A stretch of DNA of 64,000 nucleotides from an uncultured Prevotellaceae bacterium. Lineage in GTDB: Bacteria; Bacteroidota; Bacteroidia; Bacteroidales; Muribaculaceae. The stretch lies in the NCBI GenBank assembly GCA_947165675.1, contig CAMVBJ010000006.1, positions 1 to 64,000 on the forward strand, read 5' to 3'. The position numbers and the translations under genes were made by a program. Shown one piece after another: positions 1 to 64,000 of the stretch. The notes under the pieces are model-generated. The model did no database searches. It was not told the origin of the DNA and worked only from the letters and a program-made list of their open reading frames with translations. How positions within the stretch are numbered: position 1 is the first letter of the stretch; each line of letters opens with the position of its first letter.

Positions 1-45
1 TGTTTGACTTTGACGGTGCAAACATAGGGCTTGTCTTCCTTTTAT

Positions 46-201
46 TCACGCAAAGGCGCGAAGCCGCTAAGTTTTTTATATTCAGTATGATAAGATGTTG
101 AGTTTTACAGTTTTCAGCGGCATCCGCTTTCTGACGACTGACAACTAAAAACTGACAACTAACAACTAAATAAAAATCAATAACTTAGTGGCTTGGCGTG
201 A
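46..201. repeat. Imperfect inverted repeat around a heptamer array
   Basis: The arm at 61-73 (AAGCCGCTAAGTT) pairs with 182-194 (AACTTAGTGGCTT) with a single G-T mismatch. The outer blocks TCACGC (46-51) and GCGTGA (196-201) extend the pairing. The loop is filled by the 7-bp repeat array at 100-170. Apart from this structure and the terminator at 255-291, I see no gene in the first 318 bases. Confidence 0.6.
100..170. repeat. Heptamer repeat array (TCAGTTG family) with a palindromic 20-mer
   Basis: Degenerate 7-bp units (GACAACT, AAAACTG) run through this stretch. Positions 108-127 are the exact reverse complement of the 20-mer GCGGATGCCGCTGAAAACTG, which is also found at 27882, 27923 and 32243. 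The array is non-coding and lies downstream of the mmd operon terminator. Confidence 0.7.
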
Positions 202-254
202 GACTCGATGAGCGGAACAGTAGTATTTTGCCTGCGAATTAAGTGAGTTTATCG

Positions 255-291
255 AATAAAATCAGGCGACCTGTTGAGAGATCGCCTGATT
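255..291 (-). terminator. Intrinsic terminator of the mmd operon
   Basis: There is a perfect 10-bp stem, AATCAGGCGA (260-269) with TCGCCTGATT (282-291). On the minus strand it is followed by a T-rich run (TTTTATT). It begins 28 bases beyond the mmdB stop codon. Confidence 0.8.
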
Positions 292-318
292 GAAGATGCA
301 GTGAATAGATGACGTCCT

Positions 319-1473
319 TTATCCCAGGAAGCCCAGCAGGACACCAGCAGCAACTGCCGAGCCAATCACGCCGGCCACATTGGGACCCATGGCGTGCATG
401 AGCAGGTAGTTGCTGGGGTCGGCCTTGAGACCCTGGTCGTTGCTGATGCGGGCAGCCATAGGCACAGCCGACACACCGGCGTTTCCGATGAGCGGGTTCA
501 ACTTCTTGCTCTTGGGCAAGATGAGGTTGAAAATCTTGACAAACAGCACACCCGAGCAAGTGGCGATGACAAAGGCACAGAAGCCCAGGAAGAAGATAAA
601 GATGGTCTCCTTGGTCAAGAACTGTGAAGCCTGGGTCGAGGCACCCACGGTCATGCCCAGCAGGATGGTCACGATGTCGGTCATCGCATTGCTGGCGGTG
701 TTGGCAAGACGCTTGGTCACGCCACTCTCACGCAGCAGGTTACCGAAGAACAGCATTCCCAGCAGGGGAATAGCCGAGGGCACGACAAAGCAGGTGAGAA
801 TCAAACCGAAGATCGGGAAGAGGATCTTCTCGCCCTGGCTCACCTTGCGAGCAGGCTTCATGCGCATCTTGCGCTCTTTCTCGGTCGTGAGCAAGCGCAT
901 GATGGGAGGCTGGATCACGGGCACGAGTGCCATGTAGCTGTAAGCACTCACGGCGATAGCACCCATCAGGTTAGGAGCTAACTTAGACGACAGGAAGATG
1001 GCGGTGGGGCCATCAGCACCACCGATGATGGCGATGGCACCAGCCTGGTCGGGCATGAAGCCCAGAGCCAGTGCAATCATGTAAGCACCGAAGATACCGA
1101 ACTGGGCAGCCGCACCGACAAGCATCAGCTTGGGGTTGGCAATCAGGGCGCTGAAGTCGGTCATCGCACCGATGCCCAGGAAGATGAGGGGCGGATACCA
1201 TCCGTTGCGCACACCTTGATACAAGATGTTCAACACCGATCCTTCCTCATAGATGCCGATCTCGTTGCCCGGCTGGAACGGAATGTTGCCAATGAGGATA
1301 CCGAAGCCGATGGGCACGAGCAGCATGGGCTCGAAATCATGCTTGATGGCGAGGTAGATGAAGAACAACCCCACCATAATCATGATCAGGTTAGTGTAGT
1401 CAAAGTTGTAGAATCCGGTAAAGTGCCAGAAGTCCAGCAACTTGGTGAACAGGAAATTGTCAAGCAGTATCAT
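319..1473 (-). CDS. mmdB: Methylmalonyl-CoA decarboxylase beta subunit (Na+-translocating decarboxylase, OadB/MmdB/GcdB family)
   Basis: This is the membrane subunit that decarboxylates carboxybiotin and pumps Na+ out of the cell. The 384-residue protein is strongly hydrophobic with about 9-11 membrane segments, close to the usual family length. Diagnostic motifs are GAMTDFSALIANP from residue 102, GGADGPT at 151-157 (Asp154 matches the Asp of OadB that is essential for Na+ coupling) and GNAGVSAVPMAAR near residue 330. The start is ATG. It is the last gene of the mce-mmdA-oadG-mmdC-mmdB operon, with a hairpin terminator directly behind it. A 120-bp repeat array separates it from mmdC. Substrate is assigned from the neighbours (mmdA and the epimerase); the beta subunit alone does not tell methylmalonyl-CoA from oxaloacetate or glutaconyl-CoA. 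Confidence 0.93.
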   Translation of the reverse strand: MILLDNFLFTKLLDFWHFTGFYNFDYTNLIMIMVGLFFIYLAIKHDFEPMLLVPIGFGILIGNIPFQPGNEIGIYEEGSVLNILYQGVRNGWYPPLIFLGIGAMTDFSALIANPKLMLVGAAAQFGIFGAYMIALALGFMPDQAGAIAIIGGADGPTAIFLSSKLAPNLMGAIAVSAYSYMALVPVIQPPIMRLLTTEKERKMRMKPARKVSQGEKILFPIFGLILTCFVVPSAIPLLGMLFFGNLLRESGVTKRLANTASNAMTDIVTILLGMTVGASTQASQFLTKETIFIFFLGFCAFVIATCSGVLFVKIFNLILPKSKKLNPLIGNAGVSAVPMAARISNDQGLKADPSNYLLMHAMGPNVAGVIGSAVAAGVLLGFLG

Positions 1474-1476
1474 AGC

Positions 1477-1590
1477 TTTTTAGTTTTCAGCTATCAGTTT
1501 TCAGTTGTCAGTTGCCAGTTGTTAGTTGTCAGTCGTCAGAGAAAACTGTAAAACTAAAACTGTAAAAACTAAAACTAAAAACTGAAGACT
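1477..1590. repeat. Heptamer repeat array inside the mmd operon
   Basis: Tandem degenerate 7-bp units of the types TCAGTTG, TCAGTTT and TTAGTTG are followed by AAAACTG/AAAACTA units. The array fills the mmdC-mmdB gap, so it is transcribed with the operon if the operon is continuous. The units are imperfect and the block has no open frame. Confidence 0.75.
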
Positions 1591-1594
1591 CTAA

Positions 1595-2029
1595 TTATCC
1601 GATTACCATGATAGTGTTACCCTCGAGGACCGAATCTTCCTTCGAAACCTCGATGCTCTTGACAGTACCGTCAACGCCAGCGTGAATCTCGTTACCCATC
1701 TTCATGGCTTCGAGGATGCAGACTACGTCATCGGCCTTAACCTGCTGACCCACCTTAACAAAGATGTCCTTGATGACGCCGGGAAGCGGTGACTCGATGA
1801 CGTGTCCACCTCCGGCGGCGGGAGCGGCCTTGCGGGCTGCGGGCTTGGGAGCAGCGGCGGGAGCCTCGCTCACGGCAACGCGCTTAACGGCAGGAGCGGC
1901 CTTGGGCTGCTCGGGCAACTCAACGTCGTATGCCACACCGTTCAACTGGATGTGGGCGATGTTGCCCTCAATGTTATCGATGGCAACATTGTACTCGTTA
2001 CCATTGATCTTATATTTATATTCCTTCAT
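1595..2029 (-). CDS. mmdC: Biotin carboxyl carrier subunit of methylmalonyl-CoA decarboxylase
   Basis: This protein carries the biotin that shuttles CO2 from the MmdA carboxyltransferase to the MmdB pump. In its 144 residues there is an N-terminal beta-rich region (1-40), an Ala/Pro-rich flexible linker (about 42-74) and a C-terminal biotinyl domain. The domain holds EAMKM at residues 107-111, and Lys110 is the biotinylation site. Length and layout match the free-standing gamma (MmdC) subunits. The start is ATG 2029, which is the only sensible start. It sits 33 bases behind the OadG-like gene and in front of mmdB on the same strand. Ala/Pro linkers of this kind let the biotin domain swing between active sites (family knowledge). 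Confidence 0.92.
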   Translation of the reverse strand: MKEYKYKINGNEYNVAIDNIEGNIAHIQLNGVAYDVELPEQPKAAPAVKRVAVSEAPAAAPKPAARKAAPAAGGGHVIESPLPGVIKDIFVKVGQQVKADDVVCILEAMKMGNEIHAGVDGTVKSIEVSKEDSVLEGNTIMVIG

Positions 2030-2062
2030 GAGTGAATGATTAGTTTTTTTAAAAAATGGTGA

Positions 2063-3082
2063 TTATTTCTTGATAACGGGTAATTCACGCATCAGACCAG
2101 ACTTGCCTGACCATGCTGAGCCGTCACGGGGCGTGAGTGTCAAGATGCCACTCTCCTGATCGTGGGCATTCAGGTGCTGGTACAGGGCGAAGCAGATGGC
2201 AGCCATCTTCTCGCAGTCGAGGTCGCCGGTGCCGGCGGTAGCGGCCGCTGCATGGGCAACAGGTGCCATGCTGGCAGCTTCCTCGTTCTTGCCTGCTCCT
2301 CTCATGCTGATAATGCCGAAGAGCTTGAAGCAGATGTAGAGGATGGCAAGGGCGATGAACACAACCGACATGGCCAGGAGGGCAATCCAGTAGCCATGGG
2401 GATCCTTGTCATGGAAGGCCTCGATGTTCTCGTTCACCTCACGGATGTTGTAGTTACCCTTGGTGATCGCGTTCTCGATGGTCGTGCCATCCTTGACAAT
2501 CCATTCGGTCTTGCCGTCATCCAGCACACTGGGGAGGCGGCCCTCGGCCTTGATAGCGTAGGTCTCACCCGGCTTGAGTGACGCGGGAATGGTCACATCG
2601 TCAACCAGGTCACCATTCACGTCATAGAGGGCGATATAATTCTCCTTACCGGCAGTAAAGGTGAACGGCATGTGGAACGTGCCTGCCTTGGGGTTGCCAT
2701 CGGCTTCCATGACAAAGTGGGTGCGGGGTGCTATCTTGGTGTTGCGCTCGTCGCCACGGGGAATCTCGTAGATATCCATGGGACGCTGCTTGCACCACTC
2801 GATCAACACCTTGTTGGGCTTCATTTTAGAAGTGTCGGTCACGGCCTTGATGTGGTTCTTGACCTCCTCGCGGCTCAAGGTAGTGATGAACATCTTCTCG
2901 ACGGCATTGGTGCCATAGGACGAGTTGTAGAACTCAACCCAGCCATTGCCGCCCGTGGTGTCCTGCTGAACCATCACCTCGTTGATGCGCACGTTCTTGC
3001 GGCCCTGGGCCAGCGTGGGCAGTGCGAGGATGGCGCACAGCAGCATCAGTGTCAATGCTCTTTTACTCATAACAGATTGCAT
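2063..3082 (-). CDS. OadG-family delta subunit with an N-terminal lamin-tail-like domain
   Basis: OadG/MmdD subunits are short membrane proteins that hold the decarboxylase complex together. This one is much longer, at 339 residues. It has a signal peptide (residues 1-25, ending in LAQG), then about 200 residues that look periplasmic. That part carries RINEVMVQQ...GWVEFYN near its start and YIALYDVNGDLVDDVTIP later, the pattern of a lamin-tail (LTD) fold. One membrane helix follows at about 232-256 (YWIALLAMSVVFIALAILYI). The cytoplasmic tail is Ala-rich and ends in a short conserved OadG-like end. It lies between mmdA (3 bases away) and mmdC. The start is ATG 3082, or ATG 3070 (MSKRAL...), which gives a cleaner signal peptide. 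The LTD reading rests on motif resemblance only. Confidence 0.8.
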   Translation of the reverse strand: MQSVMSKRALTLMLLCAILALPTLAQGRKNVRINEVMVQQDTTGGNGWVEFYNSSYGTNAVEKMFITTLSREEVKNHIKAVTDTSKMKPNKVLIEWCKQRPMDIYEIPRGDERNTKIAPRTHFVMEADGNPKAGTFHMPFTFTAGKENYIALYDVNGDLVDDVTIPASLKPGETYAIKAEGRLPSVLDDGKTEWIVKDGTTIENAITKGNYNIREVNENIEAFHDKDPHGYWIALLAMSVVFIALAILYICFKLFGIISMRGAGKNEEAASMAPVAHAAAATAGTGDLDCEKMAAICFALYQHLNAHDQESGILTLTPRDGSAWSGKSGLMRELPVIKK

Positions 3083-3085
3083 TGA

Positions 3086-4699
3086 TTACAAGGGAATATT
3101 GCCGTGCTTCTTGGCAGGGTTGGTCAACTTCTTGGTACGCAGCACTTCCAAGGCGCGAATCACGCGGAAGCGGGTGTTCCTGGGCTCAATGACATCATCG
3201 ATGTAGCCATAGCGGGCTGCATTGTAAGGAGTGCAGAAGAGGTTGTTGTACTCGTCCTCCTTGTCCTGGATAAACTTCTTGCCAGCCTCGATGAGTTCCT
3301 TAGCCTTCTTCTCGTCACCAGCGGCCTTGGCTTCCTCGGCCTGGGTCTTGAAGTTCTTGCTGTCCTTGGCATACAGGATCTCGGCAGCACCGGCAGCACC
3401 CATAACGGCGATCTCGGCGCTGGGCCATGCGTAGTTCAAGTCACCGCGCAGCTGCTTGCAGCTCATCACGATGTGTGAACCGCCGTAGCTCTTGCGCAGG
3501 GTAACGGTTACCTTGGGCACAGTTGCCTCGCCGTAGGCGTAGAGCAGCTTAGCGCCGTTCATGATCACTGCGTTGTACTCTTGACCGGTACCAGGCAGGA
3601 AGCCGGGCACGTCAACAAGGGTTACCAAGGGGATGTTGAATGCGTCGCAGAAGCGGACAAAGCGGCCGCCCTTCTTAGAGGCGTTCACGTCGAGCACACC
3701 TGCCATGCAGTTGGGCTGGTTGGCAACAACGCCGACAGCCTGACCGTTGAAGCGGGCGAAACCGACGATGATGTTCTTGGCAAAGTCCTTGTGGACCTCA
3801 AGGAATTCACCGTTATCGACGATGGCGCTGATGACCTGATACATGTCATAGGGGTCGTTGGCGCTCTCGGGGATGATGTTGTTCAGAGCATCCTCGACAC
3901 GGTCGATGGGATCGGTGCACTCCACACGGGGAGTCTCTTCCATGTTGTTGCTGGGCATGTAGCTCAACAACTGACGGATGATGGCGATAGCCTCTTCCTC
4001 GGTCTCGGCGGCAAAGTGTGCCACACCGCTCTTGCTGGCGTGCACGCTGGCACCACCCAGCTGTTCCTGGGTCACATTCTCGCCGGTCACGGTCTTCACC
4101 ACCTTGGGACCGGTCAGGAACATGAAGGAGATACCCTTAGCCATGATGATGAAGTCGGTCAGGGCAGGGGAGTAAACGGCACCACCGGCACAGGGGCCAA
4201 GGATGGCACTGATCTGGGGGATAACACCAGATGCGTTAATGTTGCGCTGGAAAATCTCGGCATAGCCAGCCAGGGCGTTAACGCTCTCCTGGATGCGGGC
4301 ACCGCCCGAGTCGTTCAGGCCAATAACAGGCGCGCCCTGCTTCATGGCCAGATCCATTACCTTACACATCTTAAGGGCCATTGTCTCGCCCAGCGAGCCA
4401 CCGATGACGGTAGCATCCTGTGCAAAGACATAAACCAGACGGCCACCGACGGTACCGAAACCGGTTACAACGCCATCACCATCATAGGTTTTCTTCTCCA
4501 TGCCGAAGTTGGTGCAGCGGTGCTGAACGAACATGTCCAGTTCCTCAAAGCTGCCCTCGTCAAGGAGCATATTGATGCGCTCACGGGCAGTGAATTTGCC
4601 CTTCTCGTGCTGCTTGGCAATAGCCTTCTCGCCACCGCCCAGGCGTGCTTTCTCGCGACGCTCAATCAGCTCTTGAATTTTATCGAGTTGTTTTCCCAT
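3086..4699 (-). CDS. mmdA: Methylmalonyl-CoA decarboxylase alpha subunit (carboxyltransferase)
   Basis: This subunit moves the carboxyl group of (S)-methylmalonyl-CoA to biotin, giving propionyl-CoA. Its 537 residues show the two crotonase-like halves of the acyl-CoA carboxyltransferase family, including QDATVIGGSLGE, GLNDSGGARIQE, GPCAGGAVYSPALTDF and a C-terminal half with VDVPGFLPGTGQE. A charged, helical insert of about 40 residues near residues 460-500 (Lys/Glu/Ala-rich) makes it slightly longer than Veillonella-type MmdA. The start is ATG 4699. Propionyl-CoA carboxylase beta has the same fold. The linked beta and delta pump subunits, and the absence of a biotin carboxylase gene here, favour decarboxylase. 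Confidence 0.93.
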   Translation of the reverse strand: MGKQLDKIQELIERREKARLGGGEKAIAKQHEKGKFTARERINMLLDEGSFEELDMFVQHRCTNFGMEKKTYDGDGVVTGFGTVGGRLVYVFAQDATVIGGSLGETMALKMCKVMDLAMKQGAPVIGLNDSGGARIQESVNALAGYAEIFQRNINASGVIPQISAILGPCAGGAVYSPALTDFIIMAKGISFMFLTGPKVVKTVTGENVTQEQLGGASVHASKSGVAHFAAETEEEAIAIIRQLLSYMPSNNMEETPRVECTDPIDRVEDALNNIIPESANDPYDMYQVISAIVDNGEFLEVHKDFAKNIIVGFARFNGQAVGVVANQPNCMAGVLDVNASKKGGRFVRFCDAFNIPLVTLVDVPGFLPGTGQEYNAVIMNGAKLLYAYGEATVPKVTVTLRKSYGGSHIVMSCKQLRGDLNYAWPSAEIAVMGAAGAAEILYAKDSKNFKTQAEEAKAAGDEKKAKELIEAGKKFIQDKEDEYNNLFCTPYNAARYGYIDDVIEPRNTRFRVIRALEVLRTKKLTNPAKKHGNIPL

Positions 4700-4715
4700 G
4701 TTGATTTGGTCTTTA

Positions 4716-5135
4716 TTACTTGTTGGGATTCTCGCAAAGCTCTAACAGGGCACCACAAGTGGTCTTGGGATGCAGGAAGGCGATGTTCAGGCCCTCAGCA
4801 CCCTTGCGGGGCTGTGCGTCGATTACGCGGCCACCCTTCTCCTGAACCTCGTTGAGGGCGTTCTGCACGCCGTCCTCAACAGCAAATGCAACGTGCTGGA
4901 TGCCACCACGGCCACCGTTCTTCTCGATGAACTTGGCGATTGCGCTCTCGGGGGCAGTAGCCTCAAGGAGCTCAATCTTGGTTTGTCCCACCTGGAAGAA
5001 GGCGGTTCTTACCTTCTGGTCAGCAACTTCTTCAATAGCAAAGCACTTGAAGCCCAACAATTTCTCGTAGAAAGGAATAGCCTCCTCAAGCGAGGTAACG
5101 GCGATTCCCACATGTTCGATGTGCGAAATGTTCAT
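4716..5135 (-). CDS. mce: Methylmalonyl-CoA epimerase
   Basis: The enzyme interconverts (R)- and (S)-methylmalonyl-CoA, linking methylmalonyl-CoA mutase to the decarboxylase. It is a 139-residue vicinal-oxygen-chelate fold protein with the expected metal ligands: His in IEHVGIAV near the start, His in GIQHVAFAV about residue 81, and Glu in ALLELCE near the end. The reading frame extends 21 bases upstream to a TTG codon at 5156, but ATG 5135 (MNISHIEHVG) matches the family N-terminus and is preferred. It is the first gene of the decarboxylase operon, 16 bases ahead of mmdA. The mutase genes are not in the window. Confidence 0.92.
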   Translation of the reverse strand: MNISHIEHVGIAVTSLEEAIPFYEKLLGFKCFAIEEVADQKVRTAFFQVGQTKIELLEATAPESAIAKFIEKNGGRGGIQHVAFAVEDGVQNALNEVQEKGGRVIDAQPRKGAEGLNIAFLHPKTTCGALLELCENPNK

Positions 5136-5194
5136 AATTTTCTGTTTTTTAGACAATTATTTAATTTAAATAAGTGAATTTTCAAAATAACGCA

Positions 5195-5202
5195 CAAAAG
5201 TA
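5195..5202 (-). promoter_or_regulatory. -7 promoter element of the mce-mmd operon
   Basis: TACTTTTG on the minus strand fits the Bacteroidota -7 consensus TAnnTTTG. It predicts a transcription start near 5188 and a leader of about 50 bases. No good -33 TTTG was found at the usual spacing. Confidence 0.55.
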
Positions 5203-5334
5203 CAAAAAATAAATAGTATAAGGTGTAGCAAATGGCCTAAAACATTGACCATCGTTACTGGAAATAACATTTTTTTAACATTGCCAGCCACCGTTTTCAG
5301 TGTTCATCTGTTAGATGATGTCCCATTTTATGAT

Positions 5335-5342
5335 TACCTTTG
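5335..5342 (+). promoter_or_regulatory. -7 promoter element of map
   Basis: TACCTTTG matches TAnnTTTG and lies 63 bases before the map start codon. A transcription start near 5349 would give a leader of about 55 bases. The -33 box is not obvious. Confidence 0.5.
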
Positions 5343-5404
5343 CTCCATGAATCAGCGTTAGCTCACAACAGATATACATTACAACAAGAAGAGAAAATAA
5401 TATT

Positions 5405-6259
5405 ATGGCAAGACATAGATTACGTTACATCCCCAAGGGAGCGCCCACTGAACTTGATCGCCGCATTATGGATATGGAACGAAAGGGCGCCATAGTTCCC
5501 ACCCGCGACTTGATTAAGACACCTGAACAGATTGAGGGCATCCGCCGTGCTGGAATTGTCAATACAGGTGTGCTCGACACTGTTGAGCGGGAGATTCATG
5601 CTGGAATGACAACCTTGCAGATCGACAAGATCTGTCGTGAATATTGTGGCGATCATGGTGCGATACCGGCCTGTCTCGGGTACGGTGGTTTTCCCATGAG
5701 TGTATGCACCAGCATCAATGAAGTAGTCTGTCACGGCATCCCCAAGGACAAAGACGTGTTGCGTGAGGGTGATATTATTAATGTGGACTTCACCACCATC
5801 CTCGATGGTTACTTTGCTGACGCTTCGCGCATGTTTATCATCGGTGAGACAACGCCAGCCAAGGAGAAACTTGTCCGCGTGACCAAGGAGTGCCTGGAAA
5901 TCGGTATCAAGACGGCACGTCCCTGGTGTGACGTGAACGACATCGGTCGTGCTATCGAGCCCTATGCCCACCAGCATGGTTACGGCGTTGTGCGTGACCT
6001 CACTGGGCATGGTGTGGGCCTCAAGTTCCATGAGGACCCCGAGGTGTGCCACTTCGCCCAACGCAAGCGCGGTATGATTCTAGTCCCGGGCATGGTGTTC
6101 ACCATCGAGCCCATGATCAACATGGGCACATGGAAAGTGTTTATTGACGCCGATGACCCTTATGGATGGGAAGTCATCTCGGGTGATCTGCAGCCCAGTG
6201 CCCAGTGGGAGCACACCTTTGTCATGACCGAGGATGGTCCTGAAATCCTCACTCATTAG
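5405..6259 (+). CDS. map: Type I methionine aminopeptidase
   Basis: The enzyme removes the initiator methionine from new proteins in the cytosol. All five metal ligands are visible: Asp128 (INVDFTT), Asp139 (FADASRMF), His202 (GHGVGLKFHEDP), Glu235 (FTIEPMIN) and Glu269 (QWEHTFV). The substrate-positioning His110 is in VCHGIPKD. At 284 residues it is about 20-30 longer than the E. coli enzyme. The extra part is a basic N-terminal extension (MARHRLRYIPKGAP...). The start is ATG 5405 after an A-rich leader. It stands alone on the plus strand, divergent from the mmd operon, and is followed by hairpins and a new promoter. Confidence 0.94.
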   Translation: MARHRLRYIPKGAPTELDRRIMDMERKGAIVPTRDLIKTPEQIEGIRRAGIVNTGVLDTVEREIHAGMTTLQIDKICREYCGDHGAIPACLGYGGFPMSVCTSINEVVCHGIPKDKDVLREGDIINVDFTTILDGYFADASRMFIIGETTPAKEKLVRVTKECLEIGIKTARPWCDVNDIGRAIEPYAHQHGYGVVRDLTGHGVGLKFHEDPEVCHFAQRKRGMILVPGMVFTIEPMINMGTWKVFIDADDPYGWEVISGDLQPSAQWEHTFVMTEDGPEILTH

Positions 6260-6297
6260 CCTTTAGGGGTCAGAGGTACATATTAAAGTCTCTTTTT

Positions 6298-6350
6298 CCG
6301 TAAAAAGTGACAATCTTACGGTAAAACAGGTTAGGCTGGTTTACCGTTTT
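6298..6350 (+). terminator. Overlapping hairpins after map (terminator or operator)
   Basis: CCGTAA (6298-6303) pairs with TTACGG (6316-6321). ACGGTAAA (6318-6325) pairs with TTTACCGT (6340-6347) and is followed by TTTT. The two stems share bases 6318-6321, so they exclude each other. This lies just ahead of the SDR promoter, so an operator role is equally possible. Confidence 0.45.
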
Positions 6351-6355
6351 CATTG

Positions 6356-6363
6356 TAATTTTG
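6356..6363 (+). promoter_or_regulatory. -7 promoter element of the SDR gene
   Basis: TAATTTTG matches TAnnTTTG. It lies 36 bases before the start codon, with a predicted transcription start near 6370. Confidence 0.55.
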
Positions 6364-6398
6364 CCTAATCAAAACATATAACTCTAAATATTATCAAA

Positions 6399-7253
6399 AT
6401 GATCCTCAATTACAATAACAAGCGTGAAGTGGTGGCTCTGCTTGGAGCCGGCAGTATGGGAATGGCGATTGTGGAGCGCATCGCTGCAAGCCGCATTGTT
6501 CTCTTGGGCGACATCAGTGAGAAAGCATTGGCTTCGGCCCGCGAGAAACTGGAATATAGCGGTTATGCCGTCGAGACGATGAAGGTCGATGCCAGCAACA
6601 AGGACAGCATCTATGCCTTTGCTCGACGTGCTACCGAACTTGGTCCAGTCATGTATTTTATCAACACTGCTGGCGCATCACCCCATCAGACCAATCCTCA
6701 ACACATCCTCAACCTTGACCTGATCGGGTCGGCCTATGCGCTCGATGCCTTCGGTGACGTGATGGCTCGTGGTGGTGCCGGCATCCTGATCTCGAGTATG
6801 ACGGGCTACATGTTGCCTGAGCCACTGCCCCAGGAAGTGGAAGATGCTCTCACTATTACCGATAGTGACAAACTGGCTGCTTTGCCCTGCTTGCAACCTG
6901 ACGTTGTATCCAATAGTGGAGTAGCTTATGTTCTGTCCAAACGCGCTAACCAATTGCGTGTCCGCAAGGCCGCTATGGATTGGGGCAAGCGTGGCGCCCG
7001 CATCAATACCATTAGCCCTGGCATTGTGGTAACACCACTTGCCTATGACGAATTCAATGCAGCGGGCGAGGGCTACCAGAAGATGATCGAGGCGTCGGCC
7101 ATGCAGCGAGTGGGCAATCCGGCTGAGATAGCCGCAGCGGCAACTTTCCTGCTCAGCGACCAGGCAACATTCATCACTGGGACCGATCTGCTCGTTGACG
7201 GTGGTATGATTGCCGCTATCAAGACTGGCCACTATCAAGTGCAACTGAGTTAA
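6399..7253 (+). CDS. SDR-family NAD(P)-dependent oxidoreductase
   Basis: This is a short-chain dehydrogenase/reductase of 284 residues. The N-terminal dinucleotide-binding motif is GAGSMGMAI near residue 17. NTAGA near residue 89 corresponds to the family NNAG. Catalytic Ser is in ISSMTG, and the YxxxK motif is YVLSK near residue 180. ISPGIVVTPL and a C-terminal LLVDGGM follow, as in classical SDRs. The segment of about 40 residues between the catalytic Ser and Tyr is longer than usual and rich in Leu/Pro/Asp. The substrate cannot be told. It is followed 33 bases later by an acetyltransferase on the same strand, so the two may be co-transcribed. Confidence 0.88.
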   Translation: MILNYNNKREVVALLGAGSMGMAIVERIAASRIVLLGDISEKALASAREKLEYSGYAVETMKVDASNKDSIYAFARRATELGPVMYFINTAGASPHQTNPQHILNLDLIGSAYALDAFGDVMARGGAGILISSMTGYMLPEPLPQEVEDALTITDSDKLAALPCLQPDVVSNSGVAYVLSKRANQLRVRKAAMDWGKRGARINTISPGIVVTPLAYDEFNAAGEGYQKMIEASAMQRVGNPAEIAAAATFLLSDQATFITGTDLLVDGGMIAAIKTGHYQVQLS

Positions 7254-7286
7254 TAAACAAAGTAAAAATCAAACAATTATACTGAT

Positions 7287-7814
7287 ATGGAAGGATTTAT
7301 TGTTGACCCGAGAAAATCAACCCCTGAGGATTTCCAGCAGGGAATGCGTGATGTGAAACTGGTGTTTGACATCAACCACACGATGCCCTATACCGAGGAG
7401 TATGACCGCCTGGTGAAAGAACTCTTCATCGGCAAGATAGGCGAGGGGAGTCGTGTTCTGCCACCGTTGAACCTCGTGTGCGCCAACATGGTGACCATCG
7501 GCAAGAACGTGATGATCATGGGCGGCTGCCTGATGATGTCTCGCGGAGGCATCACCATTGACGACGACGTGATGATTGCGGCCAATACCCAACTCATTTC
7601 CAATAACCACGACCTGCATGACCATCCGTTGCTCATCTGCAAACCGGTGCACATCTGTCGCAATGCCTGGATCGGAGCCGGTGCCACCATCCTGCCAGGC
7701 GTGACCGTAGGCGAGAATGCCGTTGTGGCTGCTGGAGCTGTTGTCACCAAGGATGTGGCCCCCAACACAATTGTTGGTGGTAATCCGGCTAAATTCATCA
7801 AGAACATCGATTAA
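7287..7814 (+). CDS. Hexapeptide-repeat acyltransferase (maltose/galactoside O-acetyltransferase type)
   Basis: The 175-residue protein has a left-handed beta-helix built from hexapeptide repeats (ITIDDDVMIAANTQLIS, ICRNAWIGAGATILPGVTVGENAVVAAGAVVTKDVAPNTIVGGNPAKFI). The catalytic His lies in SNNHDLHDH. These features match the Maa/LacA/NodL acetyltransferases that use acetyl-CoA on sugars. The N-terminal helical part (PEDFQQGMRDVKLVFDINHTMPYTEEYDRLVKELF) is also typical of the group. The acceptor sugar is unknown. It follows the SDR gene closely. Confidence 0.9.
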   Translation: MEGFIVDPRKSTPEDFQQGMRDVKLVFDINHTMPYTEEYDRLVKELFIGKIGEGSRVLPPLNLVCANMVTIGKNVMIMGGCLMMSRGGITIDDDVMIAANTQLISNNHDLHDHPLLICKPVHICRNAWIGAGATILPGVTVGENAVVAAGAVVTKDVAPNTIVGGNPAKFIKNID

Positions 7815-7833
7815 TTATGGCGCATTTATGGTG

Positions 7834-7841
7834 TACCTTTG
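7834..7841 (+). promoter_or_regulatory. -7 promoter element before the SMR leader
   Basis: TACCTTTG matches TAnnTTTG and begins 20 bases after the acyltransferase stop codon. It predicts a start near 7847, inside the left arm of the first leader hairpin. Confidence 0.5.
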
Positions 7842-7843
7842 TA

Positions 7844-7905
7844 GCGCCTCAGGAAGGAGACGCCGAGATAGTCTTGCAGCCCTCAAGTAGGCGCAAGACT
7901 TTTTT
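7844..7905 (+). ncRNA. Candidate cis-regulatory leader with terminator (possible riboswitch) before the SMR exporter
   Basis: Hairpin 1 pairs GCGCCTC (7844-7850) with GAGACGC (7857-7863), with one C-A mismatch and loop AGGAAG. Hairpin 2 pairs GTCTTGC (7871-7877) perfectly with GCAAGAC (7893-7899), with a 15-base loop, and is followed at once by TTTTTT: an intrinsic terminator 6 bases before the SMR start codon. CCT in loop 2 could pair with AGG in loop 1. GGCGC (7890-7894) can pair with GCGCC (7844-7848), which would break the terminator. This on/off design and the Gdx-like gene suggest guanidine sensing, but I do not see the conserved ACGR loops of guanidine-II or the core of guanidine-I. 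It may also simply end transcription from the acyltransferase. Confidence 0.45.
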
Positions 7906-7911
7906 CATGTT

Positions 7912-8235
7912 ATGAACTGGTTGATCTTGATTATTGCAGGATTGTGTGAAGTTGGTTTCACTTATTGCCTGGGGCGCGCCCGTGCCGTCAGTGGACTGGA
8001 ATGGTGGGCATGGATGGGCGGTTTCCTGGCATTCACCTTCCTGAGCATGGGATTGCTGGCCCTTGCCACACAGACGCTTCCCCTGGGCACGGCCTATCCC
8101 GTGTGGACCGGCATCGGCGCCGTTGGCACAGTCATCGTTGGCATCGTGTTTTTTCATGAACCCGCGACTTTCTGGCGTCTGTTCTTCATTACAACACTCA
8201 TTTGTTCAATCATCGGACTCAAGTTATTATCATAA
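7912..8235 (+). CDS. Small multidrug resistance exporter, Gdx/SugE (guanidinium) subtype
   Basis: This is a 107-residue inner-membrane protein with four helices, the standard SMR length. Glu13 in AGLCEVG is the central proton/substrate-binding residue of the family. The stretch LPLGTAYPVWTGIGAVGT resembles the Gdx/SugE subtype (guanidinium/H+ antiport) more than EmrE-type drug pumps, which is an inference from motif likeness. The start ATG 7912 falls directly behind the T-run of the leader terminator, so no Shine-Dalgarno site is available. The Nim-like gene starts 2 bases after its stop, so they form one transcription unit. Confidence 0.88.
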   Translation: MNWLILIIAGLCEVGFTYCLGRARAVSGLEWWAWMGGFLAFTFLSMGLLALATQTLPLGTAYPVWTGIGAVGTVIVGIVFFHEPATFWRLFFITTLICSIIGLKLLS

Positions 8236-8237
8236 AT

Positions 8238-8729
8238 ATGGATACTTTCAGACCCATGCGCCGCTCCAGGCAGCAGTTATCCCGTGAAGAGTGTATCGAC
8301 ATCTTGCAGCAGGCCACGTCGGGCGTGCTGGCCGTTATGGGCGACGGCGGTTACCCTTATACGGTTCCCTTGAGCCATGTCTATGCCGACGGTCACCTCT
8401 ATTTTCATTCGGCAATCCAGGGTCACAAGGTGGACGCCATCCGCAACGATTCCCGTTGTTCATTCTGCGTCATCGCCCAGGATGAGGTGCATCCCGAGAC
8501 GTTCACGACCCACTTCAAGAGTGTTGTCGCCTTTGGCCAGATCCATGTCATCGAGGATGATGCCGAGCGGCTGGCGGCACTACGCCGGCTGGGCCTGCGT
8601 CATGCGCCGCACGATCACGCGGGGTTGCAGCGCGAGATTGACAAGGATTTTGCCCGTGTGCTCATGCTGCGTCTTGACATCGAGCACCTCTCGGGCAAGC
8701 AGGCCATCGAGCTGGTCCCGCATCATTAA
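8238..8729 (+). CDS. Pyridoxamine-5'-phosphate-oxidase-like flavoprotein (Nim-type family)
   Basis: The 163-residue protein has an FMN-binding split-barrel fold. Recognisable parts are TSGVLAVMGDGGYPYTVPLSHVY, the barrel strand LYFHSAIQGHKVDAI, CSFCVIAQDEVHPETFTTHFKSVVAFGQI and a C-terminal helix/strand with LMLRLDIEHLSGKQ. This pattern is shared by 5-nitroimidazole reductases (NimA-J) and by many housekeeping flavin-binding proteins of unknown role. Resistance should therefore not be inferred. The frame opens upstream inside the SMR gene, but ATG 8238, two bases after the SMR stop, is the natural start. Confidence 0.85.
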   Translation: MDTFRPMRRSRQQLSREECIDILQQATSGVLAVMGDGGYPYTVPLSHVYADGHLYFHSAIQGHKVDAIRNDSRCSFCVIAQDEVHPETFTTHFKSVVAFGQIHVIEDDAERLAALRRLGLRHAPHDHAGLQREIDKDFARVLMLRLDIEHLSGKQAIELVPHH

Positions 8730-8808
8730 GATTGCATGCCTTTTTTGTGCTGTTTTGTAAAAAATGGATGCACAAGTGACTTATTATAAAAAAGCATAGA
8801 TTTAAGGC

Positions 8809-9174
8809 ATGATGAATCGAGGGGAATTTAATGACACATGGCCCTACGCATGGTTCTTCCTGGAGGGACTGGCGCTTGTCGTGTATTTTATCGTCATTGA
8901 GCTTGTAATCTTTCCTAAGTACCCCAATGTGGGGCATTGGTACTGGATGTTGTGCACAGGGGTGGTTTTGTGTGCAGCTTCGTTGTTAAGGGCAAGTAGA
9001 ATTATGGCTATTTCTCTGATATCCAGGATTATTCTGGTGCTGTACTGCTTTGTGGCGATTGGCGTGGCCTACATGTTGATTGCTGTAGCCAGTCCCACCA
9101 CCGACGCGCTCATTGTCTTGGTCGTCATCTCGCTGGTCAACTTGATTGCAGGTATCTACATCCTGCTGAAATAG
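8809..9174 (+). CDS. Small four-helix membrane protein of unknown function
   Basis: The 121 residues have four hydrophobic segments (about 15-35, 45-60, 66-88, 96-119) joined by very short loops, and a short polar N-terminus (MMNRGEFNDTWPY). I do not recognise the family. It starts 79 bases after the Nim-like gene on the same strand. The spacer has no clear terminator, so it may be a distal member of that transcript. Two ATG codons in a row (8809, 8812) are both possible starts. Codon use looks like that of its neighbours. Confidence 0.6.
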   Translation: MMNRGEFNDTWPYAWFFLEGLALVVYFIVIELVIFPKYPNVGHWYWMLCTGVVLCAASLLRASRIMAISLISRIILVLYCFVAIGVAYMLIAVASPTTDALIVLVVISLVNLIAGIYILLK

Positions 9175-9247
9175 ATGCTGTTGCTTTAATTAAAACGGCA
9201 ACGCCTATGGATATGGATATTCTGTTTCGGACCATCGAAGGCCACTG

Positions 9248-9925
9248 CTACTTGAGCCGGTAGAAGTAGCCCAGCGTCACGGTGACGGTCATCGAGTTGG
9301 AACTGGAAAAGATGTCAGTCTTGTGGTTGGGAAAAACATCAGTCAGCCCGTAGTAGAAGCGTCCCTCAAGCAGCAGTGAGTGCTTGGCATTGAGGTTAAT
9401 TTCCATGCCTGCACCACCACAGATGCCATAGTCAAAGCGGTTCTTTATATCCATCGTCATCTGCTCGATGTGGCGGGTGTCATTGATGAAATACTTCATG
9501 TCGGCAGCATCCTGATAGGCAAAATTGCTCTTGATACCATTGCCCAACATGACATTAATCTCTGGTCCCAGGTTGAAGAACCCTTTTATACGCTGATTCC
9601 CGAAGAAGATGTGGGTCATGATGGGCAATTCAAGATAGGTGAACCGATGGCTGTATTTATAGTCTGATTCCTCGAGGTTCTCCTTCCATCCCCGCTGGGT
9701 CATGTTTAACTCGGCGATGAGCCCGAAGTGCTTTTCCTCAATGTAGCGGAACATCACGCCTGCCGTCATGCCGGGCAGCATGATCTGTTCCACACCAGGG
9801 TTGAAGTTGACGCGCGACAACGACACGCCGCCCTTGCCGCCCACCGATATTTGACCCTCATAGTGGGTCTGTGCGGTAGCCAGCAGGGCTGCTATTGCAG
9901 TCAAGATGAATGCAATGCGTCTCAT
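9248..9925 (-). CDS. Outer-membrane beta-barrel protein (PorT/OmpX-like)
   Basis: The 225-residue protein has a signal peptide (MRRIAFILTAIAALLATAQT). Alternating amphipathic strands follow (GGKGGVSLSRVNFNP, GVMFRYIEEKHFGLIAELNMTQRGW, FTYLELPIMTHIFFG, FFNLGPEINVML, YGICGGAGMEINLNAKHSLLLEGRFYYGL), ending in VTVTLGYFYRLK with an aromatic residue near the C-terminus. This is the layout of the porin/PorT barrel family common in Bacteroidota. Its ATG overlaps the stop of the LysM gene by four bases (ATGA), so the two are translationally coupled. The exact role is unknown. Confidence 0.85.
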   Translation of the reverse strand: MRRIAFILTAIAALLATAQTHYEGQISVGGKGGVSLSRVNFNPGVEQIMLPGMTAGVMFRYIEEKHFGLIAELNMTQRGWKENLEESDYKYSHRFTYLELPIMTHIFFGNQRIKGFFNLGPEINVMLGNGIKSNFAYQDAADMKYFINDTRHIEQMTMDIKNRFDYGICGGAGMEINLNAKHSLLLEGRFYYGLTDVFPNHKTDIFSSSNSMTVTVTLGYFYRLK

Positions 9926-11943
9926 TTTGCCAGGACGGTGATTTGGTGGTCGGGCGAGAAGTGAACGATTTCGATGGCCTGATTGGTGTAGCCGCGCCAG
10001 TTATCGCCACGCTCCCAGCGGAAACTCGTCTGGATGCCCTTGTACATGGGGGTTTCCTCGTCGATGCGACCGTCAACTCCCAGCGACTTGAGTAGGTACA
10101 AGCCCGTGTCAAAGCCATAGATGGCCATGTTGGGGGTTGCCTGCAACGGTTCGCCCTCAAAGTTAGCCTTGTAGGCTGCTTCCAAGTCACGGGAGCGGAA
10201 GCCCTTGGCATTGAAGAAACGAGTAAACATGTAACTGTCAATGTCCTGCATGTCGGTTTGATAATCCTTGAGATAGAGCACGTATTCTGGATAGACAATC
10301 AATGACAGGTCGCAATCAAAACGCTCTTTCTTGACCTCTTTCAATGCCTTTAGGTATCTTTTAGCCAAATTCTTGTCACCCGAAGAGGGAATGAAGACAT
10401 ATTTTGATCCTGGATCCATCAGATTGGAGATGTCATTATAGGATAAATCTCCATTGACGTTGATGGCTTTAGCATTATACTTCTTGCGATCGACGTGAGC
10501 GCAGATGTTCTCGTACATTTCCTTGTCATTGTCATCAGGAGCGACCAGGTAAATTACATGATAACCCTTGAACTGGTCGTCAAACCAATTCATCACATTC
10601 TGCATCATTTCTCCTGTCGGAGTGTTCACTTGGTAAACGTAGGGGTTATCTAAATAATCCTCATTCTTGGTGGTGAAGCAGTTGAGCACGGGAATACTGT
10701 TATTCTTACCGAAGTTGTTGATGCGGGCTAATTGCTGAGGCTCGCTGGGAGCAATGATCATGTTCATCGCTTTAAGTTCCGGTTGTGCTAAAATGCTGTC
10801 AGTGACATTCAGATTGTGCTGGGTGTCATACACTTTGAGATTGATGTGCTTGCTTGCGATGTTAGTCGCACTGTCCAGAGCAAGCAATAAGCCTTTATAA
10901 AAGTCGGTGTAGAGGTAAGCCTGTTTTGGAGGAGCGCTCTTATGCAACTGGAATGGGAGGATCAGGGCGATATTCACTTCATTATCGAGGCGCTTGCCCA
11001 CTAAGTTTTCATAGAGGTCATTGATGCGAGGCTCATAGTAGGCGCGGAGTTCATCAATGGGAATAGTAGCCATCTCTCCAGTTACCCGTTCACTAAAAGG
11101 CTTAGGCACCGTGATGGTTTTACCCTTCTTAGCTTTTTTCATGTTGGGGTTTGCATCCTTGAGCTCCTGCTCGGTGATGCCATTAGCGGCTGCAATTGTA
11201 GCATAAGACTCGCCACGTTGCACTTCATACTTGTAGTTGCGTCGCCCTTGACGTTCATAGATAAAGGGCAAAGCAGAGTTGCTGACAACCTTGATGGTCG
11301 TTCCTGGAGTGTACTCATCAGGCTTCAAACCAGGATTGGCCGTGAGGATGCCCTCAATGGTGCTGTTATATGATTTGGCAATGGAGTAGATGTCCTCACC
11401 AGACTTGATTTCATGGAAAACATTTGTGGCTTCCCTTGGCTGAATCGTTGTGGTATTGGTATTATTGAAGGCATTGACCACTTGCTGGTTGGGGTTGATG
11501 TTGGCAGTTGATGTTGGAATATTCAGTTCCTGACCGGCTTTCAAGCCATTCTCTGTTCCAGGATTGGTGGCAATCAGCTCATCGATTGTGACACCATAAC
11601 GCTTGGCGAGCCCGTAAAGGGTTTCGCCCTGACCAACGACATGAACATTAGCAGTGCTTGGGTGTACAGGCTGGCTGGTTGTTTGATTGGATTTACCATC
11701 AATCGGGAAATAGAGCTTCATTCCATTCTCGATACCATCAGCGGCATTAGGATTGTTCTTGATGATGTAATCCTTGGTAACGCCCAATTTTGCGGCGATG
11801 TCATAAATGCTCTCGTTGGCACTGGCCTCATAATAATAGAATTCATGACCAGCAACCATCGTTTTGGGCAAGTTGGACTGTGCCTGCAACGATGTGGAAG
11901 CAATGGCGGTGATGGCCAATGCAATAATATTTTTAAACTTCAT
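9922..11943 (-). CDS. Secreted LysM-repeat protein with a C-terminal periplasmic-binding-protein-like domain
   Basis: A signal peptide (MKFKNIIALAITAIASTSLQAQ) is followed by four LysM modules, at roughly residues 30-80, 100-147, 170-215 and 230-275. The clearest is HVVGQGETLYGLAKRYGV. LysM modules bind peptidoglycan. After a linker, residues about 310-670 form a two-lobed ABC-type receptor fold (VNIALILPFQLHKSAPP...YTDFYKGLLLALDSA, then YVFIPSSGDKNLAKRYLKALKE). The frame extends 6 bases upstream to TTG, but ATG 11943 gives the proper signal peptide. The fusion suggests a wall-anchored sensor or scaffold. It is coupled to the barrel gene by a four-base overlap. Confidence 0.85.
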   Translation of the reverse strand: MKFKNIIALAITAIASTSLQAQSNLPKTMVAGHEFYYYEASANESIYDIAAKLGVTKDYIIKNNPNAADGIENGMKLYFPIDGKSNQTTSQPVHPSTANVHVVGQGETLYGLAKRYGVTIDELIATNPGTENGLKAGQELNIPTSTANINPNQQVVNAFNNTNTTTIQPREATNVFHEIKSGEDIYSIAKSYNSTIEGILTANPGLKPDEYTPGTTIKVVSNSALPFIYERQGRRNYKYEVQRGESYATIAAANGITEQELKDANPNMKKAKKGKTITVPKPFSERVTGEMATIPIDELRAYYEPRINDLYENLVGKRLDNEVNIALILPFQLHKSAPPKQAYLYTDFYKGLLLALDSATNIASKHINLKVYDTQHNLNVTDSILAQPELKAMNMIIAPSEPQQLARINNFGKNNSIPVLNCFTTKNEDYLDNPYVYQVNTPTGEMMQNVMNWFDDQFKGYHVIYLVAPDDNDKEMYENICAHVDRKKYNAKAINVNGDLSYNDISNLMDPGSKYVFIPSSGDKNLAKRYLKALKEVKKERFDCDLSLIVYPEYVLYLKDYQTDMQDIDSYMFTRFFNAKGFRSRDLEAAYKANFEGEPLQATPNMAIYGFDTGLYLLKSLGVDGRIDEETPMYKGIQTSFRWERGDNWRGYTNQAIEIVHFSPDHQITVLAK

Positions 11944-12016
11944 AATCAATAAGTTGTTTATCCTTGCTTAAAGTAATGGTTTATATAATTGTGCATCCAA
12001 TGCACATAAAACATTG

Positions 12017-12024
12017 CAAATTTA
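12017..12024 (-). promoter_or_regulatory. -7 promoter element of the LysM-barrel operon
   Basis: TAAATTTG on the minus strand fits TAnnTTTG. It predicts a leader of about 65 bases. Confidence 0.4.
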
Positions 12025-12079
12025 ATAATTATTCCCAGAATTCGCACGCAATCGCTACGATTTTTTTAAAAGGAAAATG

Positions 12080-14326
12080 TCAATTGGGGTTAACAACTCG
12101 ATCACCAATAATGGCAGCAAGCTGGTGCCTGACATTATAGAGTGACTGCAAGTGCTCCATGAGTTCAGGTAGCTCATCAGGACTTGCCTTGGCAATTTTG
12201 TTCTTGATGTCATTGATCCTGAGCACAAGCAACGCGTTTTTCCAGTTGTACAGTCGATCGGGGACGAGGCTTATCAATTTGTCTCTTTCTTCGACAATTA
12301 CTGCAAACTGTGTGTGTATCTTGCTCAGTTGCGGTAAGTTATCAGTGGCCAAGTCGCAAGCTAACTGACGCACTTCATCGTCATCGATTGAACAAAGAAT
12401 CCGCTGTAGATATCCGCAACTGAACTCCTGCAGCTCATTCTTGGCCAGCAGGTTAGCCTTAGCTTTTACCGATTTTTCCTTTCTTTCCTGAGCATTGATG
12501 AGTGCGATGCTATCAAGAGCATCGGGATCATCCGCATCACTGCCAGCCATCTCCTTTGTAACATACTGATTGATGCGATCATCAAGTGTAGCATTAAATT
12601 GCTGCAAATCGGTGTAATATGACTGGATGTATCGCTTGGAGATTTCAAAAACCCGGCTGAATAACGGATCACTAAATGTCATCTGATCAAGTGCTAATTC
12701 ATTATTGATGTACTCCAGCACGGTTGTCGGACGCTCAGTGCCGTCATCATACTGTGTCTGAGTCAAGTAGCACATGCCATAATTGACAATAAGCCTGATT
12801 ACTTCTCGCTCCTGAACATAAATATCATTAGTCCCAACCGCTGCACGATGCTGATGCGATACTTGAGTTGGTGCAAGTTGTCTTGACTGAGTCTGATCGA
12901 CCATGTATTCATCTGGTATAGGCGCAGGTTCTATGTCAACAGGTGCAGGCGTGTCCGTAGCATTACGAGCCATTCGTTGATCTCGTGCCCGTTGTTGTTC
13001 ACGCTCTTTATGCCATTGTTCAATAAACTTTCCACGGTAATGCTTAATCTGGCGAAGGATGGTTTGCTCATCCATGTCGAACATATTGCTACACTCCTTG
13101 GCATAGACCATTCGAGCAATTTCATCGGGAATAATGGCAATAGACTTGACGACATCGGTAATGGCAGCGGTACGCTTGATGGGATCGTTCTGGGCATCCT
13201 TAAGGACAATGCTTGACTTGAAGTTGATAAAGTCAATCTCATTCTGCTTGATGTAATCTTCAACTTCAACATAGCTATGGGCGCGGACAAAAGTGTCTGG
13301 ATCGTCTTCAGGAGGTAAAGGCAACACCTTGATGTTCAGACCTTCTTTCAGCAACATATCCACGCCACGAATAGCAGCCTTGACACCGGCGGCATCACCA
13401 TCAAACATCTCGGTTGCATTACTTGTAAACCGGCGGATGGCATGAATGTGCCCTTCGGTCAGAGCTGTTCCCGATGAGGCTATCACATTCTTGAAACCTG
13501 CTTGGTGCATTGATATGACGTCGGCATAACCCTCTACGATAAAACATTTATCCTGCTTACTGATCTCACGTTTGGCCTGATAGAGGCCATAAATGACATC
13601 ACGCTTGTAATAAATAATTGATTCGGGAGAGTTAACATATTTGGCGGTGTCCTTGTCTTTTCTCAACGTCCTGCCTCCAAAGGCGATGACCTTGCCAGCA
13701 AGATTCATAATTGGAAACATTACACGCCCACGGAAACGATCGTGCCCACCGCGATCATCAGGAATGCAAAGCCCAACATCAAACAATAACCTGGGATTAA
13801 ACCCTTGTGCTATAGCTGCTTGATAAAATTCATTAAAACCTTCGCTGGAATATCCTAATCGGAACTCCTTGATTGTAGCGTCATTGAAGCCACGCTCCCT
13901 GAAATAGGATAGACCGATATCCCGCCCGGCTTGTGTGTCATGTAATTGTTGTTCAAAATAAGAGCACGCCCACTCGTTTAACATGAGCATGGATTCGCGT
14001 TCGCTCTGAGCTTGTTTTTCCTCATCGGTGAGCTCCTTTTCCTGAATATCAATATGATACTTACGGGCCAGATATCGTAAAGCTTCAGGATAACTCAATT
14101 GCTCATGCTTCATGATAAAATTTACCGCACTGCCGCCTTCGCCACAGGCAAAGCACTTGCAGATGCCTTTAGCGCGGGACACGTAGAAAGAGGGACGTCT
14201 GTCGTTGTGGAACGGACACAAGCCAATCCAGTTGGCACCACGTCTCTTCAGCGCCACGAAGTCACTCACCACGTCGACGATATCTGCCGTGTCAAGTATC
14301 TGTTGTACAGTGTTGTGATCTATCAT
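12080..14326 (-). CDS. dnaG: DNA primase
   Basis: DnaG makes RNA primers at the replication fork. The N-terminal zinc ribbon has Cys37, His40, Cys58 and Cys61 (LCPFHNDRRPSF...CKCFACGEGG). The RNA-polymerase and TOPRIM core follows, with the acidic residue of CFIVEGYADVISMHQAG near residue 262 and FDGDAAG near 308. The protein is 748 residues against roughly 600-650 in many bacteria. The extra length is in the C-terminal half, with a polar linker rich in Arg/Gln/Pro near residues 440-500 and a long helical tail that would contain the helicase-binding domain. The start is ATG 14326. It lies 26 bases behind the TPR gene and is probably co-transcribed with it. Confidence 0.95.
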   Translation of the reverse strand: MIDHNTVQQILDTADIVDVVSDFVALKRRGANWIGLCPFHNDRRPSFYVSRAKGICKCFACGEGGSAVNFIMKHEQLSYPEALRYLARKYHIDIQEKELTDEEKQAQSERESMLMLNEWACSYFEQQLHDTQAGRDIGLSYFRERGFNDATIKEFRLGYSSEGFNEFYQAAIAQGFNPRLLFDVGLCIPDDRGGHDRFRGRVMFPIMNLAGKVIAFGGRTLRKDKDTAKYVNSPESIIYYKRDVIYGLYQAKREISKQDKCFIVEGYADVISMHQAGFKNVIASSGTALTEGHIHAIRRFTSNATEMFDGDAAGVKAAIRGVDMLLKEGLNIKVLPLPPEDDPDTFVRAHSYVEVEDYIKQNEIDFINFKSSIVLKDAQNDPIKRTAAITDVVKSIAIIPDEIARMVYAKECSNMFDMDEQTILRQIKHYRGKFIEQWHKEREQQRARDQRMARNATDTPAPVDIEPAPIPDEYMVDQTQSRQLAPTQVSHQHRAAVGTNDIYVQEREVIRLIVNYGMCYLTQTQYDDGTERPTTVLEYINNELALDQMTFSDPLFSRVFEISKRYIQSYYTDLQQFNATLDDRINQYVTKEMAGSDADDPDALDSIALINAQERKEKSVKAKANLLAKNELQEFSCGYLQRILCSIDDDEVRQLACDLATDNLPQLSKIHTQFAVIVEERDKLISLVPDRLYNWKNALLVLRINDIKNKIAKASPDELPELMEHLQSLYNVRHQLAAIIGDRVVNPN

Positions 14327-14352
14327 CTCTAAAGCATTGAGTTAATATATTA

Positions 14353-16566
14353 TTAATGAGTGGAGCAGACGGCATCGGGGATAAGAGCTTGATCCACTGT
14401 TGTGATACCGTGAAGCCTCAATTCCATGGCATCGCCCTTAAATGCAGATCGGAATTTCCTGCAATCACCCTCCATGAGATGTAACGATTCCCGATAAGTT
14501 GCAATCGCCTCTTGGGTCTTACCCTGGCAGAGTAATACGTGGCCATGGTTCAACAGATCCTGGGCGGTTGGTTCGTCATCTCTCGCAATACGCTCATAAT
14601 AATCGAGTGCGCGGTCATAATCGCTGAGCAGGAACGAGCACCAAGCGATCGGCCTCCATGCCCGATGCTTAGTATTCTCCATCAAATCGGCCTTAAAGTA
14701 TTGCTGTAACGCTTGTTTGGTCTGGTTTTGTTCAAGTAACACATGACCTATGGTCAGCGTCAAGGAGACATTGTTAGGGCTCAGTGCTTCGGCACGGCGA
14801 TAATAATCAAGTGTTTCCTCTTGATGGCCGAGTGCACGGTGGCAGGCAGCAATATGCCGGACATTCCAAGCGTCATCCTCATGCAATAATTCATATCGCT
14901 TGTAATAGGTCAACGCGTTTTCATAGTCACCAGCATTCTGATAAGCGAAACCGATTTTCTGATAAATATGGTCATCGGTCATTTCCTTCATGCTTTCCAG
15001 CCTGGTAAAACACTTAATGGCGTCGTCATAGAAAGCGTTCTTGAAATATAAGGTTCCTAATAATTCAAGCACATGAGCATTACGAGTCACAGCCGACAAC
15101 GGCAAGCATTCTGTCATATCCAGCCCAGTGTTATCCATCACCGCAATAAATTCCCGTCGGCGAGAAAACAACTTGAAAAACCTGTATAAATCCTGTACAA
15201 ACGAATTAATGATAGTAACCCGCTTGTGACGGTCGTCGGGTAGTTCGGTGTGACGCGCTTCGTTGAGTGCAGCGTCTTGCTCCTCTAATTGTGCCGACAT
15301 CATGGATCGTTGAGACTCGGGCAGGGCTCCAAGTGACAGGCAGAAGGAGTACTTGTCGCTATTGCACAAGTAGGGCGCATGTTGAACGACCTCGGCCAGT
15401 GCCAACTTACCTGCACCCAGGTTCTCTACCACAGCCGAGTGGGCGGGGTAGAAGGGCAGGAACCAGTTGCTCAATGTCTTGAAGAACGGGAATGTCTTCA
15501 GGTGTGAGAAGGTGGCGATAAATACATCACTGCCTTCAATCTGCATGGCGTTGAACTCTTCAATTTTGCGGGTAATACCACTGTTGTCGAGCCATTGCTG
15601 CCATTCAGGATTAGCTTCAATATCACTCAGGTCAATGATTTGAGAATCCTTATCCTTGAGCTTGTCAATGATGTCAGGTCGAACCTTCATGATATTAGGA
15701 ATGAGGTCATTGCGCACTCGATTCTTGATATTCTCGGTATTGCGGGACCGTGCTAACTGCACCTGGATACCCCACACGTCGTGCTTGAATTCTTCTATCT
15801 CATGCAAAGCCTCGATGCGGGAATGAATGGCGCGTGATGAATTAGTCCTTTTCTTGTGGCACAGTAGGGTCATCATCGCACATGTCAAGGCTCTCAACTG
15901 GACTTGAGGCTCTTCGCTCAAGGTGTAGGACTCAAGTAGGAGTAACAGCTTGTTCTCATCGTAGAATTTCATCAGTCCCAAGAACAATGCTGCCACAATC
16001 AGGCATCGCGTGTGAATGGGCAGAATATCGCCACCGATGCACAGCTTGATGGTACCCGCATCATCGGTAGATAAGGGGAATGACGACCACACCTTATTAA
16101 ACAGTTTGGTCTCTAATTCTTCCACTTGGTGCAGCCGTGACAAAATGGCATGACTGTCACGTTGCTGTTCAGGAACCGTTTGCACAAGTGACAGATTCTT
16201 CAACTCCTCACGGTACTCCTCCACAATGCTTATCAGAGATATGTTTGCCAATTCCCGACGTCGCGCATAGAACACTTCAGGACTGCTTGGTTCCATCAGC
16301 CCGATATAGCACTGGTCATTGAGCAGATACAACGATTGCCGAATGTTTAACAGGATGTCATCGCGTTGAGGATCCATCACGCCTTGTTCCAGATACTTGA
16401 GCATGAACGTATAGGACATATTCAATCGCTCGAGTTCATCATTCAGGCCTGCACGTCCCGTCTCGTTGACTAAAGAAGAGATCAGTGCGAAGGCATCCTT
16501 GATTTCGGCACCATCGATGCATTGAGTTGCTTGGCGGTATGAATTCTCTATCTCTTGCTTGGTCAT
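14353..16566 (-). CDS. Tetratricopeptide-repeat protein of unknown function
   Basis: This is a 737-residue cytosolic protein without a signal peptide. The N-terminal two thirds is helical and not recognised. From about residue 480 on there are at least five TPR units, for example LGTLYFKNAFYDDAIKCFTRLESM, IGFAYQNAGDYENALTYYKRYE and HIAACHRALGHQEETLDYYRRAEALSPNN. An upstream in-frame start exists at 16614, but ATG 16566 (MTKQEIENSYRQA) has the better N-terminus and sits about 50 bases behind a -7 box. Its place before dnaG is the only functional hint; a scaffold role is a guess. Confidence 0.75.
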   Translation of the reverse strand: MTKQEIENSYRQATQCIDGAEIKDAFALISSLVNETGRAGLNDELERLNMSYTFMLKYLEQGVMDPQRDDILLNIRQSLYLLNDQCYIGLMEPSSPEVFYARRRELANISLISIVEEYREELKNLSLVQTVPEQQRDSHAILSRLHQVEELETKLFNKVWSSFPLSTDDAGTIKLCIGGDILPIHTRCLIVAALFLGLMKFYDENKLLLLLESYTLSEEPQVQLRALTCAMMTLLCHKKRTNSSRAIHSRIEALHEIEEFKHDVWGIQVQLARSRNTENIKNRVRNDLIPNIMKVRPDIIDKLKDKDSQIIDLSDIEANPEWQQWLDNSGITRKIEEFNAMQIEGSDVFIATFSHLKTFPFFKTLSNWFLPFYPAHSAVVENLGAGKLALAEVVQHAPYLCNSDKYSFCLSLGALPESQRSMMSAQLEEQDAALNEARHTELPDDRHKRVTIINSFVQDLYRFFKLFSRRREFIAVMDNTGLDMTECLPLSAVTRNAHVLELLGTLYFKNAFYDDAIKCFTRLESMKEMTDDHIYQKIGFAYQNAGDYENALTYYKRYELLHEDDAWNVRHIAACHRALGHQEETLDYYRRAEALSPNNVSLTLTIGHVLLEQNQTKQALQQYFKADLMENTKHRAWRPIAWCSFLLSDYDRALDYYERIARDDEPTAQDLLNHGHVLLCQGKTQEAIATYRESLHLMEGDCRKFRSAFKGDAMELRLHGITTVDQALIPDAVCSTH

Positions 16567-16622
16567 AATCTCATTTGTCGTTATGCTTATAAATACAGTA
16601 AGTTGAAACAGCAAATTTCATG

Positions 16623-16630
16623 CAAAAATA
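16623..16630 (-). promoter_or_regulatory. -7 promoter element of the TPR-dnaG unit
   Basis: TATTTTTG on the minus strand matches TAnnTTTG, with a predicted start near 16616. It forms a divergent pair with the element at 16694. Confidence 0.5.
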
Positions 16631-16693
16631 GCAATAAATGGCTTTATAATCGAATTTTCTTATCGATTTATGAGGATTATAGAAAAATTTCCG

Positions 16694-16701
16694 TAATTTT
16701 G
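16694..16701 (+). promoter_or_regulatory. -7 promoter element of the DUF4293-nhaD unit
   Basis: TAATTTTG matches TAnnTTTG. The predicted start near 16708 gives a leader of about 20 bases. Confidence 0.55.
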
Positions 16702-16728
16702 CCGAGAATTTACTAAAATACATTGATT

Positions 16729-17178
16729 ATGGTTATCCAACGCATTCAATCTGTTTATCTACTGATTGCTGTCATCTTGATGGCAGTGTTTGCATTTTTC
16801 CCTGCTTTGACATTTGAATTGGGTGGCAGGGAGTTTGTCTATGGTGCACTCGAAGCTGGTAAGGTGGGCGTGACTCACATCGATCCCTTAATGCTCATGC
16901 TTGTTGTCCTTATCTCCTTGCTCGCCATTATAGACATTTTCCTGTATAAGAACTTACAGCGCCAGATGACTGTCTGCTTTGTTGACATCATCATCGGCTT
17001 GGCAATGCTTGTTGCTATCATTATCCAAGCCTGTGTTGTCGGCACCAAGGAAGGGGTAGTTGTCAACTGGCAATGGTATCTTGCTTTACCCGTATTGTCG
17101 ATCATCTTCCTCATGATGGCTCACAAGGCAATGTCAAAGGACAAGAAGACCTTGCGCGATGCCGATCGATTGAGGTAA
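16729..17178 (+). CDS. DUF4293-family membrane protein
   Basis: The 149-residue protein has four predicted membrane helices and the N-terminal signature MVIQRIQSVYLL that is characteristic of DUF4293 in Bacteroidota. The function of the family is not known. The frame opens with TTG at 16723, but the ATG at 16729 gives the family N-terminus. The C-terminal tail is short and basic (KAMSKDKKTLRDADRLR), expected on the cytoplasmic side. NhaD starts 64 bases downstream on the same strand, and no terminator lies between them. Confidence 0.85.
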   Translation: MVIQRIQSVYLLIAVILMAVFAFFPALTFELGGREFVYGALEAGKVGVTHIDPLMLMLVVLISLLAIIDIFLYKNLQRQMTVCFVDIIIGLAMLVAIIIQACVVGTKEGVVVNWQWYLALPVLSIIFLMMAHKAMSKDKKTLRDADRLR

Positions 17179-17242
17179 TCAATTTCCTGATAGACTGTTT
17201 ACTTTTCCATATCTACTAATACAAGACTAAAATCTGTTGTCG

Positions 17243-18577
17243 ATGGTTATAGCGATGATAATCGTCTTTGTGATTGGCTACGTGCTGATTGCATTGGAAC
17301 ATCCTCTCCACATCAATAAAGCCACGTTTGCCTTGCTCACTTGTGGCATCATGTGGTCATTATATGCCCTCTTCGGTAATAATCCCGAGATCCATGAGGG
17401 TATCGTGACCCAGTTGGGTGACACGTGTGAGATTGTGGTCTTCCTCATTGGTGCCATGACCATTGTGGAAATCATTGACCGCTATGGAGGTTTTTCATTT
17501 ATTACTGAGCAAATTAATGCCAAGAGTAAACGTCACTTGATGTGGATATTGTGCTCACTGTCGTTTGTGATGTCGGCAGTGCTGGACAATATGACAACGA
17601 CCATCATTATGGTGATGATGTTGCGACGTCTGCTCAGCGATCAGAAGGAGCGGTGGCTTTTTGCCGGCCTTATTGTGATTGCAGCCAATGCTGGTGGCGC
17701 TTTTTCACCTATTGGTGACGTGACTACCATCATGCTGTGGATGGACGAGAAGGTAACATCGGTGGGATTGATTATTAATCTGCTCATTCCCAGCATTGCC
17801 GCTATGGTTATCCCATTGTTTATCGCTCAATTCTTTATTAAAGAAGGTAAGGTTCAGAAGGTGACCACGCTCGCCGAGAAGAATCCCAGGCTCCATGAGG
17901 AACACCCCCATCTGAGTAAAGCCATGCTGATTATCGGAATCTCAGGCTTGCTATTTGTTCCTGTTTTCAAGACGTTGACTGGACTGCCTCCGTTCATGGG
18001 TATCATGTTGTCGCTTGGTGTCATCTGGGGTATTACCGAGATTTGGGTTAAACGCTTCAAGATTGATTCCAAGATGGGTGGCAGGGTGTCATCGGCGCTG
18101 CATACCATCGACATGCCCACCATCCTGTTTTTCCTCGGAATTCTCATGGCCGTTTCGGCTTTATCTGAGGTCGGAGTGCTCAACACCCTTGCTGACGAAA
18201 TGAACACGCGCATCCATCAGCCCGTGCTGATGACCTCAATCATCGGTTGCCTGTCGTCTATCGTGGATAATGTGCCTCTGGTTTCGGCCTGCATCAAGAT
18301 GTTCGAGAATATGGCTCCCGCAGGCACAACCGACCCTTATCTGCTGACGTTTGTCGAGGATGGCTTGTTCTGGCATCTCTTGACCTTCTGTGCCGGTGTG
18401 GGTGGCTCATTACTCATCATTGGCTCGGCAGCTGGTGTTGTTGCAATGGGAATCGAGAAGATTCCGTTCTTCTGGTATGTGAAGCATATTACACTACTGG
18501 CGCTTGCGGGTTATGTCGCTGGCATCATCATTATCTGCCTCGAGAGTATGCTCCCGTTCTTTATGCAAGCAGGTTAG
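17243..18577 (+). CDS. nhaD: NhaD-type Na+/H+ antiporter
   Basis: This inner-membrane antiporter exchanges Na+ for H+. The 444-residue protein has about 12 helices and family motifs such as DTCEIVVFLIGAMTIVEIIDRYGGF, SFVMSAVLDNMTTTIIMVMMLRR, AANAGGAFSPIGDVTTIMLW and CLSSIVDNVPLVSA. The paired DNMTT and DNVPL helical breaks contain the ion-binding Asp/Asn of the ion-transporter superfamily. A TTG precedes the chosen ATG 17243. Its role fits the Na+-pumping decarboxylase encoded in this window, although the two are not in one operon. A strong terminator follows. Confidence 0.93.
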   Translation: MVIAMIIVFVIGYVLIALEHPLHINKATFALLTCGIMWSLYALFGNNPEIHEGIVTQLGDTCEIVVFLIGAMTIVEIIDRYGGFSFITEQINAKSKRHLMWILCSLSFVMSAVLDNMTTTIIMVMMLRRLLSDQKERWLFAGLIVIAANAGGAFSPIGDVTTIMLWMDEKVTSVGLIINLLIPSIAAMVIPLFIAQFFIKEGKVQKVTTLAEKNPRLHEEHPHLSKAMLIIGISGLLFVPVFKTLTGLPPFMGIMLSLGVIWGITEIWVKRFKIDSKMGGRVSSALHTIDMPTILFFLGILMAVSALSEVGVLNTLADEMNTRIHQPVLMTSIIGCLSSIVDNVPLVSACIKMFENMAPAGTTDPYLLTFVEDGLFWHLLTFCAGVGGSLLIIGSAAGVVAMGIEKIPFFWYVKHITLLALAGYVAGIIIICLESMLPFFMQAG

Positions 18578-18604
18578 AAAAGAAGGCATTGGATCATATA
18601 TGCA

Positions 18605-18646
18605 AATCCCCGTTGGCGAGATCATGTCCAACGGGGATTATTTTTT
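18605..18646 (+). terminator. Intrinsic terminator of nhaD
   Basis: There is a perfect 12-bp stem, AATCCCCGTTGG (18605-18616) with CCAACGGGGATT (18628-18639), followed by ATTTTTT. It lies between the convergent nhaD and hexosaminidase genes. The T-run is only on the nhaD side. Confidence 0.92.
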
Positions 18647-18675
18647 ACCGTGATGGGTATAGAAGCAACCGATGG

Positions 18676-20328
18676 TTACTTCTCCTGGTCTTCACTCTCA
18701 ACGATGAGACTCTTGGCCCGATAAGTCCAGTTGTAGAGCTTGTAGATGTCCACCAGGTGTGGCAAGCGTTTTTTAAAGTCTTGGTAATCTTTATCCTCGG
18801 GGTGTAACCATTGCACTTCGGCCAGAGCAGCCATTCGAGGCAACACTTGATACTGAATCTGGGGTTCACATGTAATATATTCGGTCCACACGTTGGCCTG
18901 TGCGCCCAAGATATGCTGACGCTTGTCGGCGGGCAAGTCGTCGGCAACGGGGTCAAAATCATAGACCTTTTTCAGTGTATTACATCCACCAAAGGCAGTC
19001 GGCTCATTCCACGTTTTACTGGTTTGATAGTAGTCAAAGTAAAGAGGATCGACGGGTGACATGATCACATCGTGCCCTTGCATGGCGCCCTGTGAACCAG
19101 GTTCGGCCCCTCTCCACGACATGATGGTGGCAGTGGTGTCCACATTGCAGCCCAACAGTTCGTCCCAGCCGATCATGCGACGTCCATGTTCACTCAAGTA
19201 CTGCTGCACCTGGGTTGTGAACCATCCTTGCAGTAACGCTTCGACACTCTGATGGTCAGTAGCCTTGAGTCCCAAGTCCACAATGCGTTGTTGGCAGCGG
19301 GGACATTCCTGCCAGCGCACGCGAGGGGATTCATCTCCACCGATGTGAATATACTCGCCAGGGAACAACTGAATCACCTCGTCAAGCACGTTGTTGACAA
19401 ATTGCAAGGTCTCATCTTTACCGACACACAGGATGTCTTCAGCCACGCCCCACATTCCCCAGACCTCGTATGGACCACCAGTGCAGCCCAACTCGGGATA
19501 TGCGGTCAAGGCTGCAACCATGTGACCAGGCATGTCAATCTCAGGGATAATGGTAATGTATCGGTCGGCAGCATAACGCACAATCTCCTTGATTTCCTCC
19601 TGGGTATAGTAGCCACCATAGCGGATGCCGTCGTTTACAGGTGAGTTGTGGCCCAGTGTAGTGCCGTTGCGCCATCCGCCCACCTCGGCAAGGCGGGGAT
19701 ATTTCTTGATCTCGATGCGCCAGCCCTGGTCATCGGTCAAATGCCAGTGCAGGCGGTTCATGCCGTGCAGGGCCATGATGTCGATATAGCGTTTCACAGT
19801 CTCGACCGAAAAGAAATGGCGAGAGCAATCCAGATGCATTCCACGATAGCCGAAACGCGGACTGCCAGCCACCTGGGCAGCAGGCAACAGGACCAGATCG
19901 ACCTTGCCGACTACAGGAATGGACTTGCGCAGGGTCTGAATACCGTAGAAAACCCCTGCTGGTGTCTTGCCTGCGATAATAACACTCCTTGACGTCACGG
20001 TAATGCGGTAATCCTCGTCACCAGCCATCTTGGGATCGAGTTGCAGCGAGATGCAGTCGTGATTGTTGCCAGTGTTGACAGGCCGGGTGCTCAGGTGCAT
20101 TCCCGTTAAGTCCTCGACATACAGGCTCAACATCGCGGCATTGCGCTCCATGTCACGGTTACCTGTGGGATAATCAACCAGCGTGGTCCCCTTTAACTTG
20201 AAGTCAGCATCCTTGATGCCGTCAATGCGGTCGGGCAGTGGCACCACGCGATAATTGGCTCTGTTCTCCTGTGCTACCGCAGTAGCTACCGCTATCAACA
20301 TCATTAGGCTTATTATCAGTTTTTTCAT
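18676..20328 (-). CDS. Secreted beta-N-acetylhexosaminidase (GH20)
   Basis: The enzyme releases terminal beta-linked GlcNAc or GalNAc from glycans. The 550-residue protein has a signal peptide (MKKLIISLMMLIAVATAVAQ), a GH20b-type N-terminal domain (to about residue 150) and the GH20 TIM barrel. The catalytic Asp-Glu pair is in IHIGGDESPRVRW around residue 320, and HLDCSRHFF, LHWHLTDDQGWRIEIKKYP and IPEIDMPGHM are clear family motifs. The frame extends 105 bases upstream, but only ATG 20328 gives a signal peptide. It ends shortly after the barrel and lacks the extra C-terminal modules of many Bacteroidales GH20 enzymes. It probably acts in the periplasm on host or dietary N-acetylated glycans. 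Confidence 0.93.
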   Translation of the reverse strand: MKKLIISLMMLIAVATAVAQENRANYRVVPLPDRIDGIKDADFKLKGTTLVDYPTGNRDMERNAAMLSLYVEDLTGMHLSTRPVNTGNNHDCISLQLDPKMAGDEDYRITVTSRSVIIAGKTPAGVFYGIQTLRKSIPVVGKVDLVLLPAAQVAGSPRFGYRGMHLDCSRHFFSVETVKRYIDIMALHGMNRLHWHLTDDQGWRIEIKKYPRLAEVGGWRNGTTLGHNSPVNDGIRYGGYYTQEEIKEIVRYAADRYITIIPEIDMPGHMVAALTAYPELGCTGGPYEVWGMWGVAEDILCVGKDETLQFVNNVLDEVIQLFPGEYIHIGGDESPRVRWQECPRCQQRIVDLGLKATDHQSVEALLQGWFTTQVQQYLSEHGRRMIGWDELLGCNVDTTATIMSWRGAEPGSQGAMQGHDVIMSPVDPLYFDYYQTSKTWNEPTAFGGCNTLKKVYDFDPVADDLPADKRQHILGAQANVWTEYITCEPQIQYQVLPRMAALAEVQWLHPEDKDYQDFKKRLPHLVDIYKLYNWTYRAKSLIVESEDQEK

Positions 20329-20359
20329 TGCTGTTAATTGTTTGAGATTACTTGAATTG

Positions 20360-20367
20360 CAAAAGTA
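20360..20367 (-). promoter_or_regulatory. -7 promoter element of the GH20 gene
   Basis: TACTTTTG on the minus strand matches TAnnTTTG, with a predicted leader of about 25 bases. Confidence 0.5.
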
Positions 20368-20417
20368 ATGAAAATTATCCAAAGAGTGACAATGCCACAT
20401 GATTATATAATATGAAG

Positions 20418-20456
20418 CGAGGAGGCTGGCCATTTGAATGACTGGCTGCCTCCTCG
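20418..20456 (-). terminator. Hairpin downstream of the M49 peptidase
   Basis: There is a perfect 9-bp GC-rich stem, CGAGGAGGC (20418-20426) with GCCTCCTCG (20448-20456), and a 21-base loop. It begins 27 bases past the peptidase stop. The following minus-strand sequence is T/A-rich but has no long T-run, so termination is likely but not certain. Confidence 0.6.
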
Positions 20457-20482
20457 TTGTTATTAAGGTAATATCTGAAAGA

Positions 20483-22483
20483 TCAGTGGGTCAGGGGAGA
20501 GTAGTCCTGGCCATAGCGCAGCATCTGGTCAATGTAGTTCTCGGTATAAGAGATCTTCACATCGATGAGTCTGCCTGACCTGTCATAGACTGGAGTATAG
20601 ATGGGATTTACGAAGCCCTTGTAAGGAGCAATATTCAAGCCCTCATAGCGGGCGAGAACCTCCTTGTGGATTTCGGGGTCAACTTTCACGCCGTAGGTTT
20701 CGACGAGCTGACGACCAGCCTCGTAGTCGCCCTCACTCTTGATGCGCTGCACCTCGGCAAGGAGCTGAGCGAACAAGCCACGCAACTTCTCATAGTCATT
20801 GACACGGATGTAGGTCTTACCGTCGCGCTTCACATACTCGATGACATTGTCCTTCTTGCCATGCTGGTAGCACCACTCGCTGATGAACTTACGGTTGCGC
20901 ATGTGGGCTTCCTCGATGTCCTTGCCAGGCACGATGCGGGTCAACTGGGTCATCAAGCCATTCATGATGTACTTGTAGTACTCAGCCTTGTAGGTGTCCA
21001 TGTTGGGGAAGATTCCCAATTCAACGAGCTTGGGATCAGCGAGGTAATACAGGGCGAACAGGTCGGCACGGCCTTCCTCAAGCGATGAGCCATAGGCCTT
21101 GAGGGCGTCGGGGTCAACACCGGGCAGCAGTTGTCCCGAGGCGTGTCCGAGGCACTCGTGCAGGTCGGTGTGCAAGGCATCGGCGAGGTCGAGATACTTC
21201 TTCATCAGTTCGACCTCTACGTTGCTGTAAGCAAACTCCTCGTTAAAGCCTGTACCAGCAGCCACCTTATTATAAGCGTCAGTGATGTTGTCGATGCTGA
21301 CCGACTTGGAGCCATGAGCGGCACGAATCCAGTTGCTGTTGGGCAGGTTGATGCCGATGGGGGTGGAGGGATAACTGTCACCGGCCAGGATAGCGGCGGT
21401 GATGACCTTGGCGCTCACGCCTTTCACATTCTTCTTCTTGAAGCGGTCATCAACCGGCGAATTGCTCTCAAAGTACTGGGCGTTCTCGCTGATGAGTTTA
21501 GAACGGCGCGAAGCAGCCTTATCCTTGAAATTGACCATGCCCTCCCACGAGCCAGTCATGCCCAGGGGATCGCCATAGCTCTCAATGAAACCGTTGATGA
21601 AGTCAACATCACTCTGGGTCTCCTCGGCCCACATGATGCTATAGTCGTCAAATGTCTTGAGTGATCCGGTCTGATAGAACTTGATCAGCTCTTTGATGTA
21701 GGCACGCTGTCCGTCATTCTCGGCCACAGTTGCTGCCTTCTGGAGCCAATAGACGATTTTCTCGATGGCCTTGCTGTAAAGTCCGCCCACCTTGTAAGGC
21801 TCCTCTACAATCTTGCCATTGCGCTTCACCACCTTGCAGTTCAGTCCCCAAGAGATGGGGGTGAGGTCGGTAGTGTCCTTGAGGTTATTGTAATAGTCCT
21901 CGACTTCCTGCTGGGTTACACCCTCATACATGTTGCAGGCCGAGGTCAGAATCAAGTCCTCTCCATCAGCCTGGTTAACGCGCTTAGCCATGAATGTGGG
22001 ATCAAAGATAACGCGATCCAGCACCTTCTTCTCGCTATCGCGCTGCTTGGCATTGGGCAGCGCAGCAAACTGCTTGTCAAAGAAGTCCTTGGAGAACTCG
22101 GGAATGAATTTATCCATCGAGTAGTGATGGTGGATACCGTTGCCAAACCACACTTGCTTGAGGTATTTCTCAAAGGCGATATAATCCTTGTCGGTCTTGC
22201 TGCCCTTGTAGTTGCGGTAGATGTCCTCAAGAGTTTGACGAACCATCAAGTTGTACTTGCAGTTCTGGTCAAAGAGGATGTCACGGCCATTGAGTGCAGC
22301 CTCGGTGAGGTAATAGACGAGTTCCTTCTGCTTGAGCGAGAGTTCCTCGAAGCCCGGCACCTGGTAGCGTAGCACCTCGATGTCGGCAAAACGGTCAACC
22401 GTGTAGTCAAAGTTGCTGTTCTGAGCCATTGCAGTAGTTGATAACGCCGTCGTGGCGATGACGGCAAGAATGGTTTTCTTCAT
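20483..22483 (-). CDS. Secreted dipeptidyl peptidase III-like metallopeptidase (M49)
   Basis: A zinc dipeptidyl peptidase releases dipeptides from the N-terminus of peptides. The M49 signature HExxGH is present as HECLGH around residue 441, followed by EEGRAD near residue 469, which supplies the third zinc ligand. The 666-residue protein begins with a signal peptide (MKKTILAVIATTALSTTAMAQ), so it acts in the periplasm or at the surface, unlike the cytosolic eukaryotic DPP III. The start is ATG 22483, 10 bases after the upstream lipoprotein. It forms a three-gene unit with two lipoprotein genes. Bacteroides homologues with the same signature are established M49 peptidases. Confidence 0.92.
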   Translation of the reverse strand: MKKTILAVIATTALSTTAMAQNSNFDYTVDRFADIEVLRYQVPGFEELSLKQKELVYYLTEAALNGRDILFDQNCKYNLMVRQTLEDIYRNYKGSKTDKDYIAFEKYLKQVWFGNGIHHHYSMDKFIPEFSKDFFDKQFAALPNAKQRDSEKKVLDRVIFDPTFMAKRVNQADGEDLILTSACNMYEGVTQQEVEDYYNNLKDTTDLTPISWGLNCKVVKRNGKIVEEPYKVGGLYSKAIEKIVYWLQKAATVAENDGQRAYIKELIKFYQTGSLKTFDDYSIMWAEETQSDVDFINGFIESYGDPLGMTGSWEGMVNFKDKAASRRSKLISENAQYFESNSPVDDRFKKKNVKGVSAKVITAAILAGDSYPSTPIGINLPNSNWIRAAHGSKSVSIDNITDAYNKVAAGTGFNEEFAYSNVEVELMKKYLDLADALHTDLHECLGHASGQLLPGVDPDALKAYGSSLEEGRADLFALYYLADPKLVELGIFPNMDTYKAEYYKYIMNGLMTQLTRIVPGKDIEEAHMRNRKFISEWCYQHGKKDNVIEYVKRDGKTYIRVNDYEKLRGLFAQLLAEVQRIKSEGDYEAGRQLVETYGVKVDPEIHKEVLARYEGLNIAPYKGFVNPIYTPVYDRSGRLIDVKISYTENYIDQMLRYGQDYSPLTH

Positions 22484-22493
22484 AAATTATGTC

Positions 22494-23264
22494 TTAATTA
22501 TTTATATTATTGGTATTATTCTCATCGAGTTTGACAAATTGGGTTTTATCAAACTTGAATGTTTCATATTGGCCTGGAATGACGTGATCGTTATCGTCGG
22601 TCATGTAGGAGTAGAGCTCTTGGGCCTTGGCATCCCACTTGATGAGTTCTTTTTTATTGACCTTGCCATCGTCAATATACTTGCGGTTACCGGCGGTCTC
22701 AATGCCATTGAAACAGAAGGGCAGAATCTTCAACGCCAGGCCACGGTTGACCGCAGCCGAGACATACGAGAAACTCATGCCCAGCTCATTGATGTAGGAT
22801 TCCTGTATCAGGTAGATGTTCTCCTTAGGACCATCAATCTGGTAGATGGTGTCGATGCTGTGAGCAAGTGACCACTGCCGGGCAAGATTGGCCTTGCGAC
22901 CCGTGAGCATGACATCGATGGGGCCGGAATAAGCGACCAGTTGGTCATTCATGAGCCATTGCACAACGTTGGCATAGTTGACAGTCGTGTCGTTGCGACC
23001 AGTTACCCAACTGTAGCACCTTACTTTACCGTCAGGGCTATCGACAATCTTCATGCCCAATTTCTCACGCATGAGATTGAAGTCGTAGGTCATCGTTGAC
23101 TTGTCCTCCTTAATCCACTCGGTGAATTCGGTCATCGCTTGAGCCGATGTCTCGTAGTCATCGCTCATGATGCCGTCAAGATATTTCTTCTCGTTGCGTT
23201 CGAGTTTGGAACAAGAACTGAACAACAGAGCAAGTATCGAGAACAGTAATATGGTCTTTTTCAT
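22494..23264 (-). CDS. Lipoprotein of unknown function upstream of the M49 peptidase
   Basis: The N-terminus (MKKTILLFSILALLFSSCSKLE) is a lipoprotein signal with the lipid-attached Cys in the lipobox FSSC. The remaining part of about 240 residues is soluble. It contains YSWVTGRNDTTVNYANVVQWL and a Lys/Asp-rich C-terminal third, with no catalytic motif that I recognise. The last residues are Asn-rich (NNTNNINN). The frame can be opened one codon earlier with GTG, but ATG 23264 is normal. It is 6 bases from the preceding lipoprotein gene and 10 bases from the peptidase gene, which implies one transcript and perhaps a shared role in peptide use. Confidence 0.72.
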   Translation of the reverse strand: MKKTILLFSILALLFSSCSKLERNEKKYLDGIMSDDYETSAQAMTEFTEWIKEDKSTMTYDFNLMREKLGMKIVDSPDGKVRCYSWVTGRNDTTVNYANVVQWLMNDQLVAYSGPIDVMLTGRKANLARQWSLAHSIDTIYQIDGPKENIYLIQESYINELGMSFSYVSAAVNRGLALKILPFCFNGIETAGNRKYIDDGKVNKKELIKWDAKAQELYSYMTDDNDHVIPGQYETFKFDKTQFVKLDENNTNNINN

Positions 23265-23270
23265 CACGAT

Positions 23271-23696
23271 TTATTTTGCTGCTCCACCATGATAGATAAT
23301 GTTCTTGTTGTCCATGATAGTGAGCTCCTCACTACCGCTGGTGGACTTGACGATATAGACCTTACCCGACTCATCCTTCATCAGGTAATTGTCCTTCTGC
23401 ATGACACATTGTTTTGCTTCGACCACTTGATCGTTATAGGTGAGTCGGAACGTGCCGTCGGCCAGATTCTCAAGTTTCACCTGGTATTCCTTGGTCTTGA
23501 ATTCGGCCACGGTGTGATCCTTGCCATCCTTGGTGGGAGCGGCTTTCTGGACATTCACCTTGGGAGCAGTGGCAGCAGTATCGGTCTGCTCGGTTGCGGG
23601 AGCACTGGTGTTGGCTTCGTTCTTGGCGGGTTTCTCGTTACAGGCGGTCATAGCCATCATGGCCACGGCTGCGATCAGGATAGATAATTTCTTCAT
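23271..23696 (-). CDS. Small lipoprotein, first gene of the M49 unit
   Basis: The 141-residue protein has a lipobox (MKKLSILIAAVAMMAMTACNEK), a Thr/Ala/Pro/Glu-rich linker (about residues 22-55) and a small C-terminal beta-rich domain (FKTKEYQVKLENLADGTFRLTYNDQVVEAKQCVMQKDNYLMKDESGKVYIVKS). The family is not recognised. The low-complexity linker is typical of surface or periplasmic lipoproteins whose domain is held away from the membrane. Its stop is 6 bases before the next lipoprotein gene. Confidence 0.7.
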   Translation of the reverse strand: MKKLSILIAAVAMMAMTACNEKPAKNEANTSAPATEQTDTAATAPKVNVQKAAPTKDGKDHTVAEFKTKEYQVKLENLADGTFRLTYNDQVVEAKQCVMQKDNYLMKDESGKVYIVKSTSGSEELTIMDNKNIIYHGGAAK

Positions 23697-23735
23697 TGTC
23701 TTCGGTTTTTATTTTTATTAAATTGTCTTGAATTT

Positions 23736-23775
23736 TTTTATTTTTTCCATTTTTTCCACGCACGCGTGTGACTCT
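23736..23775. repeat. CCATTTTTTCCACG repeat copy
   Basis: TTTTTTCCATTTTTTCCACG followed by CACGCGTGTG belongs to the same 9-bp-period family as the copies at 28031, 28650 and 34634. It lies in the spacer upstream of the small lipoprotein gene. Confidence 0.6.
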
Positions 23776-23781
23776 CCTTCA

Positions 23782-24963
23782 TTATTCCACATACAGTACC
23801 AATCCCTTGAGGTATTCACCCTCGGGATGATAGATGTTGATGGGGTGGTCGGCAGGTTGAGTCAACTGATGCAGGATGCGCACCTTGCGCCTGGTCTGTG
23901 CAGCAGCACTGAATACCGCTAAGCGGAATTGTTCCTTATTGACTGCTTGAGAGCACGAGAACGTGAACAGGATACTACCTGGAGCTATCTTCTCTAATGC
24001 CTTGGCATTTAATCGGCGATAACCCACCAGTGCATTATGCAGTGCACTCTTATGCTTGGCAAACGCTGGGGGATCAAGGATGATCAAGTCATAGGCATCC
24101 TTCTCCATGTTGTCGAGGAACTTGAAGGCATCCTCGGCAAATGACTGATGCCGACCGTCCTCGGGGGCAAAATTCAGTGCGACATTGTCATCGGTGAGGC
24201 GAACAGCCTTGGCTGAACTGTCCACCGAATGAACTACCTTGGCACCGCCTCTCAGCGCATAGACCGAGAAACCACCCGTGTAGCAAAACATGTTGAGCAC
24301 CTTACGCCCCTGGCTATAATGCTCAAGCAGGCGACGGTTCTCTCGCTGGTCAACAAAGAAGCCGGTCTTCTGTCCCTTGAGCCAATCAACGTGAAAGCGC
24401 AGGCCGTTTTCCAGAGCTTCGTCGGTCTCCATGCCACCGATGATATAGTCATTCACCGGGTCGAGGTGGGCCTTATAGGGCAAAGTGGTCTCACTCTTAT
24501 AATAGACATTGTGAATGCCAGGCAATTGAATCAATGCTTGGGCTATCATATTGCGGGCAAAGTGCATACCTGGCGAGTGGGCCTGCATGACGGCAGTGGG
24601 ACCGTAGATGTCCACCACAAGGCCTGGCAGGAAGTCGCCCTCTCCGTGCACCAGTCGATAAGCGTTATTATTCTCGCGCAGCAAGCCCAAGGCTTGGCGC
24701 ATCCTGTAAGCATCCTGCAAGCGCTGTCGGTAGAAGGTCTCGTCTATTGCCGTGTCGTCAAACGTGAGCATCCTCACGGCAATGCTGCCTATCTGGCTGT
24801 GGCCGTTGCCGATAAGGTTGCCGTCATGACTATAGACGGTCACCAGGTCTCCCTCTTCGATGCTGTCGTCGGCGGCTGCAATGGCCCCAGAGAACACCCA
24901 GGGGTGGAATCGCCCGAGTGACTCCTCCTTGCCGCGCTTCAATGTTACGGTTTTATAGGTCAT
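23782..24963 (-). CDS. rlmI: Class I SAM-dependent rRNA cytosine methyltransferase (RlmI-like)
   Basis: This enzyme should methylate a cytosine in 23S rRNA. The 393-residue protein has an N-terminal PUA domain (KRGKEESLGRFHPWVFSGAI..., residues about 7-80), a middle RlmI-like domain with KSETTLPYKAHLDPVNDYIIGG, and a Rossmann methyltransferase core. The core contains VLNMFCYTGGFSVYALRGGAKVVHSVDSSAKAV (SAM binding) and the catalytic-loop motif LIILDPPAFAKHK. FTFSCSQAVNKEQF near the C-terminus includes a conserved Cys. Length and order match RlmI/YccW. It is transcribed on its own or from the repeat-rich spacer at 24964-25111. Confidence 0.9.
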   Translation of the reverse strand: MTYKTVTLKRGKEESLGRFHPWVFSGAIAAADDSIEEGDLVTVYSHDGNLIGNGHSQIGSIAVRMLTFDDTAIDETFYRQRLQDAYRMRQALGLLRENNNAYRLVHGEGDFLPGLVVDIYGPTAVMQAHSPGMHFARNMIAQALIQLPGIHNVYYKSETTLPYKAHLDPVNDYIIGGMETDEALENGLRFHVDWLKGQKTGFFVDQRENRRLLEHYSQGRKVLNMFCYTGGFSVYALRGGAKVVHSVDSSAKAVRLTDDNVALNFAPEDGRHQSFAEDAFKFLDNMEKDAYDLIILDPPAFAKHKSALHNALVGYRRLNAKALEKIAPGSILFTFSCSQAVNKEQFRLAVFSAAAQTRRKVRILHQLTQPADHPINIYHPEGEYLKGLVLYVE

Positions 24964-24977
24964 TTAGTTGTCTGTTT

Positions 24978-25108
24978 TTTTTGAGTTTTCAGTTTTCAGT
25001 TTTTAGTCGCTAGTCTCTTGTCGCTAGTCACTAGCCGTTAGTTTTTTAGTCGTTAGTCATCAGCTATAGACTAGTGACTAGTGACTTCTTGACTAGTGAC
25101 TCACAACT
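24978..25108. repeat. Heptamer repeat array between rlmI and rseP
   Basis: Units change along the array. TCAGTTT comes first (24984-25005), then TAGTCGC/TAGTCAC units, and then ACTAGTG/ACTTGTG-like units that read out as CTAGTGACTAGTGAC (25070-25085). The period is 7 with drift, and there is no ORF. Confidence 0.75.
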
Positions 25109-25111
25109 GAA

Positions 25112-26548
25112 TTACTTAATTACAAATCTGAAGATATCGTTGCCAATAGCCAGAACCATCAGGGCAATGACGAAAGCCATACCAATTTTCATCGATACCT
25201 CCTGAAATTTCTCGCTGGGCTGGCGACCAGTGATCATCTCATAGAGCAGGAACAGCACGTGGCCTCCGTCCAGAATGGGAATGGGCAACACGTTCATCAC
25301 TGCCAGGATGATAGAGATAAATGCTGTCACATTCCAGAAGTTGAGCCAATCCCAAGTGGGCGGGAAGATGCTGCCGATGGCACCGAAGCTGCCCACACTC
25401 TTGACTCCCTGGGGTGTGAAGATGAGCTTGAGTTGCTTCACATAGTTCACCATCTTGTCCCATCCCATCTGGATACCGCGGGGAATGGACTGCAACAGGT
25501 TGTAGTGGATGACGGTGGTCTTGAATATCTTAATGGGTTCGGTGAGCAGGATGCCGATGTGGCCTTCACTGTCAACCACGACGTTGCTTGCCGTCATGAC
25601 CTTGCCGTCACGCTGGTAGTCCAGGGTAATGGCCTTGCCCTTGTTCTTGGCCAGCTCGGCTGTGAACTCGGTGTAATCGGGAGTGGGCACGCCGTTGACA
25701 GCCACCATGCGGTCTCCGTCCTTGAGGCCAGCCTTCTCGCCACCCTGGTTAAGCAGAGTCTGGGCAACAACAACCGGCCAGCGGTATTCCATGAAAGTGC
25801 CACCGTTCTTTGCTTCATTATCGACCTGGAAGATGAAATCCTTGGGCAGATTGATCTTGACGGTGTCCTGATGATTGCGCAGCACGGTCACCTGCTTGGC
25901 GGTCAAGATGGCTTGCAAGTCCTCGGGGTTCATCGTGAGCAGCTCATGGCCATCGGCAGTCAAGGGAATATCGCCATTCTGGAAGCCTGCCTTATGTGCC
26001 GCCTCGCAATAGTTCATACCCTCGGTCGCATCGGTAAACTTGACGTACTGTTCGCCCTGGCTATAGACGATACCCGAGTAGATGATGATGGCCAGCAGGA
26101 AGTTGAAGAGCACACCTCCCAGCATGATCAGCAGGCGCTGCCATGCAGCCTTGCTGCGGAATTCCCACGGTTTGGCGGGCTTCTTCATGGCCTCGGTGTT
26201 CATCGACTCGTCGATCATGCCCGCGATAGAGCAGTAACCGCCCAGGGGGATCCAGCCGATGCCATACTCGGTGGCACGCCATGTGTTCTTGTTCTCGCCC
26301 TGGTCATTGTTCTCCATGACGGCCATTTCCTCACCAGTGGAGAACCACTTGAGGTATTTGCCAGGTTTCCACTTGACAAGGGTGAACTTGTAGTTGAAGA
26401 ACATATAGAATTTCTCTACCCACACGCCGAAGAGCCGTGCAAACGAGTAGTGTCCAAATTCATGAAATGCGACCAGAATGCTGAGCGATAAGATCAGTTC
26501 CAGTGTTTTGATCCAGAAGGATGAGGTCAAGAAAAAAGAAAAGTCCAT
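25112..26548 (-). CDS. rseP: Site-2 protease RseP (membrane zinc metalloprotease)
   Basis: RseP cuts anti-sigma factors and leftover signal peptides within the inner membrane. The zinc motif HEFGH is at about residue 27 (LVAFHEFGHYSFARLFGV). Two PDZ-like domains lie at roughly residues 190-330 (GFQNGDIPLTADGHELL and GGEKAGLKDGDRMVAVNGVP). The third zinc ligand is in NVLPIPILDGGHVLF near residue 425. The 478-residue length is slightly above the E. coli enzyme owing to a loop with EEMAVMENNDQGENKN after the first helix. It sits immediately downstream of dxr, a pairing common in Bacteroidota, but a repeat array separates them here. Confidence 0.95.
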   Translation of the reverse strand: MDFSFFLTSSFWIKTLELILSLSILVAFHEFGHYSFARLFGVWVEKFYMFFNYKFTLVKWKPGKYLKWFSTGEEMAVMENNDQGENKNTWRATEYGIGWIPLGGYCSIAGMIDESMNTEAMKKPAKPWEFRSKAAWQRLLIMLGGVLFNFLLAIIIYSGIVYSQGEQYVKFTDATEGMNYCEAAHKAGFQNGDIPLTADGHELLTMNPEDLQAILTAKQVTVLRNHQDTVKINLPKDFIFQVDNEAKNGGTFMEYRWPVVVAQTLLNQGGEKAGLKDGDRMVAVNGVPTPDYTEFTAELAKNKGKAITLDYQRDGKVMTASNVVVDSEGHIGILLTEPIKIFKTTVIHYNLLQSIPRGIQMGWDKMVNYVKQLKLIFTPQGVKSVGSFGAIGSIFPPTWDWLNFWNVTAFISIILAVMNVLPIPILDGGHVLFLLYEMITGRQPSEKFQEVSMKIGMAFVIALMVLAIGNDIFRFVIK

Positions 26549-26553
26549 TTATG

Positions 26554-26668
26554 TTTCAGTTGTTTTTTAGTTGTCAGTTTATTTCAGTTTTCAGTTTTCA
26601 GTTGTCAGCTAATGCCTATAACCTATAACCTATAGCCTACAACCTATAGCCTACAACCTAAAGCCTAA
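26554..26668. repeat. Two adjoining heptamer arrays (TCAGTTT and CCTATAG types)
   Basis: Positions 26554-26608 hold TCAGTTT/TCAGTTG units. Positions 26613-26668 hold about seven CCTATAA, CCTATAG and CCTACAA units. The second array runs into the 3' end of dxr and provides the last codons and the TAG stop of that gene. Confidence 0.8.
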
Positions 26669-27827
26669 CCAGGCTTCTCGCATAATCACGTGCCGCGGCG
26701 TTGCTTGCCACATAGTCATCATAGCTCGGGCGCTCGACATGAGGCTCGTGCTCCATCGTCTGCTCGATGATGCGATAGATGTCGATAAATCCGATTTCAT
26801 TCTGCAAGAATGATGCCACGGCAATCTCGTTGGCGGCATTCATGACACATGGCGCAGTGCCACCCTTGCTTGCAGCGGCATAGGCCGTCCTCAGCAGCGG
26901 GAATTTGTCAAAGTCGGGACGCTCGAGTGTTAGGGTGGCCATGTCCTCGATGGTCATCTTGCGGCAGTCGCTGGCCAGTCGCTGGTCGGGCAGTCCCAGG
27001 GCATAACGGATGGGCAGATGCATGTCGGGCAATCCCAACTGGGCCTTGATGGAGCCGTCCTTGAAGGCTACCATCGAGTGGATGATGCTCTGTGGGTGCA
27101 CGACAATCTCGATGTCCTGTGGCTCGATGCCGAATAGCCAGCGCGCCTCGATCATCTCAAAGCCCTTGTTCATCATCGTTGCCGAGTCGATGGTGATCTT
27201 GGCACCCATCGACCAGTTGGGATGCTTCAGGGCATCGGCGGCGGTGACAGTGGCGAGCTGTTGCTTGGGCACCGTGCGGAAAGGTCCACCCGAGGCCGTC
27301 AGCAGCAACCGCTCCACGTCCTGCATCCGTTCGCCCACCAGGCACTGGTAGAAGGCGCCATGCTCGCTGTCCACGGGATAGAGCACACTGGTGGAGTCTT
27401 GCAGCAGGCGGTTGATCAGTTCACCAGCCACCACCAGAGTCTCCTTGTTGGCCAGGGCAATGCGCTTGCCCGCCTGGATAGCGGCGATGGTCGATTCCAG
27501 ACCGCTATAGCCCACCATGGCGGTGACCACGGTGTCGATCTCGGGGGCGGTAACGGCCGTGGCAATGGCTGCACTGCCAGTGGCCACCTCGATGGAGGTG
27601 TCACCGAGGGCGTCGCGCACATACTCGTAGTACCGTTCGTCGGCAATGATGACCATGTGGGGACGATACTGACGGGCTTGCTGGATGAGCAGGTCGGCAC
27701 TGCTGCGGGCTACCAGCAGCCAGGCTTGGAACAATCCAGGGTATTCGGCAATGATGTCGAGCGTCTGCCGCCCGATTGACCCGGTGCTGCCCAGCACCGC
27801 TATATTGCGCTTGTTATCTTGTGTCAT
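26658..27827 (-). CDS. dxr: 1-deoxy-D-xylulose-5-phosphate reductoisomerase
   Basis: This is the second step of the MEP isoprenoid pathway, turning DXP into MEP with NADPH. The 389-residue protein has the NADPH motif GSTGSIGRQTLDII near residue 13, ALANKETLVVAGELI, the metal/substrate region PVDSEHGAFYQCL, and LLTASGGPFR. KITIDSATMMNKGFEMIEARWLF and HPQSIIHSMVAF follow. Length is normal for the family. The final residues (VRL-stop) are read from a CCTATAG-type repeat, so the natural C-terminus may have been reshaped by the array. The start is ATG 27827. rseP follows downstream. Confidence 0.96.
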   Translation of the reverse strand: MTQDNKRNIAVLGSTGSIGRQTLDIIAEYPGLFQAWLLVARSSADLLIQQARQYRPHMVIIADERYYEYVRDALGDTSIEVATGSAAIATAVTAPEIDTVVTAMVGYSGLESTIAAIQAGKRIALANKETLVVAGELINRLLQDSTSVLYPVDSEHGAFYQCLVGERMQDVERLLLTASGGPFRTVPKQQLATVTAADALKHPNWSMGAKITIDSATMMNKGFEMIEARWLFGIEPQDIEIVVHPQSIIHSMVAFKDGSIKAQLGLPDMHLPIRYALGLPDQRLASDCRKMTIEDMATLTLERPDFDKFPLLRTAYAAASKGGTAPCVMNAANEIAVASFLQNEIGFIDIYRIIEQTMEHEPHVERPSYDDYVASNAAARDYARSLVRL

Positions 27828-27837
27828 TATTTCTATT

Positions 27838-27966
27838 TCAGTCGTCAGTTGTCAGTTTTTAGTTGTCAGTTGTCAGTGAATGCGGATGCCGCTGAAAACT
27901 GAAAACTAATATTTCAGTGAATGCGGATGCCGCTGAAAACTGAAAACTGTAAAACTGAAAACTAAT
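27838..27966. repeat. Heptamer array with two copies of the palindromic 20-mer
   Basis: The 20-mer GCGGATGCCGCTGAAAACTG is found exactly at 27882-27901 and 27923-27942, each preceded by TCAGTGAAT and followed by AAAACT units. The core GCGG-ATG-CCGC is a mini-hairpin. TCAGTTG units flank it on the left. Confidence 0.8.
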
Positions 27967-28030
27967 CAGTTATTCCTTTACAACTTGCGAAGATACTGCA
28001 AATTTCCTACATGACAATACCTCAATTCTA

Positions 28031-28160
28031 TTTTTCCATTTTTTCTATTTTTTCTATGAGTACACGCATATTAGGCTATAGGTTTTAGGCTATAGGCTAT
28101 AGGCAATAGCTGAAAACTGAAAACTTGAAAACTGAAAACTAACAACTATAGCCTATAGCC
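28031..28160. repeat. Mixed array: CCATTTTTT, 20-bp direct repeat, AGGCTAT heptamers
   Basis: In order, this holds TTTTTCCATTTTTTCTATTT, then the direct repeat GAGTACACGCATATTAGGCT (28058-28077), then AGGCTATAGG-type heptamers, AAAACTG heptamers (28112-28137) and again CTATAGCCTATAG up to 28160. It is the left border of the segment with decayed small genes. Confidence 0.75.
28058..28077 (+). repeat. 20-bp direct repeat, left copy
   Basis: GAGTACACGCATATTAGGCT is identical to 28668-28687, about 610 bases away. The pair brackets the small-ORF remnants. Confidence 0.8.
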
Positions 28161-28415
28161 TTGCAGTCGTTGGATGTCACGGGGCGTGTAGGGTGCCGTT
28201 GACTTCAAGGCGATTTCCCTGACGATAAACAATGCCTCGGCACGGTTCACGAGATACTGCTGGTGCTCGCTGTGTTCGGCATAATAGCGACCGTTGGGCA
28301 ACAGGGTCATGTGGGCAATCGCCCCGAGCTGGCTCACCGTCATGCCACAGCAAGCCGAGCAGATGAAGAAGCAAGGCGACCAGCAACAGCTCGTCACCAC
28401 CATGTAGCGGGTCAT
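28146..28415 (-). CDS. Possible small protein ending in a repeat array (uncertain)
   Basis: An 89-codon frame begins with a hydrophobic, Cys-rich stretch (VVTSCCWSPCFFICSACCG) and continues with MTVSQLGAIAHMTLLPNG and a polar C-terminal half (YYAEHSEHQQYLVNRAEALFIVREIALKS). The last four residues and the stop come from a CCTATAG array, just as in dxr. It overlaps the plus-strand remnant at 28342-28602 over about 70 bases, so at most one of them is likely to be real in the shared part. The family is not recognised. A longer start at 28493 is possible. Confidence 0.3.
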   Translation of the reverse strand: MTRYMVVTSCCWSPCFFICSACCGMTVSQLGAIAHMTLLPNGRYYAEHSEHQQYLVNRAEALFIVREIALKSTAPYTPRDIQRLQGYRL

Positions 28416-28602
28416 GGAGAATGGGGAACGGGAATCCAAGCGCAAGGACATCGTGAAGTCAATAACAGAGCTTGGCATGTGCAAGATAGCCAAGGCCTAT
28501 CAGTTCGTCAACGAAGCCATCGAGCAGAATATTCTCGAGAGCGAGAACGGTGTCACTTATCGCTTGTCGCCACAGTATTGCGACAGCAATACTCCTTTAT
28601 AA
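28342..28602 (+). pseudogene. Small gene remnant interrupted by an in-frame TAG
   Basis: From ATG 28342 the frame reads a Gln/Lys-rich helical stretch (MPQQAEQMKKQGDQQQLVTT, then M), hits TAG at 28405-28407, and continues in the same frame. The continuation is RVMENGERESKRKDIVKS, followed by ITELGMCKIAKAYQFVNEAI and EQNILESENGVTYRLSPQY, up to the TAA at 28602. Both halves look like one polar helical protein of about 86 residues. Alternatively the second half alone (ATG 28414, 62 codons) is a small gene. I do not recognise the family. The segment lies between two identical 20-bp direct repeats. Confidence 0.4.
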
Positions 28603-28612
28603 TATATTTGAT

Positions 28613-28855
28613 AGAAAAAATAGAAAAAATAGAAAATAGAAAATTCCAAAAATTCCATTTTTTCCACGAGTACACGCATATTAGGCTTTAGTCACCAGTC
28701 AAGAAGTCAATAGTCAAAAAGTCACTAGTCAAGAAGTCACTAGTCACTAGTCTATAGCTGACGACTGACGACTGACGACTGACGACTGACGACTAGTGAC
28801 TAGCGACTAATGACTAACAACTGACAACTGAAAAACTGAAAACTCTAAACTGCGA
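28613..28855. repeat. Long mixed repeat array downstream of the tricorn-like gene
   Basis: From left to right: GAAAAAATA units (28610-28640), CCATTTTTTCCACG, the 20-bp direct repeat at 28668-28687, AAGTCAC/CTAGTCA heptamers (28690-28752), five almost perfect TGACGAC units (about 28758-28793), then CTAGTGA and AACTGAC/AAAACTG units. No ORF is present. Confidence 0.85.
28668..28687 (+). repeat. 20-bp direct repeat, right copy
   Basis: GAGTACACGCATATTAGGCT is identical to 28058-28077 and lies in the same CCATTTTTT context. Confidence 0.8.
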
Positions 28856-28867
28856 GCGAAGCGGGAA

Positions 28868-31800
28868 TCAATCTACTCCCAAGTCGTGAAGGGTGCGCGG
28901 TGCCGGGGCCTTAGGCATGGGCTTGCGGTCCTTGAGCTGGTCGAGGATGACCTCGATGGCCTTGTCGAGCTGCTGGTCGATGCCGTTGAACTCCTGCACG
29001 GGATCGTTGTCGATAACGATGTCGGGATCCACGCCGTGGTTCTCAACAATCCAGTTGCCACGGGTGTCATAGTTGGTGAAGAAGGGCACGCGGATGTCGG
29101 TGCCGTCCATGTAGGGCAGCGAGCCACTGATGCCCACGATGCCACCCCACGAGCGGGTACCGATCACGGGACCAATCTTGTTCTCCTTGAAGCTCCAGGG
29201 GAACAGGTCGCCGTCACTGGCGCTGTACTTGTTGACGAGCAGCACCTTGGGACCGACGACGGTGCGCTCAGGCACGGTGCCGTTGTAGTTGCTGCCACGG
29301 TACATGGTCAACCGGTAGGGCTGGCGCAACAGGCGCTCAATCACCATGGGAGAGATGTTACCGCCACCGTTGCCACGGTCGTCAATGATGAGAGCTTCCT
29401 TATCAGTCTGAGCAAAGAAGTAGCGTGAGAACTCACGCAAGCCCTCGGGACCCATGTCGGGAATATAGACGTAGCCCACACGGCCACCGGTCTTCTCGCT
29501 CACGTAGTCGATATTGTGCTGTACCCACTCGTAATGGTACAGGGGATACTCGTCCTGGATGGGCTTGACGACAACCTTGCGGCCATCGTTCAGGGTCAGT
29601 TCGGTCATCACGTCGGCCTTGTCGCGCAACAGCGTATAGATGTTGGCCACGCCCTGGGTCGTCACACCATCGATAGCGGTGATCACGTCACCCTCCTTAA
29701 CGTTCATGCCAGGTTCCAGCAACGGCGAGCGCAACGACTCGCGGTCGGGAGCGCCACGCAGGATCTTCTTGATACGGTAACCACTTGCAACCGGTTCCAG
29801 CTCGGCACCGAGCATACCGATGTTGTGCTCATCGACGGTGATGTGGTCACCACCGTCAACGTAGGCGTGACCCACGGCCAGTTCACCGATCATGCCACCG
29901 ATGACGTAGGTCAAGTCCAGACGGTTCTTGACGTAGGGCAGCAGGGCGGCATACTTGTCGTGCATCGCCTGCCAATCGACGCCATGCATGTTCTCGAGGT
30001 AGAAGCCGTCACGATAGGCACGCCATGCCTCGTTAAAGATCTGGTTCCACTCCTGGTCATAGTTGACTGTGGTAATCATATCATCGAGATTGACCTTATC
30101 GTTGAGTTCAGCTTTGCGGGGTTGAATGGGTGCGACATAGAGGTCATCACCCTTGATGAAGGCGGCCATCTTCTTGTCGGCCGAGGGAATCATGAAGGCT
30201 CGCTCAGCAACGAGTTCATCCTTCTGCTCCTCAAAGTCAAACACGCGCACACTGCCTCGACCACTATACCACAGATGGCTGCCGTCACACACGAAGTTGC
30301 CATAGCTGCCTGTACCGACGGGCACCTTGACGATGCGGTCGGCGATGCCGTCGATGTCGATGCGGATGGCGCCAGCATCGGCTTGGGCTTTGCCGCCCTT
30401 ACCAGCCTTCTTGTCCTTGGGCGCATCCTTGGAGGTCTCTTTGCCACCGTTCATGTTCACCTGGTCATCCTTGGGCAAGAAGGGCGATGGGGTGTCCTTG
30501 GAGAGCATGACAAGGTAGATGCCTTCCATATCGCGGTAAGCAAAGTTCCACTCGATACTGCTGTAAATGGGATTGAAGTCACGTGCCGAGGCAAAAATCA
30601 AGTACTTGCCGTCGGTGCTGAACTCGGGTGAGTTGCTATCATACCACTGGTCGGTCACGGGGTACTCCTTGCGCTCAGCGATGTTGTACAGGTAAACCAC
30701 TCCATACTCGTTGGCTCCCTGGCGATAATAAGTGAGCCACTTGCCGTCCGGCGAGAAGCTGGGCATGGGAATCTCGCCCATCTCGTCCTGCAAGAGGGTC
30801 TGCTTGACCATGGTCTTGACATTGAGAAGGATCATGCGGTTCTTGCGATCGGTATAGACAATCTGGCTGCCGTCAGGACTCCATTGCAGATCTCGGATGT
30901 AGGTGTCATTGTCCTTGGTGAGCTGGATGGCCTTGTCGCTACCGACGGGACGCATCCAGATTTCGGTCTCACCAGTCTGATCGCTGATGTAAGCGATATT
31001 CTTGCCGTCGGGGCTCCAGCTGGCGTTGCGCTCATGCACACCGGGCGTGTGGGTCAAGTTGCGGGTGACGCCGTGCTTGGCAGGCACATCAAAGACCTCG
31101 CCACGGGCGCTCAGAGCCAATCGACTGCCATCGGGAGCCAAGCTGCCACCGGTCAGATTGTCCTTGACCTTGCGCTGCTCCTCGCGGGCAAAGTTGTTCT
31201 CGCTGTTGAGATAGACAGTGATTTTTTCACTACGCTTGGTAGCGGGGTCGAGCTTGTAGAGGTAGCCACCGTTCTCAAACACGATCTTGCCTCCGCCACA
31301 GCTGGCAAACTTCACGTCATATTCGGTGAAATCGGTGACCTTCTGGATCGATCCGCTCTGGGTGTTATAGACAAAGATGTTCATGCGATTGTCACGATCG
31401 CTCATGAAGTAGATCTCGTCGCCAATCCACATGGGATCAATGTCCTGGGCAATGTTGTTGGTGATGTTCTTGACGGTCTTGGCCTGAGTATCATAGATCC
31501 AGATGTCGTCGGCCATTCCGCCCTTGTAATATTTCCATGTGCGGAATTCACGGAAGACACGGTTATAGGCCATCTTGGTGCCATCGGCATTATAGGAGCA
31601 GAAACCGCCCTCGGGCAAGGGTAACTGCTGGGGCATGCTGCCATCGAGGGGAGCACACCACAGTTTACCGTCAAAGCTGTCACTGATGCGGTTGCGGTAG
31701 ATGACGCCCTTGCCATCGGGGGTCCAGGTCATCGTGATGTTGTTGGGACCCATGCGGTCGCCCCAATCGTCACGGGGATTGGTCGCGGTGAAGGTGATGC

Positions 31801-32098
31801 GACGGGGTTCTCCACCAGTAGCGGGCATCACATACACCTCGGTATTACCGTCGTACTGGCCTGTGAAGGCGATGGTCTGTCCGTCGGGAGAAAAACGGGC
31901 AAAGGCTTCATAACCTTTGTGTGATGTGAGTTTACGCGCCGTGCCACCAGTGATGGGCACCGTGTAGATGTCACCAGCATAGCTGAATGCCACCTCACTA
32001 CCATTGGTGCCAGGGAAGCGCAGCAGGCGTCCCTCGTCGGCTTGACTGGTCAATGCCGTTGCAGCCAGGGCTGCAATCAAGATAAGTTTTGACTTCAT
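28868..32098 (-). CDS. Secreted tricorn-like protease (S41 family) with beta-propellers
   Basis: The 1076-residue protein has a signal peptide (MKSKLILIAALAATALTSQA). Two sets of beta-propeller PD40-type repeats follow, with RFSPDGQTIAFTGQYDGNTEVYV, ASWSPDGKNIAYISDQTGETEIWM and LQWSPDGSQIVYTDRKN. A C1-like region and a PDZ domain (MNVKEGDVITAIDGVTTQGVANIYTLL) lead into the S41 catalytic core. The core has GNGGGN near residue 912 and the nucleophile region YSASDGD near 958. A Lys/Gly/Ala-rich linker at about residues 555-575 separates the propellers. Archaeal tricorn is cytosolic, but the signal peptide here predicts periplasmic peptide degradation. The start is ATG 32098. Confidence 0.92.
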   Translation of the reverse strand: MKSKLILIAALAATALTSQADEGRLLRFPGTNGSEVAFSYAGDIYTVPITGGTARKLTSHKGYEAFARFSPDGQTIAFTGQYDGNTEVYVMPATGGEPRRITFTATNPRDDWGDRMGPNNITMTWTPDGKGVIYRNRISDSFDGKLWCAPLDGSMPQQLPLPEGGFCSYNADGTKMAYNRVFREFRTWKYYKGGMADDIWIYDTQAKTVKNITNNIAQDIDPMWIGDEIYFMSDRDNRMNIFVYNTQSGSIQKVTDFTEYDVKFASCGGGKIVFENGGYLYKLDPATKRSEKITVYLNSENNFAREEQRKVKDNLTGGSLAPDGSRLALSARGEVFDVPAKHGVTRNLTHTPGVHERNASWSPDGKNIAYISDQTGETEIWMRPVGSDKAIQLTKDNDTYIRDLQWSPDGSQIVYTDRKNRMILLNVKTMVKQTLLQDEMGEIPMPSFSPDGKWLTYYRQGANEYGVVYLYNIAERKEYPVTDQWYDSNSPEFSTDGKYLIFASARDFNPIYSSIEWNFAYRDMEGIYLVMLSKDTPSPFLPKDDQVNMNGGKETSKDAPKDKKAGKGGKAQADAGAIRIDIDGIADRIVKVPVGTGSYGNFVCDGSHLWYSGRGSVRVFDFEEQKDELVAERAFMIPSADKKMAAFIKGDDLYVAPIQPRKAELNDKVNLDDMITTVNYDQEWNQIFNEAWRAYRDGFYLENMHGVDWQAMHDKYAALLPYVKNRLDLTYVIGGMIGELAVGHAYVDGGDHITVDEHNIGMLGAELEPVASGYRIKKILRGAPDRESLRSPLLEPGMNVKEGDVITAIDGVTTQGVANIYTLLRDKADVMTELTLNDGRKVVVKPIQDEYPLYHYEWVQHNIDYVSEKTGGRVGYVYIPDMGPEGLREFSRYFFAQTDKEALIIDDRGNGGGNISPMVIERLLRQPYRLTMYRGSNYNGTVPERTVVGPKVLLVNKYSASDGDLFPWSFKENKIGPVIGTRSWGGIVGISGSLPYMDGTDIRVPFFTNYDTRGNWIVENHGVDPDIVIDNDPVQEFNGIDQQLDKAIEVILDQLKDRKPMPKAPAPRTLHDLGVD

Positions 32099-32164
32099 AA
32101 TTACTAAATGATGATATAATATTAATAATTGTTTTTAGTTGAATGTATTAATTATTTAAGTTTC

Positions 32165-32181
32165 GCAAGTTGTTAACTTGC
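32165..32181. promoter_or_regulatory. Operator-like inverted repeat upstream of the tricorn-like gene
   Basis: GCAAGTT-GTT-AACTTGC is a perfect 7-3-7 inverted repeat, 67-83 bases upstream of the start codon. This is a size typical of dimeric regulator sites. No regulator gene is nearby. Confidence 0.4.
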
Positions 32182-32205
32182 TCACTGCATAATGGTTAAA
32201 GAAAA

Positions 32206-32285
32206 CAGTTGTCAGTAGTTGTCAGTTGTCAGTCGTCAGAATGCGGATGCCGCTGAAAACTGAAAACTTGAGAACTGAAAACTAA
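32206..32285. repeat. Heptamer array with the palindromic 20-mer
   Basis: TCAGTAG/TCAGTTG/TCAGTCG units are followed by GCGGATGCCGCTGAAAACTG at 32243-32262 and AAAACT units. The rest of the 341-base spacer (32099-32439) holds TTAACC/GGTTAA-rich sequence (32286-32390) and the hairpin at 32390-32427. Confidence 0.8.
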
Positions 32286-32389
32286 AGTTAAGGGTTAATG
32301 TTTAATGAAAAACACCTTCCATTTTCAGGAAACATTTATAAATCACATTTTGGCAAATTCTTTAACCATTAACCTTTATCCTTTAACCT

Positions 32390-32427
32390 CAAGTTTTTAA
32401 AGTGGTTCAGCCACTTTAGAAACTTGA
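32390..32427 (-). terminator. Terminator-like hairpin after the glycosidase gene
   Basis: CAAGTTT...AAAGTGG pairs with CCACTTT...AAACTTG around the loop TTCAG (about 16 pairs with two mismatched positions). It begins 13 bases past the stop at 32440. Both arms are A/T-rich on the outside. Confidence 0.6.
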
Positions 32428-32439
32428 ATGAATTACTAA

Positions 32440-34599
32440 CTAACGCCTGATGAGCCTCACATGAATCGGTTCACAAGGCGTGAAAGACTTGGGCAGACGA
32501 ACCTGATCGATCTCGATGATGTTTTCACCCTTGAGCAGCTTGACGGTCAAGATATTGCTGTAAGCCAGTCCGTTATCCTCGATGCCCACCACACGGGTCA
32601 TCACTATGGTGCCCATGGGATGAGTGTTGGCGCTAACACGGCGCACGTCGAGGGTTCCCGTGGGATTGTAGCCAATATCCAGCAGATAATCTCCACCCTG
32701 AGCCACACTCATCGATATCGTCGTGTGACCATCAACACCCTCGTGGAAAAATGCGACTTGAGGTGTCAAACCCTTGTGCAGATAGGGCTTGGACATGAAT
32801 CCGCTCGTGTTTTTGCCTGCAATCTCGACCGAGAATTCGGCAGTCCCGTCAGGCAGGGGCAATGCAAATACAGAGTCGTTGATACTTGACAGCTCACCAT
32901 TGCAGGACAGCCGATAAGGCGTGCCAGGCACATAGCCCACAATGTGACCGCTGTCAGCCGTCCAAGTCACAGTCGGGGTGGGGGGGAGAATGATATCGCC
33001 ATGATGGATGGTCACGTTCTGTGACGGTCTTGTTCCCTGCTTGAGGGTGATAACAATGTGATGATGACCCTCGATGTCCTTGGGGATGAATGCGCTCTCC
33101 AGCACAGTGCCATTATCGGTGATGGATTCCACGTCATTGCCGGTCCCCTTGATGGTGACATCAATCAGTGCCCGCCGATAGTTCAAGCCGGTAAAAGATT
33201 TCTTGCCAGGCATGCAAGTGGGTACGTTGGGAGAGAACTCGATGCCTTCAGGGGTGAAGTTCATCCCGATGAACACTCTCAGGACCATGGCAGCGCTGGA
33301 TGCGCAGGTGCCCAGGTGGTCTGTTTCCACACCGTCCATGTGGATGTCTCGGGACTGATACAGTGCCTGTGCCCGATACAGGGCACCCAGACCACGACGC
33401 AGGGCATTCTCGTTACCGACCCATGCGGCAGCCAAGTTCCACAGCGCCTGGGTCGTCGCCCACGACGAGTTGGCAAAGAAAGGCTCAATCGGGTTTCCGG
33501 CAGGGTAGGATATATTAACGCCCTGATTGGAAACTGGAGTGTGAGCTATGAGGTTCTCAGCACGGTTGTCATCGGCAATACCCCACAACACACACATGGC
33601 CTGGGCGGTATTGTCGGTCAATGGAGACTGGCGAGGGTAGGCCATTCCATAGAGGAAAGAACTGTAAAACCCCTTGTCCTCGTTCCAGAGATGCTGATTG
33701 ATGGCATCCTTGATGCGCTGTGCATCTTTCTGGTATTCATTCTCAATGCCTAACTCATCACACATTTCGGCCAGGATGGAGTAGGCATTTCCTGTCAAGA
33801 TATTGTTGCCCAGCGACATGCAGGCAAACAAGTCGTTATATCCCATCCAAGTCATTCGGCGCACACCGATGGGCCTTGACGAGGTGTAGCCGGCACCGTG
33901 TATCAATCCTGTCTCATGGTCGAGCAGCACATTGCGGTTGATGTTGAGCGTCTTCTCGATCACACGCCGGCAATAAGAGAGCCACTTGCGGTCACCCGTT
34001 GTCTTGTAAACCTCCCAAGCAGCCGTGGCCCATCCGATGTGATCGCTCACCACGGGCCACTGCCCCTCTCGCTGCATGATGATACTGTCCTTATCGACAA
34101 TCGAGCGCAGGGTCTCCATGGACTGGTGGGGCTTGAGTGCAGCCAGTGACAGAAAGATGGAACAGTACAGGCGGCTGTAATTCTTCTGAGTCGGAGCAAA
34201 ATGTCCTGTATTGTCAACCGCTTGGGCAATGCGATCGATTGACATGACATATAGCGCATCAATCAAGGGCTGATCGCTGTTGTACTCGGGCATCATCACG
34301 GGATGTTTGGCCCTTGGACGCCAACGACGGCCCTCAACAAACCGCAATCGGCCTGAATCAACTTGGCTATATAGGCTATCGAGCCGAGTGGTTGTGATAT
34401 TAGATTGGATGAGGCCTGAAGGCAGCGCACAAGCATAGATGGTATCCTCGATGATGCTGTCACTCGTCATTGTGAAGATCTCATTCTGGACGATGACCTG
34501 ATTGCTCATCTCGATGTGCCCATCACAGGCACACAAAATCACGCTTACGGCAAGTGCCGCAAGCATCCAGACAATGCTCTGCGTCCTATATCTGTTCAT
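32440..34599 (-). CDS. Lipoprotein with an (alpha/alpha)6 glycoside hydrolase domain (MGH1-like)
   Basis: This is a 719-residue surface or periplasmic lipoprotein (lipobox ILCAC within the first 25 residues). Residues about 100-480 form a helical toroid typical of (alpha/alpha)6 glycosidases, with WPVVSDHIGWATAAWEVYKTTGDRKWLSYC, ETGLIHGAGYTSSRPIGVRRMTWMGYNDLFA, NQHLWNEDKGFYSSFLY and FFANSSWATTQALWNLAAAW. The C-terminal third is beta-rich. The closest resemblance is to MGH1-like/GH63-like enzymes, but I cannot name the catalytic pair or the sugar. The start ATG 34599 lies 6 bases after a TACCTTTG box, which suggests a leaderless mRNA. It is followed by a hairpin. Confidence 0.75.
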   Translation of the reverse strand: MNRYRTQSIVWMLAALAVSVILCACDGHIEMSNQVIVQNEIFTMTSDSIIEDTIYACALPSGLIQSNITTTRLDSLYSQVDSGRLRFVEGRRWRPRAKHPVMMPEYNSDQPLIDALYVMSIDRIAQAVDNTGHFAPTQKNYSRLYCSIFLSLAALKPHQSMETLRSIVDKDSIIMQREGQWPVVSDHIGWATAAWEVYKTTGDRKWLSYCRRVIEKTLNINRNVLLDHETGLIHGAGYTSSRPIGVRRMTWMGYNDLFACMSLGNNILTGNAYSILAEMCDELGIENEYQKDAQRIKDAINQHLWNEDKGFYSSFLYGMAYPRQSPLTDNTAQAMCVLWGIADDNRAENLIAHTPVSNQGVNISYPAGNPIEPFFANSSWATTQALWNLAAAWVGNENALRRGLGALYRAQALYQSRDIHMDGVETDHLGTCASSAAMVLRVFIGMNFTPEGIEFSPNVPTCMPGKKSFTGLNYRRALIDVTIKGTGNDVESITDNGTVLESAFIPKDIEGHHHIVITLKQGTRPSQNVTIHHGDIILPPTPTVTWTADSGHIVGYVPGTPYRLSCNGELSSINDSVFALPLPDGTAEFSVEIAGKNTSGFMSKPYLHKGLTPQVAFFHEGVDGHTTISMSVAQGGDYLLDIGYNPTGTLDVRRVSANTHPMGTIVMTRVVGIEDNGLAYSNILTVKLLKGENIIEIDQVRLPKSFTPCEPIHVRLIRR

Positions 34600-34605
34600 C
34601 TACCG

Positions 34606-34613
34606 CAAAGGTA
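34606..34613 (-). promoter_or_regulatory. -7 promoter element immediately before the glycosidase start codon
   Basis: TACCTTTG on the minus strand is separated from the ATG by only CGGTAG. Transcription would start at or within 1-2 bases of the ATG. Confidence 0.55.
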
Positions 34614-34633
34614 CAAGAATTTTTACATTTAAT

Positions 34634-34808
34634 AATGAACACACGCGTGGAAAAAATGGAAAAAATGGAAAAATGGAAAAAAAACAACTGTGGGTAACAT
34701 CCACGACAGGAATGAAACCCACAGTTAGTTGTCAGTTTTCAGTTGTCAGTTGTCAGTCGTCAGTTGTTAACTATTGACTATTGACTAGTGACTTTTTGAC
34801 TATTGACT
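34634..34808. repeat. Mixed array: CCATTTTTT type plus heptamers
   Basis: CACACGCGTGG and three GGAAAAAAT units (34640-34680) are the reverse complement of the copies at 23736 and 28650. TCAGTTT/TCAGTTG/TCAGTCG heptamers follow (34729-34768), then CTATTGA and CTAGTGA units up to the nfnB stop. A GTGGGT...ACCCAC inverted repeat (34690-34725) sits between the two families. Confidence 0.75.
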
Positions 34809-34815
34809 AAAATCA

Positions 34816-36273
34816 TCAACCCAACAGTTCCTTGGCCATATTGAGGGCGGCACGACGGCCATCACCCATGGCAAGAATAACGGTTGCACCACCACGCACG
34901 ATGTCACCACCGGCATAGATGTCACCAACCGACGATTGCATGGTTTCCTCGTTGACAACGATGGTGTTGCGCTTGCTGATGTCCAGTCCGGGAATCGAAC
35001 GGGGCACGAGCTGGTTGGGCGATACACCCACAGCCACAATGACCAGGTCAACAGGGATTTCCTCGATAGCACCCTCGACGGGCACGGGGCTGCGACGACC
35101 CGAGGCGTCGGGTTCGCCCAATTCCATCTTCTGCACTCGCATGGCCACCACGCGACCCTTGTCATCACCGATGTATTCGATGGGGTTATGGAGGGTCATG
35201 AACTCAACACCCTCTTCCTTGGCATGGCCGATTTCTTCACGACGTGCAGGCATCTCCTCCTCGCTGCGGCGATAGATGAGGATGACGCGCTCGGTACCCA
35301 TGCGCAATGCGGTACGGGTCGAGTCCATAGCAGTGTTACCGCCACCGATGACGGCGATGGTCTTGCCACGCAGCACGGGAGTGTCGCCACCGCGACCAGC
35401 CTCCATCAGGTTGATGCGGGTCAAGTATTCATTGCTCGACATGATGCCGTTGAGGTTTTCACCAGGGATGTTCATGAAGCGCGGGAAGCCGGCACCACTG
35501 CCGACAAACACGCCCTTGAAGCCCATCTCGTGCAGGTCCTCATAGCTGATTGTCTTACCCACTAGGCAGTCCTTGACGAACTCAACGCCCATCTTCCTCA
35601 AGCCCTCAATCTCATAGTCCACAATGTGGTTGGGCAGACGGAACTCAGGAATACCATACTTCAACACGCCACCAATCTCGTGTAGCGCCTCAAACACGGT
35701 CACGCTGAAGCCCTTCTTGGCCATATCACCGGCAAACGACAATCCCGAGGGACCACTGCCGATAACGGCAACCTTGATACCATTGGCAGGATCCATTGCG
35801 GGAACTTCCTGTGGCAGGTTATCACGCTGCCAGTCGGCGGCAAAGCGCTCCAGGTAGCCGATGGCAACTGCGGGGTGTTTCATCTTGGTGTGGATGCAAC
35901 GAGACTCGCATTGCTTCTCCTGCGGGCACACGCGGCCACACACGGCGGGCAGTGAGCTGGTCATCTTCAAGGTTGCGGCAGCCTGACCAAACTCGCCTCG
36001 CTCGATATTCTTGATAAAGGTGGGGATGTTGATGTTAACGGGGCAACCAGTCACACACTGAGGGTTTGCACAATCCAGACAACGGCTGGCCTCGACAACG
36101 GCCTGCTCGGCGCTGATGCCCTGGTTCACCTCCTCATTGCAGGTGATGCGGTACTTGGGGTCAAGCTGTGGCATCTCCACGCGGGGAATTGCAGTACGCT
36201 CCTTGGGAGACTTAGAGTTGCGCAAGTCGATGCGCCATTGTTCGTTACGCGGATCCATATTGTTCTGTTCCAT
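34816..36273 (-). CDS. NADPH-dependent flavoprotein of the GltD/NfnB (SudA) family
   Basis: The 485-residue protein has an N-terminal domain with Cys clusters for two [4Fe-4S] centres (CLDCANPQCVTGCPVNI about residue 60, then CGRVCPQEKQCESRC about 105). FAD- and NADPH-binding Rossmann folds follow (VIGSGPSGLSFAGDMAKKG and VIGGGNTAMDSTRTALRMG), with a C-terminal GDIVRGGATVILAMGDGRRAA. The same fold serves as the small subunit of glutamate synthase and as NfnB. No glutamate synthase large subunit is nearby, while the NfnA-like partner is 22 bases upstream. An NADP(H)-linked Nfn/Sud role is therefore favoured. Confidence 0.88.
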   Translation of the reverse strand: MEQNNMDPRNEQWRIDLRNSKSPKERTAIPRVEMPQLDPKYRITCNEEVNQGISAEQAVVEASRCLDCANPQCVTGCPVNINIPTFIKNIERGEFGQAAATLKMTSSLPAVCGRVCPQEKQCESRCIHTKMKHPAVAIGYLERFAADWQRDNLPQEVPAMDPANGIKVAVIGSGPSGLSFAGDMAKKGFSVTVFEALHEIGGVLKYGIPEFRLPNHIVDYEIEGLRKMGVEFVKDCLVGKTISYEDLHEMGFKGVFVGSGAGFPRFMNIPGENLNGIMSSNEYLTRINLMEAGRGGDTPVLRGKTIAVIGGGNTAMDSTRTALRMGTERVILIYRRSEEEMPARREEIGHAKEEGVEFMTLHNPIEYIGDDKGRVVAMRVQKMELGEPDASGRRSPVPVEGAIEEIPVDLVIVAVGVSPNQLVPRSIPGLDISKRNTIVVNEETMQSSVGDIYAGGDIVRGGATVILAMGDGRRAALNMAKELLG

Positions 36274-36295
36274 TTCTTTCTGTTAACTATATAAA

Positions 36296-37078
36296 TTATT
36301 GTGCACCCTTTAAGCGCATCATCAACTCGTCAAAATCAATCTCATGGGCGTTAAACTCGGGTCCCTCGACACAGACGAAGCGTGTCTTGCCACCCACAGT
36401 CACACGGCAAGCGCCGCACATGCCCGTACCGTCAACCATGATAGCGTTGAGAGAGGCCTCGGTAGGCACTTCATACTTCTTGGTCAACAGTGCACAGAAC
36501 TTCATCATGATGGCGGGACCGATGGTCACACAATAGTCCACATGCTCACGCTTGAGCACTTCCTCCATACCCACGGTCACAACACCCTTGTTGCCATAGC
36601 TGCCGTCATCGGTCATGATGATGGTCTCGTCGCTCGATGCGCGAACCTCGTCCTCAAGGATAATCAAATCCTTGGTGCGGCCTGCCAGCACACTGATCAC
36701 GCGGTTACCGGCTTCCTTCATCGCGCGGATGATGGGGAGTAGGGGAGCGGTACCCACGCCGCCACCTGCACACAGCACGGTGCCATACTTCTCGATGTGA
36801 GTGGCCTGGCCCAGGGGACCCACCACGTCATGCAGACATTCACCCGGCTCCAGGGCACAGATCTTGCGGGTGCTGTCACCCACACTCTGAATCACCAGCG
36901 TGATGGTTCCAGCCTTGGGGTCGCTATCGGCGATAGTCAAGGGGATACGTTCGCCTTTTTCGCCAGCGCGAACGATTACAAAGTGACCGGCGCGGCGCGA
37001 CTTGGCGATGAGAGGTGCCTCAACGACAAGTTTAGTCACGTTAGCAGAAAACTGCTCTTTACTAACGACTTTGTTCAT
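36296..37078 (-). CDS. Ferredoxin-NADP reductase-like subunit (NfnA/SudB family)
   Basis: The 260-residue protein has an N-terminal FAD-binding barrel (SRRAGHFVIVRAGEKGERIPLTI), an NAD(H)-binding domain (GTVLCAGGGVGTAPLLPIIRAMKEAGN) and a C-terminal [2Fe-2S] site with Cys in DGTGMCGACRV and FVCVEGPEF. This matches PyrK/NfnA-type proteins. With the GltD-like partner it should form an NADH-dependent ferredoxin:NADP+ oxidoreductase, the flavin-bifurcating Nfn enzyme, or a sulfide dehydrogenase. The sequence alone does not separate these. It lies between fprA and the nfnB-like gene on one strand. Confidence 0.88.
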   Translation of the reverse strand: MNKVVSKEQFSANVTKLVVEAPLIAKSRRAGHFVIVRAGEKGERIPLTIADSDPKAGTITLVIQSVGDSTRKICALEPGECLHDVVGPLGQATHIEKYGTVLCAGGGVGTAPLLPIIRAMKEAGNRVISVLAGRTKDLIILEDEVRASSDETIIMTDDGSYGNKGVVTVGMEEVLKREHVDYCVTIGPAIMMKFCALLTKKYEVPTEASLNAIMVDGTGMCGACRVTVGGKTRFVCVEGPEFNAHEIDFDELMMRLKGAQ

Positions 37079-37141
37079 TGGTTTCTTGTTATTAGTTGAT
37101 TAGTTGATTGTATTTATTGTACTGATTGTTTTCTATTTGTA

Positions 37142-38329
37142 TTACAATGCGGCAGCAAAGTCCTTGCCGAACTGGCGGCACTGCTCCAGGGCGTCCTGCT
37201 CGGGAACCCACATCGTGCGGATGCCATCGTTCACCGGCTCGATGCCAGCGGCCTTCAAGTGTTCGGTAATGAGCTTGATGCCCTCACCGCTCCAGCCGTA
37301 GCTGCCAAAGGCGGCACCTTTTTTCTTCTTCAGCTTCATGCCCTTGATCATCTCCAGGATACCGGCGATAGCATAGCTGTAGCCGTTGTTGATGGTGGGG
37401 GAACCCACGAGCACGGCACGCGAGTGGAACACCTCGGTGAGAATGTCATTCTTGTCGTTCTGGGCGGCATTGTAGATCTTGACGGTCGTCGAGGGCGACT
37501 GCTGGCGGATGCCGTCAGCAATAGCCTGGGCCATCAAGCGGGTGCTCTGCCACATCGTGTCATAGACGATGGTCACCTGGTCCTGCTGGTAGGCATCGCT
37601 CCACTGCTGGTACTTCTCGATAATCAAGCCGGGATTGTTGCGCCAGATGATGCCGTGGCTGGGGCAAATCATCTTCACGGGCAGGTTCATGCCCAGGATT
37701 TCCTTTACCTTGCGGGCCACCAGCGGGCTGAACGGAGCCAGAATGTTGGCATAATATTTCTCGGCCTCTTGCAGCACCTCGTCCATGCACACCTGGTCGT
37801 CATAGAGCGACTCGGTAGCATAGTGCTGGCCGAAGCCGTCGTTGCTGAACAGGATTTCCTCACCACTCAGGTAGCAGAACATCGTGTCGGGCCAGTGAAG
37901 CATCGTGGCTTCGATAAAGGTGAGCGTAGTGTCGCCCAGCTCCAGCTTGTCACCGGTCTTGACGTTCACGAAGTTCCAGTCCTGGTGATAATGGCCGCGG
38001 ATGATGGCCTCGCCCTTGGCTGTGCAATAGATGTGAGTGTCAGGAATCTCGCGCATCAGGTCCACGAGAGCGCCGCTGTGGTCAATCTCGTTGTGGCACA
38101 TCACGATATAGTCAATCTTATCGAGGTCGATTTCCTTCTTGAGGTTAGCGACAAACTCGCGGCTATAGGGCAGCCAAGCGGTGTCAATCAGGACGTTCTT
38201 CTTGTCGCGGATCAAGTAAGAGTTATAGCTTGAGCCACGGTGGGTGGACAATTCATCGCCATGGAAGCGCTTCAGTTCCCAGTCCACCTTTCCGACCCAA
38301 GTCACTCGGTCAGTCAATTTCTTACCCAT
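37142..38329 (-). CDS. fprA: A-type flavodiiron protein (FprA)
   Basis: The enzyme reduces O2 to water or NO to N2O using electrons passed through FMN. The 395 residues comprise a metallo-beta-lactamase-like diiron domain with the HxExDH motif (CHNEIDHSGAL, about residue 78), further His/Asp ligands (ATMLHWPDTMFCYL, CPSHGIIWR), and a C-terminal flavodoxin domain (VTIVYDTMWQSTRLMAQAIADGI, GSPTINNGYSYAIAGILE, FGSYGWSGEGIKLI). There is no C-terminal rubredoxin module, which makes it class A. It is the first gene of the operon with the Nfn-like pair, 63 bases ahead, suggesting that NAD(P)H or ferredoxin feeds it. Confidence 0.94.
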   Translation of the reverse strand: MGKKLTDRVTWVGKVDWELKRFHGDELSTHRGSSYNSYLIRDKKNVLIDTAWLPYSREFVANLKKEIDLDKIDYIVMCHNEIDHSGALVDLMREIPDTHIYCTAKGEAIIRGHYHQDWNFVNVKTGDKLELGDTTLTFIEATMLHWPDTMFCYLSGEEILFSNDGFGQHYATESLYDDQVCMDEVLQEAEKYYANILAPFSPLVARKVKEILGMNLPVKMICPSHGIIWRNNPGLIIEKYQQWSDAYQQDQVTIVYDTMWQSTRLMAQAIADGIRQQSPSTTVKIYNAAQNDKNDILTEVFHSRAVLVGSPTINNGYSYAIAGILEMIKGMKLKKKKGAAFGSYGWSGEGIKLITEHLKAAGIEPVNDGIRTMWVPEQDALEQCRQFGKDFAAAL

Positions 38330-38382
38330 GTGTTGTAATGTTTTATATAGTCGGTTAATAAGTCATATTCCAAAACATCCTG

Positions 38383-38390
38383 CAAAAGTA
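38383..38390 (-). promoter_or_regulatory. -7 promoter element of the fprA-nfn operon
   Basis: TACTTTTG on the minus strand matches TAnnTTTG. The predicted leader is about 47 bases. Confidence 0.55.
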
Positions 38391-38431
38391 CTCATTATTT
38401 TATTTTAAAAGCCGATTTTCGCCCTTTATTT

Positions 38432-38461
38432 TTTGTGATCAGGAAATTTGTTGTACTTTTA
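38432..38461 (+). promoter_or_regulatory. Promoter of the small-ORF/RNA locus (-33 and -7)
   Basis: TTTG (38432-38435), then 18 bases, then TACTTTTA (38454-38461). This is one mismatch from the TAnnTTTG -7 box with a near-normal spacer, the best two-part promoter seen in the window. A start near 38467 is predicted, divergent from fprA. Confidence 0.6.
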
Positions 38462-38466
38462 CTATC

Positions 38467-38890
38467 AGTAAAAACCAGATGATATGACTACTACAGATTT
38501 TAAGATGAAAAATAAAGGCAATGATATTGCTGTTGGCCCAAACCCTGCGGGGCCAATGCCAATTTCACGAATTAGTGATATTATTCTTTATACCTGAGCG
38601 ACAGGCGGCAAGGGCAATTTTGCGAGTAAGCGAGCGCAACGGGAAACTCATTTCCCATTGCCGAGCGGGAGCAAATTCGCTATTGCAATGATGACATTTT
38701 GAATAACTTTGGCTGCGCCTCAGCCATTAGTGCCAGCTCTATGGCATTCGACTTGCACAAACTTTGTTTCATCAATGCGGCTTCACGGTATCATGACACT
38801 CTCGTCAAGCAGAGGGCCGTGCATAAAGACATAAAAAGTGGACGGCCACGCCCACTACCTTGAAAGCAAACCACCGCCCAACGGCGGTTG
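38467..38890 (+). ncRNA. Candidate structured transcript with no long ORF
   Basis: This is most of a 618-base spacer. Stems seen are GCAA-C-GGGAAA with TTTCCC-A-TTGC (38636-38661, tetraloop CTCA), TGGCTG with CAGCCA (38710-38726), and CCGCC with GGCGG (38874-38887). It starts with a promoter and a 37-codon ORF. A second open stretch, from about 38630 to the TGA near 38862, lacks an early ATG (it includes FDLHKLCFINAASRYHDTL). It could be a regulatory RNA, a decayed gene, or both. I do not recognise an RNA family. Confidence 0.35.
38484..38597 (+). CDS. Small 37-residue ORF of unknown function
   Basis: The ORF begins with ATG 38484, about 17 bases after the predicted transcription start. It encodes MTTTDFKMKNKGNDIAVGPN followed by PAGPMPISRISDIILYT, and stops with TGA at 38595-38597. 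The same frame stays open for 36 more codons after the TGA. The composition is mixed polar/hydrophobic with a Gly/Pro-rich centre, and there is no signal peptide or membrane helix. It does not resemble its neighbours. It could be a real micro-protein, a regulatory leader peptide, or the start of a broken gene. Confidence 0.4.
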   Translation: MTTTDFKMKNKGNDIAVGPNPAGPMPISRISDIILYT

Positions 38891-38897
38891 GTATGCG

Positions 38898-38924
38898 AAA
38901 AAGCCCCGGCAGATGCCGAGGCTT
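38898..38924 (-). terminator. Intrinsic terminator of the TonB/DUF4249 operon
   Basis: AAGCC-C-CGGCA (38901-38911) pairs with TGCCG-A-GGCTT (38914-38924), with one mismatch and a 2-base loop. On the minus strand it ends in GCTTTTTC. It begins 24 bases past the DUF4249 stop. Confidence 0.85.
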
Positions 38925-38947
38925 CACATAATAAGTTCGATTTTTAA

Positions 38948-39961
38948 TCAGTAGTATATGATATGACGGTCATAACTCAAAGTGCCGAAGATGCCCCATC
39001 CATTGACGATGTTGCTGTATAAGCCAATAGGATTCATATATACATCATCGGTGGAGATGCGAAACACCTGATAGGATTTCAAGAAATAGTACAGGTCTTG
39101 GCTGATTGTTTCAAGTTCAACAATCACGCGAGGATTGTCGCAGTATCTTTTCCGAGATTCAACTGTAAAGGTGTAACTCTGGCCATTAAACAAGTGATCA
39201 TCGAACACGTTGCTGAATCCCGCTTTCCAATCGCCAAAGGGTTTAGTCAATTGGTTGTCGGCAAAAATGATATCATCTGAGTCAAAGACATCACAAAGCG
39301 AATAAAACCGACGAGTGATTGAGCCAACAATTACTTCTTCTCCCTCAGCGACACCGCGCACTTTCAGTCGGTAGAAGTTGTGTTCCCCAACAGGGTCGTT
39401 TAGACGCATTGTTATCAACATCACAGAATCGACCCCATATTTGAATAACGGATTTACCATTATCGTGGAACCATCATAGCCATTCTCTTTATAAACCACT
39501 TCAGTTTTGACTATCTCTACTTTCTGAGCTTTCTCAACTTTGGCTGTAGCACTGATGGCCTTATATCCCGCAGCATTGACTGTTATGGCAATATTGTCGC
39601 CCTCCTTTGGTATGTAATCGCAAACGTAAACATAGGGTTTTGTTTCATCGTAATGCAAGGAATATTTGTCGGCACCATTTACGATTACTTCGGCAGTAGC
39701 ATCTTTTATCACGATCTCAGAACGATAGAGGGAATCAATTTCGCTGTAGTACTCCGAGTAGTGAGAGTAAATGACAACCGGGTTGTCGTTCACGCTGAAC
39801 GAACGCGAAACTCTCAAAGTAAAGGGCTCTCCGGGCATAACGAGGGAATAAATCGCTATGCCGCTTTCATATTGACTGTTGAAGTCAATGTCTTTCTCGC
39901 AACTCGTCAAAAAGACGACCAAAGTGGCAAGAATAATTATTGTTGATTTCAATTCATTCAT
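38948..39961 (-). CDS. DUF4249 lipoprotein
   Basis: The 337-residue protein has a lipobox (VVFLTSCEKD) followed by the typical start of DUF4249 proteins (GIAIYSLVMPGEPFTLRVSRSF). Ig-like beta-rich sequence follows, with TAEVIVNGADKYSLHYDET, EGDNIAITVNAAGYKAISATAKVEK and VMLITMRLNDPVGEHNFYRLKV. DUF4249 proteins nearly always accompany a TonB-dependent receptor and are thought to act as its surface lipoprotein partner, comparable to SusD in position but not in fold. Its start is 3 bases after the receptor stop, so translation is coupled. Confidence 0.9.
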   Translation of the reverse strand: MNELKSTIIILATLVVFLTSCEKDIDFNSQYESGIAIYSLVMPGEPFTLRVSRSFSVNDNPVVIYSHYSEYYSEIDSLYRSEIVIKDATAEVIVNGADKYSLHYDETKPYVYVCDYIPKEGDNIAITVNAAGYKAISATAKVEKAQKVEIVKTEVVYKENGYDGSTIMVNPLFKYGVDSVMLITMRLNDPVGEHNFYRLKVRGVAEGEEVIVGSITRRFYSLCDVFDSDDIIFADNQLTKPFGDWKAGFSNVFDDHLFNGQSYTFTVESRKRYCDNPRVIVELETISQDLYYFLKSYQVFRISTDDVYMNPIGLYSNIVNGWGIFGTLSYDRHIIYY

Positions 39962-39964
39962 GGA

Positions 39965-42397
39965 CTAAAACTTTTGGGTGAAACTGATTGACGGCATAAA
40001 TGGGAAAGGACATATACCTTTTAAGACGGCTTTATTATCCCTGTAACCGATATACACATTGCTGACGTTGTAATGATTATAGACATTATAGATGCCGAGG
40101 CCTATCACGCTTTCACCAAGTCGGTGCTTGATGGACAAGTTGGCATTGACGTCAAGATGGTGTGAATCGGGAAGTTTAAAATCGTTGATATTTCTAAATG
40201 AATGGAAAGGCTGCACGTCTCCTGCCGGGCTACCCAATCGGGTATCAATCCCGATATCGCCTAAAACAGTTGTCCAATTTTCTATGTAAAACAAGACCTC
40301 TCCATAAGCTACCACAGGATAACGACCGACAAATTCATATATACTTTGACCATAGGTGATGCCATACGGCACTGTGCCGCGACGGCCAGACTGATAACTC
40401 CAAGCGGCGCTAAAGTCCAGCCCCAATTTCTTGGACAATGAGAAATGATGCATCACATTGACAGAGAAATTGTGTCGGTGGTCAGTTGATGCATAGAACT
40501 CTAGACCGCCATTGATTTCATTGTCGGGGCGGTCAAAAGTACGAAGTGCTTTAGACCATGTGTAACTCAACCAGCCAGTAGTGTTGCCAACCTTTCTCTC
40601 GACAAGCACCTCAAAGCCGAAACTACGCCCCTTGCCAATGGCTACTATATCCTGCCAGTTGCGGGCGGTGATGAAATAAGATGCGCCATTACGGTATTCA
40701 AGCACATTGTCAATGGTCTTGTAATAACCCTCTACAGCAAAGGTGATCCCCTTCCACTCATAGTTTATTCCCAAACCATAGAGATTGCTTTTCATCAGTG
40801 GAACATCTTTTGTTATCGGCACCCAGATGTCACTGGGCATGATTAGGTTGTTTGTAACCAACCGGTGAATACCCTGAGTCATATTGGAATAAGAGACTTT
40901 GAGTGATAAGTGGTTACTAAACAGATACCGTAACGATACTCGCGGTTCGAGGGCAAGATAGGATCTGTCGGTGACGAAATATGAACTTAGACGCAGTCCA
41001 TAGTTGAGTTTGAGATTGTGAAATAGCGAGAAGTCGTCCTCAGCATATAACGCGAGATTGTTGATGTTCATTTCCTCACCACTGGTGTAGTCGATATATT
41101 CACTTGTCTCATCATATTTCGGGTTATATAATGATTCATCGCCATCATAGTTCAAGCCGCCACGGTAGCGTTGAATCGTGGCATCCTTGAAAACCGAAGT
41201 GTTTGGATTGAGCCACTGCTTGGATAGCTTGAGACCATAGCGCAGCCAATGGTCTTCATTTGCTTGCCACGAAGCATCAAATGTCAATGCCAAGTCTTTG
41301 ATTCCCGAATGTGAGGTGATACGGCTCGTTTCTTCATGGTTATAGTACAAACGGTATAGGTCGGTGATTTTGTCGTCAATCCTATTACTGATCGACATAT
41401 CATACTCATATTGGCTATAGTTCAGATTGATGTTCAAGCGGTGGCTTTCGTTGACAAACGATGTAAAATAGAGGCTCGAAAGCAGATTGTTCCACCGGCT
41501 CTCGTTGCTGCTTGCACGGTAATCATCCTCCTTGTATTGCTTTTCGGTCAAGATATCAACTCTGCCTATGGTGCTTTCACTGCGGCGGCTATCAGTGGGT
41601 GATTCATTGTCAATGTCCTCCCCATAGTAGAATACCGCTGAGAGGCGGTTACGGTCGTTGAACCGGTGTACGACCTTAGCAGTGATGTCATAGTAGCGCA
41701 TATTGCTATAAGGCTGCAACGCTTCGGGTCGGTCATAGAAGTGCTTCAACACTGGCTTGGCAATCAAGTCAAAATAGGACAGGCGGGCCGCCACATTGAA
41801 AGATGTGTGCCCTTTCCAGATGGGACCTTCGACCTGAATGCGGCTAGACAATGTTCCCAGACTTAACAGACCGTGATAACGATTATAGTCGCCCTCCTTG
41901 ATACCCACGTCAATTACGCTTGACAGGCGCGAGCCATAGCGGGCAGGAAAAGCACCTCGATAGAAGTTGATGCTCTGCACCATATCTGGATTGATCGCCC
42001 CGACATACCCTCGCATGTGTTCGGCATTGTAGATGGCCGAACCGTCAAGGGTGATGTAGTTTTGGTCGTAATCCCCTCCACGTACAAAAATCCCTGCACT
42101 GCCTTCAGTGCCCGACTGAACACCAGGGAGTTTCTGGATGGACTTGAGCACATCAGGCTCGCCCAAGAACACGGGGACAGACATGATTTGCTCCTTGTTG
42201 AGTGTTACGGCACTCATCTGAGATGAAGCCACACCGAAGTTGTTGCGGCTGCCATAGACCACCACATTCTCGAGATGCACGCCACGAGATAATGTGCTGC
42301 TATCATTATTAAGGGCGACTGTTGTCGTGTCAACCGAGGCCGCCCCTAATGGTAACGCGCACATTGTCAGAAAAAACAATAATGCGGCATTTTTCAT
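39965..42397 (-). CDS. TonB-dependent outer-membrane receptor
   Basis: The 810-residue protein has a signal peptide (MKNAALLFFLTMCALPLGAA), a plug domain (LNKEQIMSVPVFLGEPDVLKSIQKLPGVQSGTEGSAGIFVRGGDYDQNYITLDGSAIYN, residues about 70-125) and a 22-strand type barrel ending in FMPSISFTQKF with a terminal Phe. Most DUF4249-linked receptors have a carboxypeptidase-regulatory-like domain before the plug. Here only about 45 residues separate the signal peptide and the plug region, so that domain is missing or very short. The substrate is unknown. It lies in an operon between an upstream lipoprotein and DUF4249. Confidence 0.92.
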   Translation of the reverse strand: MKNAALLFFLTMCALPLGAASVDTTTVALNNDSSTLSRGVHLENVVVYGSRNNFGVASSQMSAVTLNKEQIMSVPVFLGEPDVLKSIQKLPGVQSGTEGSAGIFVRGGDYDQNYITLDGSAIYNAEHMRGYVGAINPDMVQSINFYRGAFPARYGSRLSSVIDVGIKEGDYNRYHGLLSLGTLSSRIQVEGPIWKGHTSFNVAARLSYFDLIAKPVLKHFYDRPEALQPYSNMRYYDITAKVVHRFNDRNRLSAVFYYGEDIDNESPTDSRRSESTIGRVDILTEKQYKEDDYRASSNESRWNNLLSSLYFTSFVNESHRLNINLNYSQYEYDMSISNRIDDKITDLYRLYYNHEETSRITSHSGIKDLALTFDASWQANEDHWLRYGLKLSKQWLNPNTSVFKDATIQRYRGGLNYDGDESLYNPKYDETSEYIDYTSGEEMNINNLALYAEDDFSLFHNLKLNYGLRLSSYFVTDRSYLALEPRVSLRYLFSNHLSLKVSYSNMTQGIHRLVTNNLIMPSDIWVPITKDVPLMKSNLYGLGINYEWKGITFAVEGYYKTIDNVLEYRNGASYFITARNWQDIVAIGKGRSFGFEVLVERKVGNTTGWLSYTWSKALRTFDRPDNEINGGLEFYASTDHRHNFSVNVMHHFSLSKKLGLDFSAAWSYQSGRRGTVPYGITYGQSIYEFVGRYPVVAYGEVLFYIENWTTVLGDIGIDTRLGSPAGDVQPFHSFRNINDFKLPDSHHLDVNANLSIKHRLGESVIGLGIYNVYNHYNVSNVYIGYRDNKAVLKGICPFPFMPSISFTQKF

Positions 42398-42400
42398 ACG

Positions 42401-42958
42401 CTAATTTGCCATTTTAGCTTTCCAAACCATTCGTACGTAGAGAGAGTTTGTCAAGTAACCATCAACATCCCAACTGAGTTTTCTGTCCATGACAATTCTT
42501 CCGTAAGATTGAGTCAAGTCAAGTGCAACAACCGTAAGGGTTTCATCAGGATAATAGGAACCCGATATTGGATCATGTCGCATACTTACAGTGATCTGTT
42601 TTCCAGACACGCTCATGTCACGTAATCTTGCAGATTCAATTGGAAAGTCAAATTCAATAGTCATGTCAGTATGCATGAGAATGGGCATCGCGCTGATGTC
42701 AGTTTTGTTCGAGATTGTTTTATTGTCATAATAAAAACAATAATCTCGCTCCCATTCATAAGTGGCTAGGGCATTGATCAAGTCATTTTGGGTATAATTC
42801 AGATTTGCCTCAACAAGCAAACCGTTCTCCAAAAACACTTTCCCATTGCCATCCTGCACACGAGTTACTGCATTAGGATCATCCGGCTCGTCATGGCCAC
42901 AGGAAACAGCCATGAGTCCTGCAGCAAGCAGCATCAGTATCAAAGTTAATTTCTTCAT
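42401..42958 (-). CDS. Small lipoprotein, first gene of the TonB/DUF4249 operon
   Basis: The 185-residue protein has a lipobox (LMAVSCGHDEPDD). The remaining part looks like a mixed alpha/beta domain (VTRVQDGNGKVFLENGLLVEANLNYTQNDLINALATYEWERDYCFYYDNKT), then TIEFDFPIESARLRDMSVSGKQITVSMRHDP, ending in YVRMVWKAK. I do not recognise the family. It ends 3 bases before the receptor start and so belongs to the same transport locus. A role in binding the receptor's substrate or in assembly is an inference from position only. Confidence 0.7.
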   Translation of the reverse strand: MKKLTLILMLLAAGLMAVSCGHDEPDDPNAVTRVQDGNGKVFLENGLLVEANLNYTQNDLINALATYEWERDYCFYYDNKTISNKTDISAMPILMHTDMTIEFDFPIESARLRDMSVSGKQITVSMRHDPISGSYYPDETLTVVALDLTQSYGRIVMDRKLSWDVDGYLTNSLYVRMVWKAKMAN

Positions 42959-42986
42959 AGTTGTGATATTGTTTAGTTATTATCGC

Positions 42987-42994
42987 CAAAATTA
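42987..42994 (-). promoter_or_regulatory. -7 promoter element of the TonB/DUF4249 operon
   Basis: TAATTTTG on the minus strand matches TAnnTTTG. The predicted leader is about 22 bases. The spacer up to 43225 otherwise holds only the hairpin at 43175. Confidence 0.55.
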
Positions 42995-43174
42995 TTATTG
43001 CGCAAGTTTTTCTGCGGAAAACATAGAACTTTCTTAAAAATGTCATTTCGGTCAATAATCTTTCATCCGCAGACCCTTTCAATTATATAGACACGCCAAT
43101 AAACATTTACTAAACCCAAAGCCCATATCTTAACACTTTTTAACAATTATGACTGGTCAGTAAAGCACAACAAC

Positions 43175-43198
43175 GGTCTCTAATTGAAATCAGAGACC
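43175..43198 (-). terminator. Hairpin after the ABC exporter genes
   Basis: GGTCTCT (43175-43181) pairs perfectly with AGAGACC (43192-43198) around a 10-base loop, 27 bases past the stop codon. No strong T-run follows on the minus strand. Confidence 0.55.
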
Positions 43199-43225
43199 AT
43201 AAAACAGTTATGTCACATGAAAAGA

Positions 43226-45130
43226 TTACGCGATTTCGCCGCCGGTGTAGAGCTGATAGTACTTGCCGCGCTGGGCGAGGAGCTCGTCGTGGGTGCCGCG
43301 CTCGATGATGCGGCCCTTCTCAAGGACGATAATACAGTCGCTGTTACGCACGGTAGAGAGGCGATGGGCAATCACAAAGGTCGTGCGACCCTTCATCAGC
43401 GAGTCCATGCCACGCTGCACGAGAGTTTCGGTTCGAGTATCAATGCTACTTGTTGCCTCATCAAGGATGAGTACGGGCGGATTGGCAACCGCTGCACGGG
43501 CAATGGCCAACAGCTGGCGTTCGCCCTGGCTGAGGTTGCCACCATCGGCATTGAGTACGGTCTGGTAGCCGTCACTCAAGCGACGGATGAAGCTGTCGGC
43601 ATTAACGAGTTTGGCCGCCTCGATGCACTCCTGGTCGGTAGCCTCAAGGCGACCGTAGCGGATATTATCCATCACGGTGCCCGTGAACAGGTGGGTCTCC
43701 TGTAGCACCATGCCCAGACCGTGGCGCAGGTCTCGCTTGCTGATGTCGTTGATGCTGATGCCGTCGAGCGTAACCTTACCGTCCTGGATGTCATAGAAGC
43801 GGTTGATCAGGTTGGTAATCGTGGTCTTGCCTGCACCAGTGCCACCCACAAAGGCTATCTTCTGGTCGGGCATAGCATCGATGTCGATGTCAAACAGAAC
43901 CTGCTTCTCTTCATTGTATCCAAAGTCCACGTTGTTGAACTTGACACCGCCCGACACCCTAACATAACGTTGCTTGCCATTATCCAGCGGTATCTTCCAA
44001 GCCCAGATGCCCGTGTGGCGCAGGGCGGGATGCAACAGGCCGTCCTCGCCGCGCTTGGCATTGACCAGTTTGACACTTCCTGCATCGGCCTCGGGTTGCT
44101 CGTCGAGTAACTTGAAAATGCGGTCTGCCCCCACCGAAGCGTTCAACACACTGTTGATTTCCTGGCTGATGCTGGCAATGGGGCGAGCAAAGCTCTTGTT
44201 GAGCGTCAGGAAGGCCACGAGGGTTCCCAGGGTCATGCCGGTGTGGCCGTTGAGGATAAGCCAGGCACCCAGCACGCCCATGAGCACGTAGCTCAAGTGC
44301 CCCAAGTTGCCGTTGACCGGCATCACAATGTTACTGATGCGGTTGGCATCATAGGTATTGCTGCGCAGTTGCTCATTGATGACCTCAAACTGCTCAATGG
44401 CCTTCTGCTCGTGGCAGAAGACCTTGACAACCTTCTGACCCGTCATCATTTCCTCGATAAAGCCATTGACCTCGGCCAACTTCTGCTGTTGCACACGGAA
44501 GTGCCGGCGAGACCGCTTACCTAAATAAGTTGTTGACCATGCCATGATAAGGGCCATGACAATCGACAGGATGGTCATGGGCACGCTCATCACAATCATG
44601 CTGGCAAAGGTGATGCCCAAGGTAATCAATGAGTTAAAGGCCTGTGGCAGACTGTTGGAAATCATCTGACGCAAGGTGTCTACATCGTTGGTGTAGTTGG
44701 ACATGACGTTGCCGTGGGAGTGGGTGTCAAAGTACTTGATGGGCAACGATTGCATGTGCTCAAACATTCCTTTGCGCAGTTTGAGCATAGTGCCCTGTGT
44801 GACGTTGATCATCAGCCGGCTGTGCAAGTATGAGCATAGGGCGCCAAAGGCAAGCACGATACCTAACTTGACTAATGTTTCAGCCAATGGGCCGTAGTCG
44901 GGATGCGTCTGACCAATCATCGGCGTGATGTAGTCATCGATGAGGGTGCGTGTGAATAGGGTAGAGGCGAGGGTAGTACAGGCTGTAACGACGATGCACA
45001 CGGCTACAGCCATAAACGAGAACTTGTAATTCTTCATCACTATTTTGAACAGGCGCCACAGGGTGCTGCGCTTGTCCACGCCAGTGGTATCAACGATTGC
45101 GTTACGGTTGTTATGTCCAGGCATTCTCAT
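43226..45130 (-). CDS. ABC exporter half-transporter with consensus ATPase site
   Basis: The 634-residue type IV exporter subunit has six membrane helices (residues about 30-330) followed by an ATPase domain. Walker A is GGTGAGKTT near residue 430, the signature is LSQGERQ and Walker B is LILDEATSSID with the catalytic Glu present. There is an unusual insert of about 55 residues between the membrane and ATPase domains (QPEADAGSVKLVNAKRGEDGLLHPALRHTGIWAWK). Its start overlaps the stop of the next ABC gene (ATGA), so the two form a heterodimer. The substrate (drug, lipid or peptide) is unknown. Confidence 0.92.
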   Translation of the reverse strand: MRMPGHNNRNAIVDTTGVDKRSTLWRLFKIVMKNYKFSFMAVAVCIVVTACTTLASTLFTRTLIDDYITPMIGQTHPDYGPLAETLVKLGIVLAFGALCSYLHSRLMINVTQGTMLKLRKGMFEHMQSLPIKYFDTHSHGNVMSNYTNDVDTLRQMISNSLPQAFNSLITLGITFASMIVMSVPMTILSIVMALIMAWSTTYLGKRSRRHFRVQQQKLAEVNGFIEEMMTGQKVVKVFCHEQKAIEQFEVINEQLRSNTYDANRISNIVMPVNGNLGHLSYVLMGVLGAWLILNGHTGMTLGTLVAFLTLNKSFARPIASISQEINSVLNASVGADRIFKLLDEQPEADAGSVKLVNAKRGEDGLLHPALRHTGIWAWKIPLDNGKQRYVRVSGGVKFNNVDFGYNEEKQVLFDIDIDAMPDQKIAFVGGTGAGKTTITNLINRFYDIQDGKVTLDGISINDISKRDLRHGLGMVLQETHLFTGTVMDNIRYGRLEATDQECIEAAKLVNADSFIRRLSDGYQTVLNADGGNLSQGERQLLAIARAAVANPPVLILDEATSSIDTRTETLVQRGMDSLMKGRTTFVIAHRLSTVRNSDCIIVLEKGRIIERGTHDELLAQRGKYYQLYTGGEIA

Positions 45131-46893
45131 GATTGAGCCTCCTTTCTGTCTTCTTGTGGTTTGTCAAAATCGCCTCCAGCTTCTTCCTGAATAGCACAGA
45201 TTTCTTGATAGATCTTACAGGACTTGAGCAAGTTGTCATGAGTATCAAACCCTGCCATTTTTCCATCGTCAAGCACAAGAATGCGGTCACAATCCTTGAT
45301 GCTGCTGATGCGCTGAGCAATAATGATCTTGGTCATCTCGGGCAGATTGTCGCGCAGTCCAGCCCGAATGCGGGCATCGGTCGTGTTGTCACAGGCACTG
45401 GTGCTGTCATCCAGCACGATGATCTTGGGTTTCTTTAATAAAGCACGCGCGATGCATAGGCGTTGTTTCTGACCGCCCGAAACATTGGTGCCTCCTTGCT
45501 CGATGCGGGTCTCGTAGCCTTCAGGCATTTCCATGATGAATTCGTCAGCGCAAGCCACACGGCAGACCTGACGGCATTGTTCGAGCGTTGCATTCTCGTC
45601 GCCCCATCTCAGATTATCGAGAATGGTGCCTGTGAATAGCACATTCTTCTGGAGCACAACAGCGACGTTATTACGCAGGGATTCAAGATCATAGGAATTC
45701 ACGTTGTTGCCACCGATAAGGACTTCGCCCTTTGACGCATCATACAAACGGCTAACCAAGTTGATAAGCGACGACTTACCACTACCGGTGCCACCAATCA
45801 CGCCGATGGATTCACCACTCGCGATATGCAGGTCTATATTGTTGAGGGCATATTCGCCACTACCGCCTTTATAAGCAAAATAGACATGGTTGAAGTCGAT
45901 GGACCCGTCAGGAATCTCGGTCAACGCATCTTCTGGATTGACAATATCCGGAGTCTCGTTAATCACTTGTGCCACACGCTGTCCACTTGCAAGACTTTGA
46001 GTAATGGTCACAAAAATCATGCTAAGCATCATCAGCGACATCAAGATAGTCATAACATAGGTAAACAGAGATGTCAACTGACCAGTGGTAAGGCTACCAG
46101 ATACAACAAACTGAGCACCGAACCACGAGATGGCTATGATACAGCCATATACAACCATATTCATCAAGGGACGGTTTAAGGCCATCAGGCTTTCAGCCTT
46201 AACGTTAAGATCATAGAGACGCTTGGCCGCCGACCAGAACTTGGCATTCTCGTGATCTTCACGGACAAAGGCTTTGACAACTCTAATGCCAGAGACGTTC
46301 TCCTGAACAACGCTATTCAATACATCATACTGCTTGAAAACCAGCGCAAACATCTTGGAGACTTTACTAATTATCACAGCTAATATAATGCCAAGAATCA
46401 CACTGGCAATAATGAAGATCAGGCTTAATTGCGGGCTGATGACAAAGCACATCACAATACTGGATAGCAAGTTGAACGGTGCACGAACAGAAGTGCGGAT
46501 AATCTGCTGATAAGCATTTTGCAAATTGGTCACATCTGTGGTCATACGGGTAACCAATCCCGATGTGCTATACTTGTCAATGTCACTGAAAGCAAAACGC
46601 TGGATGTTCTTGTACATCGCATCACGCAGGTTGCAGGCAAAACCAGATGAAGCATAGGAGGCATACTTACCAGCCAAAATCGCTGCAAACATGCTCATAA
46701 AAGCCATGACGATCATGATAAGTCCATATTTATAGACACTGGGCATGTGACCCGCACTGATGCCATTGTCAATGAGCTTGGCTGTCACAAATGGGATAAG
46801 CACATCAAGTACAACTTCAAGCATGATAAACACAGGCGTCAGTAATGATGCCGTCTTGTATTGCTTAACTTGTTTTAGTAAAGTCTTTAACAT
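45127..46893 (-). CDS. ABC exporter half-transporter with degenerate ATPase site
   Basis: The 588-residue partner subunit has six membrane helices and an ATPase domain. Walker A is GGTGSGKSS near residue 368 and the signature is VSGGQKQ. Walker B is IIVLDDSTSACD, with Asp in place of the catalytic Glu. This is the mark of the non-catalytic site in heterodimeric exporters of the BmrCD/TM287-288 kind. The frame extends to 46938, but ATG 46893 (MLKTLLKQVKQYK) gives the family N-terminus and fits the promoter at 46923. It overlaps the second subunit by four bases. Confidence 0.92.
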   Translation of the reverse strand: MLKTLLKQVKQYKTASLLTPVFIMLEVVLDVLIPFVTAKLIDNGISAGHMPSVYKYGLIMIVMAFMSMFAAILAGKYASYASSGFACNLRDAMYKNIQRFAFSDIDKYSTSGLVTRMTTDVTNLQNAYQQIIRTSVRAPFNLLSSIVMCFVISPQLSLIFIIASVILGIILAVIISKVSKMFALVFKQYDVLNSVVQENVSGIRVVKAFVREDHENAKFWSAAKRLYDLNVKAESLMALNRPLMNMVVYGCIIAISWFGAQFVVSGSLTTGQLTSLFTYVMTILMSLMMLSMIFVTITQSLASGQRVAQVINETPDIVNPEDALTEIPDGSIDFNHVYFAYKGGSGEYALNNIDLHIASGESIGVIGGTGSGKSSLINLVSRLYDASKGEVLIGGNNVNSYDLESLRNNVAVVLQKNVLFTGTILDNLRWGDENATLEQCRQVCRVACADEFIMEMPEGYETRIEQGGTNVSGGQKQRLCIARALLKKPKIIVLDDSTSACDNTTDARIRAGLRDNLPEMTKIIIAQRISSIKDCDRILVLDDGKMAGFDTHDNLLKSCKIYQEICAIQEEAGGDFDKPQEDRKEAQS

Positions 46894-46922
46894 CTTGATA
46901 TTTTGGTTGGAATTTGAAACTA

Positions 46923-46930
46923 CAAAGATA
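46923..46930 (-). promoter_or_regulatory. -7 promoter element of the ABC exporter operon
   Basis: TATCTTTG on the minus strand matches TAnnTTTG. The predicted leader is about 23 bases. Confidence 0.6.
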
Positions 46931-46981
46931 ACAAACATTTCTTATTCCTATAATAATGTGTGCTTAAAAAAATCACAGTAA

Positions 46982-46997
46982 TCCAGATAATTCTGGA
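46982..46997. promoter_or_regulatory. Operator-like palindrome upstream of the ABC exporter
   Basis: TCCAGA-TAAT-TCTGGA is a perfect 6-4-6 inverted repeat, about 52-74 bases upstream of the -7 box. Exporters are often controlled by dimeric repressors that use sites of this size, but no regulator gene is adjacent. Confidence 0.4.
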
Positions 46998-47364
46998 CTG
47001 AAATGAACTTAAACCACAAACATAAATTATTACTTTAAATATATTCTTATAAAGAACTGAAAATAAAACGATATGAACTAACATTTATTCATTTAATTAT
47101 ATTTCTAAAGTCACTGACATTTAAAAATTCTATAATCTTTTTAATTGTCAATGAAAAAGATTACTCTCATCATGATTTAATCATATACAGATGTCGCGAT
47201 GAATAACGTCCATCCAAACCATCATAATAAAAATTAGAATTGATATTATGTAAAATAGGATATTAGTTTTATTGAATTCTCACCCCACTTGAAGAACATA
47301 TAGATAGAAATGTTAAGGAAATGACTAACTGTTATGTCATTGCCAATGTTTAAAGCATGTGCAC
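46998..47364. other. AT-rich spacer without recognisable content
   Basis: About 370 bases, far more A/T-rich than the rest of the window. I see no ORF with plausible coding character, no hairpin terminator for the helicase gene and none of the heptamer repeats. Confidence 0.6.
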
Positions 47365-49455
47365 TTACTTCTTACGTTTCTTGGATTTTGATTTATTTAA
47401 TGCTTTGCGGAGGCGATCAGCAATTTCATTTTCTTCATTCGCCAAGTCCTCAAAACCTATTTTCTCATAGATGACTTGAAGACGATCGTGAGGTTCTGGC
47501 CGTTTTTTATCAGCTTTTGCAGCTCGTTTATACGATTTTATTGCTTCTGGAACATCTTTCATGAATTCCATCAATTCAGCCATTGTCATGAGAGTTTGGA
47601 AGTTATTCTTGTCAATGTCCAAAGCCTTGTTCAACTCATTCTCGGCTGATTCAAGTTGATCTAACGCCATGAACAGTCGTGCTTTACCAACCATAGCTTG
47701 CAAGCAATCAGGCATGATGCGCAAGGCTTTATTATAATTGGCCATTGCTGCCCTTATCGAGATGTCATCCAGGCGTTTGCCATAGGGTGCACTACCCTCT
47801 CGCACTACCCCACCGTCATCATCATTCATAGTTAGCGCCTGGTCACCCATAGTAGCATATTCCAGTGCCAACTCGCGTAGCAGTTTCTGCTGACTATCAA
47901 TCACGCCCTCAAGCCGCTCAATCGTTTTAACCTGCTTTTTAAAGATATTCAATTTCTTGGCTATCAATCGCTTGACAGCATCATCTTGAATTTCATCTTT
48001 AATCTTCATAGCTTCGGTAAAGCACCTGACACACTCTTCAAATTCTTGATGATCAAACGCATGAATGGCACGCCTGTAGAGCTGGTTAGCTCGCTCCTGC
48101 TCAATGGCATCGCTCAGAATTTGCTTATTGTTGAACTGGCGACTGAATTCTACGACCGCCATATTGACAATGATATCACGCTCAGTCAACGGCTTGAGTA
48201 ACGTAATACCTTCCATCGAGGTGCAACGCGATAACGCCACATAGGTCTGGCCACCAGTGAAAGCACCACCCACAAAGTCGATCACCACATGGTTGAACGT
48301 AAGTCCTTGACTCTTGTGCACCGTGAGTGCCCATGCGGGTTTGATGGGAATCTGCATGAAGGTACCCAGCACTTTTTCTTCCACCTTTTTCTCTTTCTCG
48401 TTATAGGTGTATTGCATGTTTTCCCAAATCTCCGGCAACACTTCTATCTCGGAACCATTCTCGAGAGAGATATACACTTCCTGCTCACGCAACAGCGTCA
48501 CCTTGCCGATCGTACCATTGTACCATCGTCCATCCTTGTCATTGCGGATGAAGATGACTTGGGCTCCCTCCTTGAGTGTCAACCGCTGGGCCGTAGGGAG
48601 ACTATTCTCAGGAAAATCTCCTTCAATTTTTCCCATGAAAGTATATTCCGGAGTATTTAACGCCTGCATGTGCTCGTCGTTGATAGAATCAACAGTATCA
48701 CGGCGAGTGGCAAGTGTGATGGCAAGGTCATCGTTGATCTCCTGATAATTTGGGTCACAGCGCTGGTTTAAGCGTGCAATGTCAGCACTGGTTGCGCGGT
48801 TGACACGCACGCGGTCCAACAGTGAAATGAATTCGTTATCACTCTGGCGGTAAATCTTGCGCAATTCAATAGCAACCAGGTCAATCTGACTGAATGCCCT
48901 CGCATTAAAGAAAAAGAAATTCTTGTAGTATCGCCTCAAGATATCCCTCGTGTCGTGGGTCACAACGGGCTCTAACTGGAAAATATCTCCCACCAGCAGC
49001 AACTGCTTGCCACCGAAGGGTTCACGCATATTACCTGAATAAACGCGCAACACTCTGTCCACAAAATCAATGACATCGACCCTTACCATCGAAATCTCGT
49101 CGATGATAATCAGTTCGAGCTCACGTATGAGTTTGACTTTCTCTTTAGTGTAGCGCAACATCTTGCGCAATCGTGTGATATTGGCAATATCAGGGTCGTC
49201 AGGCAGTAATGGCTTGAAGGGAATCTTGAAAAAGGAGTGCATCGTCTGGCCTCCCACATTGACAGCAGCAATACCAGTGGGTGCTAAAACCACCAGTTTT
49301 TTCTTGGAGTTGGCGCGGATGTACTTGAGAAACGTGCTCTTGCCCGTTCCTGCCTTGCCCGTAAGAAAGACCGAACGGTTGGTTTTCCTGATGACACTCC
49401 ATGCGTCTTGAAACTCAGGATTATCCAAGTCGATATGCTGCAAGTCGTCAGCCAC
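47365..49455 (-). CDS. PIF1/RecD-like superfamily 1 helicase with C-terminal TPR region
   Basis: The 696-residue protein has an N-terminal SF1B helicase: Walker A GKAGTGKSTF near residue 34, IIIDEISMVRVDVIDFVDRVLR (Walker B) and LLLVGDIFQLEPVV (motif III). The C-terminal helicase motif is ALTVHKSQGLTFNHVVIDF, with YVALSRCTSMEGI after it. From about residue 460 it becomes helical with TPR-like units (RLFMALDQLESAENELNKALDIDKNNFQTLMTMAELMEF) and a very basic end (NKSKSKKRKK). It probably unwinds 5'-3' on DNA or DNA-RNA hybrids. The start is GTG 49455, three bases after lepA; no ATG is close. Confidence 0.9.
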   Translation of the reverse strand: MADDLQHIDLDNPEFQDAWSVIRKTNRSVFLTGKAGTGKSTFLKYIRANSKKKLVVLAPTGIAAVNVGGQTMHSFFKIPFKPLLPDDPDIANITRLRKMLRYTKEKVKLIRELELIIIDEISMVRVDVIDFVDRVLRVYSGNMREPFGGKQLLLVGDIFQLEPVVTHDTRDILRRYYKNFFFFNARAFSQIDLVAIELRKIYRQSDNEFISLLDRVRVNRATSADIARLNQRCDPNYQEINDDLAITLATRRDTVDSINDEHMQALNTPEYTFMGKIEGDFPENSLPTAQRLTLKEGAQVIFIRNDKDGRWYNGTIGKVTLLREQEVYISLENGSEIEVLPEIWENMQYTYNEKEKKVEEKVLGTFMQIPIKPAWALTVHKSQGLTFNHVVIDFVGGAFTGGQTYVALSRCTSMEGITLLKPLTERDIIVNMAVVEFSRQFNNKQILSDAIEQERANQLYRRAIHAFDHQEFEECVRCFTEAMKIKDEIQDDAVKRLIAKKLNIFKKQVKTIERLEGVIDSQQKLLRELALEYATMGDQALTMNDDDGGVVREGSAPYGKRLDDISIRAAMANYNKALRIMPDCLQAMVGKARLFMALDQLESAENELNKALDIDKNNFQTLMTMAELMEFMKDVPEAIKSYKRAAKADKKRPEPHDRLQVIYEKIGFEDLANEENEIADRLRKALNKSKSKKRKK

Positions 49456-49458
49456 CTT

Positions 49459-51246
49459 TTAATCCAGCTTGAGTACAGCAAGGAAAGCCTTCTGCGGGAC
49501 TTGCACAGTGCCAATCTGCTTCATACGCTTTTTACCAGCTTTCTGCTTCTCAAGCAGTTTGCGTTTGCGGCTCACGTCACCACCATAGCACTTAGCCGTC
49601 ACGTCTTTTCGCACCTGCTTCACCGTCTCGCGTGCCACAATCTTGGCTCCGATAGCAGCCTGGATTGCGATGTCATATTGTTGACGAGGGATCAGTTCTT
49701 TAAGCTTTTCGCACATGCGACGGCCTAATGTCACTGCATTATCCACATGGGTCAAGGTGCTCAGGGCGTCCACCGGTTGACCGTTGAGCAAAATGTCAAG
49801 CTTGATGAGCTTGGACTCACGATAACCATTGATAAAGTAGTCGAATGACGCATAACCCTTGCTGATGCTCTTCAACTTATCATAGAAGTCGATGACGATT
49901 TCGCCTAAAGGGATATCAAATGTCAATTCCAAGCGGTTACCCGAAATGTATTCCTGCTTAGCCAGTTCACCGCGCTTTGATAGACACAGGGTGATGATAG
50001 GGCCCATATACTCACTCTGGGTGATAATTGAGGCACGAATGTAGGGCTCCTCGATTTTCTCGATAATGGCAATATCGGGTAGTCCTGCAGGATTATGAAC
50101 CTCGGTCAATCCACCCTTCTTGTCATACACCTTATAAGACACGTTGGGCACCGTGGTAATCACCTCCATGTTGAACTCACGACTCAAGCGCTCCTGTACA
50201 ATCTCCATGTGCAGCAGCCCTAAGAAACCACAACGGAAACCGAACCCCAGCGCTACCGAGGATTCGGGGGTAAAAGTCAATGCAGCATCATTGAGTTGCA
50301 GTTTCTCGAGCGAGGCGCGCAGGTTCTCAAAGTCTTCGGGGTCGATGGGATAGACACCGGCAAACACCATGGGCTTCACTTCCTGGAAACCCTCGATGGC
50401 TTTCCCGCAAGGGCGTTGCACATGAGTAATGGTGTCACCAACGCGCACTTCGGTCGAATTCTTGATACCTGATATAATATAGCCCACATTGCCTGCCGAC
50501 AAACGGTCGCAGGGCTGTTGACGCAACTTCAAGACACCTAACTCGTCGATATTATACTCCTTCTCGGTATTGACAAACTTGACAAAATCCCCCTTGGCAA
50601 TCGCTCCATTCAATATCTTGAAATAAACGATAATGCCACGGAATGAATTGAACACCGAATCAAAGATCAAGGCCTGGAGTGGTGCTTCGGGGTCGCCTTC
50701 GGGAGCGGGAATGCGGTCAACGATAGCATCCAGGATGGCAGGTACGCCCTCACCCGTGCGAGCGCTGCAACGGATGATGTCACTGGGATCACAACCGAGA
50801 AGTTCAACAATCTCGTCTTCCACTTCATCGGGGTGGGCACTATCCATATCAATCTTGTTGATAACAGGAATAATTTCCAAGCCATTATCGATGGCCATGT
50901 AGAGGTTGCTGATCGTTTGAGCTTGCACGCCCTGGGTGGCATCCACAACGAGCAAGGCACCCTCACATGCCGCAATCGAGCGTGATACCTCATAGGAGAA
51001 GTCCACGTGTCCCGGAGTGTCAATCAAGTTGAGTGTATATTTCTCACCGTCCTTCTGGTAATCCATCTGGATAGCGTGGCTCTTGATGGTAATACCACGT
51101 TCGCGCTCCAAGTCCATGTCATCAAGCACCTGGGCCTGCATGTCCTTGCCGGCAACGGTATTGGTGTACTCGAGCAAACGGTCGGCGAGCGTGCTCTTGC
51201 CGTGGTCGATGTGCGCCACGATACAGAAGTTGCGTATTGTCTTCAT
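49459..51246 (-). CDS. lepA: Elongation factor 4 (LepA)
   Basis: This translational GTPase back-translocates or otherwise rescues stalled ribosomes. The 595-residue length is normal. GTPase motifs are [16 protein letters not shown] (G1), RGITI (G2), DTPGHVDF (G3) and NKIDMD (G4). Domain II, the EF-G-like domains and the LepA-specific C-terminal domain ([87 protein letters not shown]) are present. The start is ATG 51246. The helicase gene follows after 3 bases and is probably translationally coupled. Confidence 0.97.
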
Positions 51247-51344
51247 TTTTTATTTTATCTGTTTTTATAGACATTTAGGCCAATGTACCCGATTTAATAA
51301 CCATATACTCATGCCTATAGTATTTTGTTTTCTATTCTGGAGTG

Positions 51345-51352
51345 CAAAGGTA
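51345..51352 (-). promoter_or_regulatory. -7 promoter element of lepA
   Basis: TACCTTTG on the minus strand matches TAnnTTTG, with a predicted leader of about 90 bases. Confidence 0.5.
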
Positions 51353-51428
51353 GTCATTTTTTTCAAGAATTCGGTCCTTGATTCTAAGTTTTGAGCATTA
51401 TCCCAGATGTCAAATCAATTGTTTATAT

Positions 51429-51436
51429 TAATTTTG
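51429..51436 (+). promoter_or_regulatory. -7 promoter element of the transglutaminase-hydE unit
   Basis: TAATTTTG matches TAnnTTTG and lies 28 bases before the start codon. The predicted leader is about 22 bases. Confidence 0.55.
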
Positions 51437-51464
51437 TAGGATAGAATCATAAAATGGAATCATC

Positions 51465-54041
51465 ATGACGAAGAAAATTTTAATACTCATGAGTATGTTC
51501 CTGGGCATGGTAAATGTTACAGGTGCTGCTACTATCGAGGAGTTAAGGTCGCCAGACCTGAGCAGGCTGAATGTGAATGAGCAGGAAAAGGCAGCTATAG
51601 AATTCCTCTATGCCTACATGCCATTGGCAGATGTGACAGACTATACTGTGCAATTCCACCTCGAGAATGTGCGAGCCACACTTGAGGCTCGCGAGCAGAT
51701 GCCTTGGGGCAAAGATATCCCAGACCTGTTGTTCAAACACTTTGTCTTGCCGTTGCGAGTCAATAACGAGGCGCTGGACATGTCGCGTCCCGTGTTTTTT
51801 AAAGAGCTCAGAGACCGTGTAGCAGGCATGAGCATGGAAGAAGCCATTCTGGAGGTCAACCACTGGTGCCATGAGCATGTGACCTATCAACCAAGCGACT
51901 CCCGAACGCTTTCACCCTTAGCATGCATGAATGCAGCTATCGGGAGATGCGGTGAAGAATCAACCTTTACTGTTGCTGCTCTGCGTTCTATCGGCATCCC
52001 TGCTCGGCAAGTCTATACACCACGATGGGCCCACACCGACGACAACCACGCTTGGGTAGAAGCCTGGGCCAATGGCAAGTGGCACTTCATGGGTGCCTGT
52101 GAACCCGAAGCCGTACTGGACCTCGGATGGTTTAATGCCCCTGCATCAAGGGCTTTACTGATGCATACTCGAGCCTTCGGCGATTATAATGGTCCTGAAG
52201 AAGTGATGAGCCGAACACGCAACTTTACAGAAATCAATCTCATTGGCAACTATGCTCCCACCGCCATGATCCAAGTGCAAGTGCTCGATAAATTCGGTAA
52301 ACCCGTTAAAGGGGCACGAGTGGAATTCCGCATCTACAACTATGGTGAATTCTACCCCGCCGCCACCAAGGTGAGCGATCAAAAAGGCATCGCTTCGCTC
52401 ACTGCCGGTAAGGGTGATATGCTCGTCTGGGCAAGTAAAGACGGCTGGTATGGCTACCGCAAAGTGAGCTTCGGAATTGATAAAAAAGTGGATGTCATGC
52501 TCACTCACAGCAATTCACTCAAGAGTGGTCCAACCTATGAGACCTTCGATATCGTACCACCTGTTGAGAAGGCTGTCATGCCCAAGGTGAGTCCTGAAAT
52601 GGCATCGGTCAACAAGGCTAAATTAGCCCGAGAAGACTCGATCCGCAAGGCTTATGAAGCCACTTTTGTCACAACCGATCAAGCCCAGCAATTATGCCCA
52701 GCGGCAGCCGAATATTTAGTGAAAGCGCGTGGCAACTGGCAGACAATCGCAGCATTTGTAAACAAGCACAACGACAATGTGGATCGGGCCATCGGTGTAC
52801 TCAAGGGGCTAAATGACAAGGACATGCGCGACGTGACGATGACAATTCTCGATGACGCTTTCAATGCTCGTAGCAATCAACTGGCACAGCGAGTGGAATA
52901 TGAGATGATCACATCGCCATTCAAGCAGGATCTTCAAGATGCCTTTGATACTGCTACCATAGCCCAGTTCAAGGCAGACCCTACGAAGCTTGTATCATGG
53001 ATTCGTGATAATATCGCCATTAAGAACGAGGAGAATGCCCTTCACATTGCCCAGACGCCGATGGGCGTGTGGCGTTCACGTGTGTCAGACAATCGAGGCC
53101 GAGACATCTTCTTTGTCGATTTGGCCCGTTCGCTCAACATCGAGTCCCGCATGGATCCTGTCACAGGCAAGGTGCAATACCATAATGCAGATGGCTGGCA
53201 GGACGTGAATTTTGATACAGCAGAGCAGAAGAATGCCCAAACAGGCACGCTTAAACTGCGTTATACTCCCACTCAAACCCTCGATGACCCTAAGTATTAC
53301 CACCACTTCTCAATCTCACGGATCCTCGATGACGGCACGACCCAGCTGCTGAATTATGATGAGGGGGACTCCGGACTTGAGGAGGGTTCATCATGGAGCA
53401 ACACATTCCAGAAAGGCGCCCCACTCGATGCAGGCACCTATATGCTCACCAGTGGCACCCGTGCAGCAAGCGGTAAGGTGCTGGTTGCCAACCGCATTTT
53501 CAGGGTCAATCCAGGTGAAACGACAATCATTAATCTGACCATGCGCCAGAGTGATGACATTGTGGCAGTAATCGGTAATTTCAATTCTGAATCTAAGTTC
53601 CGACTACTTGACAGCCAGTTGAAACCCATGGCAGGTGATGCCGTGAGCATCTTGTCACAGACGGGGCGTGGCTACTATGTCGTGGGCGTGTTAGGCATGG
53701 GGCAGGAACCCACGAATCATGCAATGCGTGACATTGCCCAAATGAGCGATGCTCTGGACAAGTGGAACCGCCCGATATTGTTGCTGTTTGAGAATGAAAT
53801 GGAAGCACAGAAATATCGTCAAGAGAATTACGGAACATTACCCAAGAACATCATCTATGGCATCGACAGCGATGGCAATATCAGCCAACAGATTGCTCAA
53901 GAGATGAAACTGCAGAGCAAAACACAATTACCCATGTTTATCCTTGCAGACACGTTCAACCGTGTGATGTTCTGCTCGCAGGGATATACTATCGGATTGG
54001 GAGAACAGTTAAACAAGGTGATCAGCAATCTGAACAAGTAA
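51465..54041 (+). CDS. Secreted transglutaminase-like protein with a thioredoxin-like C-terminus
   Basis: The 858-residue protein has a signal peptide (MTKKILILMSMFLGMVNVTGA). The transglutaminase-like core has its Cys in GRCGEESTF near residue 162, His in DNHAWVEAW near 195 and Asp in EAVLDLGWF near 219, so the catalytic triad is complete. A carboxypeptidase-regulatory-like beta domain follows (VQVLDKFGKPVKGARVEFRIYN, about 270-345), then a long middle part. The last 160 residues resemble a thioredoxin fold without the CxxC (ILLLFENEMEAQKYRQE..., LPMFILADTFNRVMFCSQGYTIG). Such proteins may act as peptidases or crosslinkers, and the substrate is unknown. Its stop overlaps the hydE start by one base (TAATG). 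Confidence 0.88.
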   Translation: MTKKILILMSMFLGMVNVTGAATIEELRSPDLSRLNVNEQEKAAIEFLYAYMPLADVTDYTVQFHLENVRATLEAREQMPWGKDIPDLLFKHFVLPLRVNNEALDMSRPVFFKELRDRVAGMSMEEAILEVNHWCHEHVTYQPSDSRTLSPLACMNAAIGRCGEESTFTVAALRSIGIPARQVYTPRWAHTDDNHAWVEAWANGKWHFMGACEPEAVLDLGWFNAPASRALLMHTRAFGDYNGPEEVMSRTRNFTEINLIGNYAPTAMIQVQVLDKFGKPVKGARVEFRIYNYGEFYPAATKVSDQKGIASLTAGKGDMLVWASKDGWYGYRKVSFGIDKKVDVMLTHSNSLKSGPTYETFDIVPPVEKAVMPKVSPEMASVNKAKLAREDSIRKAYEATFVTTDQAQQLCPAAAEYLVKARGNWQTIAAFVNKHNDNVDRAIGVLKGLNDKDMRDVTMTILDDAFNARSNQLAQRVEYEMITSPFKQDLQDAFDTATIAQFKADPTKLVSWIRDNIAIKNEENALHIAQTPMGVWRSRVSDNRGRDIFFVDLARSLNIESRMDPVTGKVQYHNADGWQDVNFDTAEQKNAQTGTLKLRYTPTQTLDDPKYYHHFSISRILDDGTTQLLNYDEGDSGLEEGSSWSNTFQKGAPLDAGTYMLTSGTRAASGKVLVANRIFRVNPGETTIINLTMRQSDDIVAVIGNFNSESKFRLLDSQLKPMAGDAVSILSQTGRGYYVVGVLGMGQEPTNHAMRDIAQMSDALDKWNRPILLLFENEMEAQKYRQENYGTLPKNIIYGIDSDGNISQQIAQEMKLQSKTQLPMFILADTFNRVMFCSQGYTIGLGEQLNKVISNLNK

Positions 54042-55081
54042 TGATATCGATTATCGACAAATTGAAAGATAAGCGCAAGCTGACTGCCGAAGAATACAAG
54101 GCGCTGCTCACAACAAGTGATCCACAGATTGTAGCTTACTTGACGAGTCAGGCTCGAGAGGTAGCGCAAGGTCAATTTGGCAAAGGGATTTACCTGCGTG
54201 GTCTCATCGAGCTGTCAAACGTCTGCCGAAATGACTGCTTCTACTGCGGAATCCGTCGTAGTAACTGCCATGTGTCACGTTACACTCTCACGCGAGAGCA
54301 AGTGCTGGCTTGCTGCGAGCATGGATACCAGATAGGCTTTCGCACATTTGTGTTACAGGGTGGAGAATGGGGTGAAGAGCGCACTACTTGGATAGCCGAC
54401 CTTGTGCATGACATAAAGCAAGGATGGCCAGATTGTGCCATCACCCTGTCGCTTGGAGAGCATCCCCTTGATACTTACACCCTATGGCGAAAAGCTGGTG
54501 CTGACCGATACTTGCTGCGCCATGAAACCCACAACGCGAGCCTTTACAAACTATTACATCCACACGAAATGTCTCATTCCCATCGCCTGCAATGCCTAAA
54601 CTGGCTGAAAGAATCTGGTTATCAAGTGGGGACCGGCATCATGGTAGGCGCGCCGTTCCAGACGATTGGCAGCATTGTCGAGGACATCAGCTTCCTCATT
54701 GATTTCCAGCCTCACATGATTGGCCTGGGACCATTCATACCTCAGCACGACACTCCACTTGGACGTTTTCCGGCAGGCACAGTTGACATGACTGCAAGGC
54801 TATATGCCATCCTGCGACTTGCCATACCACAAGCATTGATTCCGAGCACTACAGCCATGGCAACACTGACGCCAGATGGGCGTTTGCGTGGAATTCTTGC
54901 TGGAGCCAATGTGGTAATGCCCAATCTTTCCCCTACCGACACCCGTAAGATGTATGCCCTCTATGACAACAAAGCTGCGCTTGGAGCTGAGTCAGTCCAA
55001 GGTGTTCAAACTCTTGCTGAAGAGCTTTCAACCATCGGCTACCACATCGACTGGGGACGTGGTGACTCTCCAGCCATGTAA
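54041..55081 (+). CDS. hydE: [FeFe]-hydrogenase maturase HydE (radical SAM)
   Basis: HydE helps build the H-cluster of [FeFe]-hydrogenase. The 346-residue radical SAM protein has CxxxCxxC as CRNDCFYC (about residues 61-68) in LSNVCRNDCFYCGIRR. QGGEWGEERTTWIADLVHDIK, RHETHNASLYKLLHP, GTGIMVGAPFQT, HMIGLGPFIPQHDTPLG and NVVMPNLSPTDTRKMYALYDNK are further HydE features. Length is normal. The ATG overlaps the preceding stop codon. HydF, HydG and the hydrogenase are not in this window. BioB or PylB relatives share the core but differ in these motifs. Confidence 0.9.
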   Translation: MISIIDKLKDKRKLTAEEYKALLTTSDPQIVAYLTSQAREVAQGQFGKGIYLRGLIELSNVCRNDCFYCGIRRSNCHVSRYTLTREQVLACCEHGYQIGFRTFVLQGGEWGEERTTWIADLVHDIKQGWPDCAITLSLGEHPLDTYTLWRKAGADRYLLRHETHNASLYKLLHPHEMSHSHRLQCLNWLKESGYQVGTGIMVGAPFQTIGSIVEDISFLIDFQPHMIGLGPFIPQHDTPLGRFPAGTVDMTARLYAILRLAIPQALIPSTTAMATLTPDGRLRGILAGANVVMPNLSPTDTRKMYALYDNKAALGAESVQGVQTLAEELSTIGYHIDWGRGDSPAM

Positions 55082-55094
55082 TGAAAAAACAGAA

Positions 55095-55129
55095 TGTGCT
55101 GACGACACGATAATATTGTCGTCAGCACA
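55095..55129. terminator. Bidirectional terminator between hydE and trxA
   Basis: There is a perfect 12-bp stem, TGTGCTGACGAC (55095-55106) with GTCGTCAGCACA (55118-55129), and an 11-base loop. On the minus side TTCTGTTTTTT follows it, and on the plus side there is T-rich sequence. It serves the convergent hydE and trxA genes. Confidence 0.88.
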
Positions 55130-55159
55130 CTCGGTTGTTGTTTCGCTTCTACTCAGGAG

Positions 55160-55474
55160 TTAGAGCAGGGCGTCGATCTTGGCAGTGAGTGCATCACGAG
55201 TAATGGTGCCCACATGCTTCTCGACCATTTTGCCATCCTTGAAGAACAGCAGCGTGGGGATATTGCGGATGCCATACTCCACGCCCAGGTCGGTCTCGTC
55301 GTCCACGTTGTACTTACCAATGATTGCACGCCCCTCGTAGGCTGTTGCCAATTCCTCGACGATGGGAGCGATACTGCGACAGGGACCACACCAGGGAGCC
55401 CAGAAGTCAATGACAACGGGCTTACCCGATTCCAGTAATTCCTTGTAGTTAGCGTCGTTAATTTCTTTTGCCAT
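55160..55474 (-). CDS. trxA: Thioredoxin
   Basis: This is a cytosolic disulfide reductase of 104 residues, the usual length. The active site is WCGPCR (FWAPWCGPCRSIAP, Cys at about residues 32 and 35). The cis-Pro loop is GIRNIPTLLFFKDG, and the strand/helix order is canonical. There is no signal peptide. It is monocistronic on the minus strand, with a shared terminator behind it and dnaE upstream on the same strand. Confidence 0.96.
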   Translation of the reverse strand: MAKEINDANYKELLESGKPVVIDFWAPWCGPCRSIAPIVEELATAYEGRAIIGKYNVDDETDLGVEYGIRNIPTLLFFKDGKMVEKHVGTITRDALTAKIDALL

Positions 55475-55570
55475 GATTTGTTAGTCTTTTTAGTTGAATT
55501 AATAATGTTTATCTTGATTCTATTGTATGCTATAGCAACTATGATGCCAAATTTTATTATTGCGTTTTTT

Positions 55571-58500
55571 TCACACGTGCGCGTTTACCTTAAACTTCAC
55601 GCCCGCGTCCCGTAACGACACGAGTAACCGTTTGTCAACAGCGATCAGCTTCTTGGAATGCAGCATGACATAACTGCCACTCACTTGATCCCTCATGCGG
55701 AAGTAGAGGTCGCATCGGTTATCACCTTGCACGCCTAAGTAGTGCTTCAAGAAGTCCACGTTGCTCAAGTCATCATCACGCAGACTGATGACTATGTTCT
55801 TCATCATTTTGCCCTTGAGGTTTTCAAGCAAGTCTATTGACTTAACATTGAACCGGATGTCATCACGGTAGCCCTTCTCATAAGCCCCGCGCACGACAAT
55901 GGCGTAGCCAGGTACGCCAAATTTCTGGTAATCCACAAACTTATTACCAAACAGCATGAACTCAAATGATCCACTGTAATCCTCGATCTTCAAGATGCCA
56001 AACTGGTTGCCCTTCTTGCCCATACGAGTCTGGAAATCGACCACGAGGCCACCCAATGTCAACTCCTTGTCCAATTCATCAGCACGGTTTTTGATTTCGG
56101 CCAGTGGTGTGTCACAGCCATAATTCACCTCAATATAGTAAGGATCAAGGGGATGTGCCGACAGGTACATGCCCACCAGGTCACGTTCTCGGTTGAGTCG
56201 CTCAAGCTGTGACCAAGGCTCAGCATTGGGGATTGGCGGAGTAGCGACTTCAATAGCTCCAAAGGCCCCGAATAGCGAGTTCTGCATCTCCTGCTGACTG
56301 GCTTGATACTTCTGACCGAATCGCATCAGCGTCTCGCTGTAAGCTTCGCCACGGGGATTCACCTCAAAGAAGTCTTCACGCTTGATATCCTTAAAATCAT
56401 CAAATGCTCCTGCAAGAGCCATCGATTCCAGTGCCTTGCGGTTGCAAGAGCCTTGGTTAATGCGTTGAACAAAGTCGAAGATATCCTTGTAAGCCCCATT
56501 CTTGTCACGCTCCTCGACAATAGAATCCACACAACTGGTGCCCACACCCTTAATTCCAGCGAGTCCGAATCGGATGCGGCCATCCTTTGTAGCACTGAAG
56601 TTCTTATAAGACTCATTGATATTGGGACCCAGCACCTCGATGCCCATGGCACGGCACTCGTCCATATACTTGGATAGCTTGTCCACGTCGTTGAGATTGC
56701 TGCTTAACACGGCTGCCATATACTCGCTGGGGTAGTTAGCCTTGAGATAGGCTGTCTGATAAGCTACCCAGCTGTAGCAAGTGGCGTGCGATTTATTGAA
56801 GGCATAGGAAGCAAACTTCTTCCAGTCTTCCCAAATCTTGTTCAACACCTTCTTGTCATGACCATTCTTCTCGCCACCCTCATAGAACAGTGTCTCCAGC
56901 TCGTTCATCTTCTCGATCTGCTTCTTACCCATCGCTTTGCGCAAGGTGTCGCTCTGACCACGGGTGAATCCCGCCAGTTGTCGGGACAGGAGCATCACCT
57001 GCTCTTGATAGACGGTAATGCCATAGGTCTCCTTGAGGTACTTCTCCATGCAAGGTATGTCATACTCGATAGGTTCCCTACCCTGCTTGCGGTTGATAAA
57101 TGAGGGAATGTAATCCATGGGACCTGGTCGATACAGTGCATTCATAGCAATCAAGTCCTCGAAGCAAGTGGGATGGAGTTCAATCAAGTACTTCTGCATA
57201 CCTGCCGACTCAAACTGGAACGTACCAGACGTTTGCCCCTTGCAATAGAGCTCGTAGGTCTTGGGGTCATCTATTGGAATCTTCTCGATATCAATTTCTT
57301 TACCATGATTCAGCTTGATATTGGCAAGGGCCTCATTAATGATTGTCAGGTTCTTCAGCCCCAAGAAGTCCATCTTGATAAGACCAGTACTCTCAATCAC
57401 ACCGCCCTCGTACTGTGTTACAATGATTTTCTCACCATCGCTATCGGTAGCAGTGCTCACGGGCACCCAGTCGGTGATGTCATCACGGCCAATAATCACG
57501 CCGCAAGCATGTACACCCGTACTGCGCACACTGCCCTCCAGCTTCTCGGCAAAACGAATCGTCTCGCCCACACGCGGATCCTGGTTATCCAGCTCGGCGC
57601 GGAATTCCGGGAAGCACTCCAGACAGTTCTTCACCGTGATCTTGTATTTCTTGCCATCCTTCTGCTCGGGCATCTCGTTAGGTGATGACGGGATGAATTT
57701 TGCCAGACGGTTGCTCTCAGGCAAAGGCAGGTCCTCGACGCGGGCAACATCCTTGATGGCACTCTTGGCTGCCATCGTGCCATAGGTGACGATGTGAGCC
57801 ACCTTCTCGGCACCATATTTCTCAGTAACATAGTTGAGGACGGCGGCACGCCCATCGTCATCAAAGTCCGTATCAATATCGGGCAATGAGATACGGTCTG
57901 GGTTCAAGAAACGCTCAAACAGCAGGTCGTACTTCAACGGGTCAATCTTAGTGATTCCCAAACAGTAGGCCACAGCCGATCCAGCAGCCGAACCGCGGCC
58001 CGGACCTACGGTACAGCCCAGTTTGGGTGCCATCCTGATGTAGTCTTGCACGATGAGGAAGTAGCCAGGGAAGCCCATGTTCTTAATAGTTTCCAACTCA
58101 AAGTCCAAGCGTTCACGCTGCTCCTCTGTCATATCGGGCCAACGCTCCTTGGCCCCCTCATAAACCAGGTAACGCAGATACTCGTCCTCATCCTTGAAAC
58201 CATCAGGCAGCGGGAAATCCGGCAAGATGGGACTATGGTCGATGCTGTAAATCTCGACCTTATCAAGAATCTCATTGGTGTTCTGTAATGCTTCGGGAAT
58301 GTCGGCAAACACGCCGTTCATCTCTTCCTGGGTTTTAAACCACTCCTGCTTGCTATAGAGCATCACGTTCTCGTCTGTCAGCTTCTTGCCTGTCGAGAGG
58401 CAGATCAGACGCTCGTGTGCATCAGCGTCCTCCTCGTTGACAAAGTGGGAGTCGTTGGTACAGATGAGTTTGATATTCAATTCTCGTGCAAACTGAATCA

Positions 58501-59116
58501 GGGCATCATTAACAAGACACTGTTTCTCATAGGTTTCATGATTGGCACGGGCCACAGTTGCCTTGTGGCGTTGCAACTCCAGATAATAGTCATCGCCAAA
58601 CACGCTCTTGAACCACTGGATTGTCTCACGCGCCTGATTCATCTGGCCGTGCATGATCAGTTGAGGCACCTCGCCACCCAAGCAAGCCGAGCAACAGATG
58701 ATATCCTCATGGTATTTCTCCAGTTCACTGTGATCGGTACGAGGGTGGTAATACATGCCTTCGGTCCAGGCGTGAGAAACAATTTTTATCAAGTTCTTGT
58801 ACCCCCTCAGGTTCTTGGCCAGCAGGATCAGGTGATTGCCATTGTCGCGCTTATCTATGCGGTCATGGCGTGACTTGTTGGCCACATAGACCTCACAGCC
58901 AAAGATGGGCTTGAACTTCTCGTCATCACCACGTTTCTTGTTCAGCTTGCCGACATAGTCGTGAAACTCCTTGATACCAAACATGTTGCCGTGGTCGGTA
59001 ATCGCCATGCCACGCATACCGTCAGCGATAGCTTTATCGACCAGTGCCTTGACGGGAGCCTGGCCGTCAAGGATTGAGTATTGTGAATGTACGTGCAGAT
59101 GTACAAATGGGATCAT
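55571..59116 (-). CDS. dnaE: DNA polymerase III alpha subunit
   Basis: This is the replicative polymerase, 1181 residues. The N-terminal PHP domain begins FVHLHVHSQYSILDGQAPVKALVDKA and retains HxHxxS and TDHGNMFG. The palm contains the catalytic aspartates in SLPDIDTDFDDDGR near residue 412, and GPGRGSAAGSAVAYCLGIT precedes it. The fingers and helix-hairpin-helix region follow, and an OB fold (LTLGGLVVDFQTRMGKKGNQFGILKIEDYSGSFEFMLFG) lies near residue 1020. The domain order and length are those of DnaE1 rather than PolC or DnaE2. The start is ATG 59116. Confidence 0.97.
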   Translation of the reverse strand: MIPFVHLHVHSQYSILDGQAPVKALVDKAIADGMRGMAITDHGNMFGIKEFHDYVGKLNKKRGDDEKFKPIFGCEVYVANKSRHDRIDKRDNGNHLILLAKNLRGYKNLIKIVSHAWTEGMYYHPRTDHSELEKYHEDIICCSACLGGEVPQLIMHGQMNQARETIQWFKSVFGDDYYLELQRHKATVARANHETYEKQCLVNDALIQFARELNIKLICTNDSHFVNEEDADAHERLICLSTGKKLTDENVMLYSKQEWFKTQEEMNGVFADIPEALQNTNEILDKVEIYSIDHSPILPDFPLPDGFKDEDEYLRYLVYEGAKERWPDMTEEQRERLDFELETIKNMGFPGYFLIVQDYIRMAPKLGCTVGPGRGSAAGSAVAYCLGITKIDPLKYDLLFERFLNPDRISLPDIDTDFDDDGRAAVLNYVTEKYGAEKVAHIVTYGTMAAKSAIKDVARVEDLPLPESNRLAKFIPSSPNEMPEQKDGKKYKITVKNCLECFPEFRAELDNQDPRVGETIRFAEKLEGSVRSTGVHACGVIIGRDDITDWVPVSTATDSDGEKIIVTQYEGGVIESTGLIKMDFLGLKNLTIINEALANIKLNHGKEIDIEKIPIDDPKTYELYCKGQTSGTFQFESAGMQKYLIELHPTCFEDLIAMNALYRPGPMDYIPSFINRKQGREPIEYDIPCMEKYLKETYGITVYQEQVMLLSRQLAGFTRGQSDTLRKAMGKKQIEKMNELETLFYEGGEKNGHDKKVLNKIWEDWKKFASYAFNKSHATCYSWVAYQTAYLKANYPSEYMAAVLSSNLNDVDKLSKYMDECRAMGIEVLGPNINESYKNFSATKDGRIRFGLAGIKGVGTSCVDSIVEERDKNGAYKDIFDFVQRINQGSCNRKALESMALAGAFDDFKDIKREDFFEVNPRGEAYSETLMRFGQKYQASQQEMQNSLFGAFGAIEVATPPIPNAEPWSQLERLNRERDLVGMYLSAHPLDPYYIEVNYGCDTPLAEIKNRADELDKELTLGGLVVDFQTRMGKKGNQFGILKIEDYSGSFEFMLFGNKFVDYQKFGVPGYAIVVRGAYEKGYRDDIRFNVKSIDLLENLKGKMMKNIVISLRDDDLSNVDFLKHYLGVQGDNRCDLYFRMRDQVSGSYVMLHSKKLIAVDKRLLVSLRDAGVKFKVNAHV

Positions 59117-59157
59117 CGTCTTTTTCTCCTTACTGATTTTATAGTCATAAATGCAGA

Positions 59158-59171
59158 GTGTAAAATTACAC
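59158..59171. promoter_or_regulatory. Small palindrome upstream of dnaE
   Basis: GTGTAA-AA-TTACAC is a 6-2-6 inverted repeat, 42-55 bases before the dnaE start. It includes TAATTTTA on the minus strand, one base off the -7 consensus. The remainder of the spacer up to 59380 shows nothing I recognise. Confidence 0.35.
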
Positions 59172-59380
59172 CATTTTTTCCACCTGCTAAAAAAAAGTTA
59201 TTAACAACGGGGAATTTTAGTTCTTAGTTGAGTAGTTGTTAATAGAGTGTGGATGCTGATGCCATTGGGGTTTACCAGTCAAACTTGAAGTTTATCGGAT
59301 TGATGATCATGACTAATCAGTTAGCCCGTCAACTTTTTCGACAGCAATATTCCCTTTAAATAATGAAAAATGGCGAAGTA

Positions 59381-61921
59381 TCAGAAATTAAAGTGCAACT
59401 GGATGCGCAAGCCGTGACGGTCACTACCGGCATTCTCGCGGTAGGTCAAGCGCCAGATGTAGTCAACCCTGAGGATGGTGAGAATGTTGTCAATACCCAC
59501 ACCAGCTTCCATATAGGGCTTGCCCCCCATGGGCAAACACGGAGCATCGCTCGGGAACTGAAAGATGTCATTGCACTTCAATGGATTGTTTTTGTCGCTC
59601 AGGCTACCCCAGATGCCCTTAAAGGTGAGCACTTCACGCAGTCGTAGTCGCTTGATCAATGGCAACCGGTTCATCAATATGCCGTTGCCCCAGTATGTGA
59701 GATCCCATGACAAAGCTTGGTCGTTAACAAACTCCATCGGCTTCATCAGGCTGTAACTCTCGGGCTGAATGGTATAACTCAGGTTGACATTGGGCAAGAT
59801 CAAGTCGGGATAAGCCACCTTGCTCCACACCTTTTCACCCCTGAGAATAACGTCGGCATAGCCAAAGGCCGAGAACCAGAAACGCTTCTGCAACCCCAAT
59901 TCGGTCTTATTCACTTCAAACGTGCTGCCCATAAACCCCTTAGGCATATAAGTGTGGGTCAATGTCACTATGGGGGCATCCATGTTGATGGGGATACGAT
60001 AAGAGCGCGCCTGATAAAAGGTTTCACCGGGAGCGAATCGCAGCCCTACCTTAAAGCCCGCCTGGGTGTACCGCCGGTGTTCGGTGCCATTGGTATTGAC
60101 AAACGGCACATACGGTGTTGCCTCGTGTACATTGTGCTCGATGGCCAGTGCCAGTGAGAAATGGTTGTACCACTCGTGGCGATATTCAAGACTTGTAGTG
60201 CGCAGGTATTGCATTCTTACATCCTTGTGCCGCTTCAGGGTCAGGAAGACGTTATCAGGGTTAGTGTACAGGTAGTGTTGAGCCAATTTGTCAACATCAT
60301 ACTTATGGGTCAATCGCAGGCTGTGAATCGGGAATTCCTGATCCATCGCTTTCTTAGATAAAAAGGAGTACTCTATTGATCCCATGTACTTGAACTTCTT
60401 GTCCTTGGTGCCATAAGCAAGATAGGTGCGGGCAAACCAATGGCGGCTCAAGTTGACATTGGTCATGCCACCGACACGAAATCTGACGCCCTCAAGGGAG
60501 TTTCCACTAATGAGCGTGTTAACAGGACCGATATCAAACTTACTAACAGTTCCCGTAGGGATATAACCATTGACAATCACAAGCAAGGCTTGCTCGACCC
60601 AATAGAACCAGCGAGATTGTCGCATTCGATGCATGAAGGCGCGCATTGACGTTGCTGACGTACGTGCACCGACAGGACGATATTCCTTCCAAAATTCATC
60701 GGGCATAAAGCCAGCTCCGCTCTCGGTGGATTGCTCAGCCTTAAAATTAAAGACACCGCCCTCGGGTCGCTCAAAATTGTGGTTACGGTAGGATGTTTCT
60801 CGTCGCGCAAAAGCTTCGGGAATGCCCGAAATGAGTTTGAAACAGATTTCGACATCATCACGCACCTTGATGCGAGAGCCATTATAAGCACGATCGAAAT
60901 CCTGCTGAATGCTCATGCGATCCACATAATTGAGGTTGATATCATGTGGCACACCCATTGTCACACGCTTGATAAACATGGTGGTGTCCTCAAGCGACAC
61001 ATAGAGGCGTCCCAGAAAGCCAAACGTCTGAGGGGTGAACGGCACAAAACTTAACACAGCACACCGCTCGCCATCGAGCACAACAGTATCATTAAGATAG
61101 AATTTATAAAAATCAACCGCAATGCGGGAAAGGGGACTGACAAATCGATTGGTCAACAAGGTTACATCGTTCTGGAAGATATCAATTTCACCCATGAAGT
61201 CGTCGAGCACCTTCTTGATGCTGGATTGGTCAATCTGCTCGTCAAGGCCCGCATTCTTAGTCCCAAGGATAAGTTGTTTATGCTGGTCAGGGTTGCGGCC
61301 GAAGTAATCACGAGCTACGGTTTCCTTGATTGAGATGGGCAAGATGCGTTTACCAGTGAGCAATGAGGTGTCGGCATACTGTTCAATCCATTGTTGATCT
61401 TCTGACCGGTTAACGATATCGTCCAGATCAGCAAATCCGATGGACATTTTCTCATACTGTGTGTAGCCATAATGAGTGAAACGTCGTGGGTCATTATCAT
61501 CCCGATGAGCCCGCAGCTTCTTGATCATTTCAACGGCAGGATTGTTTTTCTTGCTGTATTTCTCCTTGCCCTTGTGAACGACAAGTTCCTTCAATTCTAC
61601 TCCCGTGGCAACGAGATCAATAAGCACAACACTTCCCTGACCAGCCTTGATGGCCACCTCCTTGCTGCGGTAACCCATTGCCGTGACACGCAACTTGCTG
61701 AAGTTGGCCCGAGTGTTGATGGCAAATCCGCCCTGCTCATTTGCCAGGGTGCCCTCGGACGTGCCGACCAGTGATATAGATGCATATCCCACACCCTCAC
61801 GAGATAGCGAATCGCGCACTAAACCTGTGATTTGTGTCAACGGCATCTGCTGGGCTATTGACGTTAACGCTATCGATAGTAATGCCACAAGAGCCAGGAT
61901 ATGTCTTAATGCTACCTTCAT
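59381..61921 (-). CDS. DUF5686 outer-membrane protein with carboxypeptidase-like domain
   Basis: The 846-residue protein has a signal peptide (MKVALRHILALVALLSIALTSIAQQ). A CarboxypepD_reg-like domain follows (ITGLVRDSLSREGVGYASISLVGTSEGTLANEQGGFAINT, residues about 30-110). The large DUF5686 region starts near KNNPAVEMIKKLRAHRDDNDPRRFTHYGYTQYEKM and continues into barrel-like strands, ending in HGLRIQLHFNF with a terminal Phe. The family is widespread in Bacteroidota, with unknown function at the outer membrane. The ATG lies 7 bases after a consensus -7 box, so the mRNA is predicted to be leaderless. Confidence 0.9.
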   Translation of the reverse strand: MKVALRHILALVALLSIALTSIAQQMPLTQITGLVRDSLSREGVGYASISLVGTSEGTLANEQGGFAINTRANFSKLRVTAMGYRSKEVAIKAGQGSVVLIDLVATGVELKELVVHKGKEKYSKKNNPAVEMIKKLRAHRDDNDPRRFTHYGYTQYEKMSIGFADLDDIVNRSEDQQWIEQYADTSLLTGKRILPISIKETVARDYFGRNPDQHKQLILGTKNAGLDEQIDQSSIKKVLDDFMGEIDIFQNDVTLLTNRFVSPLSRIAVDFYKFYLNDTVVLDGERCAVLSFVPFTPQTFGFLGRLYVSLEDTTMFIKRVTMGVPHDINLNYVDRMSIQQDFDRAYNGSRIKVRDDVEICFKLISGIPEAFARRETSYRNHNFERPEGGVFNFKAEQSTESGAGFMPDEFWKEYRPVGARTSATSMRAFMHRMRQSRWFYWVEQALLVIVNGYIPTGTVSKFDIGPVNTLISGNSLEGVRFRVGGMTNVNLSRHWFARTYLAYGTKDKKFKYMGSIEYSFLSKKAMDQEFPIHSLRLTHKYDVDKLAQHYLYTNPDNVFLTLKRHKDVRMQYLRTTSLEYRHEWYNHFSLALAIEHNVHEATPYVPFVNTNGTEHRRYTQAGFKVGLRFAPGETFYQARSYRIPINMDAPIVTLTHTYMPKGFMGSTFEVNKTELGLQKRFWFSAFGYADVILRGEKVWSKVAYPDLILPNVNLSYTIQPESYSLMKPMEFVNDQALSWDLTYWGNGILMNRLPLIKRLRLREVLTFKGIWGSLSDKNNPLKCNDIFQFPSDAPCLPMGGKPYMEAGVGIDNILTILRVDYIWRLTYRENAGSDRHGLRIQLHFNF

Positions 61922-61928
61922 CGAGGTG

Positions 61929-61936
61929 CAAAATTA
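61929..61936 (-). promoter_or_regulatory. -7 promoter element abutting the DUF5686 start codon
   Basis: TAATTTTG on the minus strand is separated from ATG by CACCTCG, so transcription would begin at or within 2 bases of the start codon. Confidence 0.55.
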
Positions 61937-62034
61937 GGCATTTTTCGGGTAGCCCAGTTCAATTTCATAAAAAAATAGCACCTGAAAGCATTTCAAGGAT
62001 ATAATAATAGATAAGCTAACGCCGTTGAATAGAC

Positions 62035-62487
62035 ATGGCAGTAGAAATTGAACATAAGTATTTAGTAAAGAACGATTCCTATAAAAACGAGTCGTGCTCA
62101 AAGAGCCAAATTACCCAAGGTTTTCTTTCAAGGATTCCAGAGCGGACAGTCAGAGTGAGGATACGTGACCAAGAGGCAGTGATCACCATCAAGGGTAAGG
62201 GAAACGGCATGAGCCACCCTGAATTTGAGTATCCTGTCCCGCTGGATGACGCACGCCAGATGCTCGCCCTGTGCGAGCCTCCCATTATCACCAAGACCCG
62301 CCACATTGTCATGTATGAGGGGAACCGTTGGGAAATCGACGAATTCCACGGCGACTTGAATGGTCTGGTTATCGCAGAGTTAGAAGTACCCAATGAGGAT
62401 TATACATTTGCGATTCCCTCATTTGTCGGATGTGAAGTAACAAACGACAGGCGCTACTATAATTCACAATTGGGAATTTCACAATAA
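62035..62487 (+). CDS. CYTH-domain protein (triphosphate tunnel metalloenzyme)
   Basis: The 150-residue protein begins with the family signature ExExK (MAVEIEHKYLV) and follows with RTVRVRIRDQEAVITIKGKGNGMSHPEFEYPVPLDDA and HIVMYEGNRWEIDEFHGDLNGLVIAELEVPNEDYTFAIPSFVGCEVT. The alternating charged residues line a triphosphate-binding tunnel. Bacterial members of this size are often inorganic triphosphatases, while the annotation adenylate cyclase is seldom justified. It is transcribed divergently from the DUF5686 gene and ends before a terminator. Confidence 0.9.
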   Translation: MAVEIEHKYLVKNDSYKNESCSKSQITQGFLSRIPERTVRVRIRDQEAVITIKGKGNGMSHPEFEYPVPLDDARQMLALCEPPIITKTRHIVMYEGNRWEIDEFHGDLNGLVIAELEVPNEDYTFAIPSFVGCEVTNDRRYYNSQLGISQ

Positions 62488-62510
62488 TCAGCTTACACTC
62501 TTAATTAAAT

Positions 62511-62550
62511 AAAAAAACATCGTGACGACCTCGTTTGCGGTGTTTTTTTT
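62511..62550 (+). terminator. Intrinsic terminator of the CYTH gene
   Basis: A seven-A run is followed by ACATCGT (62517-62523) pairing with GCGGTGT (62537-62543), including two wobble pairs, and then a T-run to 62550. The A-rich and T-rich flanks extend the stem. Confidence 0.8.
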
Positions 62551-62551
62551 G

Positions 62552-62559
62552 TAATTTTG
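62552..62559 (+). promoter_or_regulatory. -7 promoter element of the LptF/LptG-type gene
   Basis: TAATTTTG matches TAnnTTTG and begins directly after the terminator T-run. The predicted start is near 62566. Confidence 0.55.
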
Positions 62560-62595
62560 CGACCAATTAGCTTAATGCCATTGTATGGATTGCTT

Positions 62596-64000
62596 ATGTT
62601 TAAAATAAAGAGACTATACACATTCATGCTATCGAGGTTCTTGCCCAGGTTTTTAATGACCTTCTGCATCTGCCTCTTTATCGTGATTATGCAATTCCTG
62701 TGGCGCTATATTGACGAGCTGGTGGGAAAAGGGTTAAGTATGGACTTGATTGCCGAGCTGTTTTTCCATGCGGCATTAAGCCTCTTGCCCATGGCCTTGC
62801 CATTGAGCATCCTGTTGGCAGCACTGATGACTTTTGGTGACCTGGGCGAACATGTGGAGCTGACCGCCCTCAAGTCGTCTGGTATCTCATTGACAACCAT
62901 CATGAAGCCTATCGCGATACTCATGGTGTTTGTTGCTATCGGGGCGTTTTTCTTTATGAATAACGCCTTGCCTAAGTCCCAGGTGAAGATGTGGACACTA
63001 CTGTTCTCAATGAGGCAGACATCCCCCACCCTTGATATCCCCGAGGGTGCAGTATATAGCCAGATACCCGGTTACAACATCTACGTCAAGCGCAAGGACA
63101 AGGAACGTGACATGCTCTATAATATGCTCATCTATGACGTGTCATCGAGCTCAATGTATCCGCGCATTGTGGCAGCCGATTCAGGCCGCTTGAGCATGAC
63201 CGAGGACAAGCGGCATCTGGTATTGACACTCTACAAGGGCGCATGGTACGAACAGATGAGCAGCGCCAATGGGATTAACGGCATGAGCGGTGATTTGTAT
63301 CGCCGTGAATCATTTCACGACAAGGAAATCTTGATTCCCTATGACGCTAACTTCACCCGCATGGATGATGAGACCATGAAATCCCAATATGTGGGAAAGG
63401 ATATTGGCCAATTGCAACATAGCATTGACTCGATTACACTCAAAGTGGACTCGGCAGCAGACATCATTGTTACACAGATGCGCCGTCGTCCCATTTGTGG
63501 TGTGCCCCAGGATCGCGTGATTGTCAACGATGGCAAGTCAACACTTCAACCTGTTCCTGAAATTAAATTAGACAAGGCTGTGAATATCAATGATCTCATC
63601 AAGTCATTACCCCAGAATGATCAGCAGCAGATCGTCAACCAAGCCTTGTCCAATGCGACCACCGAGATGCAAGATTTGGAATTCCAGGGATACATGGTCA
63701 ATGAGGACAATTATATCATGAGGCGGCATCAGATTGAGCTCATCAAGAAGTTCACCCTATCGCTGGCATGCCTCATCTTCTTCTTCATTGGCGCACCTCT
63801 CGGAGCCATTATCCGCAAGGGAGGTTTGGGAATGCCCATTGTGATCTCGGTGATCCTGTTCATCATCTATTATATCATCGATAACTCAGGTTATAAACTC
63901 GCCCGTGATGGCCGTTGGGTCGTGTGGCAGGGCATCTGGCTCAGCTCGGCGGTTCTATTGCCTTTGGGCATATTCTTGACCAAAAAGGCCGTAAATGACT
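62596..64000 (+). CDS. LptF/LptG-family permease (YjgP/YjgQ), cut by the window end
   Basis: This is a membrane subunit of the LptBFG transporter that extracts lipopolysaccharide from the inner membrane. The 468 codons visible show an N-terminal membrane segment (FLPRFLMTFCICLFIVIMQFLW), two more helices with LPMALPLSILLAALMTFGDLGEHVELTALKSSGIS, a periplasmic beta-jellyroll region (GAVYSQIPGYNIYVKRKDKERDMLYNMLIYDV), and C-terminal helices (FTLSLACLIFFFIGAPLGAIIRKGGLGMPIVISVILFIIYYIIDN). The C-terminal end lies beyond 64000. An in-frame ATG at 62575 would leave a leader of only about 9 bases, so ATG 62596 is preferred. The periplasmic part is longer than in E. coli LptF/G, as is common in Bacteroidota. 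Confidence 0.9.
   Translation, partial: MFKIKRLYTFMLSRFLPRFLMTFCICLFIVIMQFLWRYIDELVGKGLSMDLIAELFFHAALSLLPMALPLSILLAALMTFGDLGEHVELTALKSSGISLTTIMKPIAILMVFVAIGAFFFMNNALPKSQVKMWTLLFSMRQTSPTLDIPEGAVYSQIPGYNIYVKRKDKERDMLYNMLIYDVSSSSMYPRIVAADSGRLSMTEDKRHLVLTLYKGAWYEQMSSANGINGMSGDLYRRESFHDKEILIPYDANFTRMDDETMKSQYVGKDIGQLQHSIDSITLKVDSAADIIVTQMRRRPICGVPQDRVIVNDGKSTLQPVPEIKLDKAVNINDLIKSLPQNDQQQIVNQALSNATTEMQDLEFQGYMVNEDNYIMRRHQIELIKKFTLSLACLIFFFIGAPLGAIIRKGGLGMPIVISVILFIIYYIIDNSGYKLARDGRWVVWQGIWLSSAVLLPLGIFLTKKAVND

Follow-up and report, generated by a model that had tools for sequence, protein, structure and literature searches.

What are the degenerate 7-bp repeats that occupy successive spacers in a 64,000-nucleotide stretch of DNA (the window) from an uncultured rumen bacterium, and by what rule are they arranged? 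A preliminary description recognised related heptamer families lying outside the reading frames, and our measurements bear this out. Spacers at 1–1.6 kb and 23.7–34.8 kb have a lag-7 identity of 0.475, as against 0.275 (s.d. 0.009) in shuffles; it is 0.286 in spacers past 34.8 kb (shuffles 0.281) and 0.242 in coding DNA. Tandem Repeats Finder (TRF) returns period-7 rows that include 143, 1482, 24979, 25004, 25069, 26582, 26615, 27838, 27933, 28072, 28110, 28758, 32217, 32253, 32360, 34727 and 34770. Across 464 kb of the source genome we find 50 period-7 segments, all 50 with an intergenic midpoint, on gene maps that are naive calls of longest-ATG open reading frames (minimum 80 or 100 amino acids) with some starts wrong. 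The same sample contains no segments of period 5, 6, 10 or 13, one each of periods 11 and 12, five of period 8 and six of period 9, and shuffled sequence yields none at periods 7 and 9. Most window elements are arrays of at least 50 bp, and the elements are almost entirely confined to the gaps separating genes; the called minus-strand gene at 28146–28478 looks spurious. The TAGG, TAGA, TAGT and CAGT families are each repeated. Part of what was originally listed (at 28031, 28613 and 34634) is a 9-mer module rather than heptamers.

The arrays were also thought to be clustered. This is true of the window, where six spacers in succession carry an array, but not in general: the rest of the genome sample has 5 adjacent array spacers against 4.6 expected, and inclusion of the window gives 10 against 6.0 (P = 0.051). 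Two doubts raised at the outset, that the arrays occur at a single locus or are assembly artefacts, are answered by their distribution. One array pattern has 100 matches across the source genome, where this count and the genus and phylum counts below are of overlapping matches rather than distinct loci and detect the CAGTT family only. Arrays are likewise present in genomes of other genera that are each essentially one contig, in a pattern scan whose backward control is unclean (about 20 genomes matched), the reversed pattern being itself a heptamer array.

The main regularity of the arrays, overlooked in the preliminary description, is their bipolarity. F units have a YAG core (TTGTCAG, TTTAGGC) and R units a CTR core (CTGACAA, CCTAAAG), and F lies to the left of R. 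The heptads of an arm are in phase, with YAG in the F arm and CTR in the R arm, and the arms are often separated by an optional hinge, GCGGnnnCCGC, which forms a GC-rich mini-hairpin (Table 1). The F–R order is identical on both strands, such that an inverted F–R element is again an F–R element.

Table 1. Repeat elements of the window and a neighbouring gene, in window coordinates.
Feature	Position	Strand	Remarks
Hinge GCGGCATCCGC and R arm	117..169	.	Hinge 117-127, R arm 131-169; 3′ side of OAD_beta gene
Weak F side AGTTTTACAGTTTTCAG			Left of hinge 117-127; no stronger F there
OAD_beta gene	319-1473	minus	
F arm, TCAGTTG type	1477..1539	.	TRF and arm caller
R arm, ACTAAAA type	1563..1590	.	
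F arm (TTTTCAG, TAGTCGC)	24979..25057	.	
R arm (CTAGTGA)	25058..25108	.	End at 25086 by arm caller, 25101 by TRF, 25108 by in-phase ACT units
F arm (TTTCAGT)	26554..26608	.	
R arm (CCTATAG)	26615..26667	.	Final bases overlap called dxr 3′ end
F arm (TCAGTTG)	27838..27877	.	First element of its spacer
Two hinge copies GCGGATGCCGC	27882..27933	.	27882-27892 and 27923-27933; short CTGAAAA stretch between, orientation uncalled
R arm (CTGAAAA)	27933..27963	.	First element
F arm (TAGGCTA)	28072..28110	.	Second element
R arm (CTGAAAA)	28111..28145	.	Second element
F arm (AGTCACT, AGTCAAG)	28689..28757	.	AGTC units by sequence; arm caller undecided
R arm (CTGACGA)	28758..28852	.	Longest in the window
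F arm (AGTTGTC)	32207..32239	.	
Hinge GCGGATGCCGC	32243..32253	.	
R arm (CTGAAAA)	32253..32286	.	
F arm (AGTTGTC)	34724..34764	.	
R arm (ACTATTG)	34765..34809	.	

This order recurs far beyond the window. Within the genus, the F–R pattern has 239 matches in 16 of 61 genomes (backward control 1), and the R–F pattern has none in the same 61 genomes (control 1). Across the phylum there are 101 F–R matches in 27 of 395 genomes, or 81 without the source genome (control 10), and 3 R–F matches in 395 genomes (control 2). The unit grammar varies by clade, with 6/7-mers in one genus. Called arm pairs from four genomes comprise 44 FR, 4 RR, 1 FF and 0 RF, a count in which some 9-mer stretches are mislabelled by the arm caller (for example 28617–28644 as F) and from which arms of undecided orientation are excluded, as they are from the counts of arm order, side and family (in the source genome and genome G009 together they make up 34 of 168 arms). 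Spacers of genomes G487 and G488 are orthologous and partly double-counted in these arm pairs, as in the single-arm, start-side, A-content and mixed-element counts below. Single R arms have an excess of F words on their upstream side (26:6), as expected for decayed F–R copies, and single F arms are followed by as many R as F words (11:11), so decay accounts for one side only.

The scarcity of the R–F order might reflect avoidance of terminators: such elements, A-rich then T-rich, would terminate transcription and hence be purged from operons, and one of the three R–F matches in the phylum does lie in a terminator-like hairpin (L172). However, the elements still run from F to R in convergent spacers, where terminators are welcome (F in the left half in 6 of 8, R in the right half in 8 of 10), making this a very improbable cause. 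We rejected the elements themselves as intrinsic terminators, which are a hairpin followed by a T-run; their order, T-rich then A-rich, is the reverse.

The F–R elements are inverted in grammar, and base pairing between their arms in the RNA could give a long stem, shielding the mRNA end upstream or insulating neighbouring cistrons, in the manner of REP/BIME sequences. Relative to mononucleotide shuffles, F–R seeds fold stably, with a median z of −5.9 to −8.0, and hinge loop and stem vary while GCGGnnnCCGC is retained in many cases. Nevertheless, an arm's own partner gives no better pairing than a swapped-in one, the mean rank being 0.44 (p = 0.45) in the source genome and 0.61 (p = 0.09) in G009 when the first F–R pair of each spacer is taken (18 elements per genome). 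A second swap test, using one element per seed pair with 40 nt of flank (15, 22, 10 and 8 elements), gives 0.41 for the genus, 0.45 for g42, 0.39 for g92 and 0.59 for the others, none of them significant. When dinucleotide shuffles serve as the reference, the elements have no folding advantage over array-free spacers (p = 0.41 and 0.08, with at most 60 array-free controls per genome). A conserved giant hairpin is thus unsupported by both swap tests, and since the R–F order would be equally self-complementary, pairing cannot explain the polarity; we consider the RNA hairpin an unlikely basis for the elements. Rfam 15 has no match in the window above the gathering score. The earlier proposal of an mRNA 3′-end element proves unspecific, with arms abutting start codons as much as stop codons.

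Elements are dispersed as long copies. Window positions 24984–25101 match L094:9169 over 118 bp (93%), 27845–27907 match L097:18111 over 63 bp (98.4%), and 28720–28780, which run from an F arm into an R arm, match L093:12627 over 61 bp (96.7%). Copies at distant loci match on both plus and minus strands, and they carry common interruptions, which argues that they are not independent products of slippage. Among the matches listed, copy pairs share array cores of 40–118 bp without a common fixed end. Comparison of the array spacers of two species recovered no empty site. We found neither an insertion end nor a target duplication nor a trans-acting enzyme (the enzyme search being for Y1 transposases), which counts against the explanation we favour below. 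Across 49 genomes, arrays do not go with the number of Y1 transposases (Spearman 0.19, p = 0.19), and 11 array-rich genomes do not differ from 22 array-free ones in this number (p = 0.51), and we rejected a RAYT/REPIN origin on these counts. This test is weak, because such genes and repeats need not co-occur, as the source paper states in its treatment of them (PMC3733652).

At orthologous positions, elements are lost, gained and replaced. Two species with a fourfold-site identity of 0.827 have 10 array spacers in common, of which 2 have kept their length, one holds a wholly different F–R element and one a different R family. On a 32-genome tree, the rseP–methyltransferase junction requires at least 8 changes between an array and a 4-bp gene overlap, 4 of them forced by well-supported branches, with states assigned by hand, L010 and L036 falling in neither class, and at least 2 (L020, L026) of the 18 ‘array’ rows having no period-7 segment by scan.

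Ordinary replication slippage produces tandem heptads as such and has been invoked for the heptamer excess in bacteria in a published account (PMC4679880); on this explanation the polarity comes from local selection only, for T-rich sequence after stops and A-rich sequence before starts. Two aligned gaps within arms, in spacers 24 and 81, measure 7 and 14 and are of the kind expected, and an A-rich stretch precedes starts in array-free co-directional spacers (A 0.37, T 0.31). Yet the same array-free pairs have no T excess after stops (0.30/0.30), and array-free convergent spacers run from A to T, the opposite of the arrays. Where orthologous spacers both hold arrays, their length difference is a multiple of 7 in 16 of 119 pairs, which is the chance rate, compared with 63 of 578 where neither does; between G487 and G488 the figure is 0 of 8. 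With no excess of multiples of 7, stepwise gain or loss of heptamers is not seen, which leaves slippage as an ongoing process, one of the initial suggestions, without backing and also counts against our favoured explanation. Slippage alone yields neither head-to-head polarity nor dispersed copies, and we regard it, even with local selection, as an improbable source of the elements.

Strict polarity with independent arms, frequent mismatch of family between the arms and repeated appearance at one junction would all fit directed extension of ends, in which a telomerase-like or otherwise templated activity adds F heptamers to the 3′ ends of intergenic breaks and joining gives (F)n(R)m, much like fused telomeres. 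But the hinges are not random joints, their sequences being recurrent, and long, near-identical copies at distant loci require copying instead of fresh synthesis. We therefore hold end extension to be highly unlikely.

The two arms differ in their relation to genes. Whereas 49 of 70 R arms lie within 25 nt of a start codon, 6 of 59 F arms do; a start lies no more than 40 nt away for 52 R arms, 42 of which end within 8 nt of it. Stop codons are also present within 25 nt of R arms, in 14 of 70, which goes against the favoured explanation. The family of an arm depends on its side (34:24 versus 8:61, Fisher 1.8e-8), the arm that faces the start codon being preferentially of the A-rich ACTGAAA/ACTAAAA type, and in mixed elements the ACTG-type arm is at the start in 13:1 (p = 0.0018). 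The last 30 nt have an A content of 0.52 (n = 43), compared with 0.39 in array-free spacers (n = 280). Distances from the last CTR to the start are spread out without sharp phasing, and we rejected a fixed-distance ribosome or protein site on this scatter. All three sense frames contain stops in 54 of 70 R arms and 37 of 59 F arms, and all three antisense frames do so in 41 of 59 F arms and 26 of 70 R arms. A stop-codon array is suggestive but was rejected as the sole reason for the elements, as it leaves period 7 unexplained and the antisense F arms score as noted. Bacteroidota initiate translation without a Shine–Dalgarno sequence, on A-rich, weakly structured leaders, and for this reason the R arm would suit the start side. 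Its composition suggests that it may act as a leader.

The explanation we favour, at slightly less than an even chance, is a dispersed non-coding intergenic repeat with an F–R grammar that is polar by descent, is copied between elements and has an A-rich arm tolerated or favoured before starts. Polarity would be kept by descent from F–R ancestors, because inversion of F–R returns F–R. Copies may overwrite or seed one another through template switching or gene conversion between elements, while selection would confine them to the gaps between genes and the A-rich, stop-rich R arm would be tolerated or even favoured upstream of start codons. Against this explanation, descent would have to span the whole phylum with a clade-specific unit grammar. 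A more doubtful reading is a distinct, Bacteroidota-wide non-autonomous element with a CAGT/ACTG core, spread by a putative dedicated polar activity that recognises or writes heptads and co-opted as exchangeable operon leaders. The putative activity in that reading would be templated or telomerase-like 3′-end extension, or a heptad-specific copying enzyme.

No agreed explanation exists for the intergenic heptamers noted in several groups of bacteria; those of cyanobacteria are termed short tandemly repeated repetitive (STRR) sequences. A strict polarity seen repeatedly across a phylum strongly constrains explanation and is not predicted by simple slippage, and the F–R and R–F counts provide a sharp handle on the origin and spread of such repeats. 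If the A-rich arm is indeed a translation leader, the elements would provide a phylum that makes no use of Shine–Dalgarno sequences with a natural and rapidly changing stock of leaders. Among top-ranked literature matches, no title or abstract opening names a bipolar or head-to-head bacterial heptamer element, or contains the polarity, dispersed copies or phylum-wide counts.

The preliminary description knew of no such repeats in the Bacteroidales, the order to which Paludibacter propionicigenes belongs. Intergenic TAACTGA heptamers, the reverse complement of TCAGTTA, had however already been reported in Beggiatoaceae, Cyanobacteria and five Bacteroidetes including that species (MacGregor 2015, PMC4679880). 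According to the same account, spacers of some Bacteroidetes hold further heptamer repeats as well, and the arrays are missing from close relatives in which the neighbouring genes are the same. Like REP/BIME sequences (GTAG- and CGTC-tagged), the present elements are dispersed, intergenic and inverted, but REPs are described as tagged sequences of 20–40 bp, those of the GTAG type having a RAYT transposase, whereas here there are heptamer arrays that Y1 genes do not track (PMC3733652). The BrickBuilt MITE of Porphyromonas gingivalis is similarly a tandem repeat within a dispersed intergenic Bacteroidales element; it has leader and tail subunits, small inverted-repeat ends and one 23-bp unit, in contrast to the many 7-bp families here, for which no fixed ends were found (PMC4596501). 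With STRR and the GGGAATC-type heptamers of Xanthomonas and Nostoc, the elements share intergenic arrays whose length and sequence vary among close relatives, but the Xanthomonas units are rich in G and have been investigated for quadruplex formation, and the available text of that work does not report bipolar polarity (PMC4692102). There is a close likeness to the TAACTGA repeats, which are also tandem intergenic heptamers with an AACTGA/TCAGTT core, and to their Maribeggiatoa representatives, mostly R and just upstream of starts, matching the ACT sense strand near the downstream start here (PMC4679880). As described there, Maribeggiatoa has one dominant heptamer with variants that are rarely repeated and one inverted set among 170, whereas the elements reported here repeat many related families in a strict F-to-R order, with hinges and dispersed copies.

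Degenerate arrays with a period of 7 bp are present in the intergenic spacers named in the preliminary description. Across the window spacers at 1-1.6 kb and 23.7-34.8 kb, identity at lag 7 is 0.475, against 0.275 ± 0.009 in shuffles, and the signal is echoed at lags 14 and 21. It is absent from the window spacers beyond 34.8 kb, in agreement with the array-free stretch first noted past 35 kb, and from the coding DNA of the window. A 464-kb sample of the source genome (the window and 20 stretches of 20 kb) contains 50 period-7 segments, all 50 with an intergenic midpoint, bearing out the initial impression that the arrays avoid reading frames. The same sample has 5 segments of period 8, 6 of period 9 and at most one for each remaining period tried within 5-13; shuffled, it has no segments. 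Of the 259 spacers in this sample that measure 20 bp or more, 40 carry a period-7 segment at a lower threshold (30/169 co-directional, 7/48 divergent and 3/42 convergent). G009, the richest in arrays of 81 genomes compared, has 58 segments in 400 kb, 3 with a coding midpoint, and arrays in 51/209 spacers.

The window opens contig C6 of a 3.12-Mb genome in 73 contigs, whose nearest named relatives by dxr (the DXP reductoisomerase gene) are uncultured rumen or gut Bacteroidales labelled Muribaculaceae, Prevotellaceae or Porphyromonadaceae, with Candidatus Sodaliphilus more distant (~72%). The array neighbours are ordinary genes by Pfam: DXP reductoisomerase, an M50 protease, a SAM methyltransferase, a tricorn-like protease and, named from its domains, a glutamate-synthase-like oxidoreductase subunit. 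The called minus-strand ORF between dxr and the tricorn-like protease gene looks spurious, and the spacer may instead hold a small gene on the opposite strand.

Read in register, the spacers contain two kinds of unit whose cores are reverse complements of each other: F units with YAG in phase (TTGTCAG, TTTTCAG, TTTAGGC, AGTCACT) and R units with CTR (CTGACAA, CTGAAAA, CCTAAAG, AGTGACT). Within spacers the F arm lies on the left and the R arm on the right. With a spaced pattern built on the CAGTT family, the matches of which overlap, we found 239 F-then-R matches, spread over 16 of the 61 genus genomes, and no R-then-F match in the same 61. Across the phylum, F-then-R gave 101 matches in 27 of 395 genomes and 13 genera (backward control, 10) and R-then-F gave 3 (control, 2): one within a gene, another in a spacer and the third a terminator-like hairpin. 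Called arms of four genomes that neighbour each other within 60 bp are arranged FR in 44 cases, RR in 4, FF in 1 and RF in none. R-F arrays would be equally self-complementary, so base pairing cannot cause this order. Genomes in which the main contig spans approximately the whole genome (for instance G298, 5.51 Mb; G262, 4.84 Mb; G157, 3.49 Mb) also contain arrays or F-R elements, so these are not the assembly artefact considered at the outset.

In another genus, units alternate between 7 and 6 bases (CAGTTTT with CAGTCT, CAGTCG or CAGTCA) and keep the F-to-R order; the elements concerned (in genomes G266, G117, G314, G349, G337, G298 and G262; loci L173-L192, L203 and L204) were chosen through the F-R pattern, and these genomes contain no match to the R-F pattern.

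In co-directional spacers of four genomes, the upstream stop is no more than 25 nt away for 55/59 F arms, and the downstream start is equally close for 49/70 R arms (for 14/70 R arms it is the stop that lies within 25 nt). Of the R arms, 52 come within 40 nt of a start, and 42 of these end no more than 8 nt from it. Single arms behave similarly, F being closer to the stop in 17/20 and R closer to the start in 22/30. These counts largely restate the F-left, R-right order, because the two go together however the genes are arranged. F words outnumber R words by 26 to 6 upstream of single R arms; single F arms show no such bias on their downstream side (11 versus 11). The unit families do differ between the two sides beyond what the order implies: TAGG/TAGA versus TAGT/CAGT arms number 34 versus 24 on the stop side and 8 versus 61 on the start side (p 1.8e-8), and in elements with two arm classes the ACTG-type arm is at the start by 13:1 (p 0.0018). 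In all these comparisons, and in that of A content before starts given below, some orthologous spacers of the sister species G487 and G488 are included twice. Convergent array-free spacers run from A-rich to T-rich, as terminators do (A 0.36 on the left, T 0.36 on the right; n=71), whereas convergent array spacers run from T-rich to A-rich (n=12), with F on the left in 6/8 and R on the right in 8/10 arms. Polarity therefore seems to belong to the element itself, not to the base composition around it.

Many elements in the genus have a GC-rich hinge between the arms, often GCGGCATCCGC or a variant sharing its 4-bp stem; exact copies of this hinge number 19 in the source genome (reversed control, 1), and a second, GGCGATAGTAATC[TG]TACT, recurs in G009. 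A conserved hairpin between F and R arms is not supported, as an arm's own partner pairs no better than a swapped one (mean rank 0.44, p 0.45, in the source genome and 0.61, p 0.09, in G009; 18 elements each). With equal seeds, four groups of genera (15, 22, 10 and 8 elements) gave ranks of 0.41, 0.45, 0.39 and 0.59, none of them significant. Nor do F-R elements have a lower fold z than array-free spacers (p 0.41 in the source genome, 0.08 in G009). The arms of one element often come from differing families (a TATAGGC left arm with a CTGAAAA right arm, for example), which together with the swap tests indicates that they act as independent modules. A further GC-rich hairpin, TGCGAGC..GCTCGCA, recurs beside GTTTAGA-type arms in several species (loci L014 and L016, G488 spacer 16).

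Long stretches, interruptions included, are repeated at distant spacers of the source genome, in both relative strands among the matches listed. An inverted F-R element is again F-R, so descent from F-R ancestors suffices for the polarity. We tabulated all 66 orthologous spacers of G487 and G488 (fourfold-site identity 0.827): length is kept in 2/10 array spacers and 30/56 array-free spacers, with aligned identities of 0.911 and 0.887. At spacer 18 the F-R elements of one species are wholly unlike those of the other, the R family differs at spacer 25, and at spacer 16 G488 has a ~230-bp insert with a (TTTTGTCCG)n module at the hinge where its sister has the hinge alone. The polymerase slippage initially suggested is not seen as a stepwise process: two gaps within arms measure 7 and 14, but none of these array spacers differs in total length by a multiple of 7. 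For orthologous pairs of unequal length with arrays on both sides (32 loci), 16/119 differ by such a multiple, the chance rate. Replacement and larger changes thus dominate at the distances compared. Scored by hand, the M50 protease/methyltransferase junction holds an array in 18/32 related loci, and in 12 the two genes overlap by 4 bp. The tree requires no fewer than 8 changes of state, 4 of them forced by well-supported branches.

Features in the window and related sequences at other loci (L numbers)
Feature	Window position	Related sequence	Length, identity
Dispersed copy	24984-25101	L094:9169	118 bp, 93%
Dispersed copy	27845-27907	L097:18111	63 bp, 98.4%
Dispersed copy	28720-28780	L093:12627	61 bp, 96.7%
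9-mer module	23732-23775, 28026-28060, 28611-28660, 34634-34690		
MITE-like repeat	32099-32439	L093:2337, L098:18840, L106:16002, L107:7989	
Called minus-strand ORF	28146-28478		
Small plus-strand ORF (MENGERESKRKDIVKS...)	within 28146-28600, ending near 28600		~60 aa

Other repeats were noticed as well. A second module of 9-mer repeats (ATTTTTTCC or GAAAAAATG) with the head CACGCGTG or GTACACGCAT lies beside or within heptamer elements, and the (TTTTGTCCG)n module of the G488 insert is related to it. The MITE-like repeat combines AAGTTTCTAAAGTGG..CCACTTTAGAAACTT and GCAAGTTAACAACTTGC palindromes with its own heptamers, AGGATAA and CATTAAC. Spacer 17 carries a 160-bp palindromic insertion with ends GTGTGTCATAATT..AATTATAACACAC in only one of G488 (L150-L157) and G487 (L143-L149), and similar sequence is found near the end of spacer L128:15378-15852.

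Bacteroidetes are described as starting translation without Shine-Dalgarno pairing, with adenines at -3, -6, -12 and -13 and weak structure aiding initiation in Flavobacterium johnsoniae (PMC6847099), and unstructured leaders are reported to be important in Prevotella bryantii (PMC3155529). The composition of the R arm fits a putative leader role, the last 30 nt before the start having an A content of 0.52 with an abutting R arm and 0.39 in array-free spacers. Tentatively, and with slightly less than even confidence, we propose a dispersed intergenic F-R heptad repeat that is polar by descent and copied between sites, and the A-rich arm of which is tolerated or favoured as a putative leader. 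It is the dispersed copies and the replacements that suggest such copying.

The bipolar rule, the hinge, dispersed copies and phylum-wide counts were not found among the titles and opening lines of abstracts listed by the literature searches. The arrays are of the same kind as the heptamer repeats of MacGregor 2015, who describes TAACTGA direct repeats in marine Beggiatoaceae, Cyanobacteria and five Bacteroidetes (PMC4679880). By that account, some of the Bacteroidetes have further heptamer repeats nearby, and the repeats are missing from their close relatives (PMC4679880). The Maribeggiatoa repeats, reported there as lying mainly directly 5' of starts, share the orientation of the R arms described here (PMC4679880).
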